Assembly: GCA_000440235.1 (NCBI GenBank)
Contig: ALKQ01000063.1
Span: 1 to 54,471, forward strand
Direction: 5' to 3'
Length of the DNA: 54,471 nt
Source of the DNA: Streptococcus suis 10581
Lineage (GTDB): Bacteria > Bacillota > Bacilli > Lactobacillales > Streptococcaceae
A model generated the notes under the pieces. The model saw nothing but the letters and a program-made list of their open reading frames with translations, ran no database searches and was not told the DNA's origin. The position numbers were made by a program, and so were the translations under genes. This document shows, piece after piece, positions 1 through 54,471 of this stretch (within the stretch, counting starts at the first letter, position 1; each line of letters starts with the position of its first letter).

Positions 1-104
1 CCTTATTTCTTTGTCTCAGTCTAATTTCCAGTTTTTAAGACAGACTAGAACTTACTTTGGGAATTTAGCTCTCTTTATTTTTCTCAATATTTCCAAAAAA
101 TCCA

Positions 105-132
105 TTGACTTTTTTTAGAGATATGATATACT
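105..132 (+). promoter_or_regulatory. Promoter of the tRNA-Thr gene
   Basis: A -35 box TTGACT (105-110) and a -10 box TATACT (127-132) are separated by 16 bp. The tRNA starts 12 bases further on. Bases 1-104 hold nothing I recognise. Confidence 0.8.
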
Positions 133-143
133 AGTCAAGTACT

Positions 144-216
144 GCTGGTTTAGCTCAGTCGGTAGAGCGCATCCATGGTAAGGATGAGGTCGCCGGTTCA
201 ATCCCGGCAACTAGCA
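144..216 (+). tRNA. tRNA-Thr, anticodon GGT
   Basis: The 73 bases fold as a full cloverleaf: a 7-bp acceptor stem with one G-T pair, a GCTC/GAGC D stem, a CATCC/GGATG anticodon stem with loop ATGGTAA giving anticodon GGT (reads ACC and ACT), and a GCCGG/CCGGC T stem with loop TTCAATC. The discriminator base is A and CCA is not encoded. It is a single tRNA with its own promoter and terminator. Confidence 0.95.
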
Positions 217-234
217 TCGAATACTATCGAAAGG

Positions 235-256
235 CCTTGTTTGACAAGGTTTTTTC
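235..256 (+). terminator. Terminator of the tRNA-Thr gene
   Basis: A CCTTG/CAAGG stem (235-239 with 245-249) is followed directly by a T-rich tract. It lies 18 bases after the tRNA. Confidence 0.7.
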
Positions 257-297
257 TTATTTTTGTCCTAAATTCGCCCTTATTGTCAAAAAATCCC

Positions 298-325
298 TTG
301 ACATGAATGTTTATTATGGTAGAAT
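298..325 (+). promoter_or_regulatory. Promoter of the leader peptide and ABC exporter operon
   Basis: TTGACA (298-303) and TAGAAT (320-325) are 16 bp apart, with TGG just before the -10 (extended -10). Transcription would start near 332, giving a leader of about 370 nt before the first exporter gene. Confidence 0.8.
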
Positions 326-356
326 AGGGCTTAGAAAAAAGAAAGGAGTAAAAAAA

Positions 357-434
357 ATGAACAAGCAACTTGTCATTCAGCAAGCTATTTTTTATCATAC
401 ACTCCTTTCTAAGCAGGAAAACAGGGCTCATTGA
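357..434 (+). CDS. Leader peptide, 25 aa, upstream of ABC multidrug exporter
   Basis: A 25-codon ORF (begins MNKQLVIQQA, ends NRAH) has a strong ribosome binding site, AAAGGAG, 8 bases before its ATG. It lies between a good promoter and a strong intrinsic terminator, and the exporter genes follow. This is the layout of a ribosome-controlled attenuator. BmrB ahead of the Bacillus bmrCD exporter is the known parallel, and pneumococcal patA has an attenuator terminator. I infer that slow or stalled translation by an antibiotic alters folding downstream and lets transcription continue. There is no signal peptide. The peptide itself probably has no function after synthesis. Confidence 0.7.
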   Translation: MNKQLVIQQAIFYHTLLSKQENRAH

Positions 435-561
435 TGAACTATTCTAGTTCTTTGTGGGCTGTACTCTGAAAGTTGGGCCAATCAAGCATGTGTGGTCATG
501 CCTTGATAGGATTTATCCTTGCTATTCTAGAGTTGGTCTATTTTTGTGGACTTAAAGCCAT
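435..561 (+). promoter_or_regulatory. Structured leader between the leader peptide and its attenuator
   Basis: Two inverted repeats are visible: GAACT/AGTTC (436-440 with 446-450) just after the leader stop codon, and a longer imperfect hairpin with arms 481-490 and 497-507. GCATG at 486-490 could instead pair with CATGC at 559-563, touching the base of the terminator stem, but only over 5 bp. I therefore cannot name the antiterminator with confidence. Confidence 0.5.
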
Positions 562-598
562 GCCTAGGTGGAGTTTAAAACACACCTAGGCTTTTTTG
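562..598 (+). terminator. Intrinsic terminator (attenuator) ahead of ABC exporter genes
   Basis: A perfect 9-bp stem, GCCTAGGTG/CACCTAGGC (562-570 with 583-591), is followed by six T. No second promoter is obvious between it and the exporter start at 701, so the exporter genes probably depend on readthrough. Bases 599-690 show nothing further. Confidence 0.85.
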
Positions 599-700
599 TG
601 CTTAGAAAGGAATCGTTTTAATAACCTTTTTCACAAGTAAAATACTTTTAGAATGAGAGGGTATTTTGAATGAATACAGGTTTTAACTTAAAGGAGAAAT

Positions 701-2428
701 ATGTTTAAATTGATATTTGATTACGTCAAACAACACAAGTGGCTCTACTTGGTGGTTGTTGTGACCTTGATTATTTACGATATCACCCTCTTGATACCAA
801 CGCAAATTATTCAGAGGATGGTGGATACGCTGACCAAGAATGGCTTGACTGAGCGGATTTTAGTTCAAGAGATGAGCCTATTGCTTTTGGTGACCTTTCT
901 CAATTATGGGATGGGTTTTATCTGGCATCTTAAGCTTTTTCAGGCCTCGGTCAATTTCAAATTTGATATGCAACAACGAGCCTTTAAAAAGATGGTCACC
1001 ATGCGAACACCTTTTTATGAAAAATTTCGGTCTGGTGATGTCATGACCCGCTTTTCAACGGATGTCGATGGCCTGATGGAGATGGTCGGATACGGGCTCA
1101 TGATTGTGGTCTATTCCGGGGGTATGTTAGCATTTATCATTCCTACCATGCTTTTGATTGATTGGAAGATTTCCTTCCTGGCTATCTTACCGATGATTTT
1201 TATGGCAGTTGCTTTCTTTTTCATTGGTCGTAAGCAGGATCAGGCTATTGATGCCAACCGTGAGGCAGTTGCACAGCTCAATAATGAGGTCTTGGAAGTT
1301 GTCGAGGGTATTCGTGTAACCCGCGCCTATAGCAAAAAGGCAGCTCAAAAGGCTCAGTTTCAGGGGCGAACCAAGGAATTGGCGGATGGAGGGGACCGAA
1401 TTACCTCCCTACAATCCCTTTATAACCCCTTGGCTACAGTCGGTCTGGGTTTGTCGACTATCCTGGTCTTGGTGCTTGGAGCAGGGGCAGTCAAGTCTGG
1501 TCAGCTCAGTCTGGGGCAGGTCATCGCCCTTCAACTCTATGTCAGTTCCCTCCTAGAGCCTTTCTGGACCCTGGCGGATTTCATACTGGTTTACCAGACT
1601 GGTAAAACTTCATTTGAAAAACTGCAGGAGCTGATTGAAACGGGTGATGACTTGGAAGTGGATGGCTCGGTAGAAATAGCCGAGCTGGATAGTATTTCTT
1701 TCAAGAACTACAGCTTTAGTTATCCACAGTCGGACCGTCCGAGTTTGCAGGAGATTAACTGGACATTGAAAGCCGGTCAGACAGTCGGGATTGTTGGGAA
1801 AACGGGTTCCGGCAAGACCAGCTTGGTTAGACAATTGTTACGTCAGTATCCAGTTGGGCAGGGTGAGTTTCTTGTTAATCATCAGTCTGTCCTTGACTTC
1901 AAGCGCTCAAGCCTGGAGCAAAAAATTGGCTATGTTCCCCAAGAACACATTCTCTTTTCAAAATCAGTTGGGGAAAATATTGCCTTTGGTAAACGTGACA
2001 GTAGTTTGGAAGAAATTGAAGCGGCTATCGCAACCGCAGCCTTTAGCCAGGACTTGGAGCGGATGAGTCATGGACTGGACACCATGATTGGCGAGCGGGG
2101 TGTGTCTATTTCTGGCGGTCAGAAACAACGGATTTCTATTGCGCGTGCCTTTTTACGAGAGCCAGACTTGCTCATTTTAGATGATTCCCTGTCAGCAGTC
2201 GATGCTCGAACAGAAGGTCAGATTATCCAAAATATCCAGCAAGAACGTGCAGGCAAGACCAATGTCATTGTGACCCACCGCCTGTCTGCGGTCAACCATG
2301 CGGACTGGGTACTGGTCTTGGATGAAGGTCGCATTGTAGAAGAAGGACGACCAGAAGACCTACTAGCCCAAGAAGGCTGGTACTATGAACAATACCAGCG
2401 CCAACAAAGTCAGGAAGGAGGAGAATAA
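701..2428 (+). CDS. Heterodimeric ABC exporter, subunit 1 (BmrC/YheI/LmrC-like)
   Basis: A 575-aa half-transporter: an N-terminal six-helix membrane domain (about residues 1-320) and a C-terminal ATPase domain. The Walker A is GKTGSGKTS near residue 365 and the signature is ISGGQ. The Walker B ends in DD (LLILDD) where active ATPases have DE, so the catalytic glutamate is missing. This is the usual degenerate subunit of heterodimeric drug exporters. The stop codon overlaps the next start by one base, so the two are translationally coupled. The ribosome binding site is AAAGGAG. The likely role is efflux of antibiotics or other amphipathic compounds, induced through the leader at 357-598. I do not assign patA or satA: the BmrC/LmrC-like group seems closer. 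Confidence 0.85.
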   Translation: MFKLIFDYVKQHKWLYLVVVVTLIIYDITLLIPTQIIQRMVDTLTKNGLTERILVQEMSLLLLVTFLNYGMGFIWHLKLFQASVNFKFDMQQRAFKKMVTMRTPFYEKFRSGDVMTRFSTDVDGLMEMVGYGLMIVVYSGGMLAFIIPTMLLIDWKISFLAILPMIFMAVAFFFIGRKQDQAIDANREAVAQLNNEVLEVVEGIRVTRAYSKKAAQKAQFQGRTKELADGGDRITSLQSLYNPLATVGLGLSTILVLVLGAGAVKSGQLSLGQVIALQLYVSSLLEPFWTLADFILVYQTGKTSFEKLQELIETGDDLEVDGSVEIAELDSISFKNYSFSYPQSDRPSLQEINWTLKAGQTVGIVGKTGSGKTSLVRQLLRQYPVGQGEFLVNHQSVLDFKRSSLEQKIGYVPQEHILFSKSVGENIAFGKRDSSLEEIEAAIATAAFSQDLERMSHGLDTMIGERGVSISGGQKQRISIARAFLREPDLLILDDSLSAVDARTEGQIIQNIQQERAGKTNVIVTHRLSAVNHADWVLVLDEGRIVEEGRPEDLLAQEGWYYEQYQRQQSQEGGE

Positions 2429-4167
2429 TGAAGGTTTTAGGATTTTTATTGAAACAAATTGGTCGCGTTAAGTGGCTCTTTACGTTTGCTGTAGTCTGTT
2501 ACTTAGCAGCTTCTAGCCTCTTGCGTTTTGCCCCTCTTATTATTCAAAAAGCTATCGATGGACCTTTACGGGCCTTGAGTGAAGGCCAACCCTTCCAAGA
2601 AGCCCTTTTCTTACAAATAGCAAGTCAATATGTGGCCATGATTTTCTTGGGTGCACTTGGCTATTACCTTTCCATGCGGCTCTTGATGCACTCTGCCAAT
2701 AGGATAGCAGAATATTTGCGCAACCAGGCTTATGATGTTATGCAGTGCTTGCCCATTTCCTATTTTGATGATAAACCTGCCGGGAAGATTGCCACTCGTA
2801 TTGTTAACGATACTGAAACCTTGCGCAATCAGTTTTACGGTACCTTGGTCAATGTCTTTAATAGTTTTGTTCGCTTGCTTCTTACCTACGGGATTGTTTT
2901 CTACCTCAATCCTAGTCTAGGTTTTGCTCTCTTGCTACTAATTCCAGTCTTTATCGGTATTCAATTTATCTATAAAAAGTTGACCGATAAGCCTATGAAG
3001 GACTTTTACGATGCGCGAAGCGAGGTCAATACACAGGTCAATGAGACCATGAATGGTGCTAGTTTGATTCAGCTCTATGGGCAGGAAGAGAGAGTGCTAG
3101 CTGAGTTTGAAGCGACAGCAGATAAGATGCGTCGTGCGGATAACCAGATTATCTGGGCCCAATCCAGCTCGACATGGACGTTGACGGAGTTTTTGAAATT
3201 TTTAGTTCTGACAGGGATTTTAACCATTATTGGCTATCAATTTTTACAAGGTCAATCTAGCTTGTCACCAGGTAAATTATTTGTGTATATTGATTACATA
3301 GAGGGGATTTTTTTGTCCCTTGGTGCCTTGGTCAAGCAGTTTCCAAATCTCCTTCGGTCGATTGAAACAGGTAAGAGGTTGATGGGCTTGCTGGAAGAAG
3401 AAACGGAGCCCGATAGTAGTGCTGAATTGACGGTGACAGACGGTCAGGTGGTCTTTGACCAAGTGACCTTTGCTTACGAAGTTGGCAAGCCTATTCTCAA
3501 GGACATCTCCATTCAGGCTGACAAGGGGGAAACCATTGCTCTGGTGGGCCACACAGGATCAGGCAAGTCCTCCATTATGAACCTCCTCTACCGTTTCTAT
3601 GATCCTCAGGAGGGTCAGGTTTTGATTGATGGGAAAAACATCCGTGATTATTCTCGTGAAAGCCTGCGCAGTCACATGGGGATTGTTTTGCAAGATCCCT
3701 ATCTCTTTACAGGGACGATTGCCAGCAATGTTTCCATGAATGAAGAGGAAGCAGATAGAACAAGAATCATGCAGGCGCTAGAAAAAGTTGGTGCAGGGCC
3801 TATGCTGGCTCGCTTAGAGAAAGGGATTGATGAACCGGTCTTTGAAAAGGGGTCAACCTTCTCTAGTGGGGAACGCCAGCTAATTGCTTTTGCCCGCACC
3901 CTTTACTCCAATCCAAAAATATTGATTCTGGACGAGGCGACTTCTCACATCGATACGGAAACGGAAGAAATTATCCAGCACGCTATGGAAGTAGTCAAGG
4001 AAGGTCGGACCACCTTTATCATCGCCCATCGCCTGTCCACCATTCAAAATGCAGACCAGATTTTGGTCTTGGACCAAGGTCGCATTATCGAACGTGGCAA
4101 ACATGAGGAGCTGCTTGCCTTGGGCGGTGTTTATGCACAGATGCATGACATTCAATCTAGGGTTTAG
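2428..4167 (+). CDS. Heterodimeric ABC exporter, subunit 2 (BmrD/LmrD-like)
   Basis: A 579-aa half-transporter with six predicted membrane helices followed by an ATPase domain. The Walker A is GHTGSGKSS (about residue 373) and the Walker B is ILILDE with the catalytic glutamate intact. The signature is SSGER instead of LSGGQ. It therefore complements subunit 1: the competent ATP site is built from this Walker A/B and the partner's ISGGQ, while the other site is degenerate. LmrD and BmrD are longer (about 665-675 aa), so this one lacks the extra loop of those proteins. The start ATG shares its A with the upstream stop. No terminator is obvious in the 130 bases that follow. Confidence 0.85.
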   Translation: MKVLGFLLKQIGRVKWLFTFAVVCYLAASSLLRFAPLIIQKAIDGPLRALSEGQPFQEALFLQIASQYVAMIFLGALGYYLSMRLLMHSANRIAEYLRNQAYDVMQCLPISYFDDKPAGKIATRIVNDTETLRNQFYGTLVNVFNSFVRLLLTYGIVFYLNPSLGFALLLLIPVFIGIQFIYKKLTDKPMKDFYDARSEVNTQVNETMNGASLIQLYGQEERVLAEFEATADKMRRADNQIIWAQSSSTWTLTEFLKFLVLTGILTIIGYQFLQGQSSLSPGKLFVYIDYIEGIFLSLGALVKQFPNLLRSIETGKRLMGLLEEETEPDSSAELTVTDGQVVFDQVTFAYEVGKPILKDISIQADKGETIALVGHTGSGKSSIMNLLYRFYDPQEGQVLIDGKNIRDYSRESLRSHMGIVLQDPYLFTGTIASNVSMNEEEADRTRIMQALEKVGAGPMLARLEKGIDEPVFEKGSTFSSGERQLIAFARTLYSNPKILILDEATSHIDTETEEIIQHAMEVVKEGRTTFIIAHRLSTIQNADQILVLDQGRIIERGKHEELLALGGVYAQMHDIQSRV

Positions 4168-4311
4168 GAAACAATAAATTATAGTTTTTCTTTATTGGAA
4201 TGATAGTTAAAATATATTAGCAAACCTTTTAGAGGTATGATAGGATAGTGCTATATCATGGCAGTCAGGATTGATGACTTGATGTAAAAAAAGCATGAAA
4301 TGGAGTTTTCT

Positions 4312-4875
4312 ATGACACAAGCAATTTTCCCTATTCATACCTTGGACACTGTTAGACCTGATTTGAGAGAAAATTTGGAAACGGTCAAGAAAAATAATGG
4401 CGGTTATATTCCAAACTTAATTGGACTTCTGGCTAATTCTCCAGCAACTTTGGAAACTTATCAGACGGTCGGAGGAATTAACCGCCGCAACAGCCTGACA
4501 CCGACTGAGCGTGAAGTGGTACAAATTACAGCTGCCGTTGCCAATGGCTGTGGATTTTGCGTGGCAGGTCATACGGCTATTTCTATCAAGCAGGTTAAGA
4601 TGCCAGATGTAATTCTACAGGCTCTACGCCAGGGAACTCCCATCGAAACGGATGCAAAATTAGATGCTCTCGCTCGATTTACTCTGGCGGTTATCCATGA
4701 AAAAGGCAAGGTTGAACAGCCCTTGCTAGAGGAATTTTTCCAAGAGGGCTACACGGCTGAAAACGCCTTGGATGTGGTGTTAGGAGTCAGTCTTGCAACT
4801 CTTTGTAATTATGCCAACAATCTCATCAACACTCCGATCAATCCAGAATTGCGACCCTATGCTTTGGAGAATTGA
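4312..4875 (+). CDS. AhpD-like / carboxymuconolactone decarboxylase family protein
   Basis: A 187-aa, largely helical protein with the AhpD-core redox motif C80-x2-C83-x3-H87 (CGFCVAGH). Members of the family reduce peroxides through this CxxC pair or act as related thiol oxidoreductases; the physiological partner is not evident here. I start at 4312 because GGAG at 4302-4305 lies 6 bases upstream, whereas an in-frame ATG at 4300 overlaps that ribosome binding site. It is monocistronic, with a strong terminator. Its role in peroxide defence is inferred from the family only. Confidence 0.8.
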   Translation: MTQAIFPIHTLDTVRPDLRENLETVKKNNGGYIPNLIGLLANSPATLETYQTVGGINRRNSLTPTEREVVQITAAVANGCGFCVAGHTAISIKQVKMPDVILQALRQGTPIETDAKLDALARFTLAVIHEKGKVEQPLLEEFFQEGYTAENALDVVLGVSLATLCNYANNLINTPINPELRPYALEN

Positions 4876-4894
4876 GTAAATAGAATAGAGTAAA

Positions 4895-4924
4895 AACCAG
4901 TCGGAAAAATCGGCTGGTTTTTTC
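4895..4924 (+). terminator. Terminator after the AhpD-like gene
   Basis: AACCAG/CTGGTT with further inner pairs and an AAAAA loop is followed by a T tract. Confidence 0.85.
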
Positions 4925-4936
4925 AGTTCTAACAAG

Positions 4937-4981
4937 TGAAACTATTTTTATAAAAAAGTTAGAAAATAGAAAGTAGTTTCA
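4937..4981 (+). promoter_or_regulatory. Candidate NanR operator upstream of nanE copy 1
   Basis: The arms TGAAACTA (4937-4944) and TAGTTTCA (4974-4981) form a perfect 8-bp inverted repeat about 55 bp before the -35 box. The related element TGAAACTATTTT recurs at the same relative place before nanE copy 2. An RpiR-type regulator gene lies in the locus, so this is its likely site, by inference. Confidence 0.55.
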
Positions 4982-5036
4982 AAAAATCCCCTTTTCTTTC
5001 TTCAGGCAGAAATTAAAATTTAAATGTAAAAGTCTA

Positions 5037-5083
5037 TTGAAAAAACATCAGTATATTATATAATTATATTGTAAGCGCTATCT
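5037..5083 (+). promoter_or_regulatory. Promoter with cre site, nanE copy 1 operon
   Basis: TTGAAA (5037-5042) and TATAAT (5059-5064) are 16 bp apart. A near-perfect catabolite responsive element, TGTAAGCGCTATCT (5070-5083, one mismatch at the last base of the consensus), covers the expected transcription start. CcpA bound here would block initiation when glucose is present. Confidence 0.8.
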
Positions 5084-5118
5084 TGGATCCAATAGTAGAA
5101 CGGTGCAAGGAGAATTAA

Positions 5119-5820
5119 ATGGCGATCATAAGCAAAGAAATCTTAAAAGAGCAGATTAAAGATGGCATTATTGTTTCCTGTCAGGCCTTACCTGGTGAAC
5201 CCTTGTATAGGGAAGAAGGGGGGATTATGCCTTTACTTGTAAAGGCGGCAGAAGAAGCAGGCGCTGTAGGTATTCGAGCAAACAGTGTTCGAGATATTAA
5301 AGAAATCAAGGAAGTGACCAATTTACCAATTATCGGAATTATCAAGAGAGATTACCCTCCTCAAGAGCCTTTCATTACGGCGACGATGAAAGAGGTTGAC
5401 GAGCTAGCTGAGCTAGACATTGCAGTTATTGCCCTGGATTGTACTAAACGTGAGCGGTTTGATGGTCTGGACATCGTTGATTTCATCAAACAAATCAAGG
5501 AAAAATATCCACACCAACTCTTCATGGCAGATATTTCCACCTATGAAGAAGGTGTGACAGCCTACGAGGCTGGAATTGATTTTGTTGGAACGACCTTATC
5601 AGGATACACATCCTATAGCCGACAAGAAGATGGACCAGATATTGAGCTGGTTGACCGACTTTGTCGTGCTGGGATTGATGTCATCGCAGAAGGAAAAATA
5701 CACTATCCAGATCAAGCCAAAACCATTCACGATTTAGGTGTGGCAGGTATCGTCGTTGGCGGAGCCATTACCCGTCCTAAGGAAATAGCAGAGCGGTTTA
5801 TCCAGGCTCTGAAAAAATAG
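5119..5820 (+). CDS. nanE: N-acetylmannosamine-6-phosphate 2-epimerase, copy 1
   Basis: A 233-aa TIM-barrel enzyme of the NanE family that converts ManNAc-6-P to GlcNAc-6-P, the step joining sialic-acid breakdown to amino-sugar metabolism. Typical segments are visible: an N-terminal [10 protein letters not shown] loop, ALDCTKRER, and near the C-terminus IAEGKIHYP and [11 protein letters not shown]. The length is standard. The ribosome binding site is AAGGAGA. It is the first gene of a long cre-controlled operon. A second copy at 13493-14194 is about 90% identical by eye and has a matching promoter. The palindrome CCCCATATGGGG (5837-5848) lies in the gap to the next gene. Confidence 0.95.
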
Positions 5821-5872
5821 TTACATAGTCCAATAACCCCATATGGGGAAGCAAAAAAAATAAAGGAGAAGA

Positions 5873-7183
5873 ATGATGAAAAAAATCATACATTCATTGT
5901 TAGCTGGTGTGGCAGTTTTGTCACTTGCAGCATGTAGTGGCGGTAATAAAACTGCTGAAAAAACTGCTGATTCTAGTGCTTCTGGTAAGACAGAAATCAC
6001 TTGGTGGGCCTTCCCAGTATTCACACAAGAGAATACAGAAGACGGTGTTGGTACCTATGAGCAAAAAATTATTGCTGCTTTTGAGGAAGCTAACCCAGAC
6101 ATCACTGTAAAACTGGAAACCATCGACTTTACATCTGGACCAGAAAAAATCACGACTGCTATTGAAGCAGGGACTGCTCCAGATGTCCTCTTCGATGCAC
6201 CTGGTCGTATCATTACCTACGGAAAAAATGGTAAATTGGCTGACTTGAATGATCTCTTCACAGATGAATTTGTCAAAGATGTCAACAATGATAACATTAT
6301 TCAAGCATCTAAGGCTGGTGATACTGCCTACATGTACCCACTCAGCTCTGCACCATTCTACATGGCATTTAACAAAGCGATGTTGAAAGATGCTGGTGTT
6401 CTTGATCTTGTAAAAGATGGCTGGACAACAGACGACTTTGAAAAAGTTATCAAAGCTTTGAAAGACAAAGGCTACAATCCAGGTTCCCTCTTCTCTAACG
6501 GTCAAGGTGGTGACCAAGGTACTCGTGCCTTCTTGGCAAACCTTTATAGCGGTAGCATCACAGACGAAGGCGTAACCAAATATACTACTGATTCAGAGCA
6601 AATGATCAAAGCCTTGGATAAGGCAGCTGGCTGGATTAAAGATGGCTACATGATGAATGGCTCACAATATGCAGGTGGCGACGACATCCAAAACTTTGCA
6701 AACGGTCAAACTTCTTACACTATCCTTTGGGGACCTGCTCAAAATGGTATCCAAGGACAATTGTTAGAAGCATCTAAAGTAGAAGTTCTTGAAGTACCAT
6801 TCCCATCTGAAGATGGTAAGGCAGCTCTTGAGTACCTTGTAAACGGCTTTGCAGTCTTCAACAATGGCGACGAAGCTCGTGTAGCAGCATCTAAGAAATT
6901 CATCCAGTTCATCGCAGATGACAAAGAATGGGGTCCTAAGAACGTTGTTCGTACAGGTGCCTTCCCAGTTCGTACTTCATTTGGTGCTCTCTATGATGAC
7001 GAACGCATGGCTATGATTGACAAGTGGACTGGTTACTACTCACCATACTACAACACCATTGATGGATTTGCTGAAATGAGAACTCTTTGGTTCCCAATGC
7101 TTCAAGCTGTATCAAATGGCGAAAAAGAAGCAGCGGCTGCTTTGAAAGAGTTCACTGAGCAAGCAAACGCAACGATTAAATAA
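5873..7183 (+). CDS. Sialic-acid ABC transporter, substrate-binding lipoprotein
   Basis: A 436-aa extracellular solute-binding protein of the family that binds oligosaccharides and sialic acid. The signal peptide ends in the lipobox LAAC, with C21 as the lipid-anchored residue. A short Ala/Ser/Thr linker and the mature binding domain follow (starts near ITWWAFP). Its place between nanE and two matching permeases equates it with pneumococcal SatA (SP1683) of the SatABC sialic-acid importer. No ATPase gene is present in the locus; such importers use a shared MsmK-type ATPase encoded elsewhere. The ribosome binding site is AAAGGAG. A stem-loop after the gene may keep its mRNA level above that of the permeases. 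Confidence 0.88.
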
Positions 7184-7196
7184 ATGAATTGAATGA

Positions 7197-7242
7197 GGCT
7201 CCTTTTCTCTGTTAGCTATTCAATAGATATGGAAAAGGAGCC
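7197..7242 (+). promoter_or_regulatory. Stem-loop after the binding-protein gene
   Basis: A perfect 11-bp stem, GGCTCCTTTTC/GAAAAGGAGCC (7197-7207 with 7232-7242), has no T tract after it. It is better explained as an mRNA-stabilising or partial-termination structure between the binding protein and permease genes than as a full terminator. Confidence 0.6.
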
Positions 7243-7260
7243 ATTCCTTTCATGCTTTGT

Positions 7261-7301
7261 GAAAATCAAGAATTATTTTTTCAGTAGGTATTTTGATTTT
7301 C
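7261..7301. repeat. Inverted repeat, possible BOX remnant
   Basis: GAAAATCAA (7261-7269) and TTGATTTTC (7293-7301) are perfect inverted arms. They resemble the outer ends of the BOX repeats at 13196 and 35059 but lack the interior, so the BOX link is tentative. Confidence 0.35.
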
Positions 7302-7338
7302 ATAAAGAATGATTACGAATAGAATTGAGGTGTTCTAA

Positions 7339-8226
7339 GTGCAGATAAATAAGATTAGAATGCGGGAAACCATTGTATCCTATACCTTCTTAGCTCCTAT
7401 TCTCATTTTCTTCACCATTTTTGTACTAGCTCCAATGATCATGGGATTTGTCACCAGTTTCTTTAACTATACCATGACAGATTTCACCTTTGTTGGGCTG
7501 GATAACTATGTACGGATGTTTAACGATCCGATCTTTATCAAATCTCTGATTAACACGTTGATTATCGTGGTTGGTTCAGTGCCAGTAGTTGTCTTCTTTT
7601 CAGTCTTTGTCGCTTCGCAGACCTATGAAAAGAATGTCATCGCTCGTTCCTTCTACCGTGCAGTCTTCTTCCTGCCTGTTGTAACGGGTTCCGTTGCTGT
7701 AACGGTTGTTTGGAAATGGATTTACGATCCCCTGTCAGGTATCTTAAACTTCGTTTTGAAATCTGGCGGCCTGATTGAACAAAATATCAGTTGGCTTGGG
7801 GATAAGCAATGGGCCTTGTTAGCCATTATCATTATCCTTTTGACAACTTCAGTTGGTCAGCCGATTATTCTTTACATTGCAGCTCTTGGAAATATTGATA
7901 ATTCCTTGGTAGAAGCTGCGCGTGTGGACGGTGCCAACGAACATCAGGTTTTTTGGCAAATCAAATGGCCGAGCCTCTTACCAACCACTCTTTATATCGC
8001 TGTTATTACAACCATTAACTCCTTCCAGTGTTTTGCCCTTATTCAGCTCTTGACCTCAGGTGGACCTAACTATTCAACTTCCACCCTCATGTACTACTTG
8101 TACGAAAAGGCCTTTAAGTTGTCTGAGTATGGTTATGCAAACACCATGGGTGTTTTCCTGGCAGTCATGATTGCACTGATTTCCTTTGCCCAATTCAAGA
8201 TTTTGGGTAACGATGTGGAATACTAG
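7339..8226 (+). CDS. Sialic-acid ABC transporter permease 1
   Basis: A 295-aa MalF-type permease with six predicted membrane helices. The EAA loop that contacts the ATPase reads VEAARVDGANEHQVFWQIKWP. I choose the GTG at 7339 because GAGGTG lies 6 bases upstream; the first in-frame ATG (7360) has no comparable site. It corresponds to pneumococcal SatB (SP1682) by context. It is co-transcribed with the binding protein and the second permease, which starts 13 bases after its stop. Confidence 0.88.
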   Translation: MQINKIRMRETIVSYTFLAPILIFFTIFVLAPMIMGFVTSFFNYTMTDFTFVGLDNYVRMFNDPIFIKSLINTLIIVVGSVPVVVFFSVFVASQTYEKNVIARSFYRAVFFLPVVTGSVAVTVVWKWIYDPLSGILNFVLKSGGLIEQNISWLGDKQWALLAIIIILLTTSVGQPIILYIAALGNIDNSLVEAARVDGANEHQVFWQIKWPSLLPTTLYIAVITTINSFQCFALIQLLTSGGPNYSTSTLMYYLYEKAFKLSEYGYANTMGVFLAVMIALISFAQFKILGNDVEY

Positions 8227-8239
8227 AAAGGAGGAAACT

Positions 8240-9070
8240 ATGAAAAAGAAAACCATTACACCCTTTGGTGTTATTTCAACGATCATCTTGCTCTTGTTGA
8301 CCATCCTTTTCATTTTCCCTTTCTATTGGATTATGACAGGTGCCTTTAAGTCACAACCTCATACCATTGTGATTCCGCCTCAGTGGTGGCCAACTCAGCC
8401 AACCATGGAAAACTTTACTAAATTAACGGTCCAAAACCCAGCCTTGCAATGGCTTTGGAACTCAGTCTTTATCTCCTTGGCGACCATGATTTTGGTTTGT
8501 TCAACATCCTCTCTAGCAGGTTATGTCTTGGCCAAGAAACGCTTCTATGGACAGCGGATTTTGTTCTCAATCTTTATCGCTGCCATGGCTCTTCCTAAGC
8601 AGGTTGTGCTTGTGCCTCTGGTACGGATTATCAACTTTATGGGTATTCATGATACCTTAGCAGCGGTGATTCTACCACTAGTTGGTTGGCCATTCGGGGT
8701 TTTCTTGATGAAGCAATTCTCAGAAAATATTCCGACAGAGCTCTTGGAATCTGCTAAAATTGATGGTTGTGGCGAGCTGTCAACCTTCTGGAATGTTGCC
8801 TTTCCAATTGTCAAACCAGGTTTTGCCGCCTTGGCTATCTTCACCTTTATCAACTCTTGGAATGACTATTTCATGCAGTTGGTTATGTTGACTTCTCGTC
8901 AGAATTTGACCATTTCGCTAGGTGTTGCGACTATGCAGGCTGAAATGGCAACCAACTATGGTGTTATCATGGCGGGAGCGGCAATGGCTGCAGTACCAAT
9001 CGTTACTGTCTTCCTTGTCTTCCAAAAATCCTTTACTCAAGGTATCACCATGGGAGCGGTTAAGGGATAA
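8240..9070 (+). CDS. Sialic-acid ABC transporter permease 2
   Basis: A 276-aa MalG-type permease with six predicted helices and an EAA loop (LLESAKIDGCGELSTFWNVAFP). The start at 8240 has a strong AAAGGAGG site; in-frame codons further upstream lie inside permease 1. It pairs with the preceding permease to form the membrane channel and corresponds to SatC (SP1681) by context. The YhcH gene begins 29 bases later. Confidence 0.88.
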   Translation: MKKKTITPFGVISTIILLLLTILFIFPFYWIMTGAFKSQPHTIVIPPQWWPTQPTMENFTKLTVQNPALQWLWNSVFISLATMILVCSTSSLAGYVLAKKRFYGQRILFSIFIAAMALPKQVVLVPLVRIINFMGIHDTLAAVILPLVGWPFGVFLMKQFSENIPTELLESAKIDGCGELSTFWNVAFPIVKPGFAALAIFTFINSWNDYFMQLVMLTSRQNLTISLGVATMQAEMATNYGVIMAGAAMAAVPIVTVFLVFQKSFTQGITMGAVKG

Positions 9071-9099
9071 GAATCTGGTTAATTCATGGAGAAAGAACT

Positions 9100-9555
9100 A
9101 TGATTTATGATCATATTGACAATTGTTCACAATATAAGGGACTACATCCCAACTTGGATCTTGCCTTGGCTGTTTTGGAAAAGGGTGATTTTCGCGAGCA
9201 GGACCTAGGCAGGTATGAAATAGCTGGTCAGGCTGTCTATTATTTCCTTCAGGAAAATACTCTATCTGAAGAGTTCAAGGAGGAATTTGAATACCATCGT
9301 TCCTACGCGGATATCCATTTTGTTATCAGTGGACAGGAACAAATTTCTTACGGTTGTCGTCTGGTTGGAGAAGATACTGGTTTTGACCAAGCAAGTGATA
9401 TCGGTTTTGTTCCGAGTGAAAAATGGGTGGATTGCCTACTTGATGGGAATTACTTTGCTATTTTCCTACCTGGTGAGGTTCATCAGCCAAACCAATGGGC
9501 AGGTGGACAAAAGACTGTCCGCAAGTTTGTCATTAAAGTCTTACTAGACGATTAG
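9100..9555 (+). CDS. YhcH/YjgK/YiaL family protein
   Basis: A 151-aa small beta-sandwich protein (DUF386) of the kind found in most sialic-acid loci (YhcH/NanQ in enterobacteria). NanQ has been linked to handling of sialic-acid anomers. Conserved features include EYHRSYADIHFVISGQE and a C-terminal PGEVHQPNQW segment with likely metal-binding histidines. The ribosome binding site is GGAGAAAG. It lies between the importer and the lyase in one operon. Role assigned by family and neighbours. Confidence 0.82.
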   Translation: MIYDHIDNCSQYKGLHPNLDLALAVLEKGDFREQDLGRYEIAGQAVYYFLQENTLSEEFKEEFEYHRSYADIHFVISGQEQISYGCRLVGEDTGFDQASDIGFVPSEKWVDCLLDGNYFAIFLPGEVHQPNQWAGGQKTVRKFVIKVLLDD

Positions 9556-9587
9556 TTCTCAACTAAAATAGAAAGGGGAAGATGTAA

Positions 9588-10247
9588 ATGAAAGGAAAGG
9601 GTGGTAGAACACTGGTTCAGTCCTTGTTTGATGCCAATCATCCAGCATGGCAACTGGTAGAAAAACTCTTTGATCTCATGCTCTTAAATGGCTTAACTGT
9701 TTTGGCAAGTCTTCCTCTTTTTACCTTGGGAATTGCCAAACTAGCCCTCCAAGCGAGTTTATGGGACATGAATGAAGAGGGGAAAGTCAAGGTCTGGTCG
9801 ACCTACTGGGGTCATTTTGGTCGCCAGTGGAAACAGGGCTTGGTCTTGTCGCTGGTAGAAATTGGGCTAACGACATTTTGCCTCTTAGATTTATATCTGA
9901 TTTGGGGTCAGGCTGGTCTGGTATTTGACAGTTTTCGTGCAAGCTGTATTGCCATCCTGCTCTTTAGTCAGCTACTTTGGGTCTATATCTACCCGTTAGC
10001 CAGTCGATTTGATTTGCAGTTGAAAGACGTATTCCTAAAAGGAATTTTATGCCTGGGGAATATGTTGTCCTTGACCGCTATGGTTGGTCTGTTCTTTCTA
10101 CTTGTAGCTACTATCCTCTTCTATTCAGACCTGACTTTTTTAATCGGTCTGGTTTGTCTGCTATTTTTTGCCTACGCTGGACTATCTTTTCTATTCATTA
10201 GAGAGTTTGGTTCAAGATTAAAAACAGTTAAAAAGGAATTAGAATGA
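9588..10247 (+). CDS. YesL-like (DUF624) membrane protein
   Basis: A 219-aa integral membrane protein with about five hydrophobic segments, of the YesL/DUF624 family often encoded inside carbohydrate ABC-transport operons. Its function is not known; a helper role in transport is the usual guess. Its ribosome binding site is GGGGAAG. Its TGA stop overlaps the lyase ATG (ATGA), so the two are translationally coupled. Confidence 0.75.
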   Translation: MKGKGGRTLVQSLFDANHPAWQLVEKLFDLMLLNGLTVLASLPLFTLGIAKLALQASLWDMNEEGKVKVWSTYWGHFGRQWKQGLVLSLVEIGLTTFCLLDLYLIWGQAGLVFDSFRASCIAILLFSQLLWVYIYPLASRFDLQLKDVFLKGILCLGNMLSLTAMVGLFFLLVATILFYSDLTFLIGLVCLLFFAYAGLSFLFIREFGSRLKTVKKELE

Positions 10248-11164
10248 AAGATTTATCGAAATATCATGGAATTATCCCAGCCTTCTATGCCTGTTATGAC
10301 GAGGCTGGTGAGATTAGTTCAGAACGTGTAAAAACCCTGGTTCAGTATTTCATTGACAAGGGTGTTCAAGGGCTTTATGTCAACGGTTCATCTGGTGAAT
10401 GTATTTACCAAAGTGTAGCAGACCGCAAGCAAATTCTTGAAGCGGTCATGGAAGTTGCCAAGGGCAAATTGACCATTATTAACCATGTGGCCTGCAATAA
10501 TTTGAAGGATAGTGTGGAGCTAGCGCGCCATTCGGAAGAATTGGGTGTTGATGCTATTGCAGCCATCCCACCGATTTACTTCCGTTTGCCAGAGTATAGC
10601 ATCGCAGATTACTGGAACGGCATTAGTGCAGCTGCACCAAATACAGATTTCATCATCTACAATATTCCGCAACTGGCAGGTGTTTCCTTGACACCAAGTC
10701 TCTATAAGGAAATGCTGAAAAATCCACGTGTGGTTGGGGTGAAAAATTCCTCTATGCCAGTTCAGGATATTGATACTTTTGTAACCCTTGGTGGCGAGGA
10801 CTATGTGGTATTCAATGGTCCAGATGAGCAATTTCTCGGTGGTCGCCTCATGGGCGCTAAGGGTGGAATTGGGGGTACCTATGGTGCTATGCCAGAACTC
10901 TTTCTGCGTTTGAACCAATTGATTGCGGAAAAGGACTTGGAAACAGCCCGTCAATTGCAGGCGACTATCAATACTATTATTGGAAAACTGGTATCCGGTC
11001 ATGGTCATATGTACGCTGTCATCAAGGAAGTCATCCGTATCAATGATGGCTTGGATATTGGTTCTGTTCGTGAACCTCTGACAGCCTTGACGGAAGCAGA
11101 CTTGGTCATTGCTCAAGAAGCAGCCCAACTCATTCGCGAAGCTAAGGAAAGATTTGGTGCCTAG
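10244..11164 (+). CDS. nanA: N-acetylneuraminate lyase
   Basis: A 306-aa member of the DapA/NAL aldolase family that splits N-acetylneuraminate into ManNAc and pyruvate. Visible signature parts are the NGSSGE substrate loop near residue 48, the tyrosine of IIYNIP near residue 139 and the Schiff-base lysine of VGVKNSS near residue 167. The gene is coupled to the preceding one and followed 10 bases later by the kinase. In pneumococcal literature nanA means the sialidase; I use it here in its enterobacterial sense of lyase. Confidence 0.93.
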   Translation: MKDLSKYHGIIPAFYACYDEAGEISSERVKTLVQYFIDKGVQGLYVNGSSGECIYQSVADRKQILEAVMEVAKGKLTIINHVACNNLKDSVELARHSEELGVDAIAAIPPIYFRLPEYSIADYWNGISAAAPNTDFIIYNIPQLAGVSLTPSLYKEMLKNPRVVGVKNSSMPVQDIDTFVTLGGEDYVVFNGPDEQFLGGRLMGAKGGIGGTYGAMPELFLRLNQLIAEKDLETARQLQATINTIIGKLVSGHGHMYAVIKEVIRINDGLDIGSVREPLTALTEADLVIAQEAAQLIREAKERFGA

Positions 11165-11174
11165 GAGGTACAGT

Positions 11175-12065
11175 ATGAAAACCTATCTTGCCATCGATAT
11201 TGGCGGAACTCAGATTAAATACGGTCGTCTGGATGAAGCAGGTCATGTCCTAGAAAGTTATAAGATGGATACGGAAGCCCACAAGGGTGGTCCCCATATC
11301 CTAGCGACAGTCAAAAAACTTGTGGCAGATTTCCATGCCCAAGCCTCCCTTTCAGGTGTAGCTATTTCATCAGCTGGGATGGTTGACCCTGGCAAGGGAG
11401 AGATTTTCTACTCAGGACCACAAATTCCAAACTATGCTGGTACCCAGTTTAAGTCTGAAATTGAAACAGATTTCGGACTTCCTTGCGAGATTGAAAATGA
11501 TGTGAATTGTGCAGGACTAGCAGAAGGTATTTCAGGTGCTGGTCAGGATTGCCAGATTAGTCTCTGCTTGACCATTGGTACGGGTATCGGAGGTTGCTTG
11601 CTAGTGGATGGTCAAATCTTCCATGGCTTTAGTAATTCAGCCTGTGAGGTCGGCTATCTCCACCTTTCAGATGGTGCCTTCCAAGACTTGGCTTCAACGA
11701 CGGCTCTTGTCCAAGAAGTGGCTCGTTTACATAATCAGGATCCAGCAGACTGGAACGGCTATAAGATTTTCCAGGAAGCCAAGGCAGGAGATCCTCACTG
11801 TATTGCTGCCATTGACCGCATGGTCAACTATCTTGGTCAAGGTATTGCAAATATCTGCTATGTAGCCAATCCAGAAGTGGTCATTCTTGGCGGTGGTATT
11901 ATGGCGCAAAAAGATTATCTTTATGAGAAAATCCAAGCAGCTCTTAAGGAAAATCTGGTTTCAAGTCTAGCAGACAAGACCAAGCTGGCCTTTGCAGAGC
12001 ATGAGAATGCTGCTGGTATGCTGGGAGCCTTCTATCACTTCCAACAGAAGCAGGGGCTACTATAA
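11175..12065 (+). CDS. nanK: ROK-family kinase, probable N-acetylmannosamine kinase
   Basis: A 296-aa ROK sugar kinase. The ATP-binding motif DIGGTQIK is at the N-terminus, the catalytic ENDVN aspartate follows, then TIGTGIGGCL. Between lyase and epimerase steps the needed reaction is ManNAc to ManNAc-6-P. The start at 11175 has AGGAGG 8 bases before it. The zinc-binding CxCGxxGCxE motif found in many ROK kinases is absent: the region after EVGYLH reads SDGAFQDLAS with no cysteine. A hairpin with a T tract follows the gene. Confidence 0.88.
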   Translation: MKTYLAIDIGGTQIKYGRLDEAGHVLESYKMDTEAHKGGPHILATVKKLVADFHAQASLSGVAISSAGMVDPGKGEIFYSGPQIPNYAGTQFKSEIETDFGLPCEIENDVNCAGLAEGISGAGQDCQISLCLTIGTGIGGCLLVDGQIFHGFSNSACEVGYLHLSDGAFQDLASTTALVQEVARLHNQDPADWNGYKIFQEAKAGDPHCIAAIDRMVNYLGQGIANICYVANPEVVILGGGIMAQKDYLYEKIQAALKENLVSSLADKTKLAFAEHENAAGMLGAFYHFQQKQGLL

Positions 12066-12081
12066 TATACGATAAGATGGA

Positions 12082-12135
12082 GAGCTTCCTTCCCTTTCTC
12101 TTCTCCTTTAGATTTGGAAGCTTTCCGTCTTTTTT
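12082..12135 (+). terminator. Weak terminator after nanK
   Basis: AGCTTCC/GGAAGCT (12083-12089 with 12116-12122) encloses a long pyrimidine-rich loop, and TTTTTT lies a few bases after the stem. Some readthrough into the esterase gene is likely. Confidence 0.5.
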
Positions 12136-12154
12136 CTAGTTGTAGAGAGGTTGA

Positions 12155-13126
12155 ATGATGATTGATAATATGACCTTGCAGGATATGCTGACCTATCGTG
12201 GTCGGCAGGAAGTCCCTGCAGATTTTGATGCTTTCTGGCAGAATGAAAAAAATCAGTTGACAGGTCTAGCAGACCATGTATTACTTGAAAAAGAATGTGG
12301 CTTGCCTCATGTAGCTTGCTACGAACTGACCTTTACGGGTACAAATGGCTCCAAGGTTTTTGCCAAGTGCCTCTTTCCAAAGAGTGAGCAAGCTGTTCCA
12401 GTTCTCTTTTATTTCCATGGTTACCAAGGTCAAGGACCCGACTGGTCTGAGAACTTGAAATTTTTAGCAGCTGGTTATGGGGTAGTAGCTATGGATGTCC
12501 GTGGTCAGGCGGGGCGTTCTCAGGATTTGGGGCAATTTGATGGTCTCACTGTTAAGGGGCAGGTTATTCGAGGGATGTTTCAAGGGCCAGATCACTTGTT
12601 TTATAAGGATGTCTATCTAGATGTCTATCAGCTGATTGAGATTATTGCCAGCTTGGACTTTGTTGACCAGAAGCGCCTGGTGTCTTACGGTGCCTCACAG
12701 GGAGGAGCCTTGGCTTTAGTAGCTGCTGCTCTCAGTCCCCACATCAGTAAAACGGTAGCCATCTATCCTTTCCTATCTGACTTTAAACGGGTCTTGGAAC
12801 TTGGCAACAACAGTGAAGCCTACGACGAATTGTTTCGTTATTTCAAATGTTCAGATCCGTTTCATGAAAGGGAAGAGGAAGTTCTTCGAACCCTATCCTA
12901 TATTGATGTAAAAAATCTGGCTCACTTGATTTCATGCCCAGTAGCTATGGTGACGGGCTTAGAAGATGGAGTTTGTCCTCCATCAACCCAATTTGCTATC
13001 TACAATCGACTGGAAGTTGAAAAAGAGATGAAAATCTTACCAGAATATGCCCACGAGGCCATGCACGTAAAGGTTAATGACTATGTCTATGATTATTTAA
13101 TCGGGACACGTTTTTCAGCTAACTAA
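12155..13126 (+). CDS. Acetyl-xylan esterase family (CE7) deacetylase
   Basis: A 323-aa alpha/beta-hydrolase of the acetyl-xylan esterase/cephalosporin-C deacetylase family. The nucleophile elbow is GASQGG; the likely acid is in the EDG segment and the histidine in EYAHEA. An equivalent gene (axe, SP1695) lies in the pneumococcal sialidase locus. I infer that it removes O-acetyl groups from host glycans or sialic acid after uptake, since no signal peptide is present. Two adjacent ATG codons (12155, 12158) share the GAGG site upstream, so the true start may be one codon later. A strong terminator begins at its stop. Confidence 0.82.
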   Translation: MMIDNMTLQDMLTYRGRQEVPADFDAFWQNEKNQLTGLADHVLLEKECGLPHVACYELTFTGTNGSKVFAKCLFPKSEQAVPVLFYFHGYQGQGPDWSENLKFLAAGYGVVAMDVRGQAGRSQDLGQFDGLTVKGQVIRGMFQGPDHLFYKDVYLDVYQLIEIIASLDFVDQKRLVSYGASQGGALALVAAALSPHISKTVAIYPFLSDFKRVLELGNNSEAYDELFRYFKCSDPFHEREEEVLRTLSYIDVKNLAHLISCPVAMVTGLEDGVCPPSTQFAIYNRLEVEKEMKILPEYAHEAMHVKVNDYVYDYLIGTRFSAN

Positions 13127-13158
13127 TCAAAACCACCAGTTCGACTGGTGGTTTTGAT
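13127..13158. terminator. Strong terminator ending the first nan operon
   Basis: A perfect 14-bp stem (13127-13140 with 13144-13157) with a 3-base loop TCG. The arms have A-rich and T-rich ends, so it can work in both directions. Confidence 0.85.
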
Positions 13159-13195
13159 TGAATTAACCAAGTGTGATTTTCCTAATATACATTTG

Positions 13196-13299
13196 ATACT
13201 CTTCGAAAATCAAAATTATCCGTTGTCAACTTGCCTTGATGAACTCCAGTTCTATCTTCGGCTTCGTTTCCTAGGCTACTTTTGATTTTCATTGAGTAT
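13196..13299 (-). repeat. BOX element (boxA-boxC type, no boxB)
   Basis: The 104-bp element runs from ATACTCTTCGAAAATCAAAA to TTTTGATTTTCATTGAGTAT, the known outer ends of streptococcal BOX repeats; in BOX convention it lies on the minus strand. The interior differs at few positions from the copy at 35059-35160. It sits between the first nan operon and the operators of the second. Confidence 0.85.
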
Positions 13300-13347
13300 G
13301 AGATGGCCTTTGTTTTTTAAAACTAGTTTTAGAAGAGGTATAAAATG

Positions 13348-13389
13348 TTGAAACTATTTTCAAAAGAAGACTATTTTCTTTCAAAATAG
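13348..13389 (+). promoter_or_regulatory. Candidate NanR operators upstream of nanE copy 2
   Basis: Two palindromes: TTGAAA-CTAT-TTTCAA (13348-13363) and CTATTTT-CTTTC-AAAATAG (13371-13389). They share the TGAAACTATTTT element with the site before nanE copy 1 and lie about 30 bp before the -35 box. Confidence 0.55.
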
Positions 13390-13417
13390 AAATTAGATTT
13401 TAAATGAGGAACTGGGA

Positions 13418-13464
13418 TTGAAAAAAAGTTAATGTGCTATATAATAATATTGTAAGCGCTATCC
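13418..13464 (+). promoter_or_regulatory. Promoter with cre site, nanE copy 2 operon
   Basis: TTGAAA (13418-13423) and TATAAT (13440-13445) are 16 bp apart. The cre-like TGTAAGCGCTATCC (13451-13464) overlaps the expected start. The spacing is identical to the first nanE promoter. Confidence 0.8.
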
Positions 13465-13492
13465 AGGATCCAGGAATAGAAAGGAGAAATTA

Positions 13493-14194
13493 ATGGGCAA
13501 GATCAGTAAGGAAGTTCTAAAAGAACAGATAAAAGATGGAATTATCATTTCCTGTCAGGCTTTGCCAGGCGAACCTCTGTATCGGGAAGAAGGCGGTATT
13601 ATGCCTTTACTAGTCAAGGCTGCCCAAGAAGCAGGTGCTGTCGGTATTCGGGCCAATAGTGTACGAGATATTAAGGAGATAAAAGAAGTAACTACTTTAC
13701 CAATTATCGGAATTATCAAGCGAGACTATCCTCCACAAGAGCCCTTTATTACGGCTACGATGCGAGAAGTAGACGAGTTAGCAGCTCTAGATATTGAAGT
13801 CATTGCTCTTGATTGTACCAAGCGTGAGCGTTATGACGGACTCGATATTGTTGATTTCATTAAGCAAATCAAGGAAAAATACCCCGAACAACTTTTTATG
13901 GCAGATATTTCAACCTTTGAGGAAGGATTAACTGCTTATGAAGCAGGCATCGATTTCATTGGGACAACACTTTCGGGGTACACATCCTATAGTAGGCAGG
14001 AGGAGGGTCCAGATATTGAATTGGTTGACCGCTTGTGCCGAGCAGGTATCGATGTGATAGCGGAAGGAAAAATACACTATCCTGATCAAGTAAAAATTAT
14101 TCATAATTTAGGTGTGGCAGGAATTGTTGTAGGCGGTGCGATCACACGTCCAAAGGAAATCGCAAAGCGGTTTATTAGTGCTTTACATAAATAA
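13493..14194 (+). CDS. nanE: N-acetylmannosamine-6-phosphate 2-epimerase, copy 2
   Basis: A 233-aa paralogue of the epimerase at 5119-5820, colinear over its whole length, with scattered conservative changes. The motifs [19 protein letters not shown] and AEGKIHYP are all kept, so both copies should be active. The ribosome binding site is AAAGGAGA. It is co-transcribed with a PTS transporter, which delivers phosphorylated amino sugar: ManNAc-6-P made during uptake can go straight to this enzyme without the lyase or kinase. Silent differences are common, so the duplication is not recent. Confidence 0.94.
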
Positions 14195-14221
14195 TAAATA
14201 GGTTATAGAAAGGAATGAAGT

Positions 14222-15730
14222 ATGAATTTTAAGAAGTTTTCTCAGCTAGGGCAGGCCTTTATGCTGCCAATCTCAATTTTGCCTGTTGCTGGTCTCTTAC
14301 TGGGAATTGGAGGCGCCTTATCAAATAGTAATGCTGTAGCACAATTTCCTGTATTGGATCAAGCGTGGTTGCAAGCTGTATTCACTATCATGAGTACGGC
14401 AGGTAGTGCGGTATTTGCGAATTTAGCATTGATTTTTGCAATTGGTGTTGCTGTAGGTTTGGCAGATGCTGATAAGGGGACTGCTGGCCTATCTGCTGGG
14501 GTTGCATACTTGGTTTATACGGCTACTATTAGTGGATTTTTAACTCTTTTTGCAGATAAGGAAGCAAGCATTGATACTGGAGTTTTGGGCGCTTTAGCGA
14601 TTGGTATCACTGTTGCAACTTTACACAATAAATATCGAAAAATTGAATTACCAGCCTTTCTTGGTTTCTTTGGAGGCTCTCGTTTTATTCCAATTATTTC
14701 ATCATTTGCAGCAATTGCGATTGGCTCCATTTTTTATATAATTTGGCCACCGATTCAGAATTTGCTAGTTGATTTTGGTAAGGCAATAGCAGAGATGGGA
14801 AGTTTTGGAACCTTCTTATATGGTTTTGGATTACGTTTGACAGGTGCATTTGGCTTGCACCATACCATCTATCCAATGTTTTGGTATACCTCATTAGGTG
14901 GAAGTGAAGTGGTAGCAGGTGAGACAATCCAAGGTGCGCAAAATATTTTCTTTGCTCAATTAGCAGATGCGAATCACACAGGCTTATTTACTTATGGAAC
15001 TCGATTTTTTGCTGGTCGATTTGCAACGATGATTTTTGGTCTACCAGCATCTTGTTTGGCTATGTATCACGCAATTCCTAAGGAAAATCGTAAGAAGGTT
15101 GGCAGTTTTTATTCAAGTAGTGCATTAACTTCCCTATTGACAGGAATTACCGAACCAATCGAGTTTTCTTTCTTGTTTGTTGCTCCATGGCTATATGTTG
15201 TTCACGCATTTTTAGATGGACTATCATTCTTAGTCGCAGATCTCCTGCAAATTCGTATTGGGAACTCATTTTCTGGTGGGCTTATTGATTACTTGATTTT
15301 TGGTGTTTTCCAAGGAAATGACAAAACCAATTGGATTTATGTGATTCCTGTTGGCTTGCTTTGGGCAGCAGTTTATTATCTAGTTTTCAAATTTTTAGTA
15401 ACCAAATTTCACGTGCTAGTTCCTGGTATGGAAAGTAGTGATCAAGCATCACATTCTGAAAAAGTTTTATCAAACGGCTCTAGTCTTCGTGATAATGCAA
15501 TTGCTATCATCGATGCTCTTGGTGGAGCAGATAATATTGAGAATGTAACTGCCTGTGCGACTCGATTAAGAGTATCGCTCAGAAAGAGTGGTCTTGTGGA
15601 TAAGGGAGTTATTCAGTCTATAGGTGCAACGGCTGTTTTGGATGTAAAAGGAGGAATACAGGCTATTTTCGGAGGTAAGGCTATTCTGTATAGCCAAGAA
15701 ATCAATCAAATTCTTGGTCTTGAAGAATAG
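14222..15730 (+). CDS. PTS transporter IIC-IIB, glucose family, probably for ManNAc or related amino sugar
   Basis: A 502-aa PTS permease with an N-terminal IIC membrane domain (about residues 1-390; the GITEPIEFSF motif is present) and a C-terminal IIB domain with phosphorylation cysteine C445 in CATRLRVSL. No IIA domain is attached, so it needs a IIA from elsewhere. It follows nanE copy 2 by 27 bases. The pneumococcal counterpart next to nanE (SP1684, NanP) has been connected with N-acetylmannosamine uptake; the substrate here is inferred from that. Confidence 0.87.
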   Translation: MNFKKFSQLGQAFMLPISILPVAGLLLGIGGALSNSNAVAQFPVLDQAWLQAVFTIMSTAGSAVFANLALIFAIGVAVGLADADKGTAGLSAGVAYLVYTATISGFLTLFADKEASIDTGVLGALAIGITVATLHNKYRKIELPAFLGFFGGSRFIPIISSFAAIAIGSIFYIIWPPIQNLLVDFGKAIAEMGSFGTFLYGFGLRLTGAFGLHHTIYPMFWYTSLGGSEVVAGETIQGAQNIFFAQLADANHTGLFTYGTRFFAGRFATMIFGLPASCLAMYHAIPKENRKKVGSFYSSSALTSLLTGITEPIEFSFLFVAPWLYVVHAFLDGLSFLVADLLQIRIGNSFSGGLIDYLIFGVFQGNDKTNWIYVIPVGLLWAAVYYLVFKFLVTKFHVLVPGMESSDQASHSEKVLSNGSSLRDNAIAIIDALGGADNIENVTACATRLRVSLRKSGLVDKGVIQSIGATAVLDVKGGIQAIFGGKAILYSQEINQILGLEE

Positions 15731-15749
15731 AGTTATATTTAAGCGAATT

Positions 15750-15797
15750 AAAAGCATTCAAACTGTACCTATCGGGTATTTTTGAATGCTTTTTGTT
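15750..15797. terminator. Bidirectional terminator between PTS gene and nanR
   Basis: A perfect 13-bp stem (15750-15762 with 15781-15793) has A-rich and T-rich outer ends, so it can serve both convergent genes. Confidence 0.85.
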
Positions 15798-15833
15798 TTA
15801 TTAAGATTGTTGTGAAATAGAAAGACGGATGAA

Positions 15834-16646
15834 TTATTCTCTAATGGTTTGCTTGAAAATATTCTCTTTTTTCTCCTTGTCAATAGCCAAAAAATAGGCG
15901 TAGATAATATCTAGCATGATGAGCAGGGGAATTTGGGGTGAAATACGGTTGCCGTAATTGAGGTGGCGGACAGAGGCGACTGGAATGATTTGGTCAAAAG
16001 TTGGATGGGGAAAACTCTTAGTTGTTAACAGGGCGGTAGGAATCCCCTTTTGAGCAGCCAGCTGGAGATGCTCCATGACCTCTTCTGTCTGACCAGACAA
16101 AGAAAGACCGATAACCAAGCAGGTCTGATCTAGGATATTGGTTGTCCAAATGAGGTTGTTTTTATCTGTAATAGCATCACAAACGACTCCCAGTCGCATA
16201 AAGCGGGATTTGATTTCCATTGCAACCAAACCAGAACTGCCGATTCCATAAAAATAGACACGCTTGCTACTGTCGATGAGTTTGGCAATTTCTTCCAATT
16301 TTTCTTCATCAACGAGTTTATTGGTAGCAGTTAGGATTTCCTCATAGTCTACCAAGACTTTTTTTGTTAGGCTCCGCTGTAATTTTTCAAAATGTTTATC
16401 CAAGTATTCTTGGTTATTCTGAAAGGCAAAGACAAATTCTCGATAACCTGAGAAACCGCATTTTTTGGCAAAACGGGTAAGAGCAGATGGAGAAATGTGG
16501 AGTTGCTGTATAGTGTTTTCTTGGCTAAGATCGGTGCTAGATGGGTCTAACTGAGTAAAATAACTGGCAATCTGCTTTTCAAGTCTAGTCATCTGATCCA
16601 GATGAGACTCAATGATGGCAGTGATGTGTTTCGGTGTTTGTAACAT
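15834..16646 (-). CDS. nanR: RpiR-family transcriptional regulator of sialic-acid genes
   Basis: A 270-aa regulator with an N-terminal HTH of the RpiR type (about residues 1-80, ...SPSALTRFAKKCGF...) and a C-terminal SIS sugar-phosphate-binding domain (about 110-250, with YFYGIGSSG and GLSLSGQTEE). It is convergent to the PTS gene at the end of the nan locus, as in pneumococcus (NanR, SP1674). The expected effector is a phosphorylated amino sugar such as ManNAc-6-P. Candidate operators are the inverted repeats at 4937-4981 and 13348-13389. The ribosome binding site AGAGGAA precedes the ATG. Confidence 0.87.
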   Translation of the reverse strand: MLQTPKHITAIIESHLDQMTRLEKQIASYFTQLDPSSTDLSQENTIQQLHISPSALTRFAKKCGFSGYREFVFAFQNNQEYLDKHFEKLQRSLTKKVLVDYEEILTATNKLVDEEKLEEIAKLIDSSKRVYFYGIGSSGLVAMEIKSRFMRLGVVCDAITDKNNLIWTTNILDQTCLVIGLSLSGQTEEVMEHLQLAAQKGIPTALLTTKSFPHPTFDQIIPVASVRHLNYGNRISPQIPLLIMLDIIYAYFLAIDKEKKENIFKQTIRE

Positions 16647-16712
16647 TTTCCATTCCTCTTGATAGCTTCTGAGGACATTATACCACTAAAAACCCCTCAT
16701 TGATAGGTTTTA

Positions 16713-16721
16713 TGATATAAT
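16713..16721 (+). promoter_or_regulatory. Extended -10 promoter of the ybeY-dgkA-era operon
   Basis: TGATATAAT (TGA plus TATAAT at 16716-16721) lies 25 bases before the ybeY ATG. No good -35 is seen at 17 bp. Confidence 0.6.
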
Positions 16722-16746
16722 GGAAACGTAAAAGGAATGTAAGATT

Positions 16747-17244
16747 ATGTATATTGAAATGATTGATGAAACAGGGCAGGTTTCTGCTCAAATGCAGGAG
16801 CAGATTACGGAATTGCTCCAGTTTGCTGCCGAAAAAATTGGCAAGCAGAATAAGGAAATGGCTGTGACCTTTGTGGACAATAAGCGTGTCCATGAGGTTA
16901 ACTTGGAGTACCGAGGAATTGACCGTCCGACAGATGTTGTCAGTTTAGAATATAAGCCAGAGTCGGAGATTGTTTTTGATGAGGAAGACTTACTGGACAA
17001 TCCTGAATTGGCTGAAATGATGGAAGATTTCGATGCCTATATTGGAGAATTGTATATTTCTATCGATAAGGCGCGTGAGCAAGCTGAAGATTATGGTCAT
17101 AGCTACGAGCGCGAAATGGGCTTTTTAGCTGTACACGGTTTTCTGCATATCAATGGCTATGATCATTACACGCCAGAAGAAGAAGCAGAAATGTTTGGTT
17201 TACAAGAAGAAATTTTGATGGCCTATGGACTTACAAGAGAATAA
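16747..17244 (+). CDS. ybeY: Endoribonuclease YbeY, 16S rRNA maturation
   Basis: A 165-aa protein of the UPF0054 family. The zinc-binding signature [11 protein letters not shown] holds three histidines. YbeY takes part in 16S rRNA 3' end maturation and late ribosome quality control. It is first in the conserved streptococcal ybeY-dgkA-era order. The ribosome binding site AAAGGAATG is slightly far from the ATG. Its 3' end overlaps the dgkA start by 20 bases. Confidence 0.95.
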
Positions 17245-17626
17245 TTCAAAAAATCGCTGGAAAAACCGAGAGCTGATTGCCAGTCTAGAATTTGCAGTAA
17301 CGGGTTTGTTGACGGCTTTCAAGGAAGAACGCAATATGAAGAAGCACCTGGCTTCAGCTGTCCTTGTTATGCTTGCGGGACTTATTTTCCAAGTATCTGT
17401 GACAGAATGGCTCTTCCTCTTGCTCAGTATTAGTCTGGTTATCGCTTTTGAAATTGTGAACTCGGCTATTGAGAATGTGGTGGATTTGGCGTCAGACTAT
17501 CATTTTTCTATGTTGGCAAAGAATGCAAAAGATATGGCAGCAGGGGCAGTCTTATTTGTGTCAGGCTTTGCATTGTTGACAGGATTGATTATCTTTGTGC
17601 CGAAAATTTGGGACTTTATTTTTTAG
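17225..17626 (+). CDS. dgkA: Diacylglycerol/undecaprenol kinase
   Basis: A 133-aa membrane kinase with three predicted helices. The family signature [13 protein letters not shown] and the following AKDMAAGAV segment are complete. In Gram-positive bacteria the enzyme mainly phosphorylates undecaprenol for cell-wall precursor recycling. It begins inside the ybeY 3' end (20-base overlap), so translation is probably coupled; the start has no clear site of its own. The first basic residues up to about position 40 precede helix 1. Confidence 0.93.
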
Positions 17627-17642
17627 AATATAAGGAGAATAC

Positions 17643-18542
17643 ATGTCATTTAAGTCAGGTTTTGTGGCGATTTTAGGTCGTCCAAACGTTGGGAAATCAA
17701 CCTTTCTCAACTATGTAATGGGGCAGAAAATTGCCATCATGAGCGATAAAGCTCAAACAACCCGTAACAAGATTATGGGCATTTATACGACAGAAGAAGA
17801 GCAGATTGTCTTCATTGACACACCAGGAATCCACAAGCCTAAGACGGCCTTGGGTGACTTTATGGTGGAATCTGCCTATAGCACCCTTCGTGAAGTGGAT
17901 ACGGTGCTCTTTATGGTGCCAGCTGATGAAAAACGAGGCAAGGGTGATGACATGATTATGGAACGCCTCAAACAAGCAAAGGTTCCAGTTATTCTCGTTG
18001 TTAACAAGATTGACAAGGTTCATCCAGACCAGCTTTTGGAACAGATTGATGATTTCCGTCAACAGATGGACTTCAAGGAAATTGTGCCAATTTCTGCTAC
18101 CCAAGGGAACAATGTCAACCGACTCATGGAAATTCTCAAGGAAAATTTGGACGAAGGTTTCCAATATTTCCCTGCGGACCAAATCACTGACCACCCAGAA
18201 CGTTTCTTGGTTTCTGAGATGATTCGGGAGAAGGTTCTACACCTGACTCGTGAGGAAATTCCGCACTCTGTGGCAGTTGTCATCGAGTCTATGAAACGCG
18301 ATGAATTTACCGACAAGGTCCATATCCGAGCGACGATTATGGTAGAGCGTGATAGCCAGAAAGGCATCATCATCGGTAAGCAAGGAGCCATGCTCAAGAA
18401 AATCGGCTCCATGGCCCGTCGTGATATCGAACTCATGCTAGGAGATAAGGTCTTCCTAGAAACCTGGGTCAAGGTCAAGAAAAACTGGCGAGACAAAAAA
18501 CTCGACCTCGCCGATTTTGGCTATAATGAGAAAGAGTATTAA
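17643..18542 (+). CDS. era: Ribosome-assembly GTPase Era
   Basis: A 299-aa protein with an N-terminal GTPase domain (G1 [10 protein letters not shown]3 DTPGIH, G4 NKID) and a C-terminal KH domain ([15 protein letters not shown]). Era binds the 3' end of 16S rRNA during 30S assembly. The ribosome binding site is AAGGAG. In pneumococcus era is followed closely by mutM; here about 690 bp of repeat DNA lies between them. Confidence 0.96.
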
Positions 18543-18557
18543 AAACGTCCGGGGGTG

Positions 18558-18717
18558 TGAAACAGTCTAGGAATAGACTGTTTCAGCTGGTCACCTAGAA
18601 ATGTTAAAGTGACCATTTGAAAACTCGAGCTTAGAAATTGGAAGGCGAGATAGCCTAGGGATAGGCTGTCTAAGTCAATCACTTAGAAATAGTTAGCAGA
18701 AAAGCCGAAAGGCTTTT
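18558..18717 (+). repeat. Degenerate tandem hairpin repeat after era, with terminator-like hairpin
   Basis: Hairpin A (18558-18585) is a perfect 12-bp stem with loop GGAA. Hairpin B (18648-18671) is a 10-bp stem with loop GGGA. Each is followed by a related tail (TCACCTAGAAAT and TCACTTAGAAAT), so the unit occurs twice. The inner stem pairs differ by compensation: ACAGTCTA/TAGACTGT versus ATAGCCTA/TAGGCTGT. A third hairpin, AAAAGCC-GAAA-GGCTTTT (18700-18717), could end era transcription. Confidence 0.7.
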
Positions 18718-18750
18718 ACTGCGTTATGGAGAAATCTTTTTAGTAAACAA

Positions 18751-19198
18751 GAAAGGAAAGCCGATTAGGTGTTGCCTTGAACACGCCTACGACTCTTTGA
18801 AAAAAGACAACCGTGACCTAGGTGCCGAAGCACCGTCGGTCAGGTTTCTATTTGCTTTGTAATTTCATTAGAAAGGACGAGTGTTTGCGTACTTGAACCC
18901 GAGCTAAAAGCTCGGAAAATAGATAGAGCTCCTTGTGTGCAAGTCACACAGCGTCGCTCTCCTTCATCTTGTTATCATTATTTAGAAAGGAAAGTCGATT
19001 AGGCGTTAGAATTGAACACGCCTACGATTCTTTGAAAAAAGATAACCGTGACCTAGGTGCCACTGCACCATCGGTCAGGTTTCTATTTGCTTTGTAATTT
19101 TGTTAGAAAGGACGAGTGTTTGCGTACTTGAACCCGAGCTAAAAGCTCGGAAAATAGATAGAGCTTCTTGTGTGCAAGTCACACAGCGTCGCTCTCCT
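18751..19198 (+). repeat. Direct tandem repeat, two copies of about 214 bp with period 234
   Basis: Copy 1 spans about 18751-18963 and copy 2 about 18985-19198; they are over 90% identical by eye. Each holds several hairpins: TAGGYGT/ACGCCTA, a nested structure around GGTGC/GCACC enclosed by TGACC/GGTCA, a perfect CCGAGCT-AAA-AGCTCGG, and AGAGC/GCTCT around TGTG/CACA. Differences fall in loops or keep pairing (T-G versus C-G in TAGGTGT/TAGGCGT; loops CGAA versus CACT). There is no plausible coding frame. Copy 2 ends 37 bases before the mutM start. Confidence 0.8.
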
Positions 19199-19235
19199 AA
19201 TTTTCAGTCGCTTTTTACGCTCTTGGTATCGTACA

Positions 19236-20063
19236 TTGCCAGAATTGCCTGAGGTTGAGACGGTTCGTCGTGGTTTGAATCGGTTGGTCAAAGGAAAGGT
19301 CATCGACAAGGTCAAGGTGTCCTATGTCCCTATGATTAAGACTGGTGTGGATACCTTCTGCCAAGACTTGATTGGTCAGGAGATTTTAGATGTGGACCGT
19401 CGTGGCAAGTATCTCTTGATTTACCTGACGGACCATGTCCTCATTTCTCACTTGCGGATGGAAGGTAAGTACAATTTCTTTCCTGACCAGGTGCCTGCCA
19501 ACAAGCATTTCCATGCCTTTTTTACTTTTTCTGATGGCTCGACCTTGGTTTATCAGGATGTCCGCAAGTTTGGCACAATGGAACTGTTGGGCAAGGCAGA
19601 TGTGGGTGTCTATTTTATCAGTCGAAAAGTTGGTCCTGAGCCGACAGAGGAAGATTTTGACTTAGAAGAATTTGCCAAAAAGTTAGCTAAGTCGAGAAAG
19701 CCCATTAAGTCGCATCTTTTGGACCAGTCTTTGGTGGCTGGTTTGGGCAATATCTATGTCGATGAGGTCTTGTTCAAGGCTAAAGTTCATCCTGCACAAA
19801 CGAGTAATCAGCTGTCGGCAGAGCAGGTGGCAGACCTCCGTCAAGCTACCATTGAAGTCCTGCAACTGGGTATTGAAAAAGGTGGTTCAACCATTCGGAC
19901 TTACAAAAATGCCTTGGGCATGGATGGGACTATGCAGGATTATTTACAAGTTTATGGAAAGACAGGACAGGCTTGTTCCCGTTGCCAGACGGAGATTGTC
20001 AAAATCCAGTTGGGCGGACGGGGGACACATTTCTGTCCCAAGTGTCAGGTGAAACATGGCTAA
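19236..20063 (+). CDS. mutM: Formamidopyrimidine-DNA glycosylase, TTG start
   Basis: A 275-aa Fpg/MutM enzyme that removes 8-oxoguanine and opened purines. After removal of the first residue the N-terminal proline is the catalytic nucleophile, so the codon just before PELPEVETV must be the start; here it is TTG at 19236. A longer frame from GTG at 19170 would put 22 residues before that proline and kill activity. The C-terminal zinc finger CSRCQ...CPKC is complete. No good ribosome binding site precedes the TTG. The repeat block ending at 19198 may have replaced the original upstream region. Its stop overlaps coaE by 8 bases. Confidence 0.9.
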
Positions 20064-20658
20064 AATTATCGGTTTAACAGGCGGTATCGCCTCTGGAAAA
20101 TCAACAGTTACAGCTTTTCTGAGAGAACAGGGCTATCCAGTCATCGATGCGGATGCGGTCGTGCATGAGTTGCAGGCTAAAGGCGGTAAACTCTACCAGG
20201 TTTTGCTTGCTGAGTTTGGGGAAGCTATCCTGTCAGCTGATGGTAGTCTAGATAGGGCTAAGCTGGGCCAGGCTGTTTTTGCGGATAGCAAGTTGCGGGC
20301 TCGTTTGTCTGGCTTGCAGGACCAGCTCATCCGGCAAGAATTGTTGACTAGAAGGGATGTTCTCAAGCAGACGGAGGATGTGATTTTTATGGATATTCCT
20401 CTGCTCTACGAGGCGGATTATAGCGGGGAAGTAGATGAAGTCTGGCTAGTTTATGTCGATAGAGCGCAGCAGTTGGAACGGCTTATGAAACGCAATGACT
20501 TAGCTGTTCAAGATGCGGAAAATCGTCTGGCTGCTCAGCTTTCTTTAGAGGAAAAACGGTCGCAAGCCCAGGTGGTGATTGACAATAGCGGAGCGGTTGA
20601 GGCGACCTTAGCACAGGTTGCGCAACTTTTGGAGGAATTAAAGGATGGACGACGGTAG
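20056..20658 (+). CDS. coaE: Dephospho-CoA kinase
   Basis: A 200-aa P-loop kinase for the last step of coenzyme A synthesis. The Walker A is GGIASGKST at the N-terminus, and DIPLLYE and the RNDL lid segment are visible. It overlaps mutM at its 5' end and the MFS gene by 14 bases at its 3' end. The same order is found in pneumococcus. Confidence 0.95.
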
Positions 20659-21850
20659 TAGTTATTGGAAGCAGAATTTGAAGGTGGCTTGGTTGGGAAA
20701 TTTCCTAACAGGGACGAGTTTTACCTTGGTTATGCCTTTTATCTCGGTTTTTGTGGAAGAGTTGGGGGTAGGTCCTGGACAGGTAGAATATTATGCGGGA
20801 CTTGCGGTATCTGTTAATGCCCTTGCTGCAGCCTTGATGGCACCTATTTGGGGGAGTTTGGCGGACCGTTACGGTCGCAAGCCCATGATGGTGCGGGCTG
20901 CTTTTGCGATGATTTTTACTATGGGTGGTATGGCCTTCGTACCAAATGTTTTTTGGTTGCTTGCCTTACGTGTCCTAAACGGGGTATTTACAGGGTACAT
21001 TCCCAATGCGACTGCCTTGATTGCCAGTCAGGTTCCAAAGGATAAGACGGGGTATGCTCTGGGTACCTTATCAACAGGTGCGGTAGCGGGTAATTTGATT
21101 GGTCCGACCCTGGGTGGTATCTTAGCAGAGATGTTTGGCGTACATTTGGTATTTTTGCTGGTGGGACTTCTTTATGCTATCGTTGTGTTACTGACCGTTT
21201 TCTATATTCGAGAGGATTTTGTTCCAGTCAAAAAAGGCGAAGAAATGTCGGTTAAAGAGGTATTTGAGCAGGTGAAAGATCGGCAGATGCTGGTTGGGCT
21301 TTTTGTGACTTCTATGATTATTATTGCAGCTGCTCAGGCTGTCGTTCCTATATTGACCCTCTATGTGCGGCATTTGGGACAGACAGACAATCTGTTATTT
21401 GTTGCTGGTTTTATCATTTCCTTGCCTGGTATGGCATCGCTAGTGACATCAGGTTATTTAGGGAAAATTGGTGATCGTATTGGCAACCATCGACTTCTAT
21501 TAATTGCTTTGACTTACAGTCTGTTGATTAATGTTTTCTGTGTTTTTGCAGAAAATCCTTTCCAGCTTGGTTTGTTGCGATTCATGTATGGTTTTGGGAC
21601 AGGAGCACTGTTGCCTTCGGTCAATTCTCTTTTGACCAAGTTGACACCAAAAGAAGGGATTTCAAGGATATTTTCCTACAATCAACTCTTTAATAATCTA
21701 GGTTCTGTAGTTGGTCCCATGATGGGGTCTGCGGTAGCTGCTCACATGGGTTATGACTGGGTTTTCTATCTGTCGAGCGGACTTGTCCTCTTTAACCTTA
21801 TCTGGTCTTTGATCAATTTTAGAAACTATTTGAAAGTAAGGGATGTTTAG
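20645..21850 (+). CDS. pmrA: MFS multidrug efflux transporter PmrA
   Basis: A 401-aa major-facilitator protein with about 12 membrane helices. The motif-A loop between helices 2 and 3 reads [13 protein letters not shown]. Position and length match PmrA (SP0972), linked to fluoroquinolone efflux in pneumococcus. The start ATG lies within the coaE 3' end with GGAGG 10 bases upstream. Its stop TAG gives its G to the GTG start of rpmG. Confidence 0.9.
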
Positions 21851-21999
21851 TGAGAGTTAAAATCAATTTACAATGTTCAGAATGTGGTAGTAAGAACTAC
21901 TTGACTAGCAAAAACGCCAAGACTCATCCAGATAAGATTGAAGTCCTTAAATACTGCCCAAAAGAGAGAAAAGTAACCCTCCACCTTGAAACTAAGTAG
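21850..21999 (+). CDS. rpmG: Ribosomal protein L33, GTG start
   Basis: A 49-aa L33 of the 50S subunit, too short for routine ORF cut-offs. It reads [13 protein letters not shown] at the N-terminus and ends [12 protein letters not shown]. The first zinc pair C9/C12 is present, but the second pair is reduced to one cysteine (KYCPKERK), so the zinc site is incomplete. The GTG start overlaps the pmrA stop by one base, so translation is coupled. L33 at this place, between pmrA and secG, matches the pneumococcal order. Confidence 0.9.
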
Positions 22000-22045
22000 G
22001 TTTTATGGTATAATGTCATAAGTTATTGTAGAAAGTGAAAAAAAT

Positions 22046-22279
22046 ATGTATCAAGCATTATTAGCAATTCTGTTGATTTTATCTGTTATTTTGATTGTAG
22101 TGATTTTTATTCAACCGGCTAAAAACCAGTCTAGCAACGTCTTTGACTCTTCTAGTGGAGCCTTATTTGAACGTACAAAGGCCCGTGGTTTTGAAGCGGT
22201 GATGCAACGCATTACAGCTATTCTTGTTTTTCTTTGGATGCTGGATGCGCTGGCACTTGTTATCATTTCAAGTAAGTAG
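22046..22279 (+). CDS. secG: Preprotein translocase subunit SecG
   Basis: A 77-aa membrane protein with two helices joined by a loop rich in Ser, Gly and Phe (SSNVFDSSSGALFERTKARG), as in SecG of the SecYEG channel. The site before the start is weak (GAAAGTG). A terminator follows. Confidence 0.92.
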   Translation: MYQALLAILLILSVILIVVIFIQPAKNQSSNVFDSSSGALFERTKARGFEAVMQRITAILVFLWMLDALALVIISSK

Positions 22280-22286
22280 ATAAATC

Positions 22287-22317
22287 AGACTGGGACTTGT
22301 TCTTGGTCTATTTTTTT
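22287..22317 (+). terminator. Terminator after secG
   Basis: AGACTGGGA/TCTTGGTCT (22287-22295 with 22301-22309, three G-T pairs) is followed by a run of T. Confidence 0.65.
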
Positions 22318-22480
22318 GGGAGTGGGCCAGAACTCGACAAGTATAAAGAGTTCGTCTGCCCGTCCCCGCATAAGTTGAATAGGTATGGTTCGGAGCGTTA
22401 TTCGCGAACTATTGAGATTTGCTTTGCAAATCCTATCCCCCACCTCCAACAATCATTTGATTGTTGGAGCAATCAACCAC
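22318..22480 (+). repeat. Dispersed structured repeat, divergent copy
   Basis: This shares blocks with the copies at 48568 and 48820: GGGAGTGGG, GAACTCGA, AGAGTTCGTCT, CCCCGCA, AGTTGA and CAATCAACCACTGCG. The first hairpin is kept (GGGC/GCCC at 22324-22327 with 22358-22361, then GAACTC/GAGTTC). The second hairpin is larger than in the other copies and contains inserted inverted repeats, such as CCAACAATCA/TGATTGTTGG. Bases 22481-22672 between it and rnr contain no gene that I recognise. Confidence 0.65.
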
Positions 22481-22672
22481 TGCGTCTGGATATAACGCAA
22501 AATACAGTCTTTTAGTTTGCTTTTAGTACTGGGCAACGAGTTGCAGACTGTACTGAAGTACGACAAAGCGAGTTCAAATAATGATGAAATTATTTGAAGT
22601 TGGAAATAGGGAAACGGAGTTTCCTCGTACGTCGCAGTAATAAAAGATAAACTAAAGGACTGAAAGAGAAAT

Positions 22673-22696
22673 AGTGCTAGATTCTTAACTAGCACT
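22673..22696 (+). promoter_or_regulatory. Hairpin just upstream of rnr
   Basis: A perfect 8-bp stem, AGTGCTAG/CTAGCACT (22673-22680 with 22689-22696), ends 14 bases before the rnr ATG. There is no T tract. It could affect ribosome access or mRNA decay. Confidence 0.5.
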
Positions 22697-22710
22697 CTGG
22701 TAAATACAAG

Positions 22711-25080
22711 ATGAAAAACGAAATTATTAACTATATTAAAGAAGTTGGTCCTGTGACAATGGACCAGCTGTCAGATCAGCTTGGAGCCAGTTCTGCCAAG
22801 AGCTTTACAGACTTGGTCAAGCTGGTTTCTAGCATGGAAGGTAGTCGTCAACTTGTCTTTGACAATGCGGGGCGAATCGCTCTGCCAGCACCCAAAGTAT
22901 CCAAAAACAAGGTAACCTTACAGGGGATTTTTCGTGCCCACAAGTCTGGTTTTGGCTTTGTGACCATTGATGAAGAGGAAGATGACCTCTTTGTCAGCCG
23001 TGACGATGTCAACTTCGCTATCGAAGGTGACCGAGTGGAAGTGGCTATCAAGAAAGTGGCGGACAGGCTTAAGGGAACGGCTGCAGAAGCAGAAGTCATT
23101 GATATTTTGGAACATAGCCTGAAAACAGCGGTGGGCTTGATTATTTTTGACGAAGACAAGCCAGAGTATGCAGGCTACATCAAGTCTAAAAACCAGAAAA
23201 TCGCTCAGAAGATTTACATCAAGAAGTCACCTTTGGTATTGACCGGAACAGAAATCCTCAAAGTTGACATTGAAGCCTATCCAAACAAGAAACGGGACCA
23301 CTTTGTTGCGACCATTCGGGACGTGGTGGGTCACAAGGACGATGTGGGGATCGATGTCTTGGAAGTTTTGGAATCCATGGACATAGTGTCGGAGTTTCCA
23401 GATGAAGTTTTGGCGGAGGCTAATCGAGTACCAGAAAGTCCGTCTGAGAAGGACTTTGAAGGACGCTTGGATCTGCGAGATGAGATTATCTTTACTATCG
23501 ATGGTGCAGATGCCAAGGACTTGGACGATGCGGTCCATATCAAGCAACTCAAGAACGGCAATCTGGAGTTGGGTGTCCATATCGCTGATGTCAGCTACTA
23601 TGTGACGGAAGGCTCAGCCTTGGACCAGGAAGCTGTCAAGCGGGGAACGTCTGTCTATGTGACCGACCGAGTGGTGCCAATGTTGCCAGAACGCCTGTCA
23701 AACGGCATTTGTTCCCTCAATCCAAATGTGGAACGCCTGACTCAGTCGGCTATTATGGAAATTGACCGCAAGGGCAAGGTTGTCAAGCACTGGATTGGCC
23801 AAACGGTTATCAAAACCACCTTCCGTATGACCTATTCCGATGTCAATGACATGATTGCAGGTAACAAGGAAAAGCTGGACAAATACAAGACAATCGTGCC
23901 AAGTGTTGAGCTCATGGTTAAACTCCATGAAACTCTGGAAACTATGCGGTACAAGCGTGGGGCTCTGAACTTTGACACGACAGAAGCCAAAATCATCGTC
24001 AACAAGGACGGTCTACCAGTCGATATCCAGCTGCGTCAGCGGGGCATTGCTGAGCGAATGATTGAGTCCTTCATGCTAGCTGCCAACGAGTGCGTTGCCG
24101 AGCATTTTGCTAAGTTGGACTTGCCTTTTATCTATCGGATTCACGAGGAGCCCAAGTCGGACAAGCTGCAGAAGTTCATCGACTATGCGACCAGCTTTGG
24201 TCTGACCGTCTATGGTACGGCCAGCTCTATCAGCCAGGACGCCCTTCAGGACCTCATGGAGAGGGTCAAGGATGAACCCTATGCGGATGTCCTCAACATG
24301 ATGTTGCTCCGTTCCATGCAGCAGGCACGCTACTCGGAGCACAACCACGGCCACTACGGACTGGGTGCGGAGTTCTACACCCACTTCACCAGTCCTATCC
24401 GCCGATATCCCGACCTGCTGGTTCACCGTATGGTACGAGAATATGGTCACAATCCTGCGGAAAAAGCAGAGCATTTTGAGCAGGTTATTCCTGAGCTTGC
24501 CAAGTCTTCGTCCAGTTTAGAACGCCGTGCCATTGAGGCAGAGCGGGAAGTCGAAGCCATGAAGAAGGCAGAGTTCATGCAAGAATTTGTCGGGCAAGAG
24601 TTTGACGGTGTGGTGTCTAGCGTGGTCAAGTTTGGTCTTTTTGTCGAGTTACCAAACACGGTTGAAGGTCTGATTCATATCACCAACCTCAACGAATACT
24701 ACCAGTTCCACGAACGAACTCTGACCTTACAGGGTGAGAAATCCGGTCGGGTCTTCCGTGTCGGTCAGCCAATTCGTATCAAGCTAACGCGGGTGGACAA
24801 GATGACAGGTGAGATTGATTTTGCCCACGTTCCGTCCGAGCTGGATATTGTGGAAAAGGCTTTGAAAACCAAGCGGAGAACTGCTAGTCACTCCAACCGT
24901 GACCGTGATGATCGGTCAGGGCGAGGACGGGGCAAGCACCACAAACAAGAAGCTGCTGGTCGCGACAGCAAACATCACAAGTCTGGAAAAGACCACAAGT
25001 CAAAAAGTGGGAAAAAAGACAAGAAAAAGAAACCATTTTACAAAGAAGTGGCTAAAAAGAACAAGAAGAAAAGGAGATAG
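22711..25080 (+). CDS. rnr: Ribonuclease R
   Basis: A 789-aa 3'-5' exoribonuclease. Domains in order: an N-terminal winged-helix region (about 1-65), cold-shock domains (about 70-230), the RNB catalytic domain (about 250-580; the [13 protein letters not shown] motif carries the metal-binding aspartates), an S1 domain (about 625-705) and a lysine-rich tail typical of RNase R. The site before the ATG is poor, and a hairpin lies close by. smpB starts 2 bases after its stop; RNase R and SmpB act together in trans-translation, so the pairing is functional. Confidence 0.95.
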
Positions 25081-25082
25081 GC

Positions 25083-25550
25083 ATGGCCAAGGGTGAGGGC
25101 AATGTGATTGCACAGAATAAAAAAGCCCGCCACGACTATACCATTGTCGATACAGTGGAGGCGGGGATGGTCCTGACGGGGACGGAGATTAAGTCTATTC
25201 GTGCGGGGCGGATCAACCTTAAGGACGGCTTTGCCCAGATCAAGCAGGGCGAGGCTTGGTTGGTCAATGTCCATATTGCTCCCTATGATGAGGGCAATAT
25301 CTGGAACCAGGAGCCGACGCGGACACGCAAACTTCTCTTGCGGAAGAAGCAGATTGAGTTCTTGGGCAACGAGGTCAAGGGAACAGGAATGACCCTGGTG
25401 CCCCTCAAGGTCTATATCAAGGACGGCTTTGCCAAGGTCCTGATAGGGCTTGCCAAAGGGAAGCACGACTACGACAAGCGAGAGTCCATCAAACGCCGTG
25501 AGCAAGACCGCGACATCAAACGGACTATGAAGGCTATTAATAGTCGCTAG
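25083..25550 (+). CDS. smpB: SsrA-binding protein SmpB
   Basis: A 155-aa tmRNA-binding protein that rescues stalled ribosomes. The family features [18 protein letters not shown] and the basic C-terminal tail ([14 protein letters not shown]) are present. The ribosome binding site AAGGAGA lies in the end of rnr. A terminator follows at once. Confidence 0.96.
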
Positions 25551-25575
25551 GACTGGGAGAAATCCTGGTCTTTTT
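25551..25575 (+). terminator. Terminator after smpB
   Basis: An 8-bp stem with two G-T pairs and a GAAA loop (25551-25558 with 25563-25570), then TTTTT. Confidence 0.8.
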
Positions 25576-25627
25576 GTATTATCTGGTTTTTCGTTAATCT
25601 TTGTTATCCACGTTTTGCAATGTAGCG

Positions 25628-26500
25628 TTATTTTTCTTGAGAGTTTTCAAGATTGCTGAGAAAACGTTCGATTTTCATAAGCATAAGAGGATGATCGTAT
25701 ATGCGGCATAATTCTCTTGCTTGTAAGTAGTAGTTCCTCACCTGCTCCTTGTCCAAAAATGATGCACCAGCATTGCCGACTATTATTAAAAAATGTTCTA
25801 ATTGATAGCTAGTATGCTTAGATTTACAGAATTCAATCATTTCAAGTGCTTCTTGCATGGCTTCACTATATTTTTTCTGTGACTGTAAATAGTGGGCGTA
25901 GTTGAAACGGATTCGGATATAACCGAAAAGAAATTCTTGGTTTGTCAGATCCTTGGTTTGATAGAGTTCTTTGAGAAGTTTGTAATTTTTTTCATACTCT
26001 TCTTCACGTTTGACTAGAGAATAAAAATTAGACAGAGTGTTGAGGATTTTAAGATAAACAAGGGTTGTAGTTGATAGTTTCGAAAGGGCTTTTTCCAAAT
26101 GTGAGATAGCTTGATCTTTTAAATCATATTTATAAAAGTCAATAATGGCCTTGCTCCACTCCAGATACATTTTGTCTTCAAAGGATAGAATGCCCTTCTT
26201 TTCCACCTCCAATTGATAAATATATTCTAAATCATCATAATTTCTATCCTCTAATAACTTGGATGATAATTGTTTGAAATGAGAGAGATTAGACTTAATC
26301 TCGATTTGTTCATTAAAAAAGTAATCCAGAGGCACTTCCAGACGCTTGGATAGCTTGAAGAGAAGCTCAGCGGAGGGCATGAAACTCCCTCTTTCAATTT
26401 TACTGATTTGGCTTTGTTCGCAAATACCTTCTGCGAGAGTTTTCTGTGATAGTTTGAGTTCCTTCCGCCTTAATCTGAGTTTTTCGCCTAACATATTCAT
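25628..26500 (-). CDS. TPR-containing HTH regulator, RNPP/TprA-like (copy 1)
   Basis: A 290-aa regulator with an N-terminal Cro/C1-type HTH (about residues 5-60: LRLRRKELKLSQKTLAEGIC) and a helical C-terminal region with TPR-like repeats, as in PlcR/TprA peptide receptors. It is related along its whole length to the genes at 35905 and 42988. It is divergent from the ABC gene at 26715 and has its own promoter, so it probably controls that gene and itself. I found no peptide gene next to it: only 77 bases lie between its stop and smpB. It is part of an insert between smpB and tehB, which are adjacent in pneumococcus. Confidence 0.8.
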   Translation of the reverse strand: MNMLGEKLRLRRKELKLSQKTLAEGICEQSQISKIERGSFMPSAELLFKLSKRLEVPLDYFFNEQIEIKSNLSHFKQLSSKLLEDRNYDDLEYIYQLEVEKKGILSFEDKMYLEWSKAIIDFYKYDLKDQAISHLEKALSKLSTTTLVYLKILNTLSNFYSLVKREEEYEKNYKLLKELYQTKDLTNQEFLFGYIRIRFNYAHYLQSQKKYSEAMQEALEMIEFCKSKHTSYQLEHFLIIVGNAGASFLDKEQVRNYYLQARELCRIYDHPLMLMKIERFLSNLENSQEK

Positions 26501-26535
26501 AAATACTCTGCTTCTTTCGATTTTCTGATGGTTTT

Positions 26536-26564
26536 ATTATAAAATAAAAATTCTTATCGAGCAA
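26536..26564 (-). promoter_or_regulatory. Promoter of the copy 1 TPR-HTH regulator
   Basis: On the minus strand TTGCTC (26564-26559) and TATAAT (26541-26536) are 17 bp apart. Confidence 0.65.
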
Positions 26565-26590
26565 GTTCTATGTATAAAATAGTTATTTTG

Positions 26591-26613
26591 ATAATATTTC
26601 GAGAAAATATTAT
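26591..26613. promoter_or_regulatory. Candidate operator of the copy 1 regulator
   Basis: A perfect 9-bp inverted repeat, ATAATATTT-CGAGA-AAATATTAT, lies between the two divergent promoters. Confidence 0.5.
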
Positions 26614-26632
26614 TATTTAACATGTTTTTGCA

Positions 26633-26661
26633 TTGATTTTACTTTTAAATCATGCTATAAA
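26633..26661 (+). promoter_or_regulatory. Promoter of the 530-aa ABC transporter
   Basis: TTGATT (26633-26638) and TATAAA (26656-26661), 17-bp spacer. The ATG at 26715 has AGGAGG 7 bases upstream. Confidence 0.6.
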
Positions 26662-26714
26662 TGGAATAGATTGGTGATATGGAAAATACGTTTGATTGAC
26701 AAATAGGAGGTTCT

Positions 26715-28307
26715 ATGAAAAATCTCATCACTCTGATTTCTAAGTTTAAGTTTTTATTTTTAGGCTGCCTACTGTGCTCATTTCTTTTTGCTTTTGATGG
26801 CATCTTGTCTCCCTATGTGATGGGAGAATTGTCCATTAGAATGGAACAAGGAAATCTTGTATCAGTAGTGTCTTTGATTGTTTTTTGGGGATTGGGACTT
26901 GTTGGCTTATTATTAGCACAGTTAGTATATAATTTTTTGAAAGGAAAATTTTTACAAGGAACGAGTGTCTTTTTGAGAACGGCAATTTTACAATCCTCCT
27001 TTCAAAAGAAGCAACTGAATCTAGCCTCGACAAGTTTTTTAACCAAATCTCTGTCTGATGTGACGGTTATACAAGAAAAAGTAATCAATTCCTTCATACA
27101 ATTGTGTTACTGTATTTTCCAAGGCGTCATTTCATTGGCTTTTGTTTTGTCGCAGAATTGGAAGTTGGGACTGGTTTTTATCGGTTTTGGCATTTTACCG
27201 ACACTTGTGCCTAAGTTATCAGCCAAGTGGATTAAGAACGGAACGACGACCTGGCAGGCAAAAAATCAAGAATATGCCTTGTCTTTGGAAGAAAGTCTGT
27301 CATCCCGTTGGTTATTGGTACGTTTCAGAGCGATTGGAAATATTCTTTCCAAGAATAGAGAACTCTTATCCGATATGGAAAGCAGCTACTTTAGCATGAA
27401 TTTTAGGCAGGCAGTTTCTTCCTTCTTTGTCAGTCTGCTCTATAATCTATCAATACTTGTTGGTTTTTTGTATGGGGTTTATCTAATCAGTACAGGGGAA
27501 CTGGTCTTTGGTGTTTTACTATCGGTTTATATGGCTTCTGACCGAGTTGTAACTCCGCTGATTTCAGCTGTCTACTATATTAATGAAATGATTGGCTCAT
27601 TACCCTTACTAGAGTCAATTCAATTAAATGTTACCTATGATTGTTCCGATGATAGCGTTTTTATATCCAACGTTAAGATTGCAGATAGCGTGCTTGAAAC
27701 GGAAAATCTAGCAATCGGTTATGATTCTACTGTCTTGTTAAAAGGTCTCAATCTGTTTATACAGCAAGGGGAGAAGGTACTGGTGACAGGTGGCTCAGGA
27801 ACTGGGAAATCAACCTTATTCAAAACCTTGCTTGGAGAGATTCCTGCTTTAGATGGTACAGTACGGATTGGTCAAGAGGATAAGGAAGAGAATGTCTATG
27901 AGCACATCGCTGTGATTGACCAAAATTCTTTTGTCTTTACTGATACCCTACGGTTTAATCTAACACTTGGTTTTCCGATGGAAGACAGCCGTTTGTTGGA
28001 GGTTTTAGAACAAGTAGGCTTAGAAAAGTTTGCTAATTTGGAAATGTTGAATGCACGGGTAGGGAAAGAAGATATTCAGTTGTCAAATGGTGAACAACGT
28101 AGGCTTGAAGTTGCACGTGCAATATTACAAAGGAAAGAGATTTTGTTTGCTGATGAAGCCTTATCAGGTTTGGATAAAATAAATGCAAAGCTACTGTGTG
28201 GTATTCTACTGAATTATCCTGGCACTGTGTTGAACATCGAACACCATATACCAGAGCAGATGAAGGCTTTTTATACACAAGTGATTGACCTGAATGACTA
28301 TTGTTAG
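26715..28307 (+). CDS. ABC exporter, fused membrane and ATPase domains
   Basis: A 530-aa half-transporter: membrane helices in about residues 1-300, then an ATPase domain with Walker A GGSGTGKST, an atypical signature LSNGEQ, Walker B ILFADEAL and the switch histidine in IEHH. It is shorter than drug exporters of this fold (about 575-600 aa), with a trimmed C-terminus. It has no C39 peptidase domain. Control by the divergent TPR-HTH regulator suggests export of a peptide or of a toxic compound; the substrate cannot be read from the sequence. The region is AT-rich relative to rnr/smpB. Confidence 0.78.
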   Translation: MKNLITLISKFKFLFLGCLLCSFLFAFDGILSPYVMGELSIRMEQGNLVSVVSLIVFWGLGLVGLLLAQLVYNFLKGKFLQGTSVFLRTAILQSSFQKKQLNLASTSFLTKSLSDVTVIQEKVINSFIQLCYCIFQGVISLAFVLSQNWKLGLVFIGFGILPTLVPKLSAKWIKNGTTTWQAKNQEYALSLEESLSSRWLLVRFRAIGNILSKNRELLSDMESSYFSMNFRQAVSSFFVSLLYNLSILVGFLYGVYLISTGELVFGVLLSVYMASDRVVTPLISAVYYINEMIGSLPLLESIQLNVTYDCSDDSVFISNVKIADSVLETENLAIGYDSTVLLKGLNLFIQQGEKVLVTGGSGTGKSTLFKTLLGEIPALDGTVRIGQEDKEENVYEHIAVIDQNSFVFTDTLRFNLTLGFPMEDSRLLEVLEQVGLEKFANLEMLNARVGKEDIQLSNGEQRRLEVARAILQRKEILFADEALSGLDKINAKLLCGILLNYPGTVLNIEHHIPEQMKAFYTQVIDLNDYC

Positions 28308-28402
28308 AGGAGAGTAGGTAATCGTCTCATTGGAGTCTTTGTTTTTGAAGTTTGTAACGAACGGGCAATTTCATTTTTATATTTCTATATATAAGACAAA
28401 TA

Positions 28403-28430
28403 CCCCAGACAGTTTCGAGACTATCTGGGG
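28403..28430. terminator. Terminator shared by the ABC gene and the dehydrogenase
   Basis: CCCCAGA-C-AGT/ACT-A-TCTGGGG hairpin (28403-28413 with 28420-28430) between convergent genes. The minus strand has the better flanking sequence. Confidence 0.65.
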
Positions 28431-28443
28431 CTTATTATTTATC

Positions 28444-29487
28444 TTAATCCACCGTAATCATAGCTTTAATCGTTTTACGGTTGGCCATGTCTTTGTAGGC
28501 TTGGTCGATATTGTCCAGGCTGTAAGTTTGGGTGAAAACTCGACCTGGGTTGATGTCGCCTTTGAGAACAGCATCGAGCAAAATTTCCTTATCATAGGTT
28601 GTGACAGAAGCAGAGCCACCACCGATAATGATATTTTGAGCAAAGGTTGAGCCAAGGGCATGGTTGTTGTAGTGTGGCACACCGACAAAACCGATACGAC
28701 CACCATTGTGAAGCACGCCGAGGGCTTGGTCAATTGAGGCTTCTGTACCAACACATTCGAGGGCAGCATCAGCTCCGCCACCTAGGATTTCACGGACTTT
28801 GGCAATTCCTTCCTCGCCACGTTCTGCTACGATGGCAGTAGCACCTGATTCCAAAGCCATTTGCTGGCGGTCTGCGTGACGGCTCATCATGACAATCTGA
28901 GAAGCTCCGCGCATTTTTGCAGCAATGACGGCACATTGCCCCACTGCACCATCACCGATGACAACAACCTTGTCACCAGGTTTGACATCTGCAACACGCG
29001 CAGCATGGTAGCCTGTTGGCATAACATCTGCCAGAGTCAAGAGAGATTTGATCATGCCTTCTGAGTAGTCGCTTGGCTGACCAGGAATTTTGACCAAGGC
29101 CCAGTTGCCGTAGTGGAAACGAATGTATTGAGACTGGTAGTTGTTGCCCCAGTTGGTGTAGCCTGGATGGTTGTCACAAGTACCGTCAAAACCAGCACGA
29201 CAGGCATCACAGTGTCCGCAACCATGTGTAAATGGAACAATAACGAAGTCACCAGGAACAAGTGTTGTAATGTCTTCGCCTACCTCTTCAACGATACCGA
29301 TGGCTTCATGACCAGAGTTTGTGTCACCGTGGTCATGGTGAATGTCTTCTCCGTAGCCCCAAAGGTCCGACCCACAGACACAGGCACGAACGACCTTGAT
29401 AATGACATCATCTTTGGCTTGAAGGATTGGTTTTTCGATTTCTGCAACGGTCATCTTACCGGCTTTTTCATAAATAGCTGCTTTCAT
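28444..29487 (-). CDS. Zinc-dependent alcohol dehydrogenase
   Basis: A 347-aa medium-chain dehydrogenase. The catalytic zinc ligands are in CVCGSDLW and SGHEAIG, the structural-zinc cysteines in CGHCDACRAGFDGTC, and the NAD-binding motif is GDGAVGQ. It resembles AdhC-like enzymes that streptococci use against aldehydes. I start at 29487 (MKAAIYEKAG, the family N-terminus); an in-frame ATG 15 bases earlier is possible and neither has a good ribosome binding site. The promoter has a MerR-type 19-bp spacer, fitting control by an NmlR/AdhR-like aldehyde or thiol-stress regulator encoded elsewhere. Confidence 0.87.
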   Translation of the reverse strand: MKAAIYEKAGKMTVAEIEKPILQAKDDVIIKVVRACVCGSDLWGYGEDIHHDHGDTNSGHEAIGIVEEVGEDITTLVPGDFVIVPFTHGCGHCDACRAGFDGTCDNHPGYTNWGNNYQSQYIRFHYGNWALVKIPGQPSDYSEGMIKSLLTLADVMPTGYHAARVADVKPGDKVVVIGDGAVGQCAVIAAKMRGASQIVMMSRHADRQQMALESGATAIVAERGEEGIAKVREILGGGADAALECVGTEASIDQALGVLHNGGRIGFVGVPHYNNHALGSTFAQNIIIGGGSASVTTYDKEILLDAVLKGDINPGRVFTQTYSLDNIDQAYKDMANRKTIKAMITVD

Positions 29488-29541
29488 ATTTATTATACAC
29501 ATATATTTACAAGTAAATATCCTTTCTGATTGATATAAAAT

Positions 29542-29572
29542 ATTATACACCTTTGAGTCAACTCCAAGTCAA
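29542..29572 (-). promoter_or_regulatory. MerR-type promoter of the alcohol dehydrogenase
   Basis: On the minus strand TTGACT (29572-29567) and TATAAT (29547-29542) are separated by 19 bp. The spacer holds the imperfect palindrome CTTGGAGTTGACTCAAAG, very close to known MerR-family (NmlR/AdhR) operators. Such over-long spacers need the regulator to twist the DNA for activation. Confidence 0.8.
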
Positions 29573-29585
29573 GTAAAAAATGGGT

Positions 29586-29614
29586 TTGAAATCTAATTTT
29601 CTTTGTGATAGACT
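29586..29614 (+). promoter_or_regulatory. Promoter of tehB
   Basis: TTGAAA (29586-29591) and TAGACT (29609-29614), 17-bp spacer, with TGA before the -10. It diverges from the MerR-type promoter, 13 bp away. Confidence 0.65.
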
Positions 29615-29654
29615 AGAAACACGTTTTAAGTTTTGTAGACGAAAAGGAGAGATA

Positions 29655-30515
29655 ATGACAGTTTTAGTTCCTTACAAACGCATGCCCATTTGGAATCAGG
29701 AGACGGTTCCCCAGCATTTTTTGACCAAGCACAATACCAAGGTGGGAACTTGGGCCAAAATCAAGGTTTTGAAAGGTCAGCTCAAATTTGAGCCGATTTC
29801 TGATGATAATGAAATTTTGGGAGAATATGTCTATGGTCCGACAGACGATATTCCTTTTGTGGAGCCACAGGCTTGGCATCGAGTGACCTTGTTGACAGAG
29901 GATACGGAGTTTTTCTTGGAATTTTTCTGTCAGCCAGAGGATTATTTTGCTAAAAAGTACGACTATACTCGGACACATTCGGAAGTCTTGGAGGCCTTGA
30001 AAATCATCGAGCCTTGTAAGGTCTTGGATTTGGGCTGTGGTCATGGTAGGAACAGTCTTTATTTGGCCCAGCAGGGTTTTGATGTGACGGCAGTTGATAA
30101 GGATGTGCCAAGTATTCGGACACTCTTGCAGGTCAAGGAAGCAGAGGATTTGGATTTGCAGGCTGGGACCTATGACATCAACTCAGCCAGTCTGGAGCAG
30201 GACTACGACTGGATAATCTCAACTGTGGTCTTCATGTTCTTGGAGCGGGACCGTGTATCCGCCATTATCAAAAATATGCAGGAGCAGACACGACCTGGTG
30301 GCTATAACTTGATTGTGGCGGCCATGGATACGGAAGATGCTCCTTGTCCTATGAATTTCTCCTTTACCTTTGGAGCAGGGGAGTTGAAGGAATACTACCG
30401 TGACTGGGAACTGGTCAAATACAATGAAGATTTTGGTCAACTCCATAAGCGGGATGAAAATGGCAATTTCCTTAAGATGCGGTTTGCGACCATGTTGGCT
30501 AGAAAAAATGTGTAA
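29655..30515 (+). CDS. tehB: SAM-dependent methyltransferase TehB
   Basis: A 286-aa protein with an N-terminal beta-rich domain (about 1-100) and a C-terminal methyltransferase domain with SAM motif VLDLGCGHGRNSLYLA and acidic AVD after it. TehB proteins give tellurite resistance by methylation; the natural role is unclear. The start at 29655 has AAGGAGA and gives the family N-terminus; in-frame codons back to 29580 lie over the promoter. In pneumococcus it follows smpB directly. Confidence 0.9.
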   Translation: MTVLVPYKRMPIWNQETVPQHFLTKHNTKVGTWAKIKVLKGQLKFEPISDDNEILGEYVYGPTDDIPFVEPQAWHRVTLLTEDTEFFLEFFCQPEDYFAKKYDYTRTHSEVLEALKIIEPCKVLDLGCGHGRNSLYLAQQGFDVTAVDKDVPSIRTLLQVKEAEDLDLQAGTYDINSASLEQDYDWIISTVVFMFLERDRVSAIIKNMQEQTRPGGYNLIVAAMDTEDAPCPMNFSFTFGAGELKEYYRDWELVKYNEDFGQLHKRDENGNFLKMRFATMLARKNV

Positions 30516-30525
30516 AATATATCTG

Positions 30526-30552
30526 AAAGCACTTGCAAGGCAGGTGCTTTTG
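30526..30552 (+). terminator. Terminator after tehB
   Basis: An 11-bp stem with one G-T pair, AAAGCACTTGC-AAG-GCAGGTGCTTT, then T. Confidence 0.75.
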
Positions 30553-30561
30553 CGTTACAAT
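30533..30561 (+). promoter_or_regulatory. Promoter of the dipeptidase gene, overlapping the tehB terminator
   Basis: TTGCAA (30533-30538) lies in the top of the tehB terminator hairpin; TACAAT (30556-30561) is 17 bp further. Confidence 0.5.
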
Positions 30562-30603
30562 ATATGTGCAAATGGGTATTTTATTATATGAAAGGAGAAG
30601 TCT

Positions 30604-32427
30604 ATGAAAAAGACTTTTGTTCGTATAGCCACATTTCTAATGTTGGTTTGCCTATTCCCTGCTCAACTTGTTCAAGCCTGTTCAGGCTTTATCATTGGGA
30701 AAGGGTTGACAACGGATGGTTCTATCCTTTATGGTAGAACGGAAGATTATCCCTATCCACCAGATAATGGAGCGCACAATAAAAATTATATTGTGGTTCC
30801 AGCAGCAACCTATGCTGAGGGAGATATGTTGGTGGATGAAACATTTGGTTTTACAGCACCACACTTGGCAAATGAGTTCAAGTATACCTCTACGCCTGAT
30901 GCGGCGCGTGGGGATGGTTCAAACGGTAATTATGGGGCGCATGGTTTTAATGAAAAAGGCGTATCCATGACTGCTACTGTAACTGCCATTCCAAATGCTA
31001 AAGTCTTGGCAGTTGATCCTCTAGTTGAAGCTGGAGGGCTGGGAGAACCAATTTTGATTGATTATGTTCTTCCTAGGGTCACTAGTGCGCGTGAAGGTGT
31101 TGAGCTGATTGCAAAGACAATCGATGAAAAAGGCTCAGCAGAAGGGAATATTGTTATTATTGCTGACAAAAATGAAGTTTGGTACATGGAAATTTTGTCA
31201 GGACACCAATACGTAGCCATCAAGTTCCCTGAAGATAAGTATGCAATTTTTGCAAATACTTACTATCTAGGTCATGTTGATTTTACCGATACAGAAAATG
31301 TGATTACTTCTGCAAATGTAGAAGCTGTTGCTCAACAAGCAGATAATTATGTGGCAGTTGATGGCCAGTTCCATATCGCTAAATCATACGGTCCTGCAAC
31401 TTATGCTGAAGCAGACCGTTCTCGTGTGTATGCAGGTATTAAATTGATGGATCCAGCATCGCCTGTAACCTATGAAGATGCTGTGTATGATTTGCTACGT
31501 CAGCCAACAGATCCAAGTCGTCGCTTTAGTTTACAAGATACTTTTGCCTTACAACGTAACCGTTTTGAACATCTTCCAGAATTTCGTCCAGACGATGAAG
31601 CAGGCAAGGTAAAACAAGGGGATAATGGTGCGAATGACCAAGCGGCAGATGCGACTTATAAATACGCTCTTGGTAATGAAAACGTCATCGATGCCCATGT
31701 TTATCAGATCAATAGTAGCTTACCATCAGCCTTCGGTGGTACAGTGTGGTTGGGCTTGGCTCAGACAAGGAATACACCGTATGTTCCATTCTATGGTATT
31801 GTGACTGATACTTATGAAGCCTTTAAAAATCGCTCAGCTTCTTATGACACGAATTCATGGTACTGGACGGTACAAAATATTGATAAGATGGCCATCTCAC
31901 ACCCAGAGTTATTTGGTACATCGATTCAAGAAAAATGGATAGCCCTTGAAAATGACTGGATTGCTACACAGGCCGCTCTTGATGCTCAATATGCTGGACT
32001 TTCAGAAGATGCAGCTGTAGCCCTGGCTCCAACTGTAACAGAGGCAACCTTGGCTCGTTCAGCAGAGATTTTTGCCCAACTAAAAGCTGTTGAAGCTGAA
32101 ATGATGGCAAAAATTGAAGTGGCAACAACTCCATCATCAAGTAGTACTGAACCATCGACCAGCACTGAGCCATCATCAAGTGGTACCGAAACTTCAACCA
32201 GTACAAGTCAGTCTACAAGTGCTTCTGATACAGGAGGAGTTACGGATACTTCCTCCTCAAGCGGAACAGTAGTATCTTCTGATAAGAAAGTAATACCTAC
32301 CAATAAAAAAGGTAAATCAAGTCTTCCTAGTACAGGTGAGCAAGTCAGCCTCTTGTTGGTGGCGCTAGGTGTTGCAGGAATTTTAACAGCAATTTTTCTT
32401 CATCGGAAAAAATCCAGTAAAGAATAA
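30604..32427 (+). CDS. Surface-anchored C69-family dipeptidase (PepD-like)
   Basis: A 607-aa protein. The signal peptide (1-25) ends in QA, so cleavage exposes C26 in CSGFIIGK, the N-terminal nucleophile of C69 (Ntn-hydrolase) dipeptidases: secretion itself would activate the enzyme. The catalytic domain runs to about residue 500. A Ser/Thr/Pro-rich wall-spanning linker (about 505-570), LPSTGE sorting motif, hydrophobic helix and KKSSKE tail follow. Sortase A should attach it to the cell wall. It probably cleaves dipeptides or peptide termini from host proteins. The ribosome binding site is AAAGGAG. It is flanked by its own promoter and terminator. Confidence 0.9.
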   Translation: MKKTFVRIATFLMLVCLFPAQLVQACSGFIIGKGLTTDGSILYGRTEDYPYPPDNGAHNKNYIVVPAATYAEGDMLVDETFGFTAPHLANEFKYTSTPDAARGDGSNGNYGAHGFNEKGVSMTATVTAIPNAKVLAVDPLVEAGGLGEPILIDYVLPRVTSAREGVELIAKTIDEKGSAEGNIVIIADKNEVWYMEILSGHQYVAIKFPEDKYAIFANTYYLGHVDFTDTENVITSANVEAVAQQADNYVAVDGQFHIAKSYGPATYAEADRSRVYAGIKLMDPASPVTYEDAVYDLLRQPTDPSRRFSLQDTFALQRNRFEHLPEFRPDDEAGKVKQGDNGANDQAADATYKYALGNENVIDAHVYQINSSLPSAFGGTVWLGLAQTRNTPYVPFYGIVTDTYEAFKNRSASYDTNSWYWTVQNIDKMAISHPELFGTSIQEKWIALENDWIATQAALDAQYAGLSEDAAVALAPTVTEATLARSAEIFAQLKAVEAEMMAKIEVATTPSSSSTEPSTSTEPSSSGTETSTSTSQSTSASDTGGVTDTSSSSGTVVSSDKKVIPTNKKGKSSLPSTGEQVSLLLVALGVAGILTAIFLHRKKSSKE

Positions 32428-32438
32428 ATGAATATGTA

Positions 32439-32472
32439 AAAGTAGGTTGGATTGAATTCAATCTACTTTTTT
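32439..32472 (+). terminator. Terminator after the dipeptidase gene
   Basis: AAAGTAGGTTG/CAATCTACTTT (11 bp, one G-T) followed by TTT; it lies directly upstream of the copA promoter. Confidence 0.75.
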
Positions 32473-32484
32473 GAAACAACTTTG

Positions 32485-32528
32485 TTTACAAATGTAGTCG
32501 TATATTGTATAATTTGTTTACAGATGTA
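32485..32528 (+). promoter_or_regulatory. copA promoter with two cop boxes
   Basis: TTTACA (32485-32490) and TATAAT (32508-32513) with 17-bp spacer. Cop boxes TACAAATGTA (32487-32496) and TACAGATGTA (32519-32528) match the CopY consensus TACANNTGTA, one over the -35 and one at the start site. Copper should relieve CopY repression here. Confidence 0.9.
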
Positions 32529-32547
32529 GTCAGAAAAGGAGTAACCT

Positions 32548-34998
32548 ATGAAACAAGCAAGCTATCCCATTCAAGGTATGACCTGTGCTTCCTGTGCTAT
32601 GACGGTTGAGAAAGCGGTTGGCAAATTAGCAGGAATGGAAGACGTCAGTGTCAACCTAGCGACTGAAAAATTGAGTGTTCGCTATGATGAAAAGCTTTTG
32701 GGACTAGAGGATATTCGTCAGGCAGTTGAAAAGGCGGGTTATCAGTTAGTCGATAATTTGGTGACCGAGTCTTATGATATTTCAGGAATGACCTGCGCTT
32801 CCTGTGCTCTGACGGTTGAAAAAGCTCTGGGCAAACTAGAGGGTGTAGAAGAAGTCTCTGTCAATCTAGCAACAGAAAAGGCGACTATCCGTTATAGCCG
32901 TGATAGGCAAAATTCAGCTAGTCTTGAAAGAGCAGTTGAGCAAGCAGGTTATCAGCTGATTCGACCAGAAGAAGTAGAAGAGGCTGCGGACAAGGGACCG
33001 AGCAAGGAAGAAAAGCTGTGGCATCGATTTGTCTGGTCAGCAGCATTTACTCTTCCACTGCTCTATATTGCTATGGGTCCTATGTTGCCATGGGGTAGGC
33101 TTCCATTACCAGCTTTGCTCCACCAACCGCTAGTCTATGCGATCAGCCAAGTCATCTTGCTCATCCCTATCCTCTATATCGGACGCAGTTTTTTCCAAAA
33201 AGGCTTAAAAACTCTCTTGCAGGGCCATCCCAATATGGATTCCTTGATTGCTGTTGGGACAGGGGCAGCCTTGGTTCAGGGTCTTTTGATGATTGCGTTT
33301 CTTCTGATGGGGAAAGAAGTGGCCATGCACGGTCACCATCCAGAACTGTATTTTGAATCAGCCGCCGTTATCTTGACCTTGATTACCCTAGGAAAATATT
33401 TTGAAGCTAGAGCCAAAGGTCAGACTTCTGAGGCCATTAAGAAATTGATGGATCTGGCTCCTAAGACGGCTCAGGTCTTACGAAATGGGCAGGAAATGCA
33501 AGTGCCGATTGAAGAAGTGGTGGTCGGTGACCAGGTCATTGTTCGTCCAGGTCAGCAGATTCCTGTTGACGGTCAGGTTCTCGAAGGCCAGACACGTGTG
33601 GATGAGTCTATGCTGACGGGTGAGAGCCTACCAGTGAAGAAAGCTCTAGGAGATAATGTTTTTGGCGGCACCCTTAACCAGCAAGGTGCCATTACCATGC
33701 AGGCTACCAAAGTTGGTCGTGATACGACTCTGGCCCAGATTATTCGCTTGGTGGAAGAGGCTCAAGGGTCTAAGGCACCTATCTCCAAATTGGCTGACCA
33801 AGTTTCTGCTGTCTTTGTTCCAGTTGTCATGGGCTTGGCTCTCTTGTCCGGTCTGGCCTGGTACTTCTTGGGTCAAGAATCATGGATTTTTTCATTAAGC
33901 ATCATCATCGCCGTCTTGGTCATCGCCTGCCCTTGTGCTCTGGGTCTGGCAACCCCTACGGCTATCATGGTTGGGACTGGAAAAGGGGCGGAAAATGGTC
34001 TACTGTTCAAGTCTGGTCAAGCTATTGAAACCCTACAAGGTGTGAACACCATTGTCTTCGACAAGACTGGGACCATTACTGAGGGCAAGCCACAAGTGAC
34101 AGACATCCACCTTTTGTCTACTAAAAATCGTGAGCAGGTCCTCCAACTGGCAGCAAGTAGCGAGCAATTTTCCGAGCATCCCTTGGCTCAGGCTCTCCTG
34201 CAAGCAGCTCAGACAGAAAAGATTGATCTCTTGCCCGCTACAGATTTTCAGGCACTTTCTGGTCGTGGTCTTTCGGTGGCAATAGCAGAGCAGACTATCT
34301 ATCTGGGAAATGAACGGTTGATGCGGGAACAGGGAATTGATGTTTCCCAAGGACCTGCAGTTGCGGAGTCATTTGCCCATCAAGCCAAGACGCCAGTTTT
34401 CCTAGCCAGCCAGCAAGAGTTACTTGCGGTCATTGCCATTGCTGATAAAGTAAAAGAGACCAGCCGTCAGGCTGTCCAGGCTCTGCAAGCTATGGGATTA
34501 GAAGTGGTCATGCTGACAGGAGATAATGAAAAAACTGCCCAGGCCATTGCCAAGGAAGTCGGCATTGAGCAGGTGGTCAGTCAGGTCCTGCCAGATGACA
34601 AGGCCAACCAAGTCAAGCACTTGCAAGAACAGGGCAAGACAGTCGCTATGGTTGGGGATGGCATCAACGATGCCCCTGCCTTAGCTCAAGCCCATGTGGG
34701 TCTGGCCATTGGTTCTGGGACTGATATTGCCATTGAGTCTGCCGATATTGTTCTCATGCATAGTGACATTTTGGATGTGGTCAAGGCTGTCAAACTTAGC
34801 CAGGCAACCATGCGGACCATCAAACAAAATCTCTTCTGGGCCTTTGCTTATAATGTAATTGGCATTCCAATCGCCATGGGTCTGTTACATGTATTTGGTG
34901 GACCTCTGCTCAGTCCTATGTTTGCAGGTGCAGCCATGGCCCTCAGCTCAGTGTCAGTCGTCTTGAACGCTCTGCGATTGAAAACCAACAAACTATAA
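32548..34998 (+). CDS. copA: Copper-exporting P1B-type ATPase
   Basis: An 816-aa copper pump with two N-terminal metal-binding HMA domains (GMTCASCAM at about 10 and GMTCASCAL at about 82), eight predicted helices, the ion-path CPC motif near residue 460, phosphorylation motif DKTGT near 504, and GDGINDAPA in the hinge. The pump exports Cu(I). Most streptococcal copA have one or two HMA domains. The cop boxes upstream imply CopY control, but neither copY nor a copper chaperone (cupA/copZ) is adjacent, unlike pneumococcal copY-cupA-copA. A strong terminator follows. Confidence 0.95.
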
Positions 34999-35000
34999 TG

Positions 35001-35030
35001 AAAATACCAGTCAAAAAACTGGTATTTTTG
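35001..35030 (+). terminator. Terminator after copA
   Basis: A perfect 11-bp stem (35001-35011 with 35018-35028) with A/T-rich ends and TTTTT. Confidence 0.85.
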
Positions 35031-35058
35031 CTTATAAACGCTTACAATAAATATATTC

Positions 35059-35160
35059 TACTCTTCGAAAATCAAAATTATCCGTTGTCAACTCGCCTTG
35101 ATGAACTCCAGTTCTATCTTCGGCTTCGTTTCCTAGACTACTTTTGATTTTCATTGAGTA
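35059..35160 (-). repeat. BOX element upstream of tpx
   Basis: A 102-bp BOX of the same boxA-boxC type and orientation as that at 13196-13299, differing at a few positions. It ends 22 bases before the tpx start, so tpx mRNA must start inside it, in its last bases, or upstream. Confidence 0.85.
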
Positions 35161-35182
35161 ATAAATGCAAGGGAGATGTTTT

Positions 35183-35668
35183 ATGACAACCTTTATTGGA
35201 AAACCGGTGACCTTGGTAGGTCCACAATTAAGAGTGGGAGATACTGCCCCTGATTTTGTGCTCATGGCCAATGACTTGAGCCTGAAAAGCCTGAAAGACT
35301 TTGGCAAGCAGACCAAGGTCATCAGTGTGGTGCCTTCTATTGACACAGGGATTTGCGATACCCAGACCCGTCGCTTTAATCAGGAATTGGCTGACCGTGA
35401 CAATACGGTTGTCATCACTGTATCAGCTGACCTGCCTTTTGCTCAAAAACGCTGGTGTGGGGCTGCAGGTTTGGAAGATGCCATCACCCTATCTGATTAC
35501 TATGACCATGCCTTTGGTAAATCCTACGGTGTGCTCATGCGGGAGTGGAATTTGCTGGCGCGTGCGGTCTTTGTCCTCAATGCCGACAATGAGATCACCT
35601 ATGTAGAATACCTGGACAATGTCAACGAACATCCCGACTATGAAGCAGCTTTGGAGGCTGTTAAATAA
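35183..35668 (+). CDS. tpx: Thiol peroxidase
   Basis: A 161-aa atypical 2-Cys peroxiredoxin. The peroxidatic C58 is in [11 protein letters not shown] and the resolving C92 in [12 protein letters not shown]. It reduces H2O2 and alkyl peroxides using thioredoxin. The start at 35183 has GGGAG 7 bases upstream; an in-frame ATG at 35165 gives a non-family extension. In pneumococcus tpx (psaD) follows the Psa manganese transporter; here it stands alone behind a BOX element. Confidence 0.93.
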
Positions 35669-35677
35669 AAGAATATT

Positions 35678-35703
35678 ACGGTGTCTGAACAGGCATCGTT
35701 TTT
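35678..35703 (+). terminator. Terminator after tpx
   Basis: ACGGTGTC/GGCATCGT (two G-T pairs), loop TGAACA, then T. Its 3' half, GGCATCGTTTTT, is repeated at 39473-39484. Confidence 0.65.
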
Positions 35704-35846
35704 CAACGCTTAGATTATCCTGCTAGAAATTTATTGTGATGATACGTTGTGATAAGAGGGGAAGTTCATGGTTTAGTATGAAACGAAGAAATGACATACA
35801 TATTCTAATATAGATTTTATAAATAATATGCAAATGGATATTTTTA

Positions 35847-35875
35847 TTGTCTTTAAAATTCATAAGTGCTAGAAT
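35847..35875 (+). promoter_or_regulatory. Promoter of the copy 2 TPR-HTH regulator
   Basis: TTGTCT (35847-35852) and TAGAAT (35870-35875), 17-bp spacer, with TGC before the -10. The expected start near 35882 rules out translation from 35878. Confidence 0.6.
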
Positions 35876-35904
35876 AGTTGTATAATACGAGTGAGGTAAC
35901 AACA

Positions 35905-36771
35905 ATGAGTATACAACTAGGTTCTAGGTTAAAACAAAAAAGAAAAGAGATGAAATTATCTCAGAAAGAATTGGCAGAAGGTGTATGTAAACAAGGTCAA
36001 ATTAGTAGAATTGAGAGTGGTGCTTATACTCCAGGCTCTGAATTGCTTTTTGAATTATCAAAAAAACTAAATGTTTTGATGAATTACTTTTTTGAAGACA
36101 CTGTTTCTGAGCAGGAGGAGGAATTAGTAGAATTTAAAACTGTTGTCCGAAATTTCTTAGTCCATAGAGACTACCAAGGACTACGATATGTTTATGAATT
36201 GGAGTCTAATAATAAACATCGTTTATCGGTAGCAAATCAATTATACTTAGAGTGGATAGGTGGATTAGTCGATTTTTATTTTTATGATAAAAAGAAGGAA
36301 GCTATATCCAAAATGGAATATTTACTAGAAAAATTGGAGACTTCTAATTTATTTTTTTTACAAGTATCAAATACACTCCTAAATTTTTATTTTGATGTTA
36401 ATGATGAAGAATTATTTGATGTACAATTTGAAAGACTGATAGAAAAAACGGATACTTTCCAACCGATCACGATTGAAGAATTGGAATTAAAAATTAAACT
36501 TCAATATAACATTTCACGTTACCTATGGCTAAAGAAAGATTATATCCAAGCTATAGCTAGCATCACAAAGGCCATCGAATTTTGTAGGTCACACAGAAGC
36601 TATTATTCATTACCCGATTTATTTTGTTTACTAGGTAATGTCCATGAAGAACTTGGAAATACAGAGAGTGCGAAACAACATTTTCGTCAGGCATATTTTT
36701 TATATAAATTGGATGCTAACCGACAAATGGAATTGAATTTGGAGCGATATATAGAAGAAGACAAAATATAG
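35905..36771 (+). CDS. TPR-containing HTH regulator, RNPP/TprA-like (copy 2)
   Basis: A 288-aa regulator with an HTH at residues 5-60 (LGSRLKQKRKEMKLSQKELA) followed by a long helical TPR-like region, related to the genes at 25628 and 42988. I start at 35905 with GAGG upstream. Very AT-rich and with codon use unlike tpx or copA, it begins an apparent acquired island. Regulators of this class bind a small exported and re-imported peptide; pneumococcal TprA controls a lantibiotic locus. Immunity-type ABC genes and a processing-exporter remnant follow here, consistent with such a role. No intact Phr-like gene follows it; a terminator does. Confidence 0.8.
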   Translation: MSIQLGSRLKQKRKEMKLSQKELAEGVCKQGQISRIESGAYTPGSELLFELSKKLNVLMNYFFEDTVSEQEEELVEFKTVVRNFLVHRDYQGLRYVYELESNNKHRLSVANQLYLEWIGGLVDFYFYDKKKEAISKMEYLLEKLETSNLFFLQVSNTLLNFYFDVNDEELFDVQFERLIEKTDTFQPITIEELELKIKLQYNISRYLWLKKDYIQAIASITKAIEFCRSHRSYYSLPDLFCLLGNVHEELGNTESAKQHFRQAYFLYKLDANRQMELNLERYIEEDKI

Positions 36772-36836
36772 GAACTCTAATGACCAAAGATTGGTAAGAG
36801 TTGATCTTATATAAAAATATTGGATTGTACATATTT

Positions 36837-36882
36837 AAACGCAGGGAATTAGCCAATTTGCTAACATGATTTCTGCGTTTTT
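36837..36882 (+). terminator. Terminator after the copy 2 regulator
   Basis: AAACGCAG/CTGCGTTT (36837-36844 with 36873-36880) with an inner TTAGC/GCTAA hairpin, then TT. Confidence 0.7.
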
Positions 36883-36967
36883 AATTTGCAAAATTCTTTA
36901 ATTATATCATTTATATTATACACATTTACATACAATCTTAAAAAATATAAATTAGTTATTTTTTATA

Positions 36968-36996
36968 TTGACAAGATAAAAGAGTTGTGATAGTCT
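36968..36996 (+). promoter_or_regulatory. Promoter of the bacteriocin-immunity-type operon
   Basis: TTGACA (36968-36973) and TAGTCT (36991-36996), 17-bp spacer. TATAAA at 36996-37001 is an alternative -10 but with a 22-bp spacer. Transcription should begin near 37003. Confidence 0.6.
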
Positions 36997-37002
36997 ATAA
37001 AT

Positions 37003-37148
37003 GAAAGGGGTTACAAAAAAACTACCATAAGAAAATTGAAAATGAGAGAAAAAACAAAAATAACAGCTGGTCAAATTTGTCTATACTATTGGTATGGAAT
37101 TGGTTTCCTTTGCTGGGATTAGTTTACATGGTTCCATTCACCAAATAA
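37003..37148 (+). other. Short transcribed region with possible small peptide gene
   Basis: Lying between the promoter at 36968 and the terminator at 37165, this is where a bacteriocin prepeptide would be expected. Two frames are open. Frame C has an ATG at 37042 and a 26-aa product ending GIGFLCWD (37042-37122). Frame B is open from 37005 to a TAA at 37146-37148 and encodes a basic segment then a hydrophobic one ending VYMVPFTK, but has no ATG, GTG or well-placed TTG. The AAAGGGG at 37004-37010 is a possible ribosome site with no start codon at the right distance. The gene may be decayed, or use an unusual start. Confidence 0.3.
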
Positions 37149-37164
37149 TTTAATAACTTGACTG

Positions 37165-37202
37165 GTCGATAGTTTGTCACTTTTCTATCGACTTTTCTTT
37201 TT
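37165..37202 (+). terminator. Internal terminator before the ABC genes
   Basis: A perfect 8-bp stem, GTCGATAG/CTATCGAC, followed by TTTTCTTTTT, placed just before the ribosome binding site of the ABC ATPase gene. Partial readthrough would give a short abundant RNA and a rarer long mRNA. Confidence 0.8.
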
Positions 37203-37213
37203 AGGAGGTTGCT

Positions 37214-38113
37214 ATGGCAAATACATTATTAAATGTTACAGCAGTATCCAAAACTTACGGAAAGCAAAAAGTTTTAGATAATATTAGTTTTGATATTAAC
37301 TGTGGAGAAATTTGTGGTCTAGTGGGAGAAAATGGTGCTGGAAAGACTACCTTAATCCGAATTCTTGCAGGATTGATTTCGAGTAATTCTGGAGAAATAA
37401 GCGGTTTAGAGAGTCAAGCTGTTTCTTGTATTGTAGAGTCACCTGCTCTATATCCTCATTTATCTGCAGGCGACAATCTTCGTGTTCAAATGATAGGTTT
37501 AGGAATTGGGGCGGATATAGATAAAGTCAAAAATCTATTACGTATGGTTGGACTTGAGGGTGTAGATTCTAAGAAAAAAGTGAAAGATTTTTCTCTTGGA
37601 ATGAAGCAACGTTTGGCAATAGCGTTGGCTATCTGTGATTGGCCCAAACTACTTATATTAGATGAGCCAATAAACGGTTTGGACCCTGTGGGTATTAAGG
37701 AAATTCGTGAGATTCTTCTACTTTTGAAAAATGAGTATCGTATGACCATTCTAGTTTCAAGTCATATCTTGTCTGAATTAGACTTGGTAGTTGATAAGTA
37801 TATTATCATGAGCAAAGGAAAAGTGTTGCAAATAATCCAAAAAGATGCCTTGCAAAACCTACTCCAAACCAAACGGATCGTTAGAGTGGATAAGGAGCAT
37901 GAAGCGCTTGAAGTGTTACTTTCCGAGGGAATTGAGGCGGTAGTGACCGATGAAGGAATAGAGCTTTCAGAAAGTGGGAAATCAACCAGCTGGATTATTG
38001 ATTGCTTACGGAAAAAAGGTATTCAAATCGAGGGAATCATTAAATTTCAACCGAGTTTTGAATCCTATTATCTATCTTTGATTACAAGAGAGGAGGTTCC
38101 TCATGTTCCATAA
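37214..38113 (+). CDS. ABC transporter ATP-binding protein, bacteriocin-immunity (LanF/BcrA) type
   Basis: A 299-aa stand-alone ATPase: Walker A GENGAGKTT, signature FSLGMKQR, Walker B LLILDEP, then NGLDPVG and a C-terminal extension typical of BcrA/LanF proteins (LGMKQ in place of LSGGQ). Such ATPases work with ABC-2 permeases to expel lantibiotics or bacitracin from the membrane. The ribosome binding site is AGGAGG. Its 3' end overlaps the permease gene by 11 bases. The substrate is inferred only from family and surroundings. Confidence 0.85.
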   Translation: MANTLLNVTAVSKTYGKQKVLDNISFDINCGEICGLVGENGAGKTTLIRILAGLISSNSGEISGLESQAVSCIVESPALYPHLSAGDNLRVQMIGLGIGADIDKVKNLLRMVGLEGVDSKKKVKDFSLGMKQRLAIALAICDWPKLLILDEPINGLDPVGIKEIREILLLLKNEYRMTILVSSHILSELDLVVDKYIIMSKGKVLQIIQKDALQNLLQTKRIVRVDKEHEALEVLLSEGIEAVVTDEGIELSESGKSTSWIIDCLRKKGIQIEGIIKFQPSFESYYLSLITREEVPHVP

Positions 38114-38810
38114 AGTGAAATCAGACTTTTATAGGGTATGGAAAGAAAGGAGTTTAATTTTTCCAGTCTCTCTGGTGATTCTTTTAGGAGTAGTCTTCGC
38201 TTATCTGATGAGAGAAACTGATGGACAAGGAGGTATTACGATTATTTTATCTTCAGTGGCAGGGTTTATTCCTCTATTCTTCTCAAGTGCTTGTAATCTA
38301 GTCTGGGGAGAAGAATTTACCAATCGCACCATTAACCATGCAATCATAAAAAGCTCCTCTCGTTTTTCAGTTTACTTTTATAAATTATTTGAAACCTTGT
38401 CCCTGTGTTTTGCATATACGCTTTTACTATTTTTTACAGTAATTGTATGTAGAATTTTTTTGAATGGACAAGTAGATGTGAGTGAAGCATTTGACCTGCT
38501 CATTAAACAGTTGCCATTTCATCTCTGTTTTTCGCTACTATGTCTGTTTATTTTTCAGTATGTAGATAAGATTTATCAAGCCTACCTTATTTATACTATG
38601 ATTGTCTTGATGTTTGATAATTTAGTCTCGTATGTAACAACAAGTCTCTTGGCAAATGATGTTTTTTCTCATTTCTTTCTTTTTAATCAGGTAAAGTTAA
38701 TCACTAATCAAACAGAATTTTTTACTCCGTCTAGTCTGATTGCATTGATATTTAGTGTTGTCTATTTATTGAGTTCGTACTTACTTTTTTCTAGTAGGGA
38801 GTTTAAATAG
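38103..38810 (+). CDS. ABC-2 type permease, LanE/LanG-like
   Basis: A 235-aa membrane protein with six predicted helices and an extracellular-first ABC-2 layout, including the NRTINHAIIKSSSR segment between helices 2 and 3 that is common in this group. It overlaps the ATPase gene, with GGAGG in the ATPase 3' end, so the two form a translationally coupled transporter. Only one permease gene is present, where many lantibiotic immunity systems have two. Confidence 0.8.
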   Translation: MFHKVKSDFYRVWKERSLIFPVSLVILLGVVFAYLMRETDGQGGITIILSSVAGFIPLFFSSACNLVWGEEFTNRTINHAIIKSSSRFSVYFYKLFETLSLCFAYTLLLFFTVIVCRIFLNGQVDVSEAFDLLIKQLPFHLCFSLLCLFIFQYVDKIYQAYLIYTMIVLMFDNLVSYVTTSLLANDVFSHFFLFNQVKLITNQTEFFTPSSLIALIFSVVYLLSSYLLFSSREFK

Positions 38811-38829
38811 TTTAAGGAGGGCACTTGTA

Positions 38830-39396
38830 ATGAAAAAAATAATTCCATTTTTCATTTTAATCATTACTTTTTTAGGAGTTGCGATTTACCTAAGTTTAGA
38901 GAGTGACAAAACAGATGTAGAGATTGCTAAGTCTTGGACAGTAACAGGCAAAGAGATGAATACAATTGAAATCTATGGTAGTGAGCAGCCTTTTGAACTT
39001 GAAATTGTGGAAACAGACCAAGAAGTGACGACGATTAGTTTGACAGGGAAAATTTCTGAAGCAGCAATGTCAACACTTGAGAAGGCAGATATTAGTGAAA
39101 ACGATGCTTATATACCATTGGGGAAAAAGGGTTTTAAGTTAGTTACCGTAGCAAGTGGGAAGAGTAGTTTAAAAGCAAAAATTGCATTGGCAAAGGGAGC
39201 TACTTTTAAAGAAGTTTACGTTGATACATGGAACGGTACTGTAGATATTACTCTGCCTAGAAGTTACGATGGAAGTTATGATGTCAAGTTGAATAGCGGG
39301 GCGAAGTTACTAGAAGTTCCAGAAGAAGGAGCTAATAAGGCAAGTATCCTCAAAATAGATGCCTATGCCGATGTTAGCATCAGAAAGGGTGATTAG
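38830..39396 (+). CDS. Membrane-anchored protein of unknown function
   Basis: A 188-aa protein with an N-terminal hydrophobic segment (about 5-22) and a beta-rich outside domain resembling DUF4097-type adhesin-like repeats in its spacing of short strands (VYVDTWNGTVDITLP). There is no lipobox cysteine. It is third in the operon after the LanF/E-like genes, with AAGGAGG upstream. Small anchored proteins in this place often assist immunity by binding the peptide; this is inference. Its stop lies just before the C39 remnant at 39398. Confidence 0.6.
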   Translation: MKKIIPFFILIITFLGVAIYLSLESDKTDVEIAKSWTVTGKEMNTIEIYGSEQPFELEIVETDQEVTTISLTGKISEAAMSTLEKADISENDAYIPLGKKGFKLVTVASGKSSLKAKIALAKGATFKEVYVDTWNGTVDITLPRSYDGSYDVKLNSGAKLLEVPEEGANKASILKIDAYADVSIRKGD

Positions 39397-39397
39397 G

Positions 39398-39460
39398 ATG
39401 ACTACTCATCATAAACAGGTATCCATGTTGGATTGTGGCTTGGCCTGTATCAAGATATAA
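39398..39460 (+). pseudogene. Remnant of a C39-peptidase bacteriocin ABC exporter (LanT/ComA-like), 20 codons
   Basis: The ORF reads MTTHHKQVSMLDCGLACIKI and stops. The KQVSMLDCGLACIK part matches the N-terminal active-site region of C39 peptidase domains (Q-x4-DCGxAC with catalytic Cys) that cut double-glycine leaders in LanT and ComA exporters. Only the first 20 of about 700 codons survive; the frame then runs into a terminator. This shows that a bacteriocin-processing exporter once followed the immunity genes. A ribosome site (AAGGGTG) is still visible. Confidence 0.65.
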
Positions 39461-39486
39461 CGATGCCTGTTCGGCATCGTTTTTTT
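39459..39486 (+). terminator. Terminator at the right end of the AT-rich island
   Basis: A perfect 9-bp stem, AACGATGCC/GGCATCGTT, then T. Its 3' half repeats the tpx terminator. Confidence 0.85.
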
Positions 39487-39492
39487 GCATTC

Positions 39493-39517
39493 AAAAAGCC
39501 ACCATTTTCGAGGTGGC
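39493..39517 (-). terminator. Terminator of the minus-strand ABC-2 operon
   Basis: On the minus strand GCCACC/GGTGGC (39517-39512 with 39503-39498) followed by TTTTT, directly after the last stop codon. Confidence 0.85.
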
Positions 39518-40399
39518 CTATTTTCGCTTATATCTTTGTAGGGCTTTAGCAGTTGCTAATCGGATAAAGGTTAGATAGAAACCTGTCACACCAGCCATTT
39601 CCAGCAGGAGTTTCTGTAATTGTTCCCTGATAGATATGGTAGATAGAGTATTTGTGCCAATCACAATGGGATACTTTTCTTGGAAGGTAAATTGGAACTG
39701 ATGTGCCAATAGAAGTAGCATGAACAGGATGAGCGCATAGATAGCAACTTGGAGGAGAAGAGCAAGTAAGGTCAGGCTAGTGGCATATTGACTAGGGGAT
39801 AGTCCGTTGATAAAGAGTAGGCCACGATGTTTGGAAAGGTCGGTCATGAGGAGCCAAGCTAAGAGACAGCAGATGACAAGGGGGATGATATAGATACTGG
39901 CAGGAAGAAGTTGCAACAAGGTCAGATAAACATCCTTGGGAGCAGTAGGATAGTGAAAGGTAAGAGTTTGCTCTAGAACTTTTTTATAGACTGTGATACG
40001 TTCTGCCAGTTCGCTGTTTGTAAAATGATTGATATTGTGCCCGTTTGCCTCCCAGTTTTGCATGGTCTGGTAGAGTTCTAACTCCGTTTCCAAGACCTCC
40101 TGACTTTTTCCTTGGATATGTTCCTTTTCTAAGTAGGTGGTCGTCAGTTCCAAGAGTTTTTTATAATAATCCATGCTTTCCTGGTCTAAGGCTTGAGCTT
40201 CCTTATCGTCAGCATACAAGACAATTTCAGCTTCTTTTTTGACTTGTATGATACGGGATCGATCCTCAAATCGTAGGTTTTCGGCCTCTAGAACATTCCG
40301 ATAGGACATGGCAAATGGGATAAGGGCGATAGCGGTTATCAGGGATAGAAAAATAGCATTGCGTTTCAGTCGTAGAATGAAAAGGAGCAGTAGATTCAT
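39518..40399 (-). CDS. ABC-2 transporter membrane protein, second permease
   Basis: A 293-aa protein with one N-terminal helix, a large outside region (about 35-165, charged and helical) and about four C-terminal helices. The layout mirrors the upstream 405-aa permease in shorter form. It starts 12 bases after the ATPase stop, with GGAGG. It is last in the operon of secreted protein, permease, ATPase and permease. Export of, or immunity to, the secreted product at 42538 is the likely job, by context. Confidence 0.65.
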   Translation of the reverse strand: MNLLLLFILRLKRNAIFLSLITAIALIPFAMSYRNVLEAENLRFEDRSRIIQVKKEAEIVLYADDKEAQALDQESMDYYKKLLELTTTYLEKEHIQGKSQEVLETELELYQTMQNWEANGHNINHFTNSELAERITVYKKVLEQTLTFHYPTAPKDVYLTLLQLLPASIYIIPLVICCLLAWLLMTDLSKHRGLLFINGLSPSQYATSLTLLALLLQVAIYALILFMLLLLAHQFQFTFQEKYPIVIGTNTLSTISIREQLQKLLLEMAGVTGFYLTFIRLATAKALQRYKRK

Positions 40400-40411
40400 A
40401 GTCAGACCTCC

Positions 40412-41272
40412 CTATTCAAATAGTTCTTTATAGATTTCTTCGGACTGGTGCTCCTGAACGCTAATATCCAAAATTTCTACCTGACACGTCATAACTTGGT
40501 CTAGGTAGAAATGCAGACTATGAACACTGGTGTCTACCTGAATGCTATCATTGACCAAAGTCAATCCATTTACTTGTCTAAGTTTCTGATAAACTGTCTG
40601 ATTGTCACTAGTCTGAATGGCATATTGTCGCCCAACCTGTTCCAGTTTCCACTCAATGATTTTTCCCTGTTTAAGAAAGAGCAGTTGGTCGGTTAGTTGG
40701 TCTACTTCGTTTAATTGGTGGGAAGACACGATAATGGTTGAACCATTTTTGGCTAGTTTCTGGAGCAATTTTCGGGTTTGAATGTAGCTGGTCGGGTCCA
40801 AGCCGTTCAAGGGTTCATCCAAGAGCATGACCTGGGGCTTGTTCATTATACCGATAGCCAGCAGGAGATGTTGCTTCATTCCCAGGGAATAATTTTTGAC
40901 AGGGATATTCACATAATCACGGATACCGATTTCTTGGATGACTTCCTCAATCCGCTCTTTGGGTAAATCTTGGATAGTCTGGACCAACCGCAAGTGTTCC
41001 AGCCCCGTCAATTCAGGGTAGAGGACACGGTTGTCCTGCAGGTAGGCAAAGGTTTGGTAGACATTTGTATTATCGTGCTTTTTGCCATTTATTGAAATCT
41101 CTCCCGAATCAAAGGATTGCAGGTTGGCAATGCAGTCTAGGAGGGTTGTCTTTCCAGCTCCATTTGGTCCAATCAAGGCCCAAATTCCAGGTTCCACCAG
41201 TTCTAGGTTTAGCTGGTCTAGTATGTTCTTTTTCCCGTAGGATTTGCACAAATTGTGTATGGATAATCGCAT
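40412..41272 (-). CDS. ABC transporter ATP-binding protein
   Basis: A 286-aa stand-alone ATPase: Walker A GPNGAGKTT, signature YSLGMKQH, Walker B VMLLDEP with NGLDPTS, as in ABC-2 exporters of antimicrobial compounds. It begins 2 bases after the upstream permease stop, with GAGGT as its site, and energises the two permeases that flank it. Confidence 0.87.
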   Translation of the reverse strand: MRLSIHNLCKSYGKKNILDQLNLELVEPGIWALIGPNGAGKTTLLDCIANLQSFDSGEISINGKKHDNTNVYQTFAYLQDNRVLYPELTGLEHLRLVQTIQDLPKERIEEVIQEIGIRDYVNIPVKNYSLGMKQHLLLAIGIMNKPQVMLLDEPLNGLDPTSYIQTRKLLQKLAKNGSTIIVSSHQLNEVDQLTDQLLFLKQGKIIEWKLEQVGRQYAIQTSDNQTVYQKLRQVNGLTLVNDSIQVDTSVHSLHFYLDQVMTCQVEILDISVQEHQSEEIYKELFE

Positions 41273-41274
41273 GG

Positions 41275-42492
41275 TTAGACCTCACTTTTTCTTGTCAGGA
41301 GATAGAATTGCAGGCAATAGATGAGTAGGTTACTGATGAGCAGGACTGTGAAGACTTTTGGAATGCTGTATCCTGTCAATTGATGGTAGATGATAGCACT
41401 TCCGTCTGCCAGATTGCCTGCATTCCAAAGGCTGAATGGATTTAAGATATGGGGATAGAAGTTGGCACTGATAGCTATGCCTAGTGTGACAACCAGTCCA
41501 GCCAGTCCATTTTTTAAGACTCTAGCCAAGGTCTGTGCCACTCCCAGCAAAAATAGAAGGTAGAGATAGTGCATGCCACAGGCTAGCAAGATGACCTGGT
41601 AAATAGGTTTGATAGCTGTTTGGATCAGGCTGGAATCAATTCTCTTACTAATATAGGTGGTGACGGGATAAATCCAGCTACTATTGCCATTTAGTAAAAA
41701 AGCGATGAGCAAATGGCTCAGATAGAGGGTTAGAAAGAGGGCAGTATAGAGTGTTAGGAAGGCTAGGTATTTATTGGTTGTAATTCGGATTCTAGTCAGC
41801 CCTAGGGTCTGTAAAAGGCGAATCTGCCGGCTAGTTCCCTGCTGGTCTTTGATGAAAAAATTGGTGAAAGTTAAGAGAAAGAGAGGAAGGGTGATGACCA
41901 AGCCTAGCTGTTTTTGACCCTGCCAGATTTCATGACTGGTTCCTTTTAAGGCCTGCTGACCCCGGCTTTTGACGATTTCTCTATCTGTTGGTGTTTGGGG
42001 ATTTTCAAAGGCTGTTAGGTAAAGCTCAGTTGGAAAGGCTGAGGGAATATTTTTTTCTAGCAGATACTTGGACATCAAGAAGGTATTTTCGATGGTTTGT
42101 GGGGTAAAATCATAGCTTCGGTAGGAATGGCTGATGTATTGGCCATCCTTCTGATAGTGCTGGATATTTTTCTCATAAAAATAGGTCCAGTCCTCCTTCT
42201 TGACCGCCTCAATCTCCTTTTGGTGGTTGGCAATATAGTCTGTAAAGAATGTTTTTTCAGCCTGGTAATCCTCTTCGCTGAGGGCTTGATTCTGATACTG
42301 TGTTTCTAAATCTTGTATGATATTTTCAAAATTTTGGATAGACTGTTCATAGTGTTGGATGACCTTTAGCTTGGCCTGGCGATTGTGGTAGCCTGCTAGC
42401 AGGGAACTAGCTAGAATCATCAGCAGCATGACCAAGATAGCGACCAAGTTTTTCTTGCTACGGAAAAATAGTTTGCCTTCAATTTGAAACAT
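41275..42492 (-). CDS. ABC-2 transporter membrane protein, first permease
   Basis: A 405-aa protein with one N-terminal helix, a long outside segment (about 35-190, partly coiled coil) and five or six C-terminal helices. The start at 42492 is set by GGAGGT 4 bases upstream; codons back to 42504 would include that site. It is the first transporter gene after the small secreted protein. The long outside domains in both permeases suggest contact with an extracellular peptide or protein. Confidence 0.7.
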   Translation of the reverse strand: MFQIEGKLFFRSKKNLVAILVMLLMILASSLLAGYHNRQAKLKVIQHYEQSIQNFENIIQDLETQYQNQALSEEDYQAEKTFFTDYIANHQKEIEAVKKEDWTYFYEKNIQHYQKDGQYISHSYRSYDFTPQTIENTFLMSKYLLEKNIPSAFPTELYLTAFENPQTPTDREIVKSRGQQALKGTSHEIWQGQKQLGLVITLPLFLLTFTNFFIKDQQGTSRQIRLLQTLGLTRIRITTNKYLAFLTLYTALFLTLYLSHLLIAFLLNGNSSWIYPVTTYISKRIDSSLIQTAIKPIYQVILLACGMHYLYLLFLLGVAQTLARVLKNGLAGLVVTLGIAISANFYPHILNPFSLWNAGNLADGSAIIYHQLTGYSIPKVFTVLLISNLLIYCLQFYLLTRKSEV

Positions 42493-42537
42493 AGATACCT
42501 CCAAAAGAGAAGAGATCGTAGGGGCAGGTATTAATTT

Positions 42538-42828
42538 TTATCTAGAGATAGTTCCTGAATAGTAGGCTAGGTAATAACCGTCACTAGTTTTTTGATAATC
42601 GGTTAAGCGTAAATAGCCGTCGTACTTCACACCGTGTGGATATTCATCGTAGTATCTAGTTTGAGTTAGATTTTTAACTACGAATAATTTTCTGTTAATG
42701 TAATAGGAACGAGGGATTGCTGCCACTCTTAGCGAGGTTTCAGCATTTACTGATAGAGTTGTAGTTGTTGCTAGTATCGGGCTAATGATAGATAGTAGCA
42801 AGGCTGAACGCAAAACAATCTTTTTCAT
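42538..42828 (-). CDS. Small secreted protein, possible bacteriocin or signal
   Basis: A 96-aa protein with a clear Sec signal peptide (residues 1 to about 26, cleavage after SVNA). The mature part is about 70 residues, rich in tyrosine and basic residues (RYYDEYPHG, DGYYLAYYSG), with no cysteine. I do not recognise the family; size, signal peptide and company of ABC genes recall lactococcin-972-type loci, but the sequence does not show their hallmarks. The start at 42828 has GGAGAA at the right distance; the frame from 42846 does not. A strong promoter lies upstream, divergent from the TPR-HTH regulator. Confidence 0.7.
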   Translation of the reverse strand: MKKIVLRSALLLSIISPILATTTTLSVNAETSLRVAAIPRSYYINRKLFVVKNLTQTRYYDEYPHGVKYDGYLRLTDYQKTSDGYYLAYYSGTISR

Positions 42829-42873
42829 GTTGTATTCTCCATTCATTTATAGAAAATCTCTTCTCTGCATACT

Positions 42874-42902
42874 ATTATATTAATTTTTTTGGACATAGTC
42901 AA
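42874..42902 (-). promoter_or_regulatory. Promoter of the secreted-protein/ABC-2 operon
   Basis: On the minus strand TTGACT (42902-42897) and TATAAT (42879-42874) with a 17-bp spacer: close to consensus. Confidence 0.8.
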
Positions 42903-42926
42903 TGCAAAAATGAAAATTTTAATATA

Positions 42927-42946
42927 AAAATGATGAAATTCATTTT
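42927..42946. promoter_or_regulatory. Candidate operator of the copy 3 regulator
   Basis: AAAATGA-TGAAAT-TCATTTT, a 7-bp perfect inverted repeat between the divergent promoters. The regulator's own -10 (TATAAT, 42956-42961) lies 10 bp further right. Confidence 0.45.
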
Positions 42947-42987
42947 GAAATAGTGTATAATATTATTAAATAAATTTGGAGTATGTT

Positions 42988-43860
42988 ATGAACAGTATAA
43001 GTGGTAGTCGTTTTAAGCAACGAAGAAAAGAACTTGGACTGACTCAGAGTGCCTTAGCTAAGGATATTTGTGAGCAGAGTTTGATTAGTAGAATTGAAAA
43101 TACCAACCTTTCTCCCTCATCGGAAATCCTTTTTCTACTGTCTAATAGGCTGGGTGTGACTATGAATTATTTTTTTGAGGAATTTGTTCAAGAAAGTAGG
43201 CATAGTATAGGAAAAATACGAACTATTTTCTCCCAACAATTGCTTCTCAGAAATTATGAAATTGTAGAACAATTGTATGTGAAAGAGGTGGAAAGCAGGC
43301 ACTTATTGAATGAGGAAGATAAGGCTTATTTAGATTATATTTTTATCTTGGTTCAATTTTACTTATACAATGAAAGGGATTTTGCGACAAAAGAGTTTGA
43401 TAGACTAAGTGCCATTATCGCTCCTCATTATTATTTTTATTTAGATTTTTTGAACAGTTACGCCAGTTTTCTAGGTGAAGTTGGTGAAGATGACAAATAT
43501 ATGGAGTTAATCAGTAATGTAAAATCAGAGGTGAATAAGCTGGATTTATCAATCAATGCTGACTTTCAAGCCTATATAAAGATTGGTTACAATTATGCTA
43601 GATTTCTTCTAAAACGAAAACAGACGAACTTAGCTTTAGATGAAGTGACAGAGCTGATTAACCAATTGAATGCCTACAACAGTAGTTTTTTATTGCCAGA
43701 TTTACTATGTTTATTGGGGAATATCAGCAAAGGCTTATTGAGGGAAGATGAAGTTTTAGATTTGTATGAGCAGGCACTAGTTTTATACAAGTTACAAGGA
43801 AATACAAAGTTATATTTGTCATTGAAGAATTTTTTAGTAACAATGGGTAAGGAAATATAA
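42988..43860 (+). CDS. TPR-containing HTH regulator, RNPP/TprA-like (copy 3)
   Basis: A 290-aa regulator: HTH at about residues 4-58 (RFKQRRKELGLTQSALAKDI) and a helical TPR-like C-terminal domain. It is a paralogue of the genes at 25628 and 35905. The start at 42988 has TTTGGAG 6 bases upstream; the in-frame TTG at 42976 overlaps that site. A Phr-like peptide gene starts 33 bases after its stop, the arrangement of TprA-PhrA pairs, in which the peptide is secreted, trimmed, re-imported by an oligopeptide permease and bound by the TPR domain. The divergent secreted-protein/ABC-2 operon is the likely target. Confidence 0.83.
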   Translation: MNSISGSRFKQRRKELGLTQSALAKDICEQSLISRIENTNLSPSSEILFLLSNRLGVTMNYFFEEFVQESRHSIGKIRTIFSQQLLLRNYEIVEQLYVKEVESRHLLNEEDKAYLDYIFILVQFYLYNERDFATKEFDRLSAIIAPHYYFYLDFLNSYASFLGEVGEDDKYMELISNVKSEVNKLDLSINADFQAYIKIGYNYARFLLKRKQTNLALDEVTELINQLNAYNSSFLLPDLLCLLGNISKGLLREDEVLDLYEQALVLYKLQGNTKLYLSLKNFLVTMGKEI

Positions 43861-43893
43861 TGAAAAATTAGTTATATCAAAAAGGAGGTATGT

Positions 43894-44022
43894 ATGAAAC
43901 GGATAATTAAATTCGTGTGTCTGTTTCTCGCAATCGCAATAGTAATCATTCCCCTTAAACGAACCGTTACGAGAACTTCTGATGGATTTGATCCTGGGGG
44001 AATTAATATTATGAAAAAATAA
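43894..44022 (+). CDS. Phr-like secreted signalling peptide precursor, 42 aa
   Basis: A 42-codon gene with a perfect AAAGGAGG site 8 bases before its ATG. The product has a basic start (MKRIIKF), a hydrophobic core of about 14 residues (LFLAIAIVII) and a polar tail TRTSDGFDPGGINIMKK: the make-up of a Sec-exported pro-peptide. The tail resembles the active pneumococcal PhrA end SNGLDVGKAD (from memory) in S-[ND]-G-[LF]-D. It directly follows a TprA-like regulator on the same strand. I infer that a peptide from its C-terminal part is the ligand of that regulator; the mature ends are unknown. Confidence 0.72.
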   Translation: MKRIIKFVCLFLAIAIVIIPLKRTVTRTSDGFDPGGINIMKK

Positions 44023-44027
44023 AGAAC

Positions 44028-44056
44028 TTGAATATCTTTGTTGAATTTGATATACT
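44028..44056 (+). promoter_or_regulatory. Promoter of the 111-aa protein gene
   Basis: TTGAAT (44028-44033) and TATACT (44051-44056), 17-bp spacer. AAGGAGG precedes the ATG. Confidence 0.7.
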
Positions 44057-44085
44057 AAATTTATCAAAAACAAGGAGGGTCTTTT

Positions 44086-44421
44086 ATGGAAAAGACACAG
44101 ATTATTCAAGACGTTTTGGCTCTCATTCAAGACTTGAATCGGGCCTTCCAAGCAGATAAAGTAGGAACAGCTGATGAACAGCGATTGCAACATAATCTGA
44201 CAGAGACGACTCGCATATTGTCGGAGGCCGAGTCTGTTACCAATAGAGAACTGATTGCGATTGAGAAATTTTATCGTTCGACCAGTTTTTTGGTTGGATT
44301 AGGCGACCTGCGGTTGAGTGAAACCAGCAGGCAGGCTTGGCAGGCCTTCGATCGCTATTACTACCAAACCATCAGAGAAGAACTCAAACTCTATGGTGGC
44401 TCTGCCATTGCCCAAGTATAA
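44086..44421 (+). CDS. Small helical cytoplasmic protein, function unknown
   Basis: A 111-aa protein with no signal peptide or membrane segment, predicted mostly helical, and with no motif I can name. Acidic/amphipathic helices and size are like bacteriocin immunity proteins, and it lies next to the Phr-like peptide and secreted-protein modules, but this is weak evidence. It has its own promoter and is followed by a hairpin, so it is an independent transcript. Confidence 0.6.
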   Translation: MEKTQIIQDVLALIQDLNRAFQADKVGTADEQRLQHNLTETTRILSEAESVTNRELIAIEKFYRSTSFLVGLGDLRLSETSRQAWQAFDRYYYQTIREELKLYGGSAIAQV

Positions 44422-44430
44422 TAGATGTTA

Positions 44431-44454
44431 AGAGGGGGTAAGCACCCTCTCTTT
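44431..44454 (+). terminator. Hairpin after the 111-aa gene
   Basis: AGAGGG/CCCTCT (44431-44436 with 44445-44450) with a short T stretch. Confidence 0.55.
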
Positions 44455-44458
44455 ATGT

Positions 44459-44464
44459 TATAAT
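44459..44464 (+). promoter_or_regulatory. Extended -10 promoter of the MacB/FtsX-type ABC operon
   Basis: TATAAT with TGT just upstream, 25 bases before the ATG. It immediately follows the preceding hairpin. Confidence 0.6.
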
Positions 44465-44489
44465 ATTACTAAGAAAAGCGAGGTATACC

Positions 44490-45191
44490 ATGTCCTATAT
44501 CCAAGTAATCAATTCGTCAAAATACTACCAAATGGGGGATGCGACCATTGTGGCCAATGACAGCGTGTCCTTTGAGATTGAAAAGGGAGAGCTGGTCATC
44601 ATTCTGGGTTCGTCTGGGGCTGGCAAATCCACTCTGCTCAATATCTTAGGAGGCATGGATAGCAATGACGAGGGGGAGGTTTGGATTGACGGTGTGGATA
44701 TTGCCAAGCTTTCAAGTCATGAACTGACCAATTATCGTAGAGATGATGTAGGCTTTGTCTTTCAATTTTATAACTTGGTTGCCAATCTGACCGCTAAGGA
44801 AAATGTGGAATTAGCTGCAGAAATTGTCAAGGATGCCTTGGATGCCGAGGAAGTCTTGGAACAGGTCGGACTCGGTCACCGAATCAATAATTTCCCTGCT
44901 CAGCTTTCAGGCGGTGAGCAGCAACGGGTTGCCATTGCCCGTGCCGTTGCCAAAAAGCCTAAAATTTTGCTTTGCGATGAACCAACTGGCGCTCTGGACT
45001 ACCAAACAGGTAAGCAGGTCTTGCAAATCCTACAAGATATGTCCCGCAAGCAGGGGGCAACGGTGATTATCGTGACCCACAATAGCTCTCTGGCCCCTAT
45101 TGCAGACAGGGTCATTCGGATGCGGGACGCCCGTGTGCATTCGGTAGAGATGAATGCAGATCCGCAGGATATTGCAAGCCTAGAATATTAG
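44490..45191 (+). CDS. ABC transporter ATP-binding protein, MacB/LolD type
   Basis: A 233-aa ATPase with Walker [11 protein letters not shown]-loop FQFYNL, signature LSGGEQQR, Walker [13 protein letters not shown] and THN switch. This group drives mechanotransmission-type permeases of the FtsX/MacB fold and usually deals with peptides, lipids or antibiotics at the outer membrane face. The stop TAG lies 11 bases before the permease ATG. Confidence 0.9.
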
Positions 45192-45202
45192 TGGGTGAAA
45201 CT

Positions 45203-48200
45203 ATGAAAAAGAAAATCTACTGGAAGGATATGAGGCAATCTCTGCTTTCTTCCAAGGGGCGTTTTTTGTCCATATTTAGCCTGATGATGCTAGGAGCTCT
45301 AGCTTTGACAGGTCTGAAAGTAACAGCTCCCAATATGGAAAAGACGGCCCAAGCCTATGTAGCCAGTCATCGAACGATGGATTTGGCGGTAATTTCAGGT
45401 CTGGGACTTAGTCAAGCTGACCTGGACGAATTAGAAACGATAGAAGGTGCTACTCTTGAAGCGGGCTACTTTAAAGATGTGGTTACTAATGAAGGACAGA
45501 CTGCCATTCGGCTGTTTTCAGCTCCCCAGACTCTATCGACCTATAAGCTAGTAGCAGGGGAAATGCCCAGCCAAAAGGGGCAAATTGCTCTGTCAGCTTC
45601 TTTAAAAAATCGTTACAAATTGGACGATACTGTTCAAGTGACGGAGTCTGATAAGGATGGAAAAATCTTGACACAGACAAGTTTTACTCTTGTGGGCTTT
45701 GTCGCATCAGCAGAAATTTGGGACAATGAAACCATGGGCATGGCTGCAAGTGGTGATGGGCAGTTAGGTGGCTATGGTCTTGTTAGTCAGGATACCTTCA
45801 AATCAGAAGTTTACACTATTGCCCGTATTCGCTATGATGATCTGGTTGATTTACCATATTACAGTCAGGCCTATCAAGACAGGTTGGACCAGCACCAAGA
45901 AGACTTAGAAAAGTTATTGGCTAACAATGATGAACAACGATTGGCAGCTGTTCAGTCAGATGGACAGACAGATATTTCAAAAGGGGAAGAGGAAATTGCT
46001 CAGGCTCAATCCCAGCTTGACCAAGCAGAGGCAGATTTGGCGAAAGGTCAGGAACAAGTCGCAAGTGGTCGCAGTGAGTTTGCGCGTGGTAGAGCCAAAC
46101 TAGTTCAATCGGAAATGGAATTGCGGACCGTCCTTGCTCAATTGTTGCAAACCAAGTTTCAATTGGATGAAAGTAAAAAAGAGTTGGACAGCCAGAAGGA
46201 TAAACTAGACCAAAGCAAATCTTTTTTGGATGTAAGTCACGAGGGACTACTTGAAACTGCTCAACGCTTGGAAAGTGCCAAACAGCAACTGGATTCCCAA
46301 AATGCCCAACTGAGTCAGACCGCATCTCAGATTTCCACAGGGCGAGCTAGTTGGTTTCAAGCTCAGAAAGAGTTAGACCTTGAAATTGCCAATCACTTGC
46401 AAGAAGGCCAAACCCTCTCAGACTATCCTGACTTATTGGCTAGACAGGAAGGTTTGGACGCAGAAAAAGCTCGCTTAGATCAACTTGAAGCTGACTATGA
46501 GCAGGCCAACCAAGCCTATTTACAAGGTTATGATTACTATCAAACCAAACAAAATGAATACAATAGCAATCTAGCCCAGTACCAAACTTGGAATCAAGAA
46601 TATCAGGCAGGTTTGGCCCGTTATCAAGCAGGTTTGAGTCAGTATGAACAAGGCATTGCAGCCTACAATAAAGGAGTAGAAGACTACGAATGGGGACTGA
46701 GTCAGTTAGAGTCTTCAAATCAACTGCTCCGTCAGGAAGAACTCCGTTTGGAGGAGGCTGATAAAGAGTTAAGTCAAGCTCAATCCCAATTTTCTGAGAA
46801 GAAAGCCACGGCCGATCAAGAAATTAGCCAAGCTCAAACCGAGATTGCTCAGGCTAAATCCGACTTAAGTAAGCTGGAAAAAGCGCCCTATCAGGTCTAT
46901 ACTCGATCAAGCCTACCAGGTGGGGATGGCTACACGACCTATAGCAATGCGACCAAGTCCATCGCAGTAGTAGGCAATGTTTTCCCTCTAGTTCTTTATC
47001 TCGTAGCTGCTCTAGTCGCCTTTACCACCATGGCTCGTTTTGTCGATGAGGAACGGACCCAGTCAGGCATTTTCAAGGCCCTTGGCTATACCAATAGGCA
47101 AATCATGGCCAAATTCATTTTGTATGGACTAGCAGCTGGTCTAGTTGGTACCATTGTCGGCATACTTATGGGAAATCTTGTCCTATCACCTATCATTTCG
47201 AGCATTATCACGCAGACCACGGTGATTGGACCTGCCAAGCTACACTTTTATCCCTTCTGGACTGGTTTAGCCGTGATCCTCTCATTGATTTCCTCCGTTT
47301 TGCCTGCCTATCTGGTGGCACAGAGAGAATTGACCGAGAAACCGGCTCAACTACTCCTTCCCAAACCTCCAGCAGCAGGTTCTAGCATTTGGCTAGAAAA
47401 ATGGCCAGCTATCTGGTCCCGCCTGAGCTTCACCCACAAAGTGACTGCCCGCAACATCTTCCGTTACAAGCTCCGCATGCTTATGACTATCTTCGGTGTG
47501 GCAGGGACGGTCGCCCTCCTTTTCGGTGGCTTAGGCATTCGCTCCTCCATCTCAGGAGTTGTCCAACGTCAGTTCGGGGAACTCATTCATTATGATATGT
47601 TGGTAGTGGAAAATAGCAGAGCAGATGAGGAGGATTTAGACAAATTAACAGCCTTTCTCCAGTCGGACCGGGTTGGTCAATTCTTGCCAGTAGCTTTTGA
47701 ACAGCTCAGTCAAACAGTGGAAACTAGTGGCCAGAGAAAAAATATTTCCATTGGACTGTATATTTCAGACCGTCAGAATTTGGGAAATCTAGTCAGTCTA
47801 GAAAATTCTTCTGGTAAAGCTATCCAGCTGAGTGGCAGGGGCATTGTCCTCACAGAAAAATTGGCGCAAATCTACGGGGTCTCTGTTGGTGATAAGTTAT
47901 CACTGACCTTGGAAGATAAGGAAGTTTCAGTCAGGGTAGAGGCTGTGGCTGATATGTACGCAGGGCATTTTATCTATATGACAGATAGCTACTATGAACA
48001 AGTGACCGGCAAGCAGAAGACTGCCAATGCCTATCTGGTTCAGTTGAAAGACAGTCAGTTGGGGCATATTCAGACTCTTGCAAGTCAACTCCTAGCGATG
48101 CCAGCAGTCAGAAGTTTGGTTCAAAATACTTCTCTTATAGACATGCTTACCACGATTGCGGGCTCGCTTCAGACCATCATGACCATTCTAGTCATCCTAT

Positions 48201-48568
48201 CCATCTTGCTTGGCTTGGTTATTCTTTACAACCTTACAATTATCAATATGTCCGAACGGATTCGTGAATTATCCACTATCAAGGTACTGGGCTTCCACAA
48301 TAAAGAGGTGACCATGTACATCTATCGTGAAACCATTGCCCTTTCGCTAATTGGCATGTTGGTTGGACTGGTTAGCGGTATTTATCTCCACAAGCTCCTT
48401 CTTGCTATGATTGGTTCGGACAGTATCCGCTTTAATCCATCTGTCGGACTAGAAGTCTATCTCATTCCTATCTTAGCCATTAGTGGAATTTTGGCCGCTC
48501 TTGGTTGGTATGTCAATCACCATCTGAGAAAGGTGGATATGCTGGAGGCCTTGAAGTCAGTTGATTAG
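45203..48568 (+). CDS. Large FtsX-like ABC permease with extracellular coiled coil
   Basis: A 1121-aa permease. The first helix is near residues 18-40. A beta-rich outside domain follows, then a very long coiled coil (about 225-560, rich in Gln, Ala, Leu and Glu, with repeats such as QAQSQLDQAEADL). The first FtsX three-helix block lies at about 590-720 and the second at about 980-1110. I choose ATG 45203 over GTG 45191, which overlaps the ATPase stop. Similar giant permeases occur across Firmicutes and are linked to antimicrobial peptide or cell-wall functions; the substrate here is unknown. The stop codon abuts a structured repeat. Confidence 0.82.
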   Translation: MKKKIYWKDMRQSLLSSKGRFLSIFSLMMLGALALTGLKVTAPNMEKTAQAYVASHRTMDLAVISGLGLSQADLDELETIEGATLEAGYFKDVVTNEGQTAIRLFSAPQTLSTYKLVAGEMPSQKGQIALSASLKNRYKLDDTVQVTESDKDGKILTQTSFTLVGFVASAEIWDNETMGMAASGDGQLGGYGLVSQDTFKSEVYTIARIRYDDLVDLPYYSQAYQDRLDQHQEDLEKLLANNDEQRLAAVQSDGQTDISKGEEEIAQAQSQLDQAEADLAKGQEQVASGRSEFARGRAKLVQSEMELRTVLAQLLQTKFQLDESKKELDSQKDKLDQSKSFLDVSHEGLLETAQRLESAKQQLDSQNAQLSQTASQISTGRASWFQAQKELDLEIANHLQEGQTLSDYPDLLARQEGLDAEKARLDQLEADYEQANQAYLQGYDYYQTKQNEYNSNLAQYQTWNQEYQAGLARYQAGLSQYEQGIAAYNKGVEDYEWGLSQLESSNQLLRQEELRLEEADKELSQAQSQFSEKKATADQEISQAQTEIAQAKSDLSKLEKAPYQVYTRSSLPGGDGYTTYSNATKSIAVVGNVFPLVLYLVAALVAFTTMARFVDEERTQSGIFKALGYTNRQIMAKFILYGLAAGLVGTIVGILMGNLVLSPIISSIITQTTVIGPAKLHFYPFWTGLAVILSLISSVLPAYLVAQRELTEKPAQLLLPKPPAAGSSIWLEKWPAIWSRLSFTHKVTARNIFRYKLRMLMTIFGVAGTVALLFGGLGIRSSISGVVQRQFGELIHYDMLVVENSRADEEDLDKLTAFLQSDRVGQFLPVAFEQLSQTVETSGQRKNISIGLYISDRQNLGNLVSLENSSGKAIQLSGRGIVLTEKLAQIYGVSVGDKLSLTLEDKEVSVRVEAVADMYAGHFIYMTDSYYEQVTGKQKTANAYLVQLKDSQLGHIQTLASQLLAMPAVRSLVQNTSLIDMLTTIAGSLQTIMTILVILSILLGLVILYNLTIINMSERIRELSTIKVLGFHNKEVTMYIYRETIALSLIGMLVGLVSGIYLHKLLLAMIGSDSIRFNPSVGLEVYLIPILAISGILAALGWYVNHHLRKVDMLEALKSVD

Positions 48569-48740
48569 GGAGTGGGAAAGAACTCGAGTGGTCTAAAAAG
48601 AGTTCGTCTTCCCACCCCCGCACAGTTGATTAGGTTGGATTTGGAGTGTAAAACACGAACAAATCCGCCAATCAACCACTGCGCTGAGATGTTGACACGA
48701 ACTTCTAAGAAGTGGTGCTGGGCTTTTTGCCCAGCCTCTA
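48568..48740 (+). repeat. Dispersed structured repeat, copy 1 of a tandem pair
   Basis: About 172 bp. Hairpin 1 is GTGGGAA/TTCCCAC (48572-48578 with 48609-48615) plus GAACTC/GAGTTC. Hairpin 2 is GTTGATT/AATCAAC (48625-48631 with 48670-48676) with an inner GGATTTG/CAAATCC arm. The unit ends with GCTTTTTGCCCAGCCTC. A 71-codon frame over it is not a gene. It follows the permease stop without a gap and may act as its terminator. Confidence 0.8.
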
Positions 48741-48819
48741 ACCCGAGCCTAAAAACACGGAAGCGGATAGTTTGTATTGTGAACTAATTTGAAATATGAG
48801 AAACACAGCTATAAAGCAA

Positions 48820-48990
48820 GGGAGCGGGAAAGAACTCGACTGGTCAAAAAAGAGTTCGTCTTCCCGCCCCCGCACAGTTGATTAGGTCAGATTTGGAGTG
48901 TAAAACACGAACAAATCTGCCAATCAACCATTGCGCTGAGATGTTGACACGAACCCTGAGAAGCGAGGTTAAGCTTTTTGCCCAGCCTCT
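48820..48990 (+). repeat. Dispersed structured repeat, copy 2 of a tandem pair
   Basis: About 171 bp, roughly 90% identical to the copy at 48568. Hairpin 1 is GCGGGAA/TTCCCGC (48824-48830 with 48861-48867): the T-A pair of copy 1 is C-G here. Hairpin 2 has CAGATTTG/CAAATCTG where copy 1 has TGGATTTG/CAAATCCG. Bases 48741-48819 between the copies show no feature. Confidence 0.8.
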
Positions 48991-49013
48991 TTGCAAACAT
49001 AAGTCTAGAAATA

Positions 49014-49022
49014 TGCTATAAT
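49014..49022 (+). promoter_or_regulatory. Extended -10 promoter of the 435-aa membrane protein
   Basis: TGCTATAAT ends 6 bases before the ATG at 49029, so the transcript probably starts at or within a base or two of the start codon. Confidence 0.65.
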
Positions 49023-49028
49023 CATCTC

Positions 49029-50336
49029 ATGAAAAAAATAAGTGATTTAGGATTAACAGGTCGAAAATTAGTTGGAGAAGGTCTAATCTTAGTCTTCATC
49101 GGTATTGGATTTTTAATTGCTGGTTGGCAATTTCCAAGACTGATTCTTCGATTTGTTCACGCAGGTCTATTCTTTTTAGCTTTATATGAATTGAGCATGA
49201 TATTTTTCAGAAAGAAGAAATCGAGTGAAAGTGTCATTGCGCTAGTTGGGAAGGCTGTTCTTTTCGGGATCCTAGCCAGTCTCGATTTAGCTGTTCAAAT
49301 TCCCCTCTATTTCGCGGCTGTTTTTGTTGGGATTTATCAACTTTTTACAGCTCTTATCAATTTCATTACTTTTTATCTATATAGAAAAGATGGGGTGCAG
49401 CCACGGATTCGCTATTTAATAGATGGAATTTGGTTATCCTTACTAGGTTCAGCTTCCCTATTTGTGTCAGGCACACAGCTGGTTGTTCAAACCATTGTCA
49501 TCGGAGGTTATCTGGTCTTGTACGGACTAACTAATCTGCGTGATGGCTTCTTGTTTGAGGAGGCTATTGAGCAACAAAATCTTAAGCGCCATGTCCGTTT
49601 GCCCCTACCTTTATTTTTGGCAGCTTTGATTCCTCGTATGACCCTGCAAAAAGTCAATGATTACTTGGCGGATAATAAGGGACAAACGGCTCAATCTATC
49701 TATAACCGCCACAAAGAAATTGCGGAGCTTCCAGCATTAGAAGTCTTTGTACACGTTGGAGAAGAAGGGTTCGGAGCTGTTGGCCATGTTGATTTGAGTT
49801 ACAAAGGACAGGTTTATGGTTATGGTTCATACGATGTCCTGTCTGAGCGTTTGGGTGGTGCGATTGGTGATGGAGTCTTGTTCAAAGCAGAGCGCCAAGC
49901 TTATATTGATTTCTGTAACCAGGAAGGTATGACCATGTTGGGTTATCAGCTAAGCCTGATACCTGAACAGGAAGAAGCAGTTGAGGCTCGATTGGCTGAA
50001 ATTGATAATCTGCTCTTACCTTGGAATCCAAGCCCTAAAAAAGTATCGAAAACGGCAGACGGCCAGCCTATCGAAATGTATGCCTATCGAATGAAAGAGG
50101 AAATTGGGGCAGCACTTTTCAAATTTAAAAAATCAAAATTCAAAACCTACTTTGTCCTCTCAACCAACTGCGTCCTTTTGGCTGATTCAGTAATCGGTCA
50201 AGCAGGAACAGATGTCCTAGGCTTGCGCGGTTTCATTGCTCCAGGAACCTATCAATCTTACCTGGATCAAGAATATGAAAAACCTCATAGTTTAGTAGTC
50301 GCAAAGAACATTTATTATCGAAAAGAGAAATCCTAG
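49029..50336 (+). CDS. Membrane protein with C-terminal permuted NlpC/P60-like domain
   Basis: A 435-aa protein. The N-terminal half (about 1-185) has six or more helices in the HdeD/DUF308 style. The C-terminal part has H253 in AVGHVDLSY and C381 in STNCVLL: a histidine first and an Asn-Cys later, the order seen in circularly permuted NlpC/P60 proteins (LRAT/YiiX-like). It may be a membrane-bound thiol hydrolase or acyltransferase; catalytic activity is not proven by the sequence. The start at 49029 lies right after the -10 box, with no ribosome binding site, which suggests a leaderless mRNA. Confidence 0.7.
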   Translation: MKKISDLGLTGRKLVGEGLILVFIGIGFLIAGWQFPRLILRFVHAGLFFLALYELSMIFFRKKKSSESVIALVGKAVLFGILASLDLAVQIPLYFAAVFVGIYQLFTALINFITFYLYRKDGVQPRIRYLIDGIWLSLLGSASLFVSGTQLVVQTIVIGGYLVLYGLTNLRDGFLFEEAIEQQNLKRHVRLPLPLFLAALIPRMTLQKVNDYLADNKGQTAQSIYNRHKEIAELPALEVFVHVGEEGFGAVGHVDLSYKGQVYGYGSYDVLSERLGGAIGDGVLFKAERQAYIDFCNQEGMTMLGYQLSLIPEQEEAVEARLAEIDNLLLPWNPSPKKVSKTADGQPIEMYAYRMKEEIGAALFKFKKSKFKTYFVLSTNCVLLADSVIGQAGTDVLGLRGFIAPGTYQSYLDQEYEKPHSLVVAKNIYYRKEKS

Positions 50337-50396
50337 TCACTGACTGGGATTTTCTGTTATTTCAGCTCTCTAAGTCCCACAAAACTCCCCCATCCA

Positions 50397-50405
50397 TGCT
50401 ATAAT
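50397..50405 (+). promoter_or_regulatory. Extended -10 promoter of polA
   Basis: TGCTATAAT, with the ATG 7 bases after it at 50412. No ribosome binding site lies in between, so a leaderless polA mRNA is expected. Confidence 0.65.
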
Positions 50406-50411
50406 AGAAAC

Positions 50412-53048
50412 ATGAAAAAAAATAAATTATTATTAATCGATGGCTCTTCGGTAGCCTTCCGTGCCTTCTTTGCACTTTACAATCAAATTGATCGTTTTAA
50501 GAGTCCGACAGGTCTTCACACCAATGCCATATACGGCTTCAATCTCATGCTGGACCACATGATGAAGCGGATTGAGCCGACCCACATTCTTGTGGCTTTT
50601 GATGCTGGAAAGACCACTTTCCGTACGGAGATGTATGCAGACTATAAGGCAGGTCGTGCCAAGACTCCAGACGAATTCCGTGAGCAGTTTCCTTTTATCC
50701 GTCAGATGTTGGATGCCATGGGAGTCAAGCATTACGAACTGGATCAGTACGAGGCAGACGATATTATCGGTACCTTGGACAAAATGGCAGAGCGGACAGA
50801 GATTCCTTTCGATGTGACCATTGTTAGCGGTGATAAGGATTTGATCCAGCTGACTGATGAGAACACCGTAGTCGAGATTTCCAAGAAAGGCGTTGCCGAA
50901 TTCGAAGAATTTACCCCAGCCTACCTCATGGAAAAAATGGGTATCACTCCTGCTCAGTTTATTGACCTCAAGGCTTTGATGGGAGATAAGTCCGATAACA
51001 TCCCTGGCGTGACCAAAATCGGTGAAAAAACAGGTCTAAAACTCCTGACAGAATTTGGTTCTTTGGATGGTATCTACGAAAACATTGACAGCATGAAGGC
51101 ATCTAAGATGAAAGAAAACCTGATTGCTGATAAGGAACAAGCATTTCTTTCTCGAACCCTTGCCACCATTGACACCAATGCTCCAATCGAAATTGGTCTG
51201 GATGACATTGTTTATCAAGGCCCTAAGGTGGATGAACTGGGACAATTTTATGATGACATGGGCTTCAAGCAATTAAGGGCTCAGTTAGGTACGACCAGCT
51301 CGCAAGAGGAAGCGGTACTCGATTTCCAAATCGTAACGGAAATCAGCCCCGCTATGCTCAAACAAGACCAGTTTTTCTATTTTGAAATCTTGGGTGAAAA
51401 TTATCACCGAGAGGATTTGGTTGGTTTAGCTTGGGGAGATAAGGAGAAAATCTATGTCGGAGGGCCTGAGCTACTTGATAGTCCAGTCTTGCGTGACTTT
51501 TTAGAAAAACAAACCATAAAAACCTATGATTTTAAGCGTGGAAAAGTTCTTCTCGACCGAAAAGAGATTACGCTACCTCCAGCTACTTTCGATAGCCGTC
51601 TAGCCAAATACTTGCTTTCCACCGTTGAGGACAATTCCCTAACAACCATTGCCAACCTCTATGGTCAGACCAGTCTTGTTCCAGATGAGGCAATTTATGG
51701 CAAGGGTGCTAAGTTAGACTTGCCAGAACGCGAGATCTTTTTCCCACACTTGGCACGTAAGGTTCAGGTTTTGATTGAGACAGAAGAGCCGATGTTGACC
51801 AAATTAGAAGAAAATCAGCAATTAGATCTTTTGTTTGACATGGAGTTACCACTGGCAAATGTTTTAGCTAAGATGGAAATTGCTGGTATTAAAGTGGAAG
51901 CTGAGACTCTCAAAGCTATGCAATCTGAAAACGAAGTTTTGATTGACCAGTTGACCAAGGAAATCTATGAACTAGCTGGTCAGGAATTTAATATCAATTC
52001 GCCTAAGCAGCTTGGGACCATTCTCTTTGAAGAGATGGGACTACCATTGGAATATACCAAGAAAACCAAGACAGGCTATTCAACAGCAGTAGATGTCTTA
52101 GAACGATTAGCGCCAATTGCACCAGTTGTTTCAAAAATCTTGGAATACCGTCAGATTACCAAGCTTCAATCAACTTATGTAGTCGGCTTGCAGGATGCCA
52201 TTTTAGAAGACGGGAAGATTCATACCCGCTATGTGCAGGACTTGACACAAACAGGTCGCCTATCTTCGACGGACCCTAACTTGCAAAATATCCCTGTTCG
52301 TCTAGAACAAGGGCGCTTGATTCGTAAGGCATTTGTGCCATCGCTTGAAAATAGTGTCCTTTTGGCATCGGACTATTCACAGATTGAATTGCGCGTCTTG
52401 GCTCATATTTCTCAGGACCAGCATTTGATTGAGGCCTTCCAGCAAGGTGCAGATATTCACACTTCGACAGCTATGCGGGTCTTCGGTATCGAAAAAGCTG
52501 AGGATGTGACACCAAATGACCGTCGGAATGCCAAGGCTGTAAACTTCGGTGTCGTCTATGGCATTTCAGATTTCGGTCTATCCAATAACTTGGGGATTAC
52601 ACGTAAGGAAGCTAAAGCCTATATCGATACCTATTTTGAACGCTTCCCAGGAATTAAGAATTACATGGAAACCATTGTTCGTGAGGCACGTGATAAGGGT
52701 TATGTAGAGACGATTTACAAACGCCGTCGTGAATTACCAGATATAAACTCTCGCAATTTCAATGTCCGTAATTTTGCGGAACGAACAGCCATCAACTCAC
52801 CAATTCAAGGTTCGGCCGCAGATATTCTCAAAGTAGCCATGATTAATCTCGACAAGGCTTTGACTGAAGCAGGTCTTGCGACACGTATGTTATTGCAAGT
52901 ACACGATGAGATTGTTTTGGAAGTCCCAGTGGCAGAGCTAGAAACGGTAAAAGCCATGGTAAAGGAGACCATGGAATCGGCGATTAGCCTGTCTGTACCA
53001 TTGATTGCGGATGAAAATGAGGGACCGACATGGTATGAAGCTAAGTAA
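50412..53048 (+). CDS. polA: DNA polymerase I
   Basis: An 878-aa family A polymerase. Domains: 5'-3' exonuclease (about 1-290), a degenerate 3'-5' exonuclease region (about 300-470, without the DxE metal ligands, as usual in Gram-positive bacteria) and polymerase (about 480-878) with motif A DYSQIELR, motif B RRNAKAVNFGVVYG and motif C QVHDE. It functions in Okazaki fragment processing and repair. The following lipoprotein gene begins 12 bases after its stop and is probably co-transcribed. Confidence 0.97.
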   Translation: MKKNKLLLIDGSSVAFRAFFALYNQIDRFKSPTGLHTNAIYGFNLMLDHMMKRIEPTHILVAFDAGKTTFRTEMYADYKAGRAKTPDEFREQFPFIRQMLDAMGVKHYELDQYEADDIIGTLDKMAERTEIPFDVTIVSGDKDLIQLTDENTVVEISKKGVAEFEEFTPAYLMEKMGITPAQFIDLKALMGDKSDNIPGVTKIGEKTGLKLLTEFGSLDGIYENIDSMKASKMKENLIADKEQAFLSRTLATIDTNAPIEIGLDDIVYQGPKVDELGQFYDDMGFKQLRAQLGTTSSQEEAVLDFQIVTEISPAMLKQDQFFYFEILGENYHREDLVGLAWGDKEKIYVGGPELLDSPVLRDFLEKQTIKTYDFKRGKVLLDRKEITLPPATFDSRLAKYLLSTVEDNSLTTIANLYGQTSLVPDEAIYGKGAKLDLPEREIFFPHLARKVQVLIETEEPMLTKLEENQQLDLLFDMELPLANVLAKMEIAGIKVEAETLKAMQSENEVLIDQLTKEIYELAGQEFNINSPKQLGTILFEEMGLPLEYTKKTKTGYSTAVDVLERLAPIAPVVSKILEYRQITKLQSTYVVGLQDAILEDGKIHTRYVQDLTQTGRLSSTDPNLQNIPVRLEQGRLIRKAFVPSLENSVLLASDYSQIELRVLAHISQDQHLIEAFQQGADIHTSTAMRVFGIEKAEDVTPNDRRNAKAVNFGVVYGISDFGLSNNLGITRKEAKAYIDTYFERFPGIKNYMETIVREARDKGYVETIYKRRRELPDINSRNFNVRNFAERTAINSPIQGSAADILKVAMINLDKALTEAGLATRMLLQVHDEIVLEVPVAELETVKAMVKETMESAISLSVPLIADENEGPTWYEAK

Positions 53049-53060
53049 GAAAGGAAGAGT

Positions 53061-53816
53061 ATGAAAAAGATAGTTCTTTGTATTGGTCTATGTAGTCTTC
53101 TGCTCGCAGGTTGCGGAAAAACAGCGCAGAAGGCAGAGAAAACACCAGCTTCTTCAGGGGAAGAGTTTTCAACCACTTTACCGATTTTGCAAGAAAAGCA
53201 GGATACTACGAACGAACAGTTCAATGTTCTAGCAAATGCAGAGCTTGTAGCTGTTAATAGTACACCACCTGCTGACGAAACGCAAAAAGGCCACAAGATT
53301 TATGCGGCCAATAATGGTGTTGCTGAAAAAGATGAAAATGGGAATATCAAGGAATATTTCCGTTATTATGATGTGCCATCTACTTGGACAATTAATGCAG
53401 AAAATACTCAGGATGAGACAGTCGCTGCAGTCTATGATGTTAAAGAGGGGGGAAGCAATTACATGGTTCAACTCTATAATATCAATGCTTTTAATCAGTC
53501 TCCATTGGAAGACGGTCGCAATATGACGCCGGAGGAATTAGAAGCACGGATGCTTGAAACAAATCATTCTTTCAGTGAAAAGACGGTTGTCACAATCAAT
53601 GGTCAGGAATGGCAGGTTGGGCGACAGTTATTAACAGATCAAAAATTAGCTCGTCTGACTTTTTATCGGATGGAATCAACAGCTGCTTATGATGACTCCG
53701 TGGTTGTGGGTTCAATCTATTATTCCTTAGATCCAGGAACCGATAAAGATCGGACCAACCTTAAAAAGGTTATCGGGCAAGTTAAGGATGTCGTGTACCA
53801 AATTGCTAAAAAATAA
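53061..53816 (+). CDS. Putative lipoprotein of unknown function
   Basis: A 251-aa protein with a lipoprotein signal peptide (LLLAGC, lipidated C18), an unstructured Lys/Glu/Ser linker (to about 60) and one globular domain with alternating strands and helices. I do not recognise the family. It has the ribosome binding site AAAGGAAG and sits close behind polA. The final segment (KKVIGQVKDVVYQIAKK) is helical. Confidence 0.75.
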   Translation: MKKIVLCIGLCSLLLAGCGKTAQKAEKTPASSGEEFSTTLPILQEKQDTTNEQFNVLANAELVAVNSTPPADETQKGHKIYAANNGVAEKDENGNIKEYFRYYDVPSTWTINAENTQDETVAAVYDVKEGGSNYMVQLYNINAFNQSPLEDGRNMTPEELEARMLETNHSFSEKTVVTINGQEWQVGRQLLTDQKLARLTFYRMESTAAYDDSVVVGSIYYSLDPGTDKDRTNLKKVIGQVKDVVYQIAKK

Positions 53817-53935
53817 TCAAGGTAGACAAGCTATAATCAGTAACGAGTTAAAACTGACAAGATTGTGGTATAGCACACCTTATTCATTAAGCTTTTATTG
53901 AGTCTAACATTTAATATAGATTAAAGGAGGTCTTT

Positions 53936-54373
53936 ATGTCTTATTCCTTCCAAAATCCTAGTCAGGACATTATCTTTGACTATCTGAAAAATGCTAAGAC
54001 CATTGCAGTGGTCGGTTTGTCTAGTCGAGAAGAGACGGCAGCCTACCGCGTTTCCAAGCTCATGCAGGAAGCGGGCTATAAAATTATTCCAGTTAATCCC
54101 AAGGCTGCTGGTGGGACTGTTTTAGGCGAGTTGGTCTATAGTAGTCTAGCAGAGATTGACCAACCTATTGATATTGTAGATGTTTTCCGCAGAAGTGAAT
54201 TTTTACCAGAGGTAGCACAGGAATTTATCCAGTCGAACGCCAAAGTTTTCTGGGCTCAACTCGGTTTAGAAAGCCAAGAAGCAGAAAAACTATTGCGTCA
54301 GGCAGGTCGTAACGATATTGTCATGAATAAATGTATCAAGATTGAATATCTTGAAATGAAAGAACAATACTAA
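53936..54373 (+). CDS. CoA-binding domain protein (YccU-like)
   Basis: A 145-aa Rossmann-fold protein of the CoA-binding family (TIAVVGLSSREETAAYRVSKLM near the N-terminus, then IPVNPKA and VDVFRRSEF). Such proteins bind CoA or acyl-CoA; their exact role is unknown. In pneumococcus a homologue also follows polA (SP0033). The ribosome binding site is AAAGGAGG. Confidence 0.88.
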   Translation: MSYSFQNPSQDIIFDYLKNAKTIAVVGLSSREETAAYRVSKLMQEAGYKIIPVNPKAAGGTVLGELVYSSLAEIDQPIDIVDVFRRSEFLPEVAQEFIQSNAKVFWAQLGLESQEAEKLLRQAGRNDIVMNKCIKIEYLEMKEQY

Positions 54374-54375
54374 TA

Positions 54376-54471
54376 GAGGCTGAGCAGAAAGTCCATCCTC
54401 GCTTCTCAGAGTTCGTGTCAACATCTCAGCGCAGTGGTTGATTGGCAGATTTGTTCGTGTTTCACACTCCA
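54376..54471 (-). repeat. Dispersed structured repeat, inverted copy cut by the window end
   Basis: Read on the minus strand this matches the second half of the repeats at 48568 and 48820: GGAGTGTGAAACACGAACAA, CAATCAACCACTGCGCTGAG, and CTCAGCCTC at the end. It has the CAAATCTG form of the hairpin 2 arm, as in the copy at 48820. It begins 2 bases after the stop of the CoA-binding gene. Confidence 0.8.

Follow-up and report, generated by a model that had tools for sequence, protein, structure and literature searches.

A small open reading frame (ORF) of 42 codons lies directly 3′ of a PlcR/TprA-like regulator gene in the Streptococcus suis DNA analysed here, a stretch of 54,471 nucleotides that is referred to below as the window. 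On the opposite strand, diverging from the regulator, stand the gene of a small secreted protein and the three genes of an ABC transporter operon. The features of the locus, in order of position, are as follows:

39518..40399, − strand: ABC permease 2 (293 aa; syntenic in the window and at 7/7 other loci)
40412..41272, − strand: ABC ATPase (286 aa; ABC_tran 5e-27)
41275..42489, − strand: ABC permease 1, candidate immunity/export (404 aa; 11/197 genomes at 91-100% identity)
42538..42831, − strand: small secreted protein, a bacteriocin-like candidate output (97 aa; predicted signal helix, then four beta strands)
42874..42902, − strand: divergent promoter-like site TTGACT-17-TATAAT for the secreted-protein gene (consensus scan 11/12)
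42927..42946, no strand: candidate operator, the palindrome AAAATGA-N6-TCATTTT, which overlaps the -35 for the regulator gene
42933..42961, + strand: promoter-like site ATGAAA-17-TATAAT for regulator and peptide (consensus scan 10/12)
42988..43860, + strand: PlcR/TprA-like regulator (290 aa; HTH_3 and a predicted TPR-type C-terminal domain)
43879..43893, + strand: ribosome-binding site AAAAAGGAGG with a 5-base spacer, from the sequence (AAAAAGGAGG identical in 8/8 loci)
43894..44022, + strand: putative DPG-type pro-peptide gene (42 codons; basic MKR start, hydrophobic core, tail TVTRTSDGFDPGGINIMKK)

The ORF begins 33 bases past the TAA of the regulator gene on the same strand, an AAGGAGG motif stands 5 bases 5′ of its ATG, and its product is MKRIIKFVCLFLAIAIVIIPLKRTVTRTSDGFDPGGINIMKK, in which the DPG core takes the form GFDPG near the C-terminus. 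Further 3′, the window (44086-48568) encodes a 111-aa protein of unknown family, a MacB/LolD-like ATPase and a 1,125-aa FtsX-type permease; the last has 58.5% identity in genome G135, where the genes at 44086 and 44490 and the regulator stand at 97-98%. Two other RNPP regulators occur in the window. Behind one of them, at 35902-36771 (+; RNPP_C 1.4e-9), come an ABC ATPase that resembles TIGR03740 below cut-off, a permease and another small protein (37214-39396); neither a DPG nor a PhrA-type ORF was found adjoining it or its four close relatives, and an AAAGGGG site near 37005 was noticed close to it by eye. The other, at 25628-26500 (−), lies within the PhrA-type clade and is divergent to the gene of an ABC exporter (26715-28307); a PhrA-type precursor for it did not turn up, and it may respond to a peptide produced elsewhere.

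Conservation and coding capacity of the small ORF

Taken alone, the ORF is only mildly unusual, because an ORF of at least 25 codons preceded by a ribosome-binding site arose in 0.9% of 20,000 gaps simulated with a first-order Markov model (225-base gap); its reality is settled by conservation rather than by this simulation. Orthologues of the regulator, at 97-99% identity, are found in seven further genomes (8/197 counting its own), the peptide ORF is open in all eight, and a search of 284 genomes of the genus with the peptide as query returned the identical eight genomes. These are close relatives from one lineage and do not represent eight independent events, and five named S. suis records from a second collection share their regulators with five of the eight and add nothing to the evidence. 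The ORF is conserved and evolves as a protein-coding gene: summed over pairs of the eight loci, dN/dS is 0.38 in its frame, against 1.45 and 1.52 in the remaining sense frames and 0.10 for the regulator. The initial annotation had put forward a genuine gene with a ribosome-binding site at this distance from the regulator, and had named as grounds against it a lack of conservation beside homologous regulators and a frame not kept between strains; the gene is real, since the ORF is present next to homologous regulators and keeps its frame throughout. Its description as unannotated was nearly right, in that three of the 18 protein clusters that match the peptide carry a source name, each of them an S. 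suis “hypothetical protein”.

A longer ORF on the opposite strand, 43834-44193, is not supported, given the dN/dS of the antisense frames (1.21, 0.59 and 1.52, versus 0.38 for the peptide frame).

Selection is unevenly spread along the peptide, with a dN/dS of 0.49 over residues 1-25 and of 0.19 over residues 26-42, so that the most constrained part is the hydrophilic tail and not the membrane stretch. This bears directly on a reading in which the ORF is a remnant, or a membrane or leader peptide (for example, a small toxin-like transmembrane one) that is co-transcribed with the regulator without being its ligand. While a basic 42-mer with a single hydrophobic stretch would suit a small membrane peptide too, and while its N-terminal part is variable between strains, a membrane function sits poorly with a constraint that peaks in the tail, with the recurrence of the same DPG core 3′ of 17 further distinct regulators behind differing hydrophobic parts, and with the release of its C-terminus reported for one published DPG precursor (PMC12445099, in the portion available); we consider this reading quite improbable. 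No relatives of the peptide beyond S. suis-type loci were found in the protein-cluster search or in the 284 genomes of the genus, and its link to other DPG peptides therefore rests on the short tail and on gene order.

The regulator and its paralogues

The regulator carries an N-terminal helix-turn-helix (HTH_3, E 1.2e-10, residues 10-62), and its C-terminal part is predicted, on the basis of the modelled structure, to be a TPR-type peptide-binding domain of the PlcR fold; by sequence and by fold, its nearest solved relative is PlcR. It has no match to the Pfam RNPP_C family at E 0.01, and 20 of 47 aligned relatives match that family at E 0.001. A gene for an exported-type precursor is kept beside it at 8/8 orthologous loci, which bears out the earlier proposal of an exported-type pro-peptide paired with a regulator of the PlcR/TprA family.

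Five paralogues of the regulator and at least one PhrA-type precursor are encoded in the same genome. One paralogue (G000:C92:24852-29694; locus L118, also L005) has a divergent PhrA-type precursor ending in ...VVDVGMAD. The pair studied here could then be a decaying or orphan system whose real pheromone is another peptide, such as this ...VVDVGMAD precursor, a reading to which the paralogues and precursor lend themselves and for which the published cross-talk of PhrA2 to TprA (PMC5436883, in part) offers a precedent. Purifying selection on both regulator and peptide speaks against it, as do the membership of the PhrA-type peptide in a different regulator clade and the joint presence or absence of regulator and peptide in 11/11 genomes that hold the ABC operon at ≥91% identity; we judge it highly improbable.

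DPG tails 3′ of related regulators

The search for small ORFs 3′ of regulator homologues that the initial annotation had proposed was run on 118 loci, some of them the same site twice, which amount to 106 distinct regulators among the matches listed, the weakest matches lying outside the set. One locus (L023) was excluded for an internal stop and too short a frame, and some regulators begin at their first ATG and are possibly short at the N-terminus (e.g., L021 and L092). A strict criterion was used because looser tail labels took in chance cases (L113; the LDSG rows L072 and L085), the FDSG rows L044 and L045 also being left uncounted. It called for an open stretch of 25-65 residues within 1 kb of the regulator, opened at a Met, Val or Leu residue as a proxy for start codons, and ending in xDPG plus 3-13 residues. 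Such a tail lies 3′ on the same strand at 24/106 distinct regulators and at 0/106 in each other combination of strand and flank, even though these three quadrants hold 2,366 open stretches of any sequence versus 713 in the 3′ same-strand quadrant.

The 24 regulators comprise seven S. suis-type orthologues (this one and six others) and 17 non-orthologous ones, which are 29-42% identical to the regulator 42988-43860 where aligned, and whose precursors have tails that include NQGFDPGPVFVAK, RGIDPGVIHLIKK, TEIDPGPANGVSR and LGFDPGELYSVKF. The D, P and G are invariant in 16/16 aligned precursors, which were picked for that motif. Judged from sequence and gene order, the arrangement of a regulator followed by a putative DPG peptide recurs within the genus; 53 of the 106 distinct regulators have neither a DPG nor a PhrA-type label. 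Five regulators about 40% identical to the present one offer a likely variant: in two genomes (G064 and G112), MKKYISILLMVTILLTLFPLAKVKTQGWEPDIIHRRE occupies the same place, and by its sequence it appears to be a drifted version of the DPG design, whereas it is not found in the other three.

This group, 40% identical to the regulator, has a paralogue in the genome under study (L117, G000:C44:98806-103648). The G064 and G112 members of the group carry a GWEPDIIHRRE peptide as well as a PF09683 bacteriocin gene on the 3′ side of the regulator; the own-genome copy has neither of them 3′, and it keeps an ORF that resembles, by eye, a lactococcin-972 immunity membrane protein.

The secreted protein and the ABC operon

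The product of 42538-42831 is best read as bacteriocin-like, and the ABC operon as serving its export or immunity to it. The best AlphaFold2 model of the secreted protein has a pLDDT of 74.9, with values near 90 across most of the mature part, the five models ranging down to 45.9; the predicted model gave no clear match to a bacteriocin fold, including that of Lcn972, and the sequence matched no bacteriocin family in Pfam or NCBIfam, including PF09683 and TIGR01653 at E 1. Homologues fall into 37 clusters, many of intact length, and the named ones come from S. suis only. Within the operon, the ATPase matches the lantibiotic-protection ABC model TIGR03740 (9.8e-53, below the cut-off of that model), and permease 2 has no Pfam match within cut-off. 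The secreted gene is frameshifted, truncated or without ATG in six of the eight genomes that keep regulator and peptide, and an ATG-started full frame is present in the other two. Since most copies lack such a frame and the protein has no bacteriocin-family match, the circuit may have a different output or may be in decay.

The ABC operon occurs in more genomes than the signalling genes, being present at ≥91% identity in 11, eight of which have regulator and peptide. The remaining three (G064, G123 and G156) keep the operon and lack all three of secreted gene, regulator and peptide at that site, where the gap shrinks from 1,596 to about 166 bases.

A proposed quorum-sensing circuit

Our best explanation, which we consider probable, is that ORF 43894-44022 codes for a pheromone precursor that forms a PlcR/TprA-like quorum-sensing pair with the regulator; this pair would then time the divergent secreted-protein/ABC operon. 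The complete quorum-sensing circuit suggested in the initial annotation is kept here as a proposal. Its sequence suggests that the precursor would be exported through the hydrophobic start and trimmed outside the cell, the pheromone being the C-terminal tail around SDGFDPGG, from ...TRTSDGFDPGGINIMKK; the tail would then be re-imported, presumably by an oligopeptide permease, and would bind to the regulator through the TPR domain of the latter. Candidates for import and for membrane proteolysis exist in the genome, in the form of three SBP_bac_5 proteins and one M50 protease, families that are common in bacteria. With less certainty, and by analogy with pneumococcal TprA, we infer that the regulator without peptide would repress its own and the divergent promoters via the palindrome 42927-42946, and that the peptide would lift this repression at both, so that regulator, peptide, secreted protein and ABC transporter would be co-produced at high cell density.

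Relief of repression is favoured on two grounds, the overlap of the palindrome with the -35 for the regulator gene and the apparent strength of the divergent promoter by itself. The palindrome, in AT-rich DNA, is a candidate operator and nothing more: its exact sequence occurs as a single copy in the genome, with three other places at one mismatch, it is only partly conserved among the eight loci, with changes in several orthologues, and no comparable half-site arrangement was found at other DPG loci. The main rival keeps the peptide as pheromone and makes the regulator a PlcR-like activator, with its own operon as the main target and perhaps the 3′ genes 44086-48568. PlcR is indeed the nearest solved relative, regulator and peptide stay intact where the secreted gene is broken, and no terminator-like site was found between the peptide ORF and 44086; set against this, the divergent promoter is near consensus with no obvious need for an activator, a promoter-like site (44028-44056) precedes 44086, and the secreted gene, regulator and peptide are jointly missing from a site where 44086-48568 and the ABC operon are still present. 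On balance, we regard activation as unlikely and relief of repression as the preferred reading of the circuit.

Antimicrobial genes beside related regulators

The 3′ genes of nine of the 17 non-orthologous DPG loci were compared with profile libraries, and five of the nine gave matches above cut-off: a complete lactococcin-972 cluster at L022 (refetched at larger size as L144; PF09683 6e-13, TIGR01654 4e-77, TIGR03608 4e-82), a PF09683 gene at L107 (L146; 7.5e-8), where regulator and peptide are separated by a transposase-like ORF, ThiF enzymes 3′ of the DPG peptide at L055 and L092, and a RamC_N protein 3′ of the DPG peptide at L108. At L013 (L143), a lactococcin-972 match stayed below cut-off, and the 3′ genes of L014, L095 and L026 had no such match in these libraries. 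At a tenth locus, L058 (L148), a lactococcin-972 protein (5e-13) comes directly after the DPG ORF. At this locus (G071:C1:710000-720000), a transposase-like ORF parts the RNPP regulator from the DPG peptide and the lactococcin-972 cluster.

Of the 69 PF09683 genes in 197 genomes, 15 have one of the 115 regulator homologues within 6 kb, compared with 0.25 expected from random placement, a figure that takes each genome as 2.1 Mb and the loci as independent and against which the significance is overstated, the 15 near-pairs falling in a handful of clades. Seven of them adjoin PhrA-type regulators (on the 5′ side), two DPG regulators, one L058 (with the insertion between), two regulators of the GWEPD type and three unlabelled ones. 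Because they are spread over all these types, proximity to antimicrobial genes characterises the regulator family as a whole, in agreement with the remark, in the consulted part of PMC6120550, that Rgg and PlcR regulators often flank bacteriocin clusters in pneumococci. The genome under study also has a lactococcin-972 gene copy of its own (G000:C3:82905-83093), with an internal TGA and not near any listed regulator homologue.

A wider reading, which we offer tentatively and hold somewhat less probable than its negation, is that of a “DPG code”, a genus-wide streptococcal pheromone language in which h-D-P-G tails (with GWEPD and GFNPG as drifted forms) would be read by regulators outside the PhrA clade, each switching on an exchangeable antimicrobial cassette, be it of lactococcin-972 type, a peptide modified by ThiF or RamC or, as at this locus, a novel small beta-rich secreted protein. 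The block of secreted protein, regulator and peptide would then come and go as one in S. suis while the ABC immunity operon stays permanently in place, and many strains would have retained signal and shield and lost the weapon. This reading is weakened slightly by the finding that just two of the 15 near-regulator bacteriocin genes adjoin strictly DPG-labelled regulators. For S. suis, the locus would supply a PlcR-type channel with a concrete candidate ligand of 7 to 15 residues, and the neighbouring secreted protein may act against rival bacteria at a time set by the regulator/peptide pair. More generally, the DPG tail is a simple rule for finding pheromone genes overlooked by annotation pipelines, and it points to gene sets that possibly serve competition between strains.

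Comparison with known peptide systems

Lactococcin 972-type clusters (the streptococcins of PMC6120550 and Lcn351 of S. suis, PMC9067509, both in excerpt) resemble the present locus in combining a small secreted protein, a membrane protein and an ABC ATPase, and such clusters follow the DPG peptide in L144, L146 and L148. By comparison, the transporter in the window consists of two permeases and an ATPase and is divergent, and the secreted protein lacks a PF09683 or TIGR01653 match.

TprA/PhrA and TprA2/PhrA2 of Streptococcus pneumoniae share with the S. suis pair a PlcR-family HTH-TPR regulator, a short exported-type peptide with a short D-x-G tail, and lantibiotic or bacteriocin gene neighbours. 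According to the parts available, the active forms of PhrA and PhrA2 are LDVGKAD and VDLGLAD (PMC5436883), and TprA is a repressor of its own gene, of phrA and of lantibiotic genes, with PhrA as its antagonist, while PlcR is an activator (review PMC4873490). PhrA genes are divergent and their products end exactly in LDVGKAD or VDLGLAD, classical precursors ending in SNGLDVGKAD lying 5′ of their regulators, whereas the S. suis peptide is encoded 3′ on the same strand and ends in ...DPGGINIMKK. In a maximum-likelihood tree, the PhrA-paired regulators form one clade (support 100/99; 41 rows, 28 PhrA-type and 13 unlabelled), which contains 0/24 DPG-paired regulators, these being scattered in several places outside; the eight PhrA-paired regulators compared are 31-33% identical to the regulator 42988-43860. 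The initial annotation had likened the tail to the active end of PhrA; the pair is not of the classical TprA/PhrA subtype, since the precursor lies 3′ on the same strand and is not divergent, its DPG tail has no D-x-G-x-A-D end, and the regulator falls outside the 41-row clade.

PlcR/PapR of the Bacillus cereus group differs in its regulon and in its peptide, PapR7 being ADLPFEF (PMC6568020, in excerpt).

Peptide signalling in S. suis has been described, in the sources seen in part, through ComRS and Rgg. In a term search of the S. suis quorum-sensing review PMC9782415, TprA, Rgg and Phr are absent and PlcR appears in the reference list only; among the matches listed, the S. suis-centred literature contains no description of this peptide, and a string search for DPG tails gave PMC12445099 as the sole relevant one among the papers covered. 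There, in the sections available, Caillot et al. (2025) give putative precursors ending in NGIDPGPANIMVK and GRIDPGPAHSMVS for PapR/TprA-like regulators of S. thermophilus, the C-terminal part of the NGIDPGPANIMVK precursor having been detected by LC-MS/MS in concentrated supernatant. Judged by its sequence, this “PapR/TprA-like” DPG precursor is the published match for the S. suis peptide. The clusters of the S. thermophilus/salivarius group likewise pair a PlcR-family regulator with a neighbouring small precursor that has a K/R-rich start, a hydrophobic core and a DPG tail followed by several residues. The S. suis tail TSDGFDPGGINIMKK differs in having F for I before DPG and G or V for P after it, and its locus in placing the peptide 33 bases past the regulator and in having its own secreted gene and ABC operon; moreover, one PapR/TprA-like C-terminus was detected in supernatant, whereas the S. 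suis peptide is predicted from sequence. The kind of peptide is thus already known, and its S. suis member is new.
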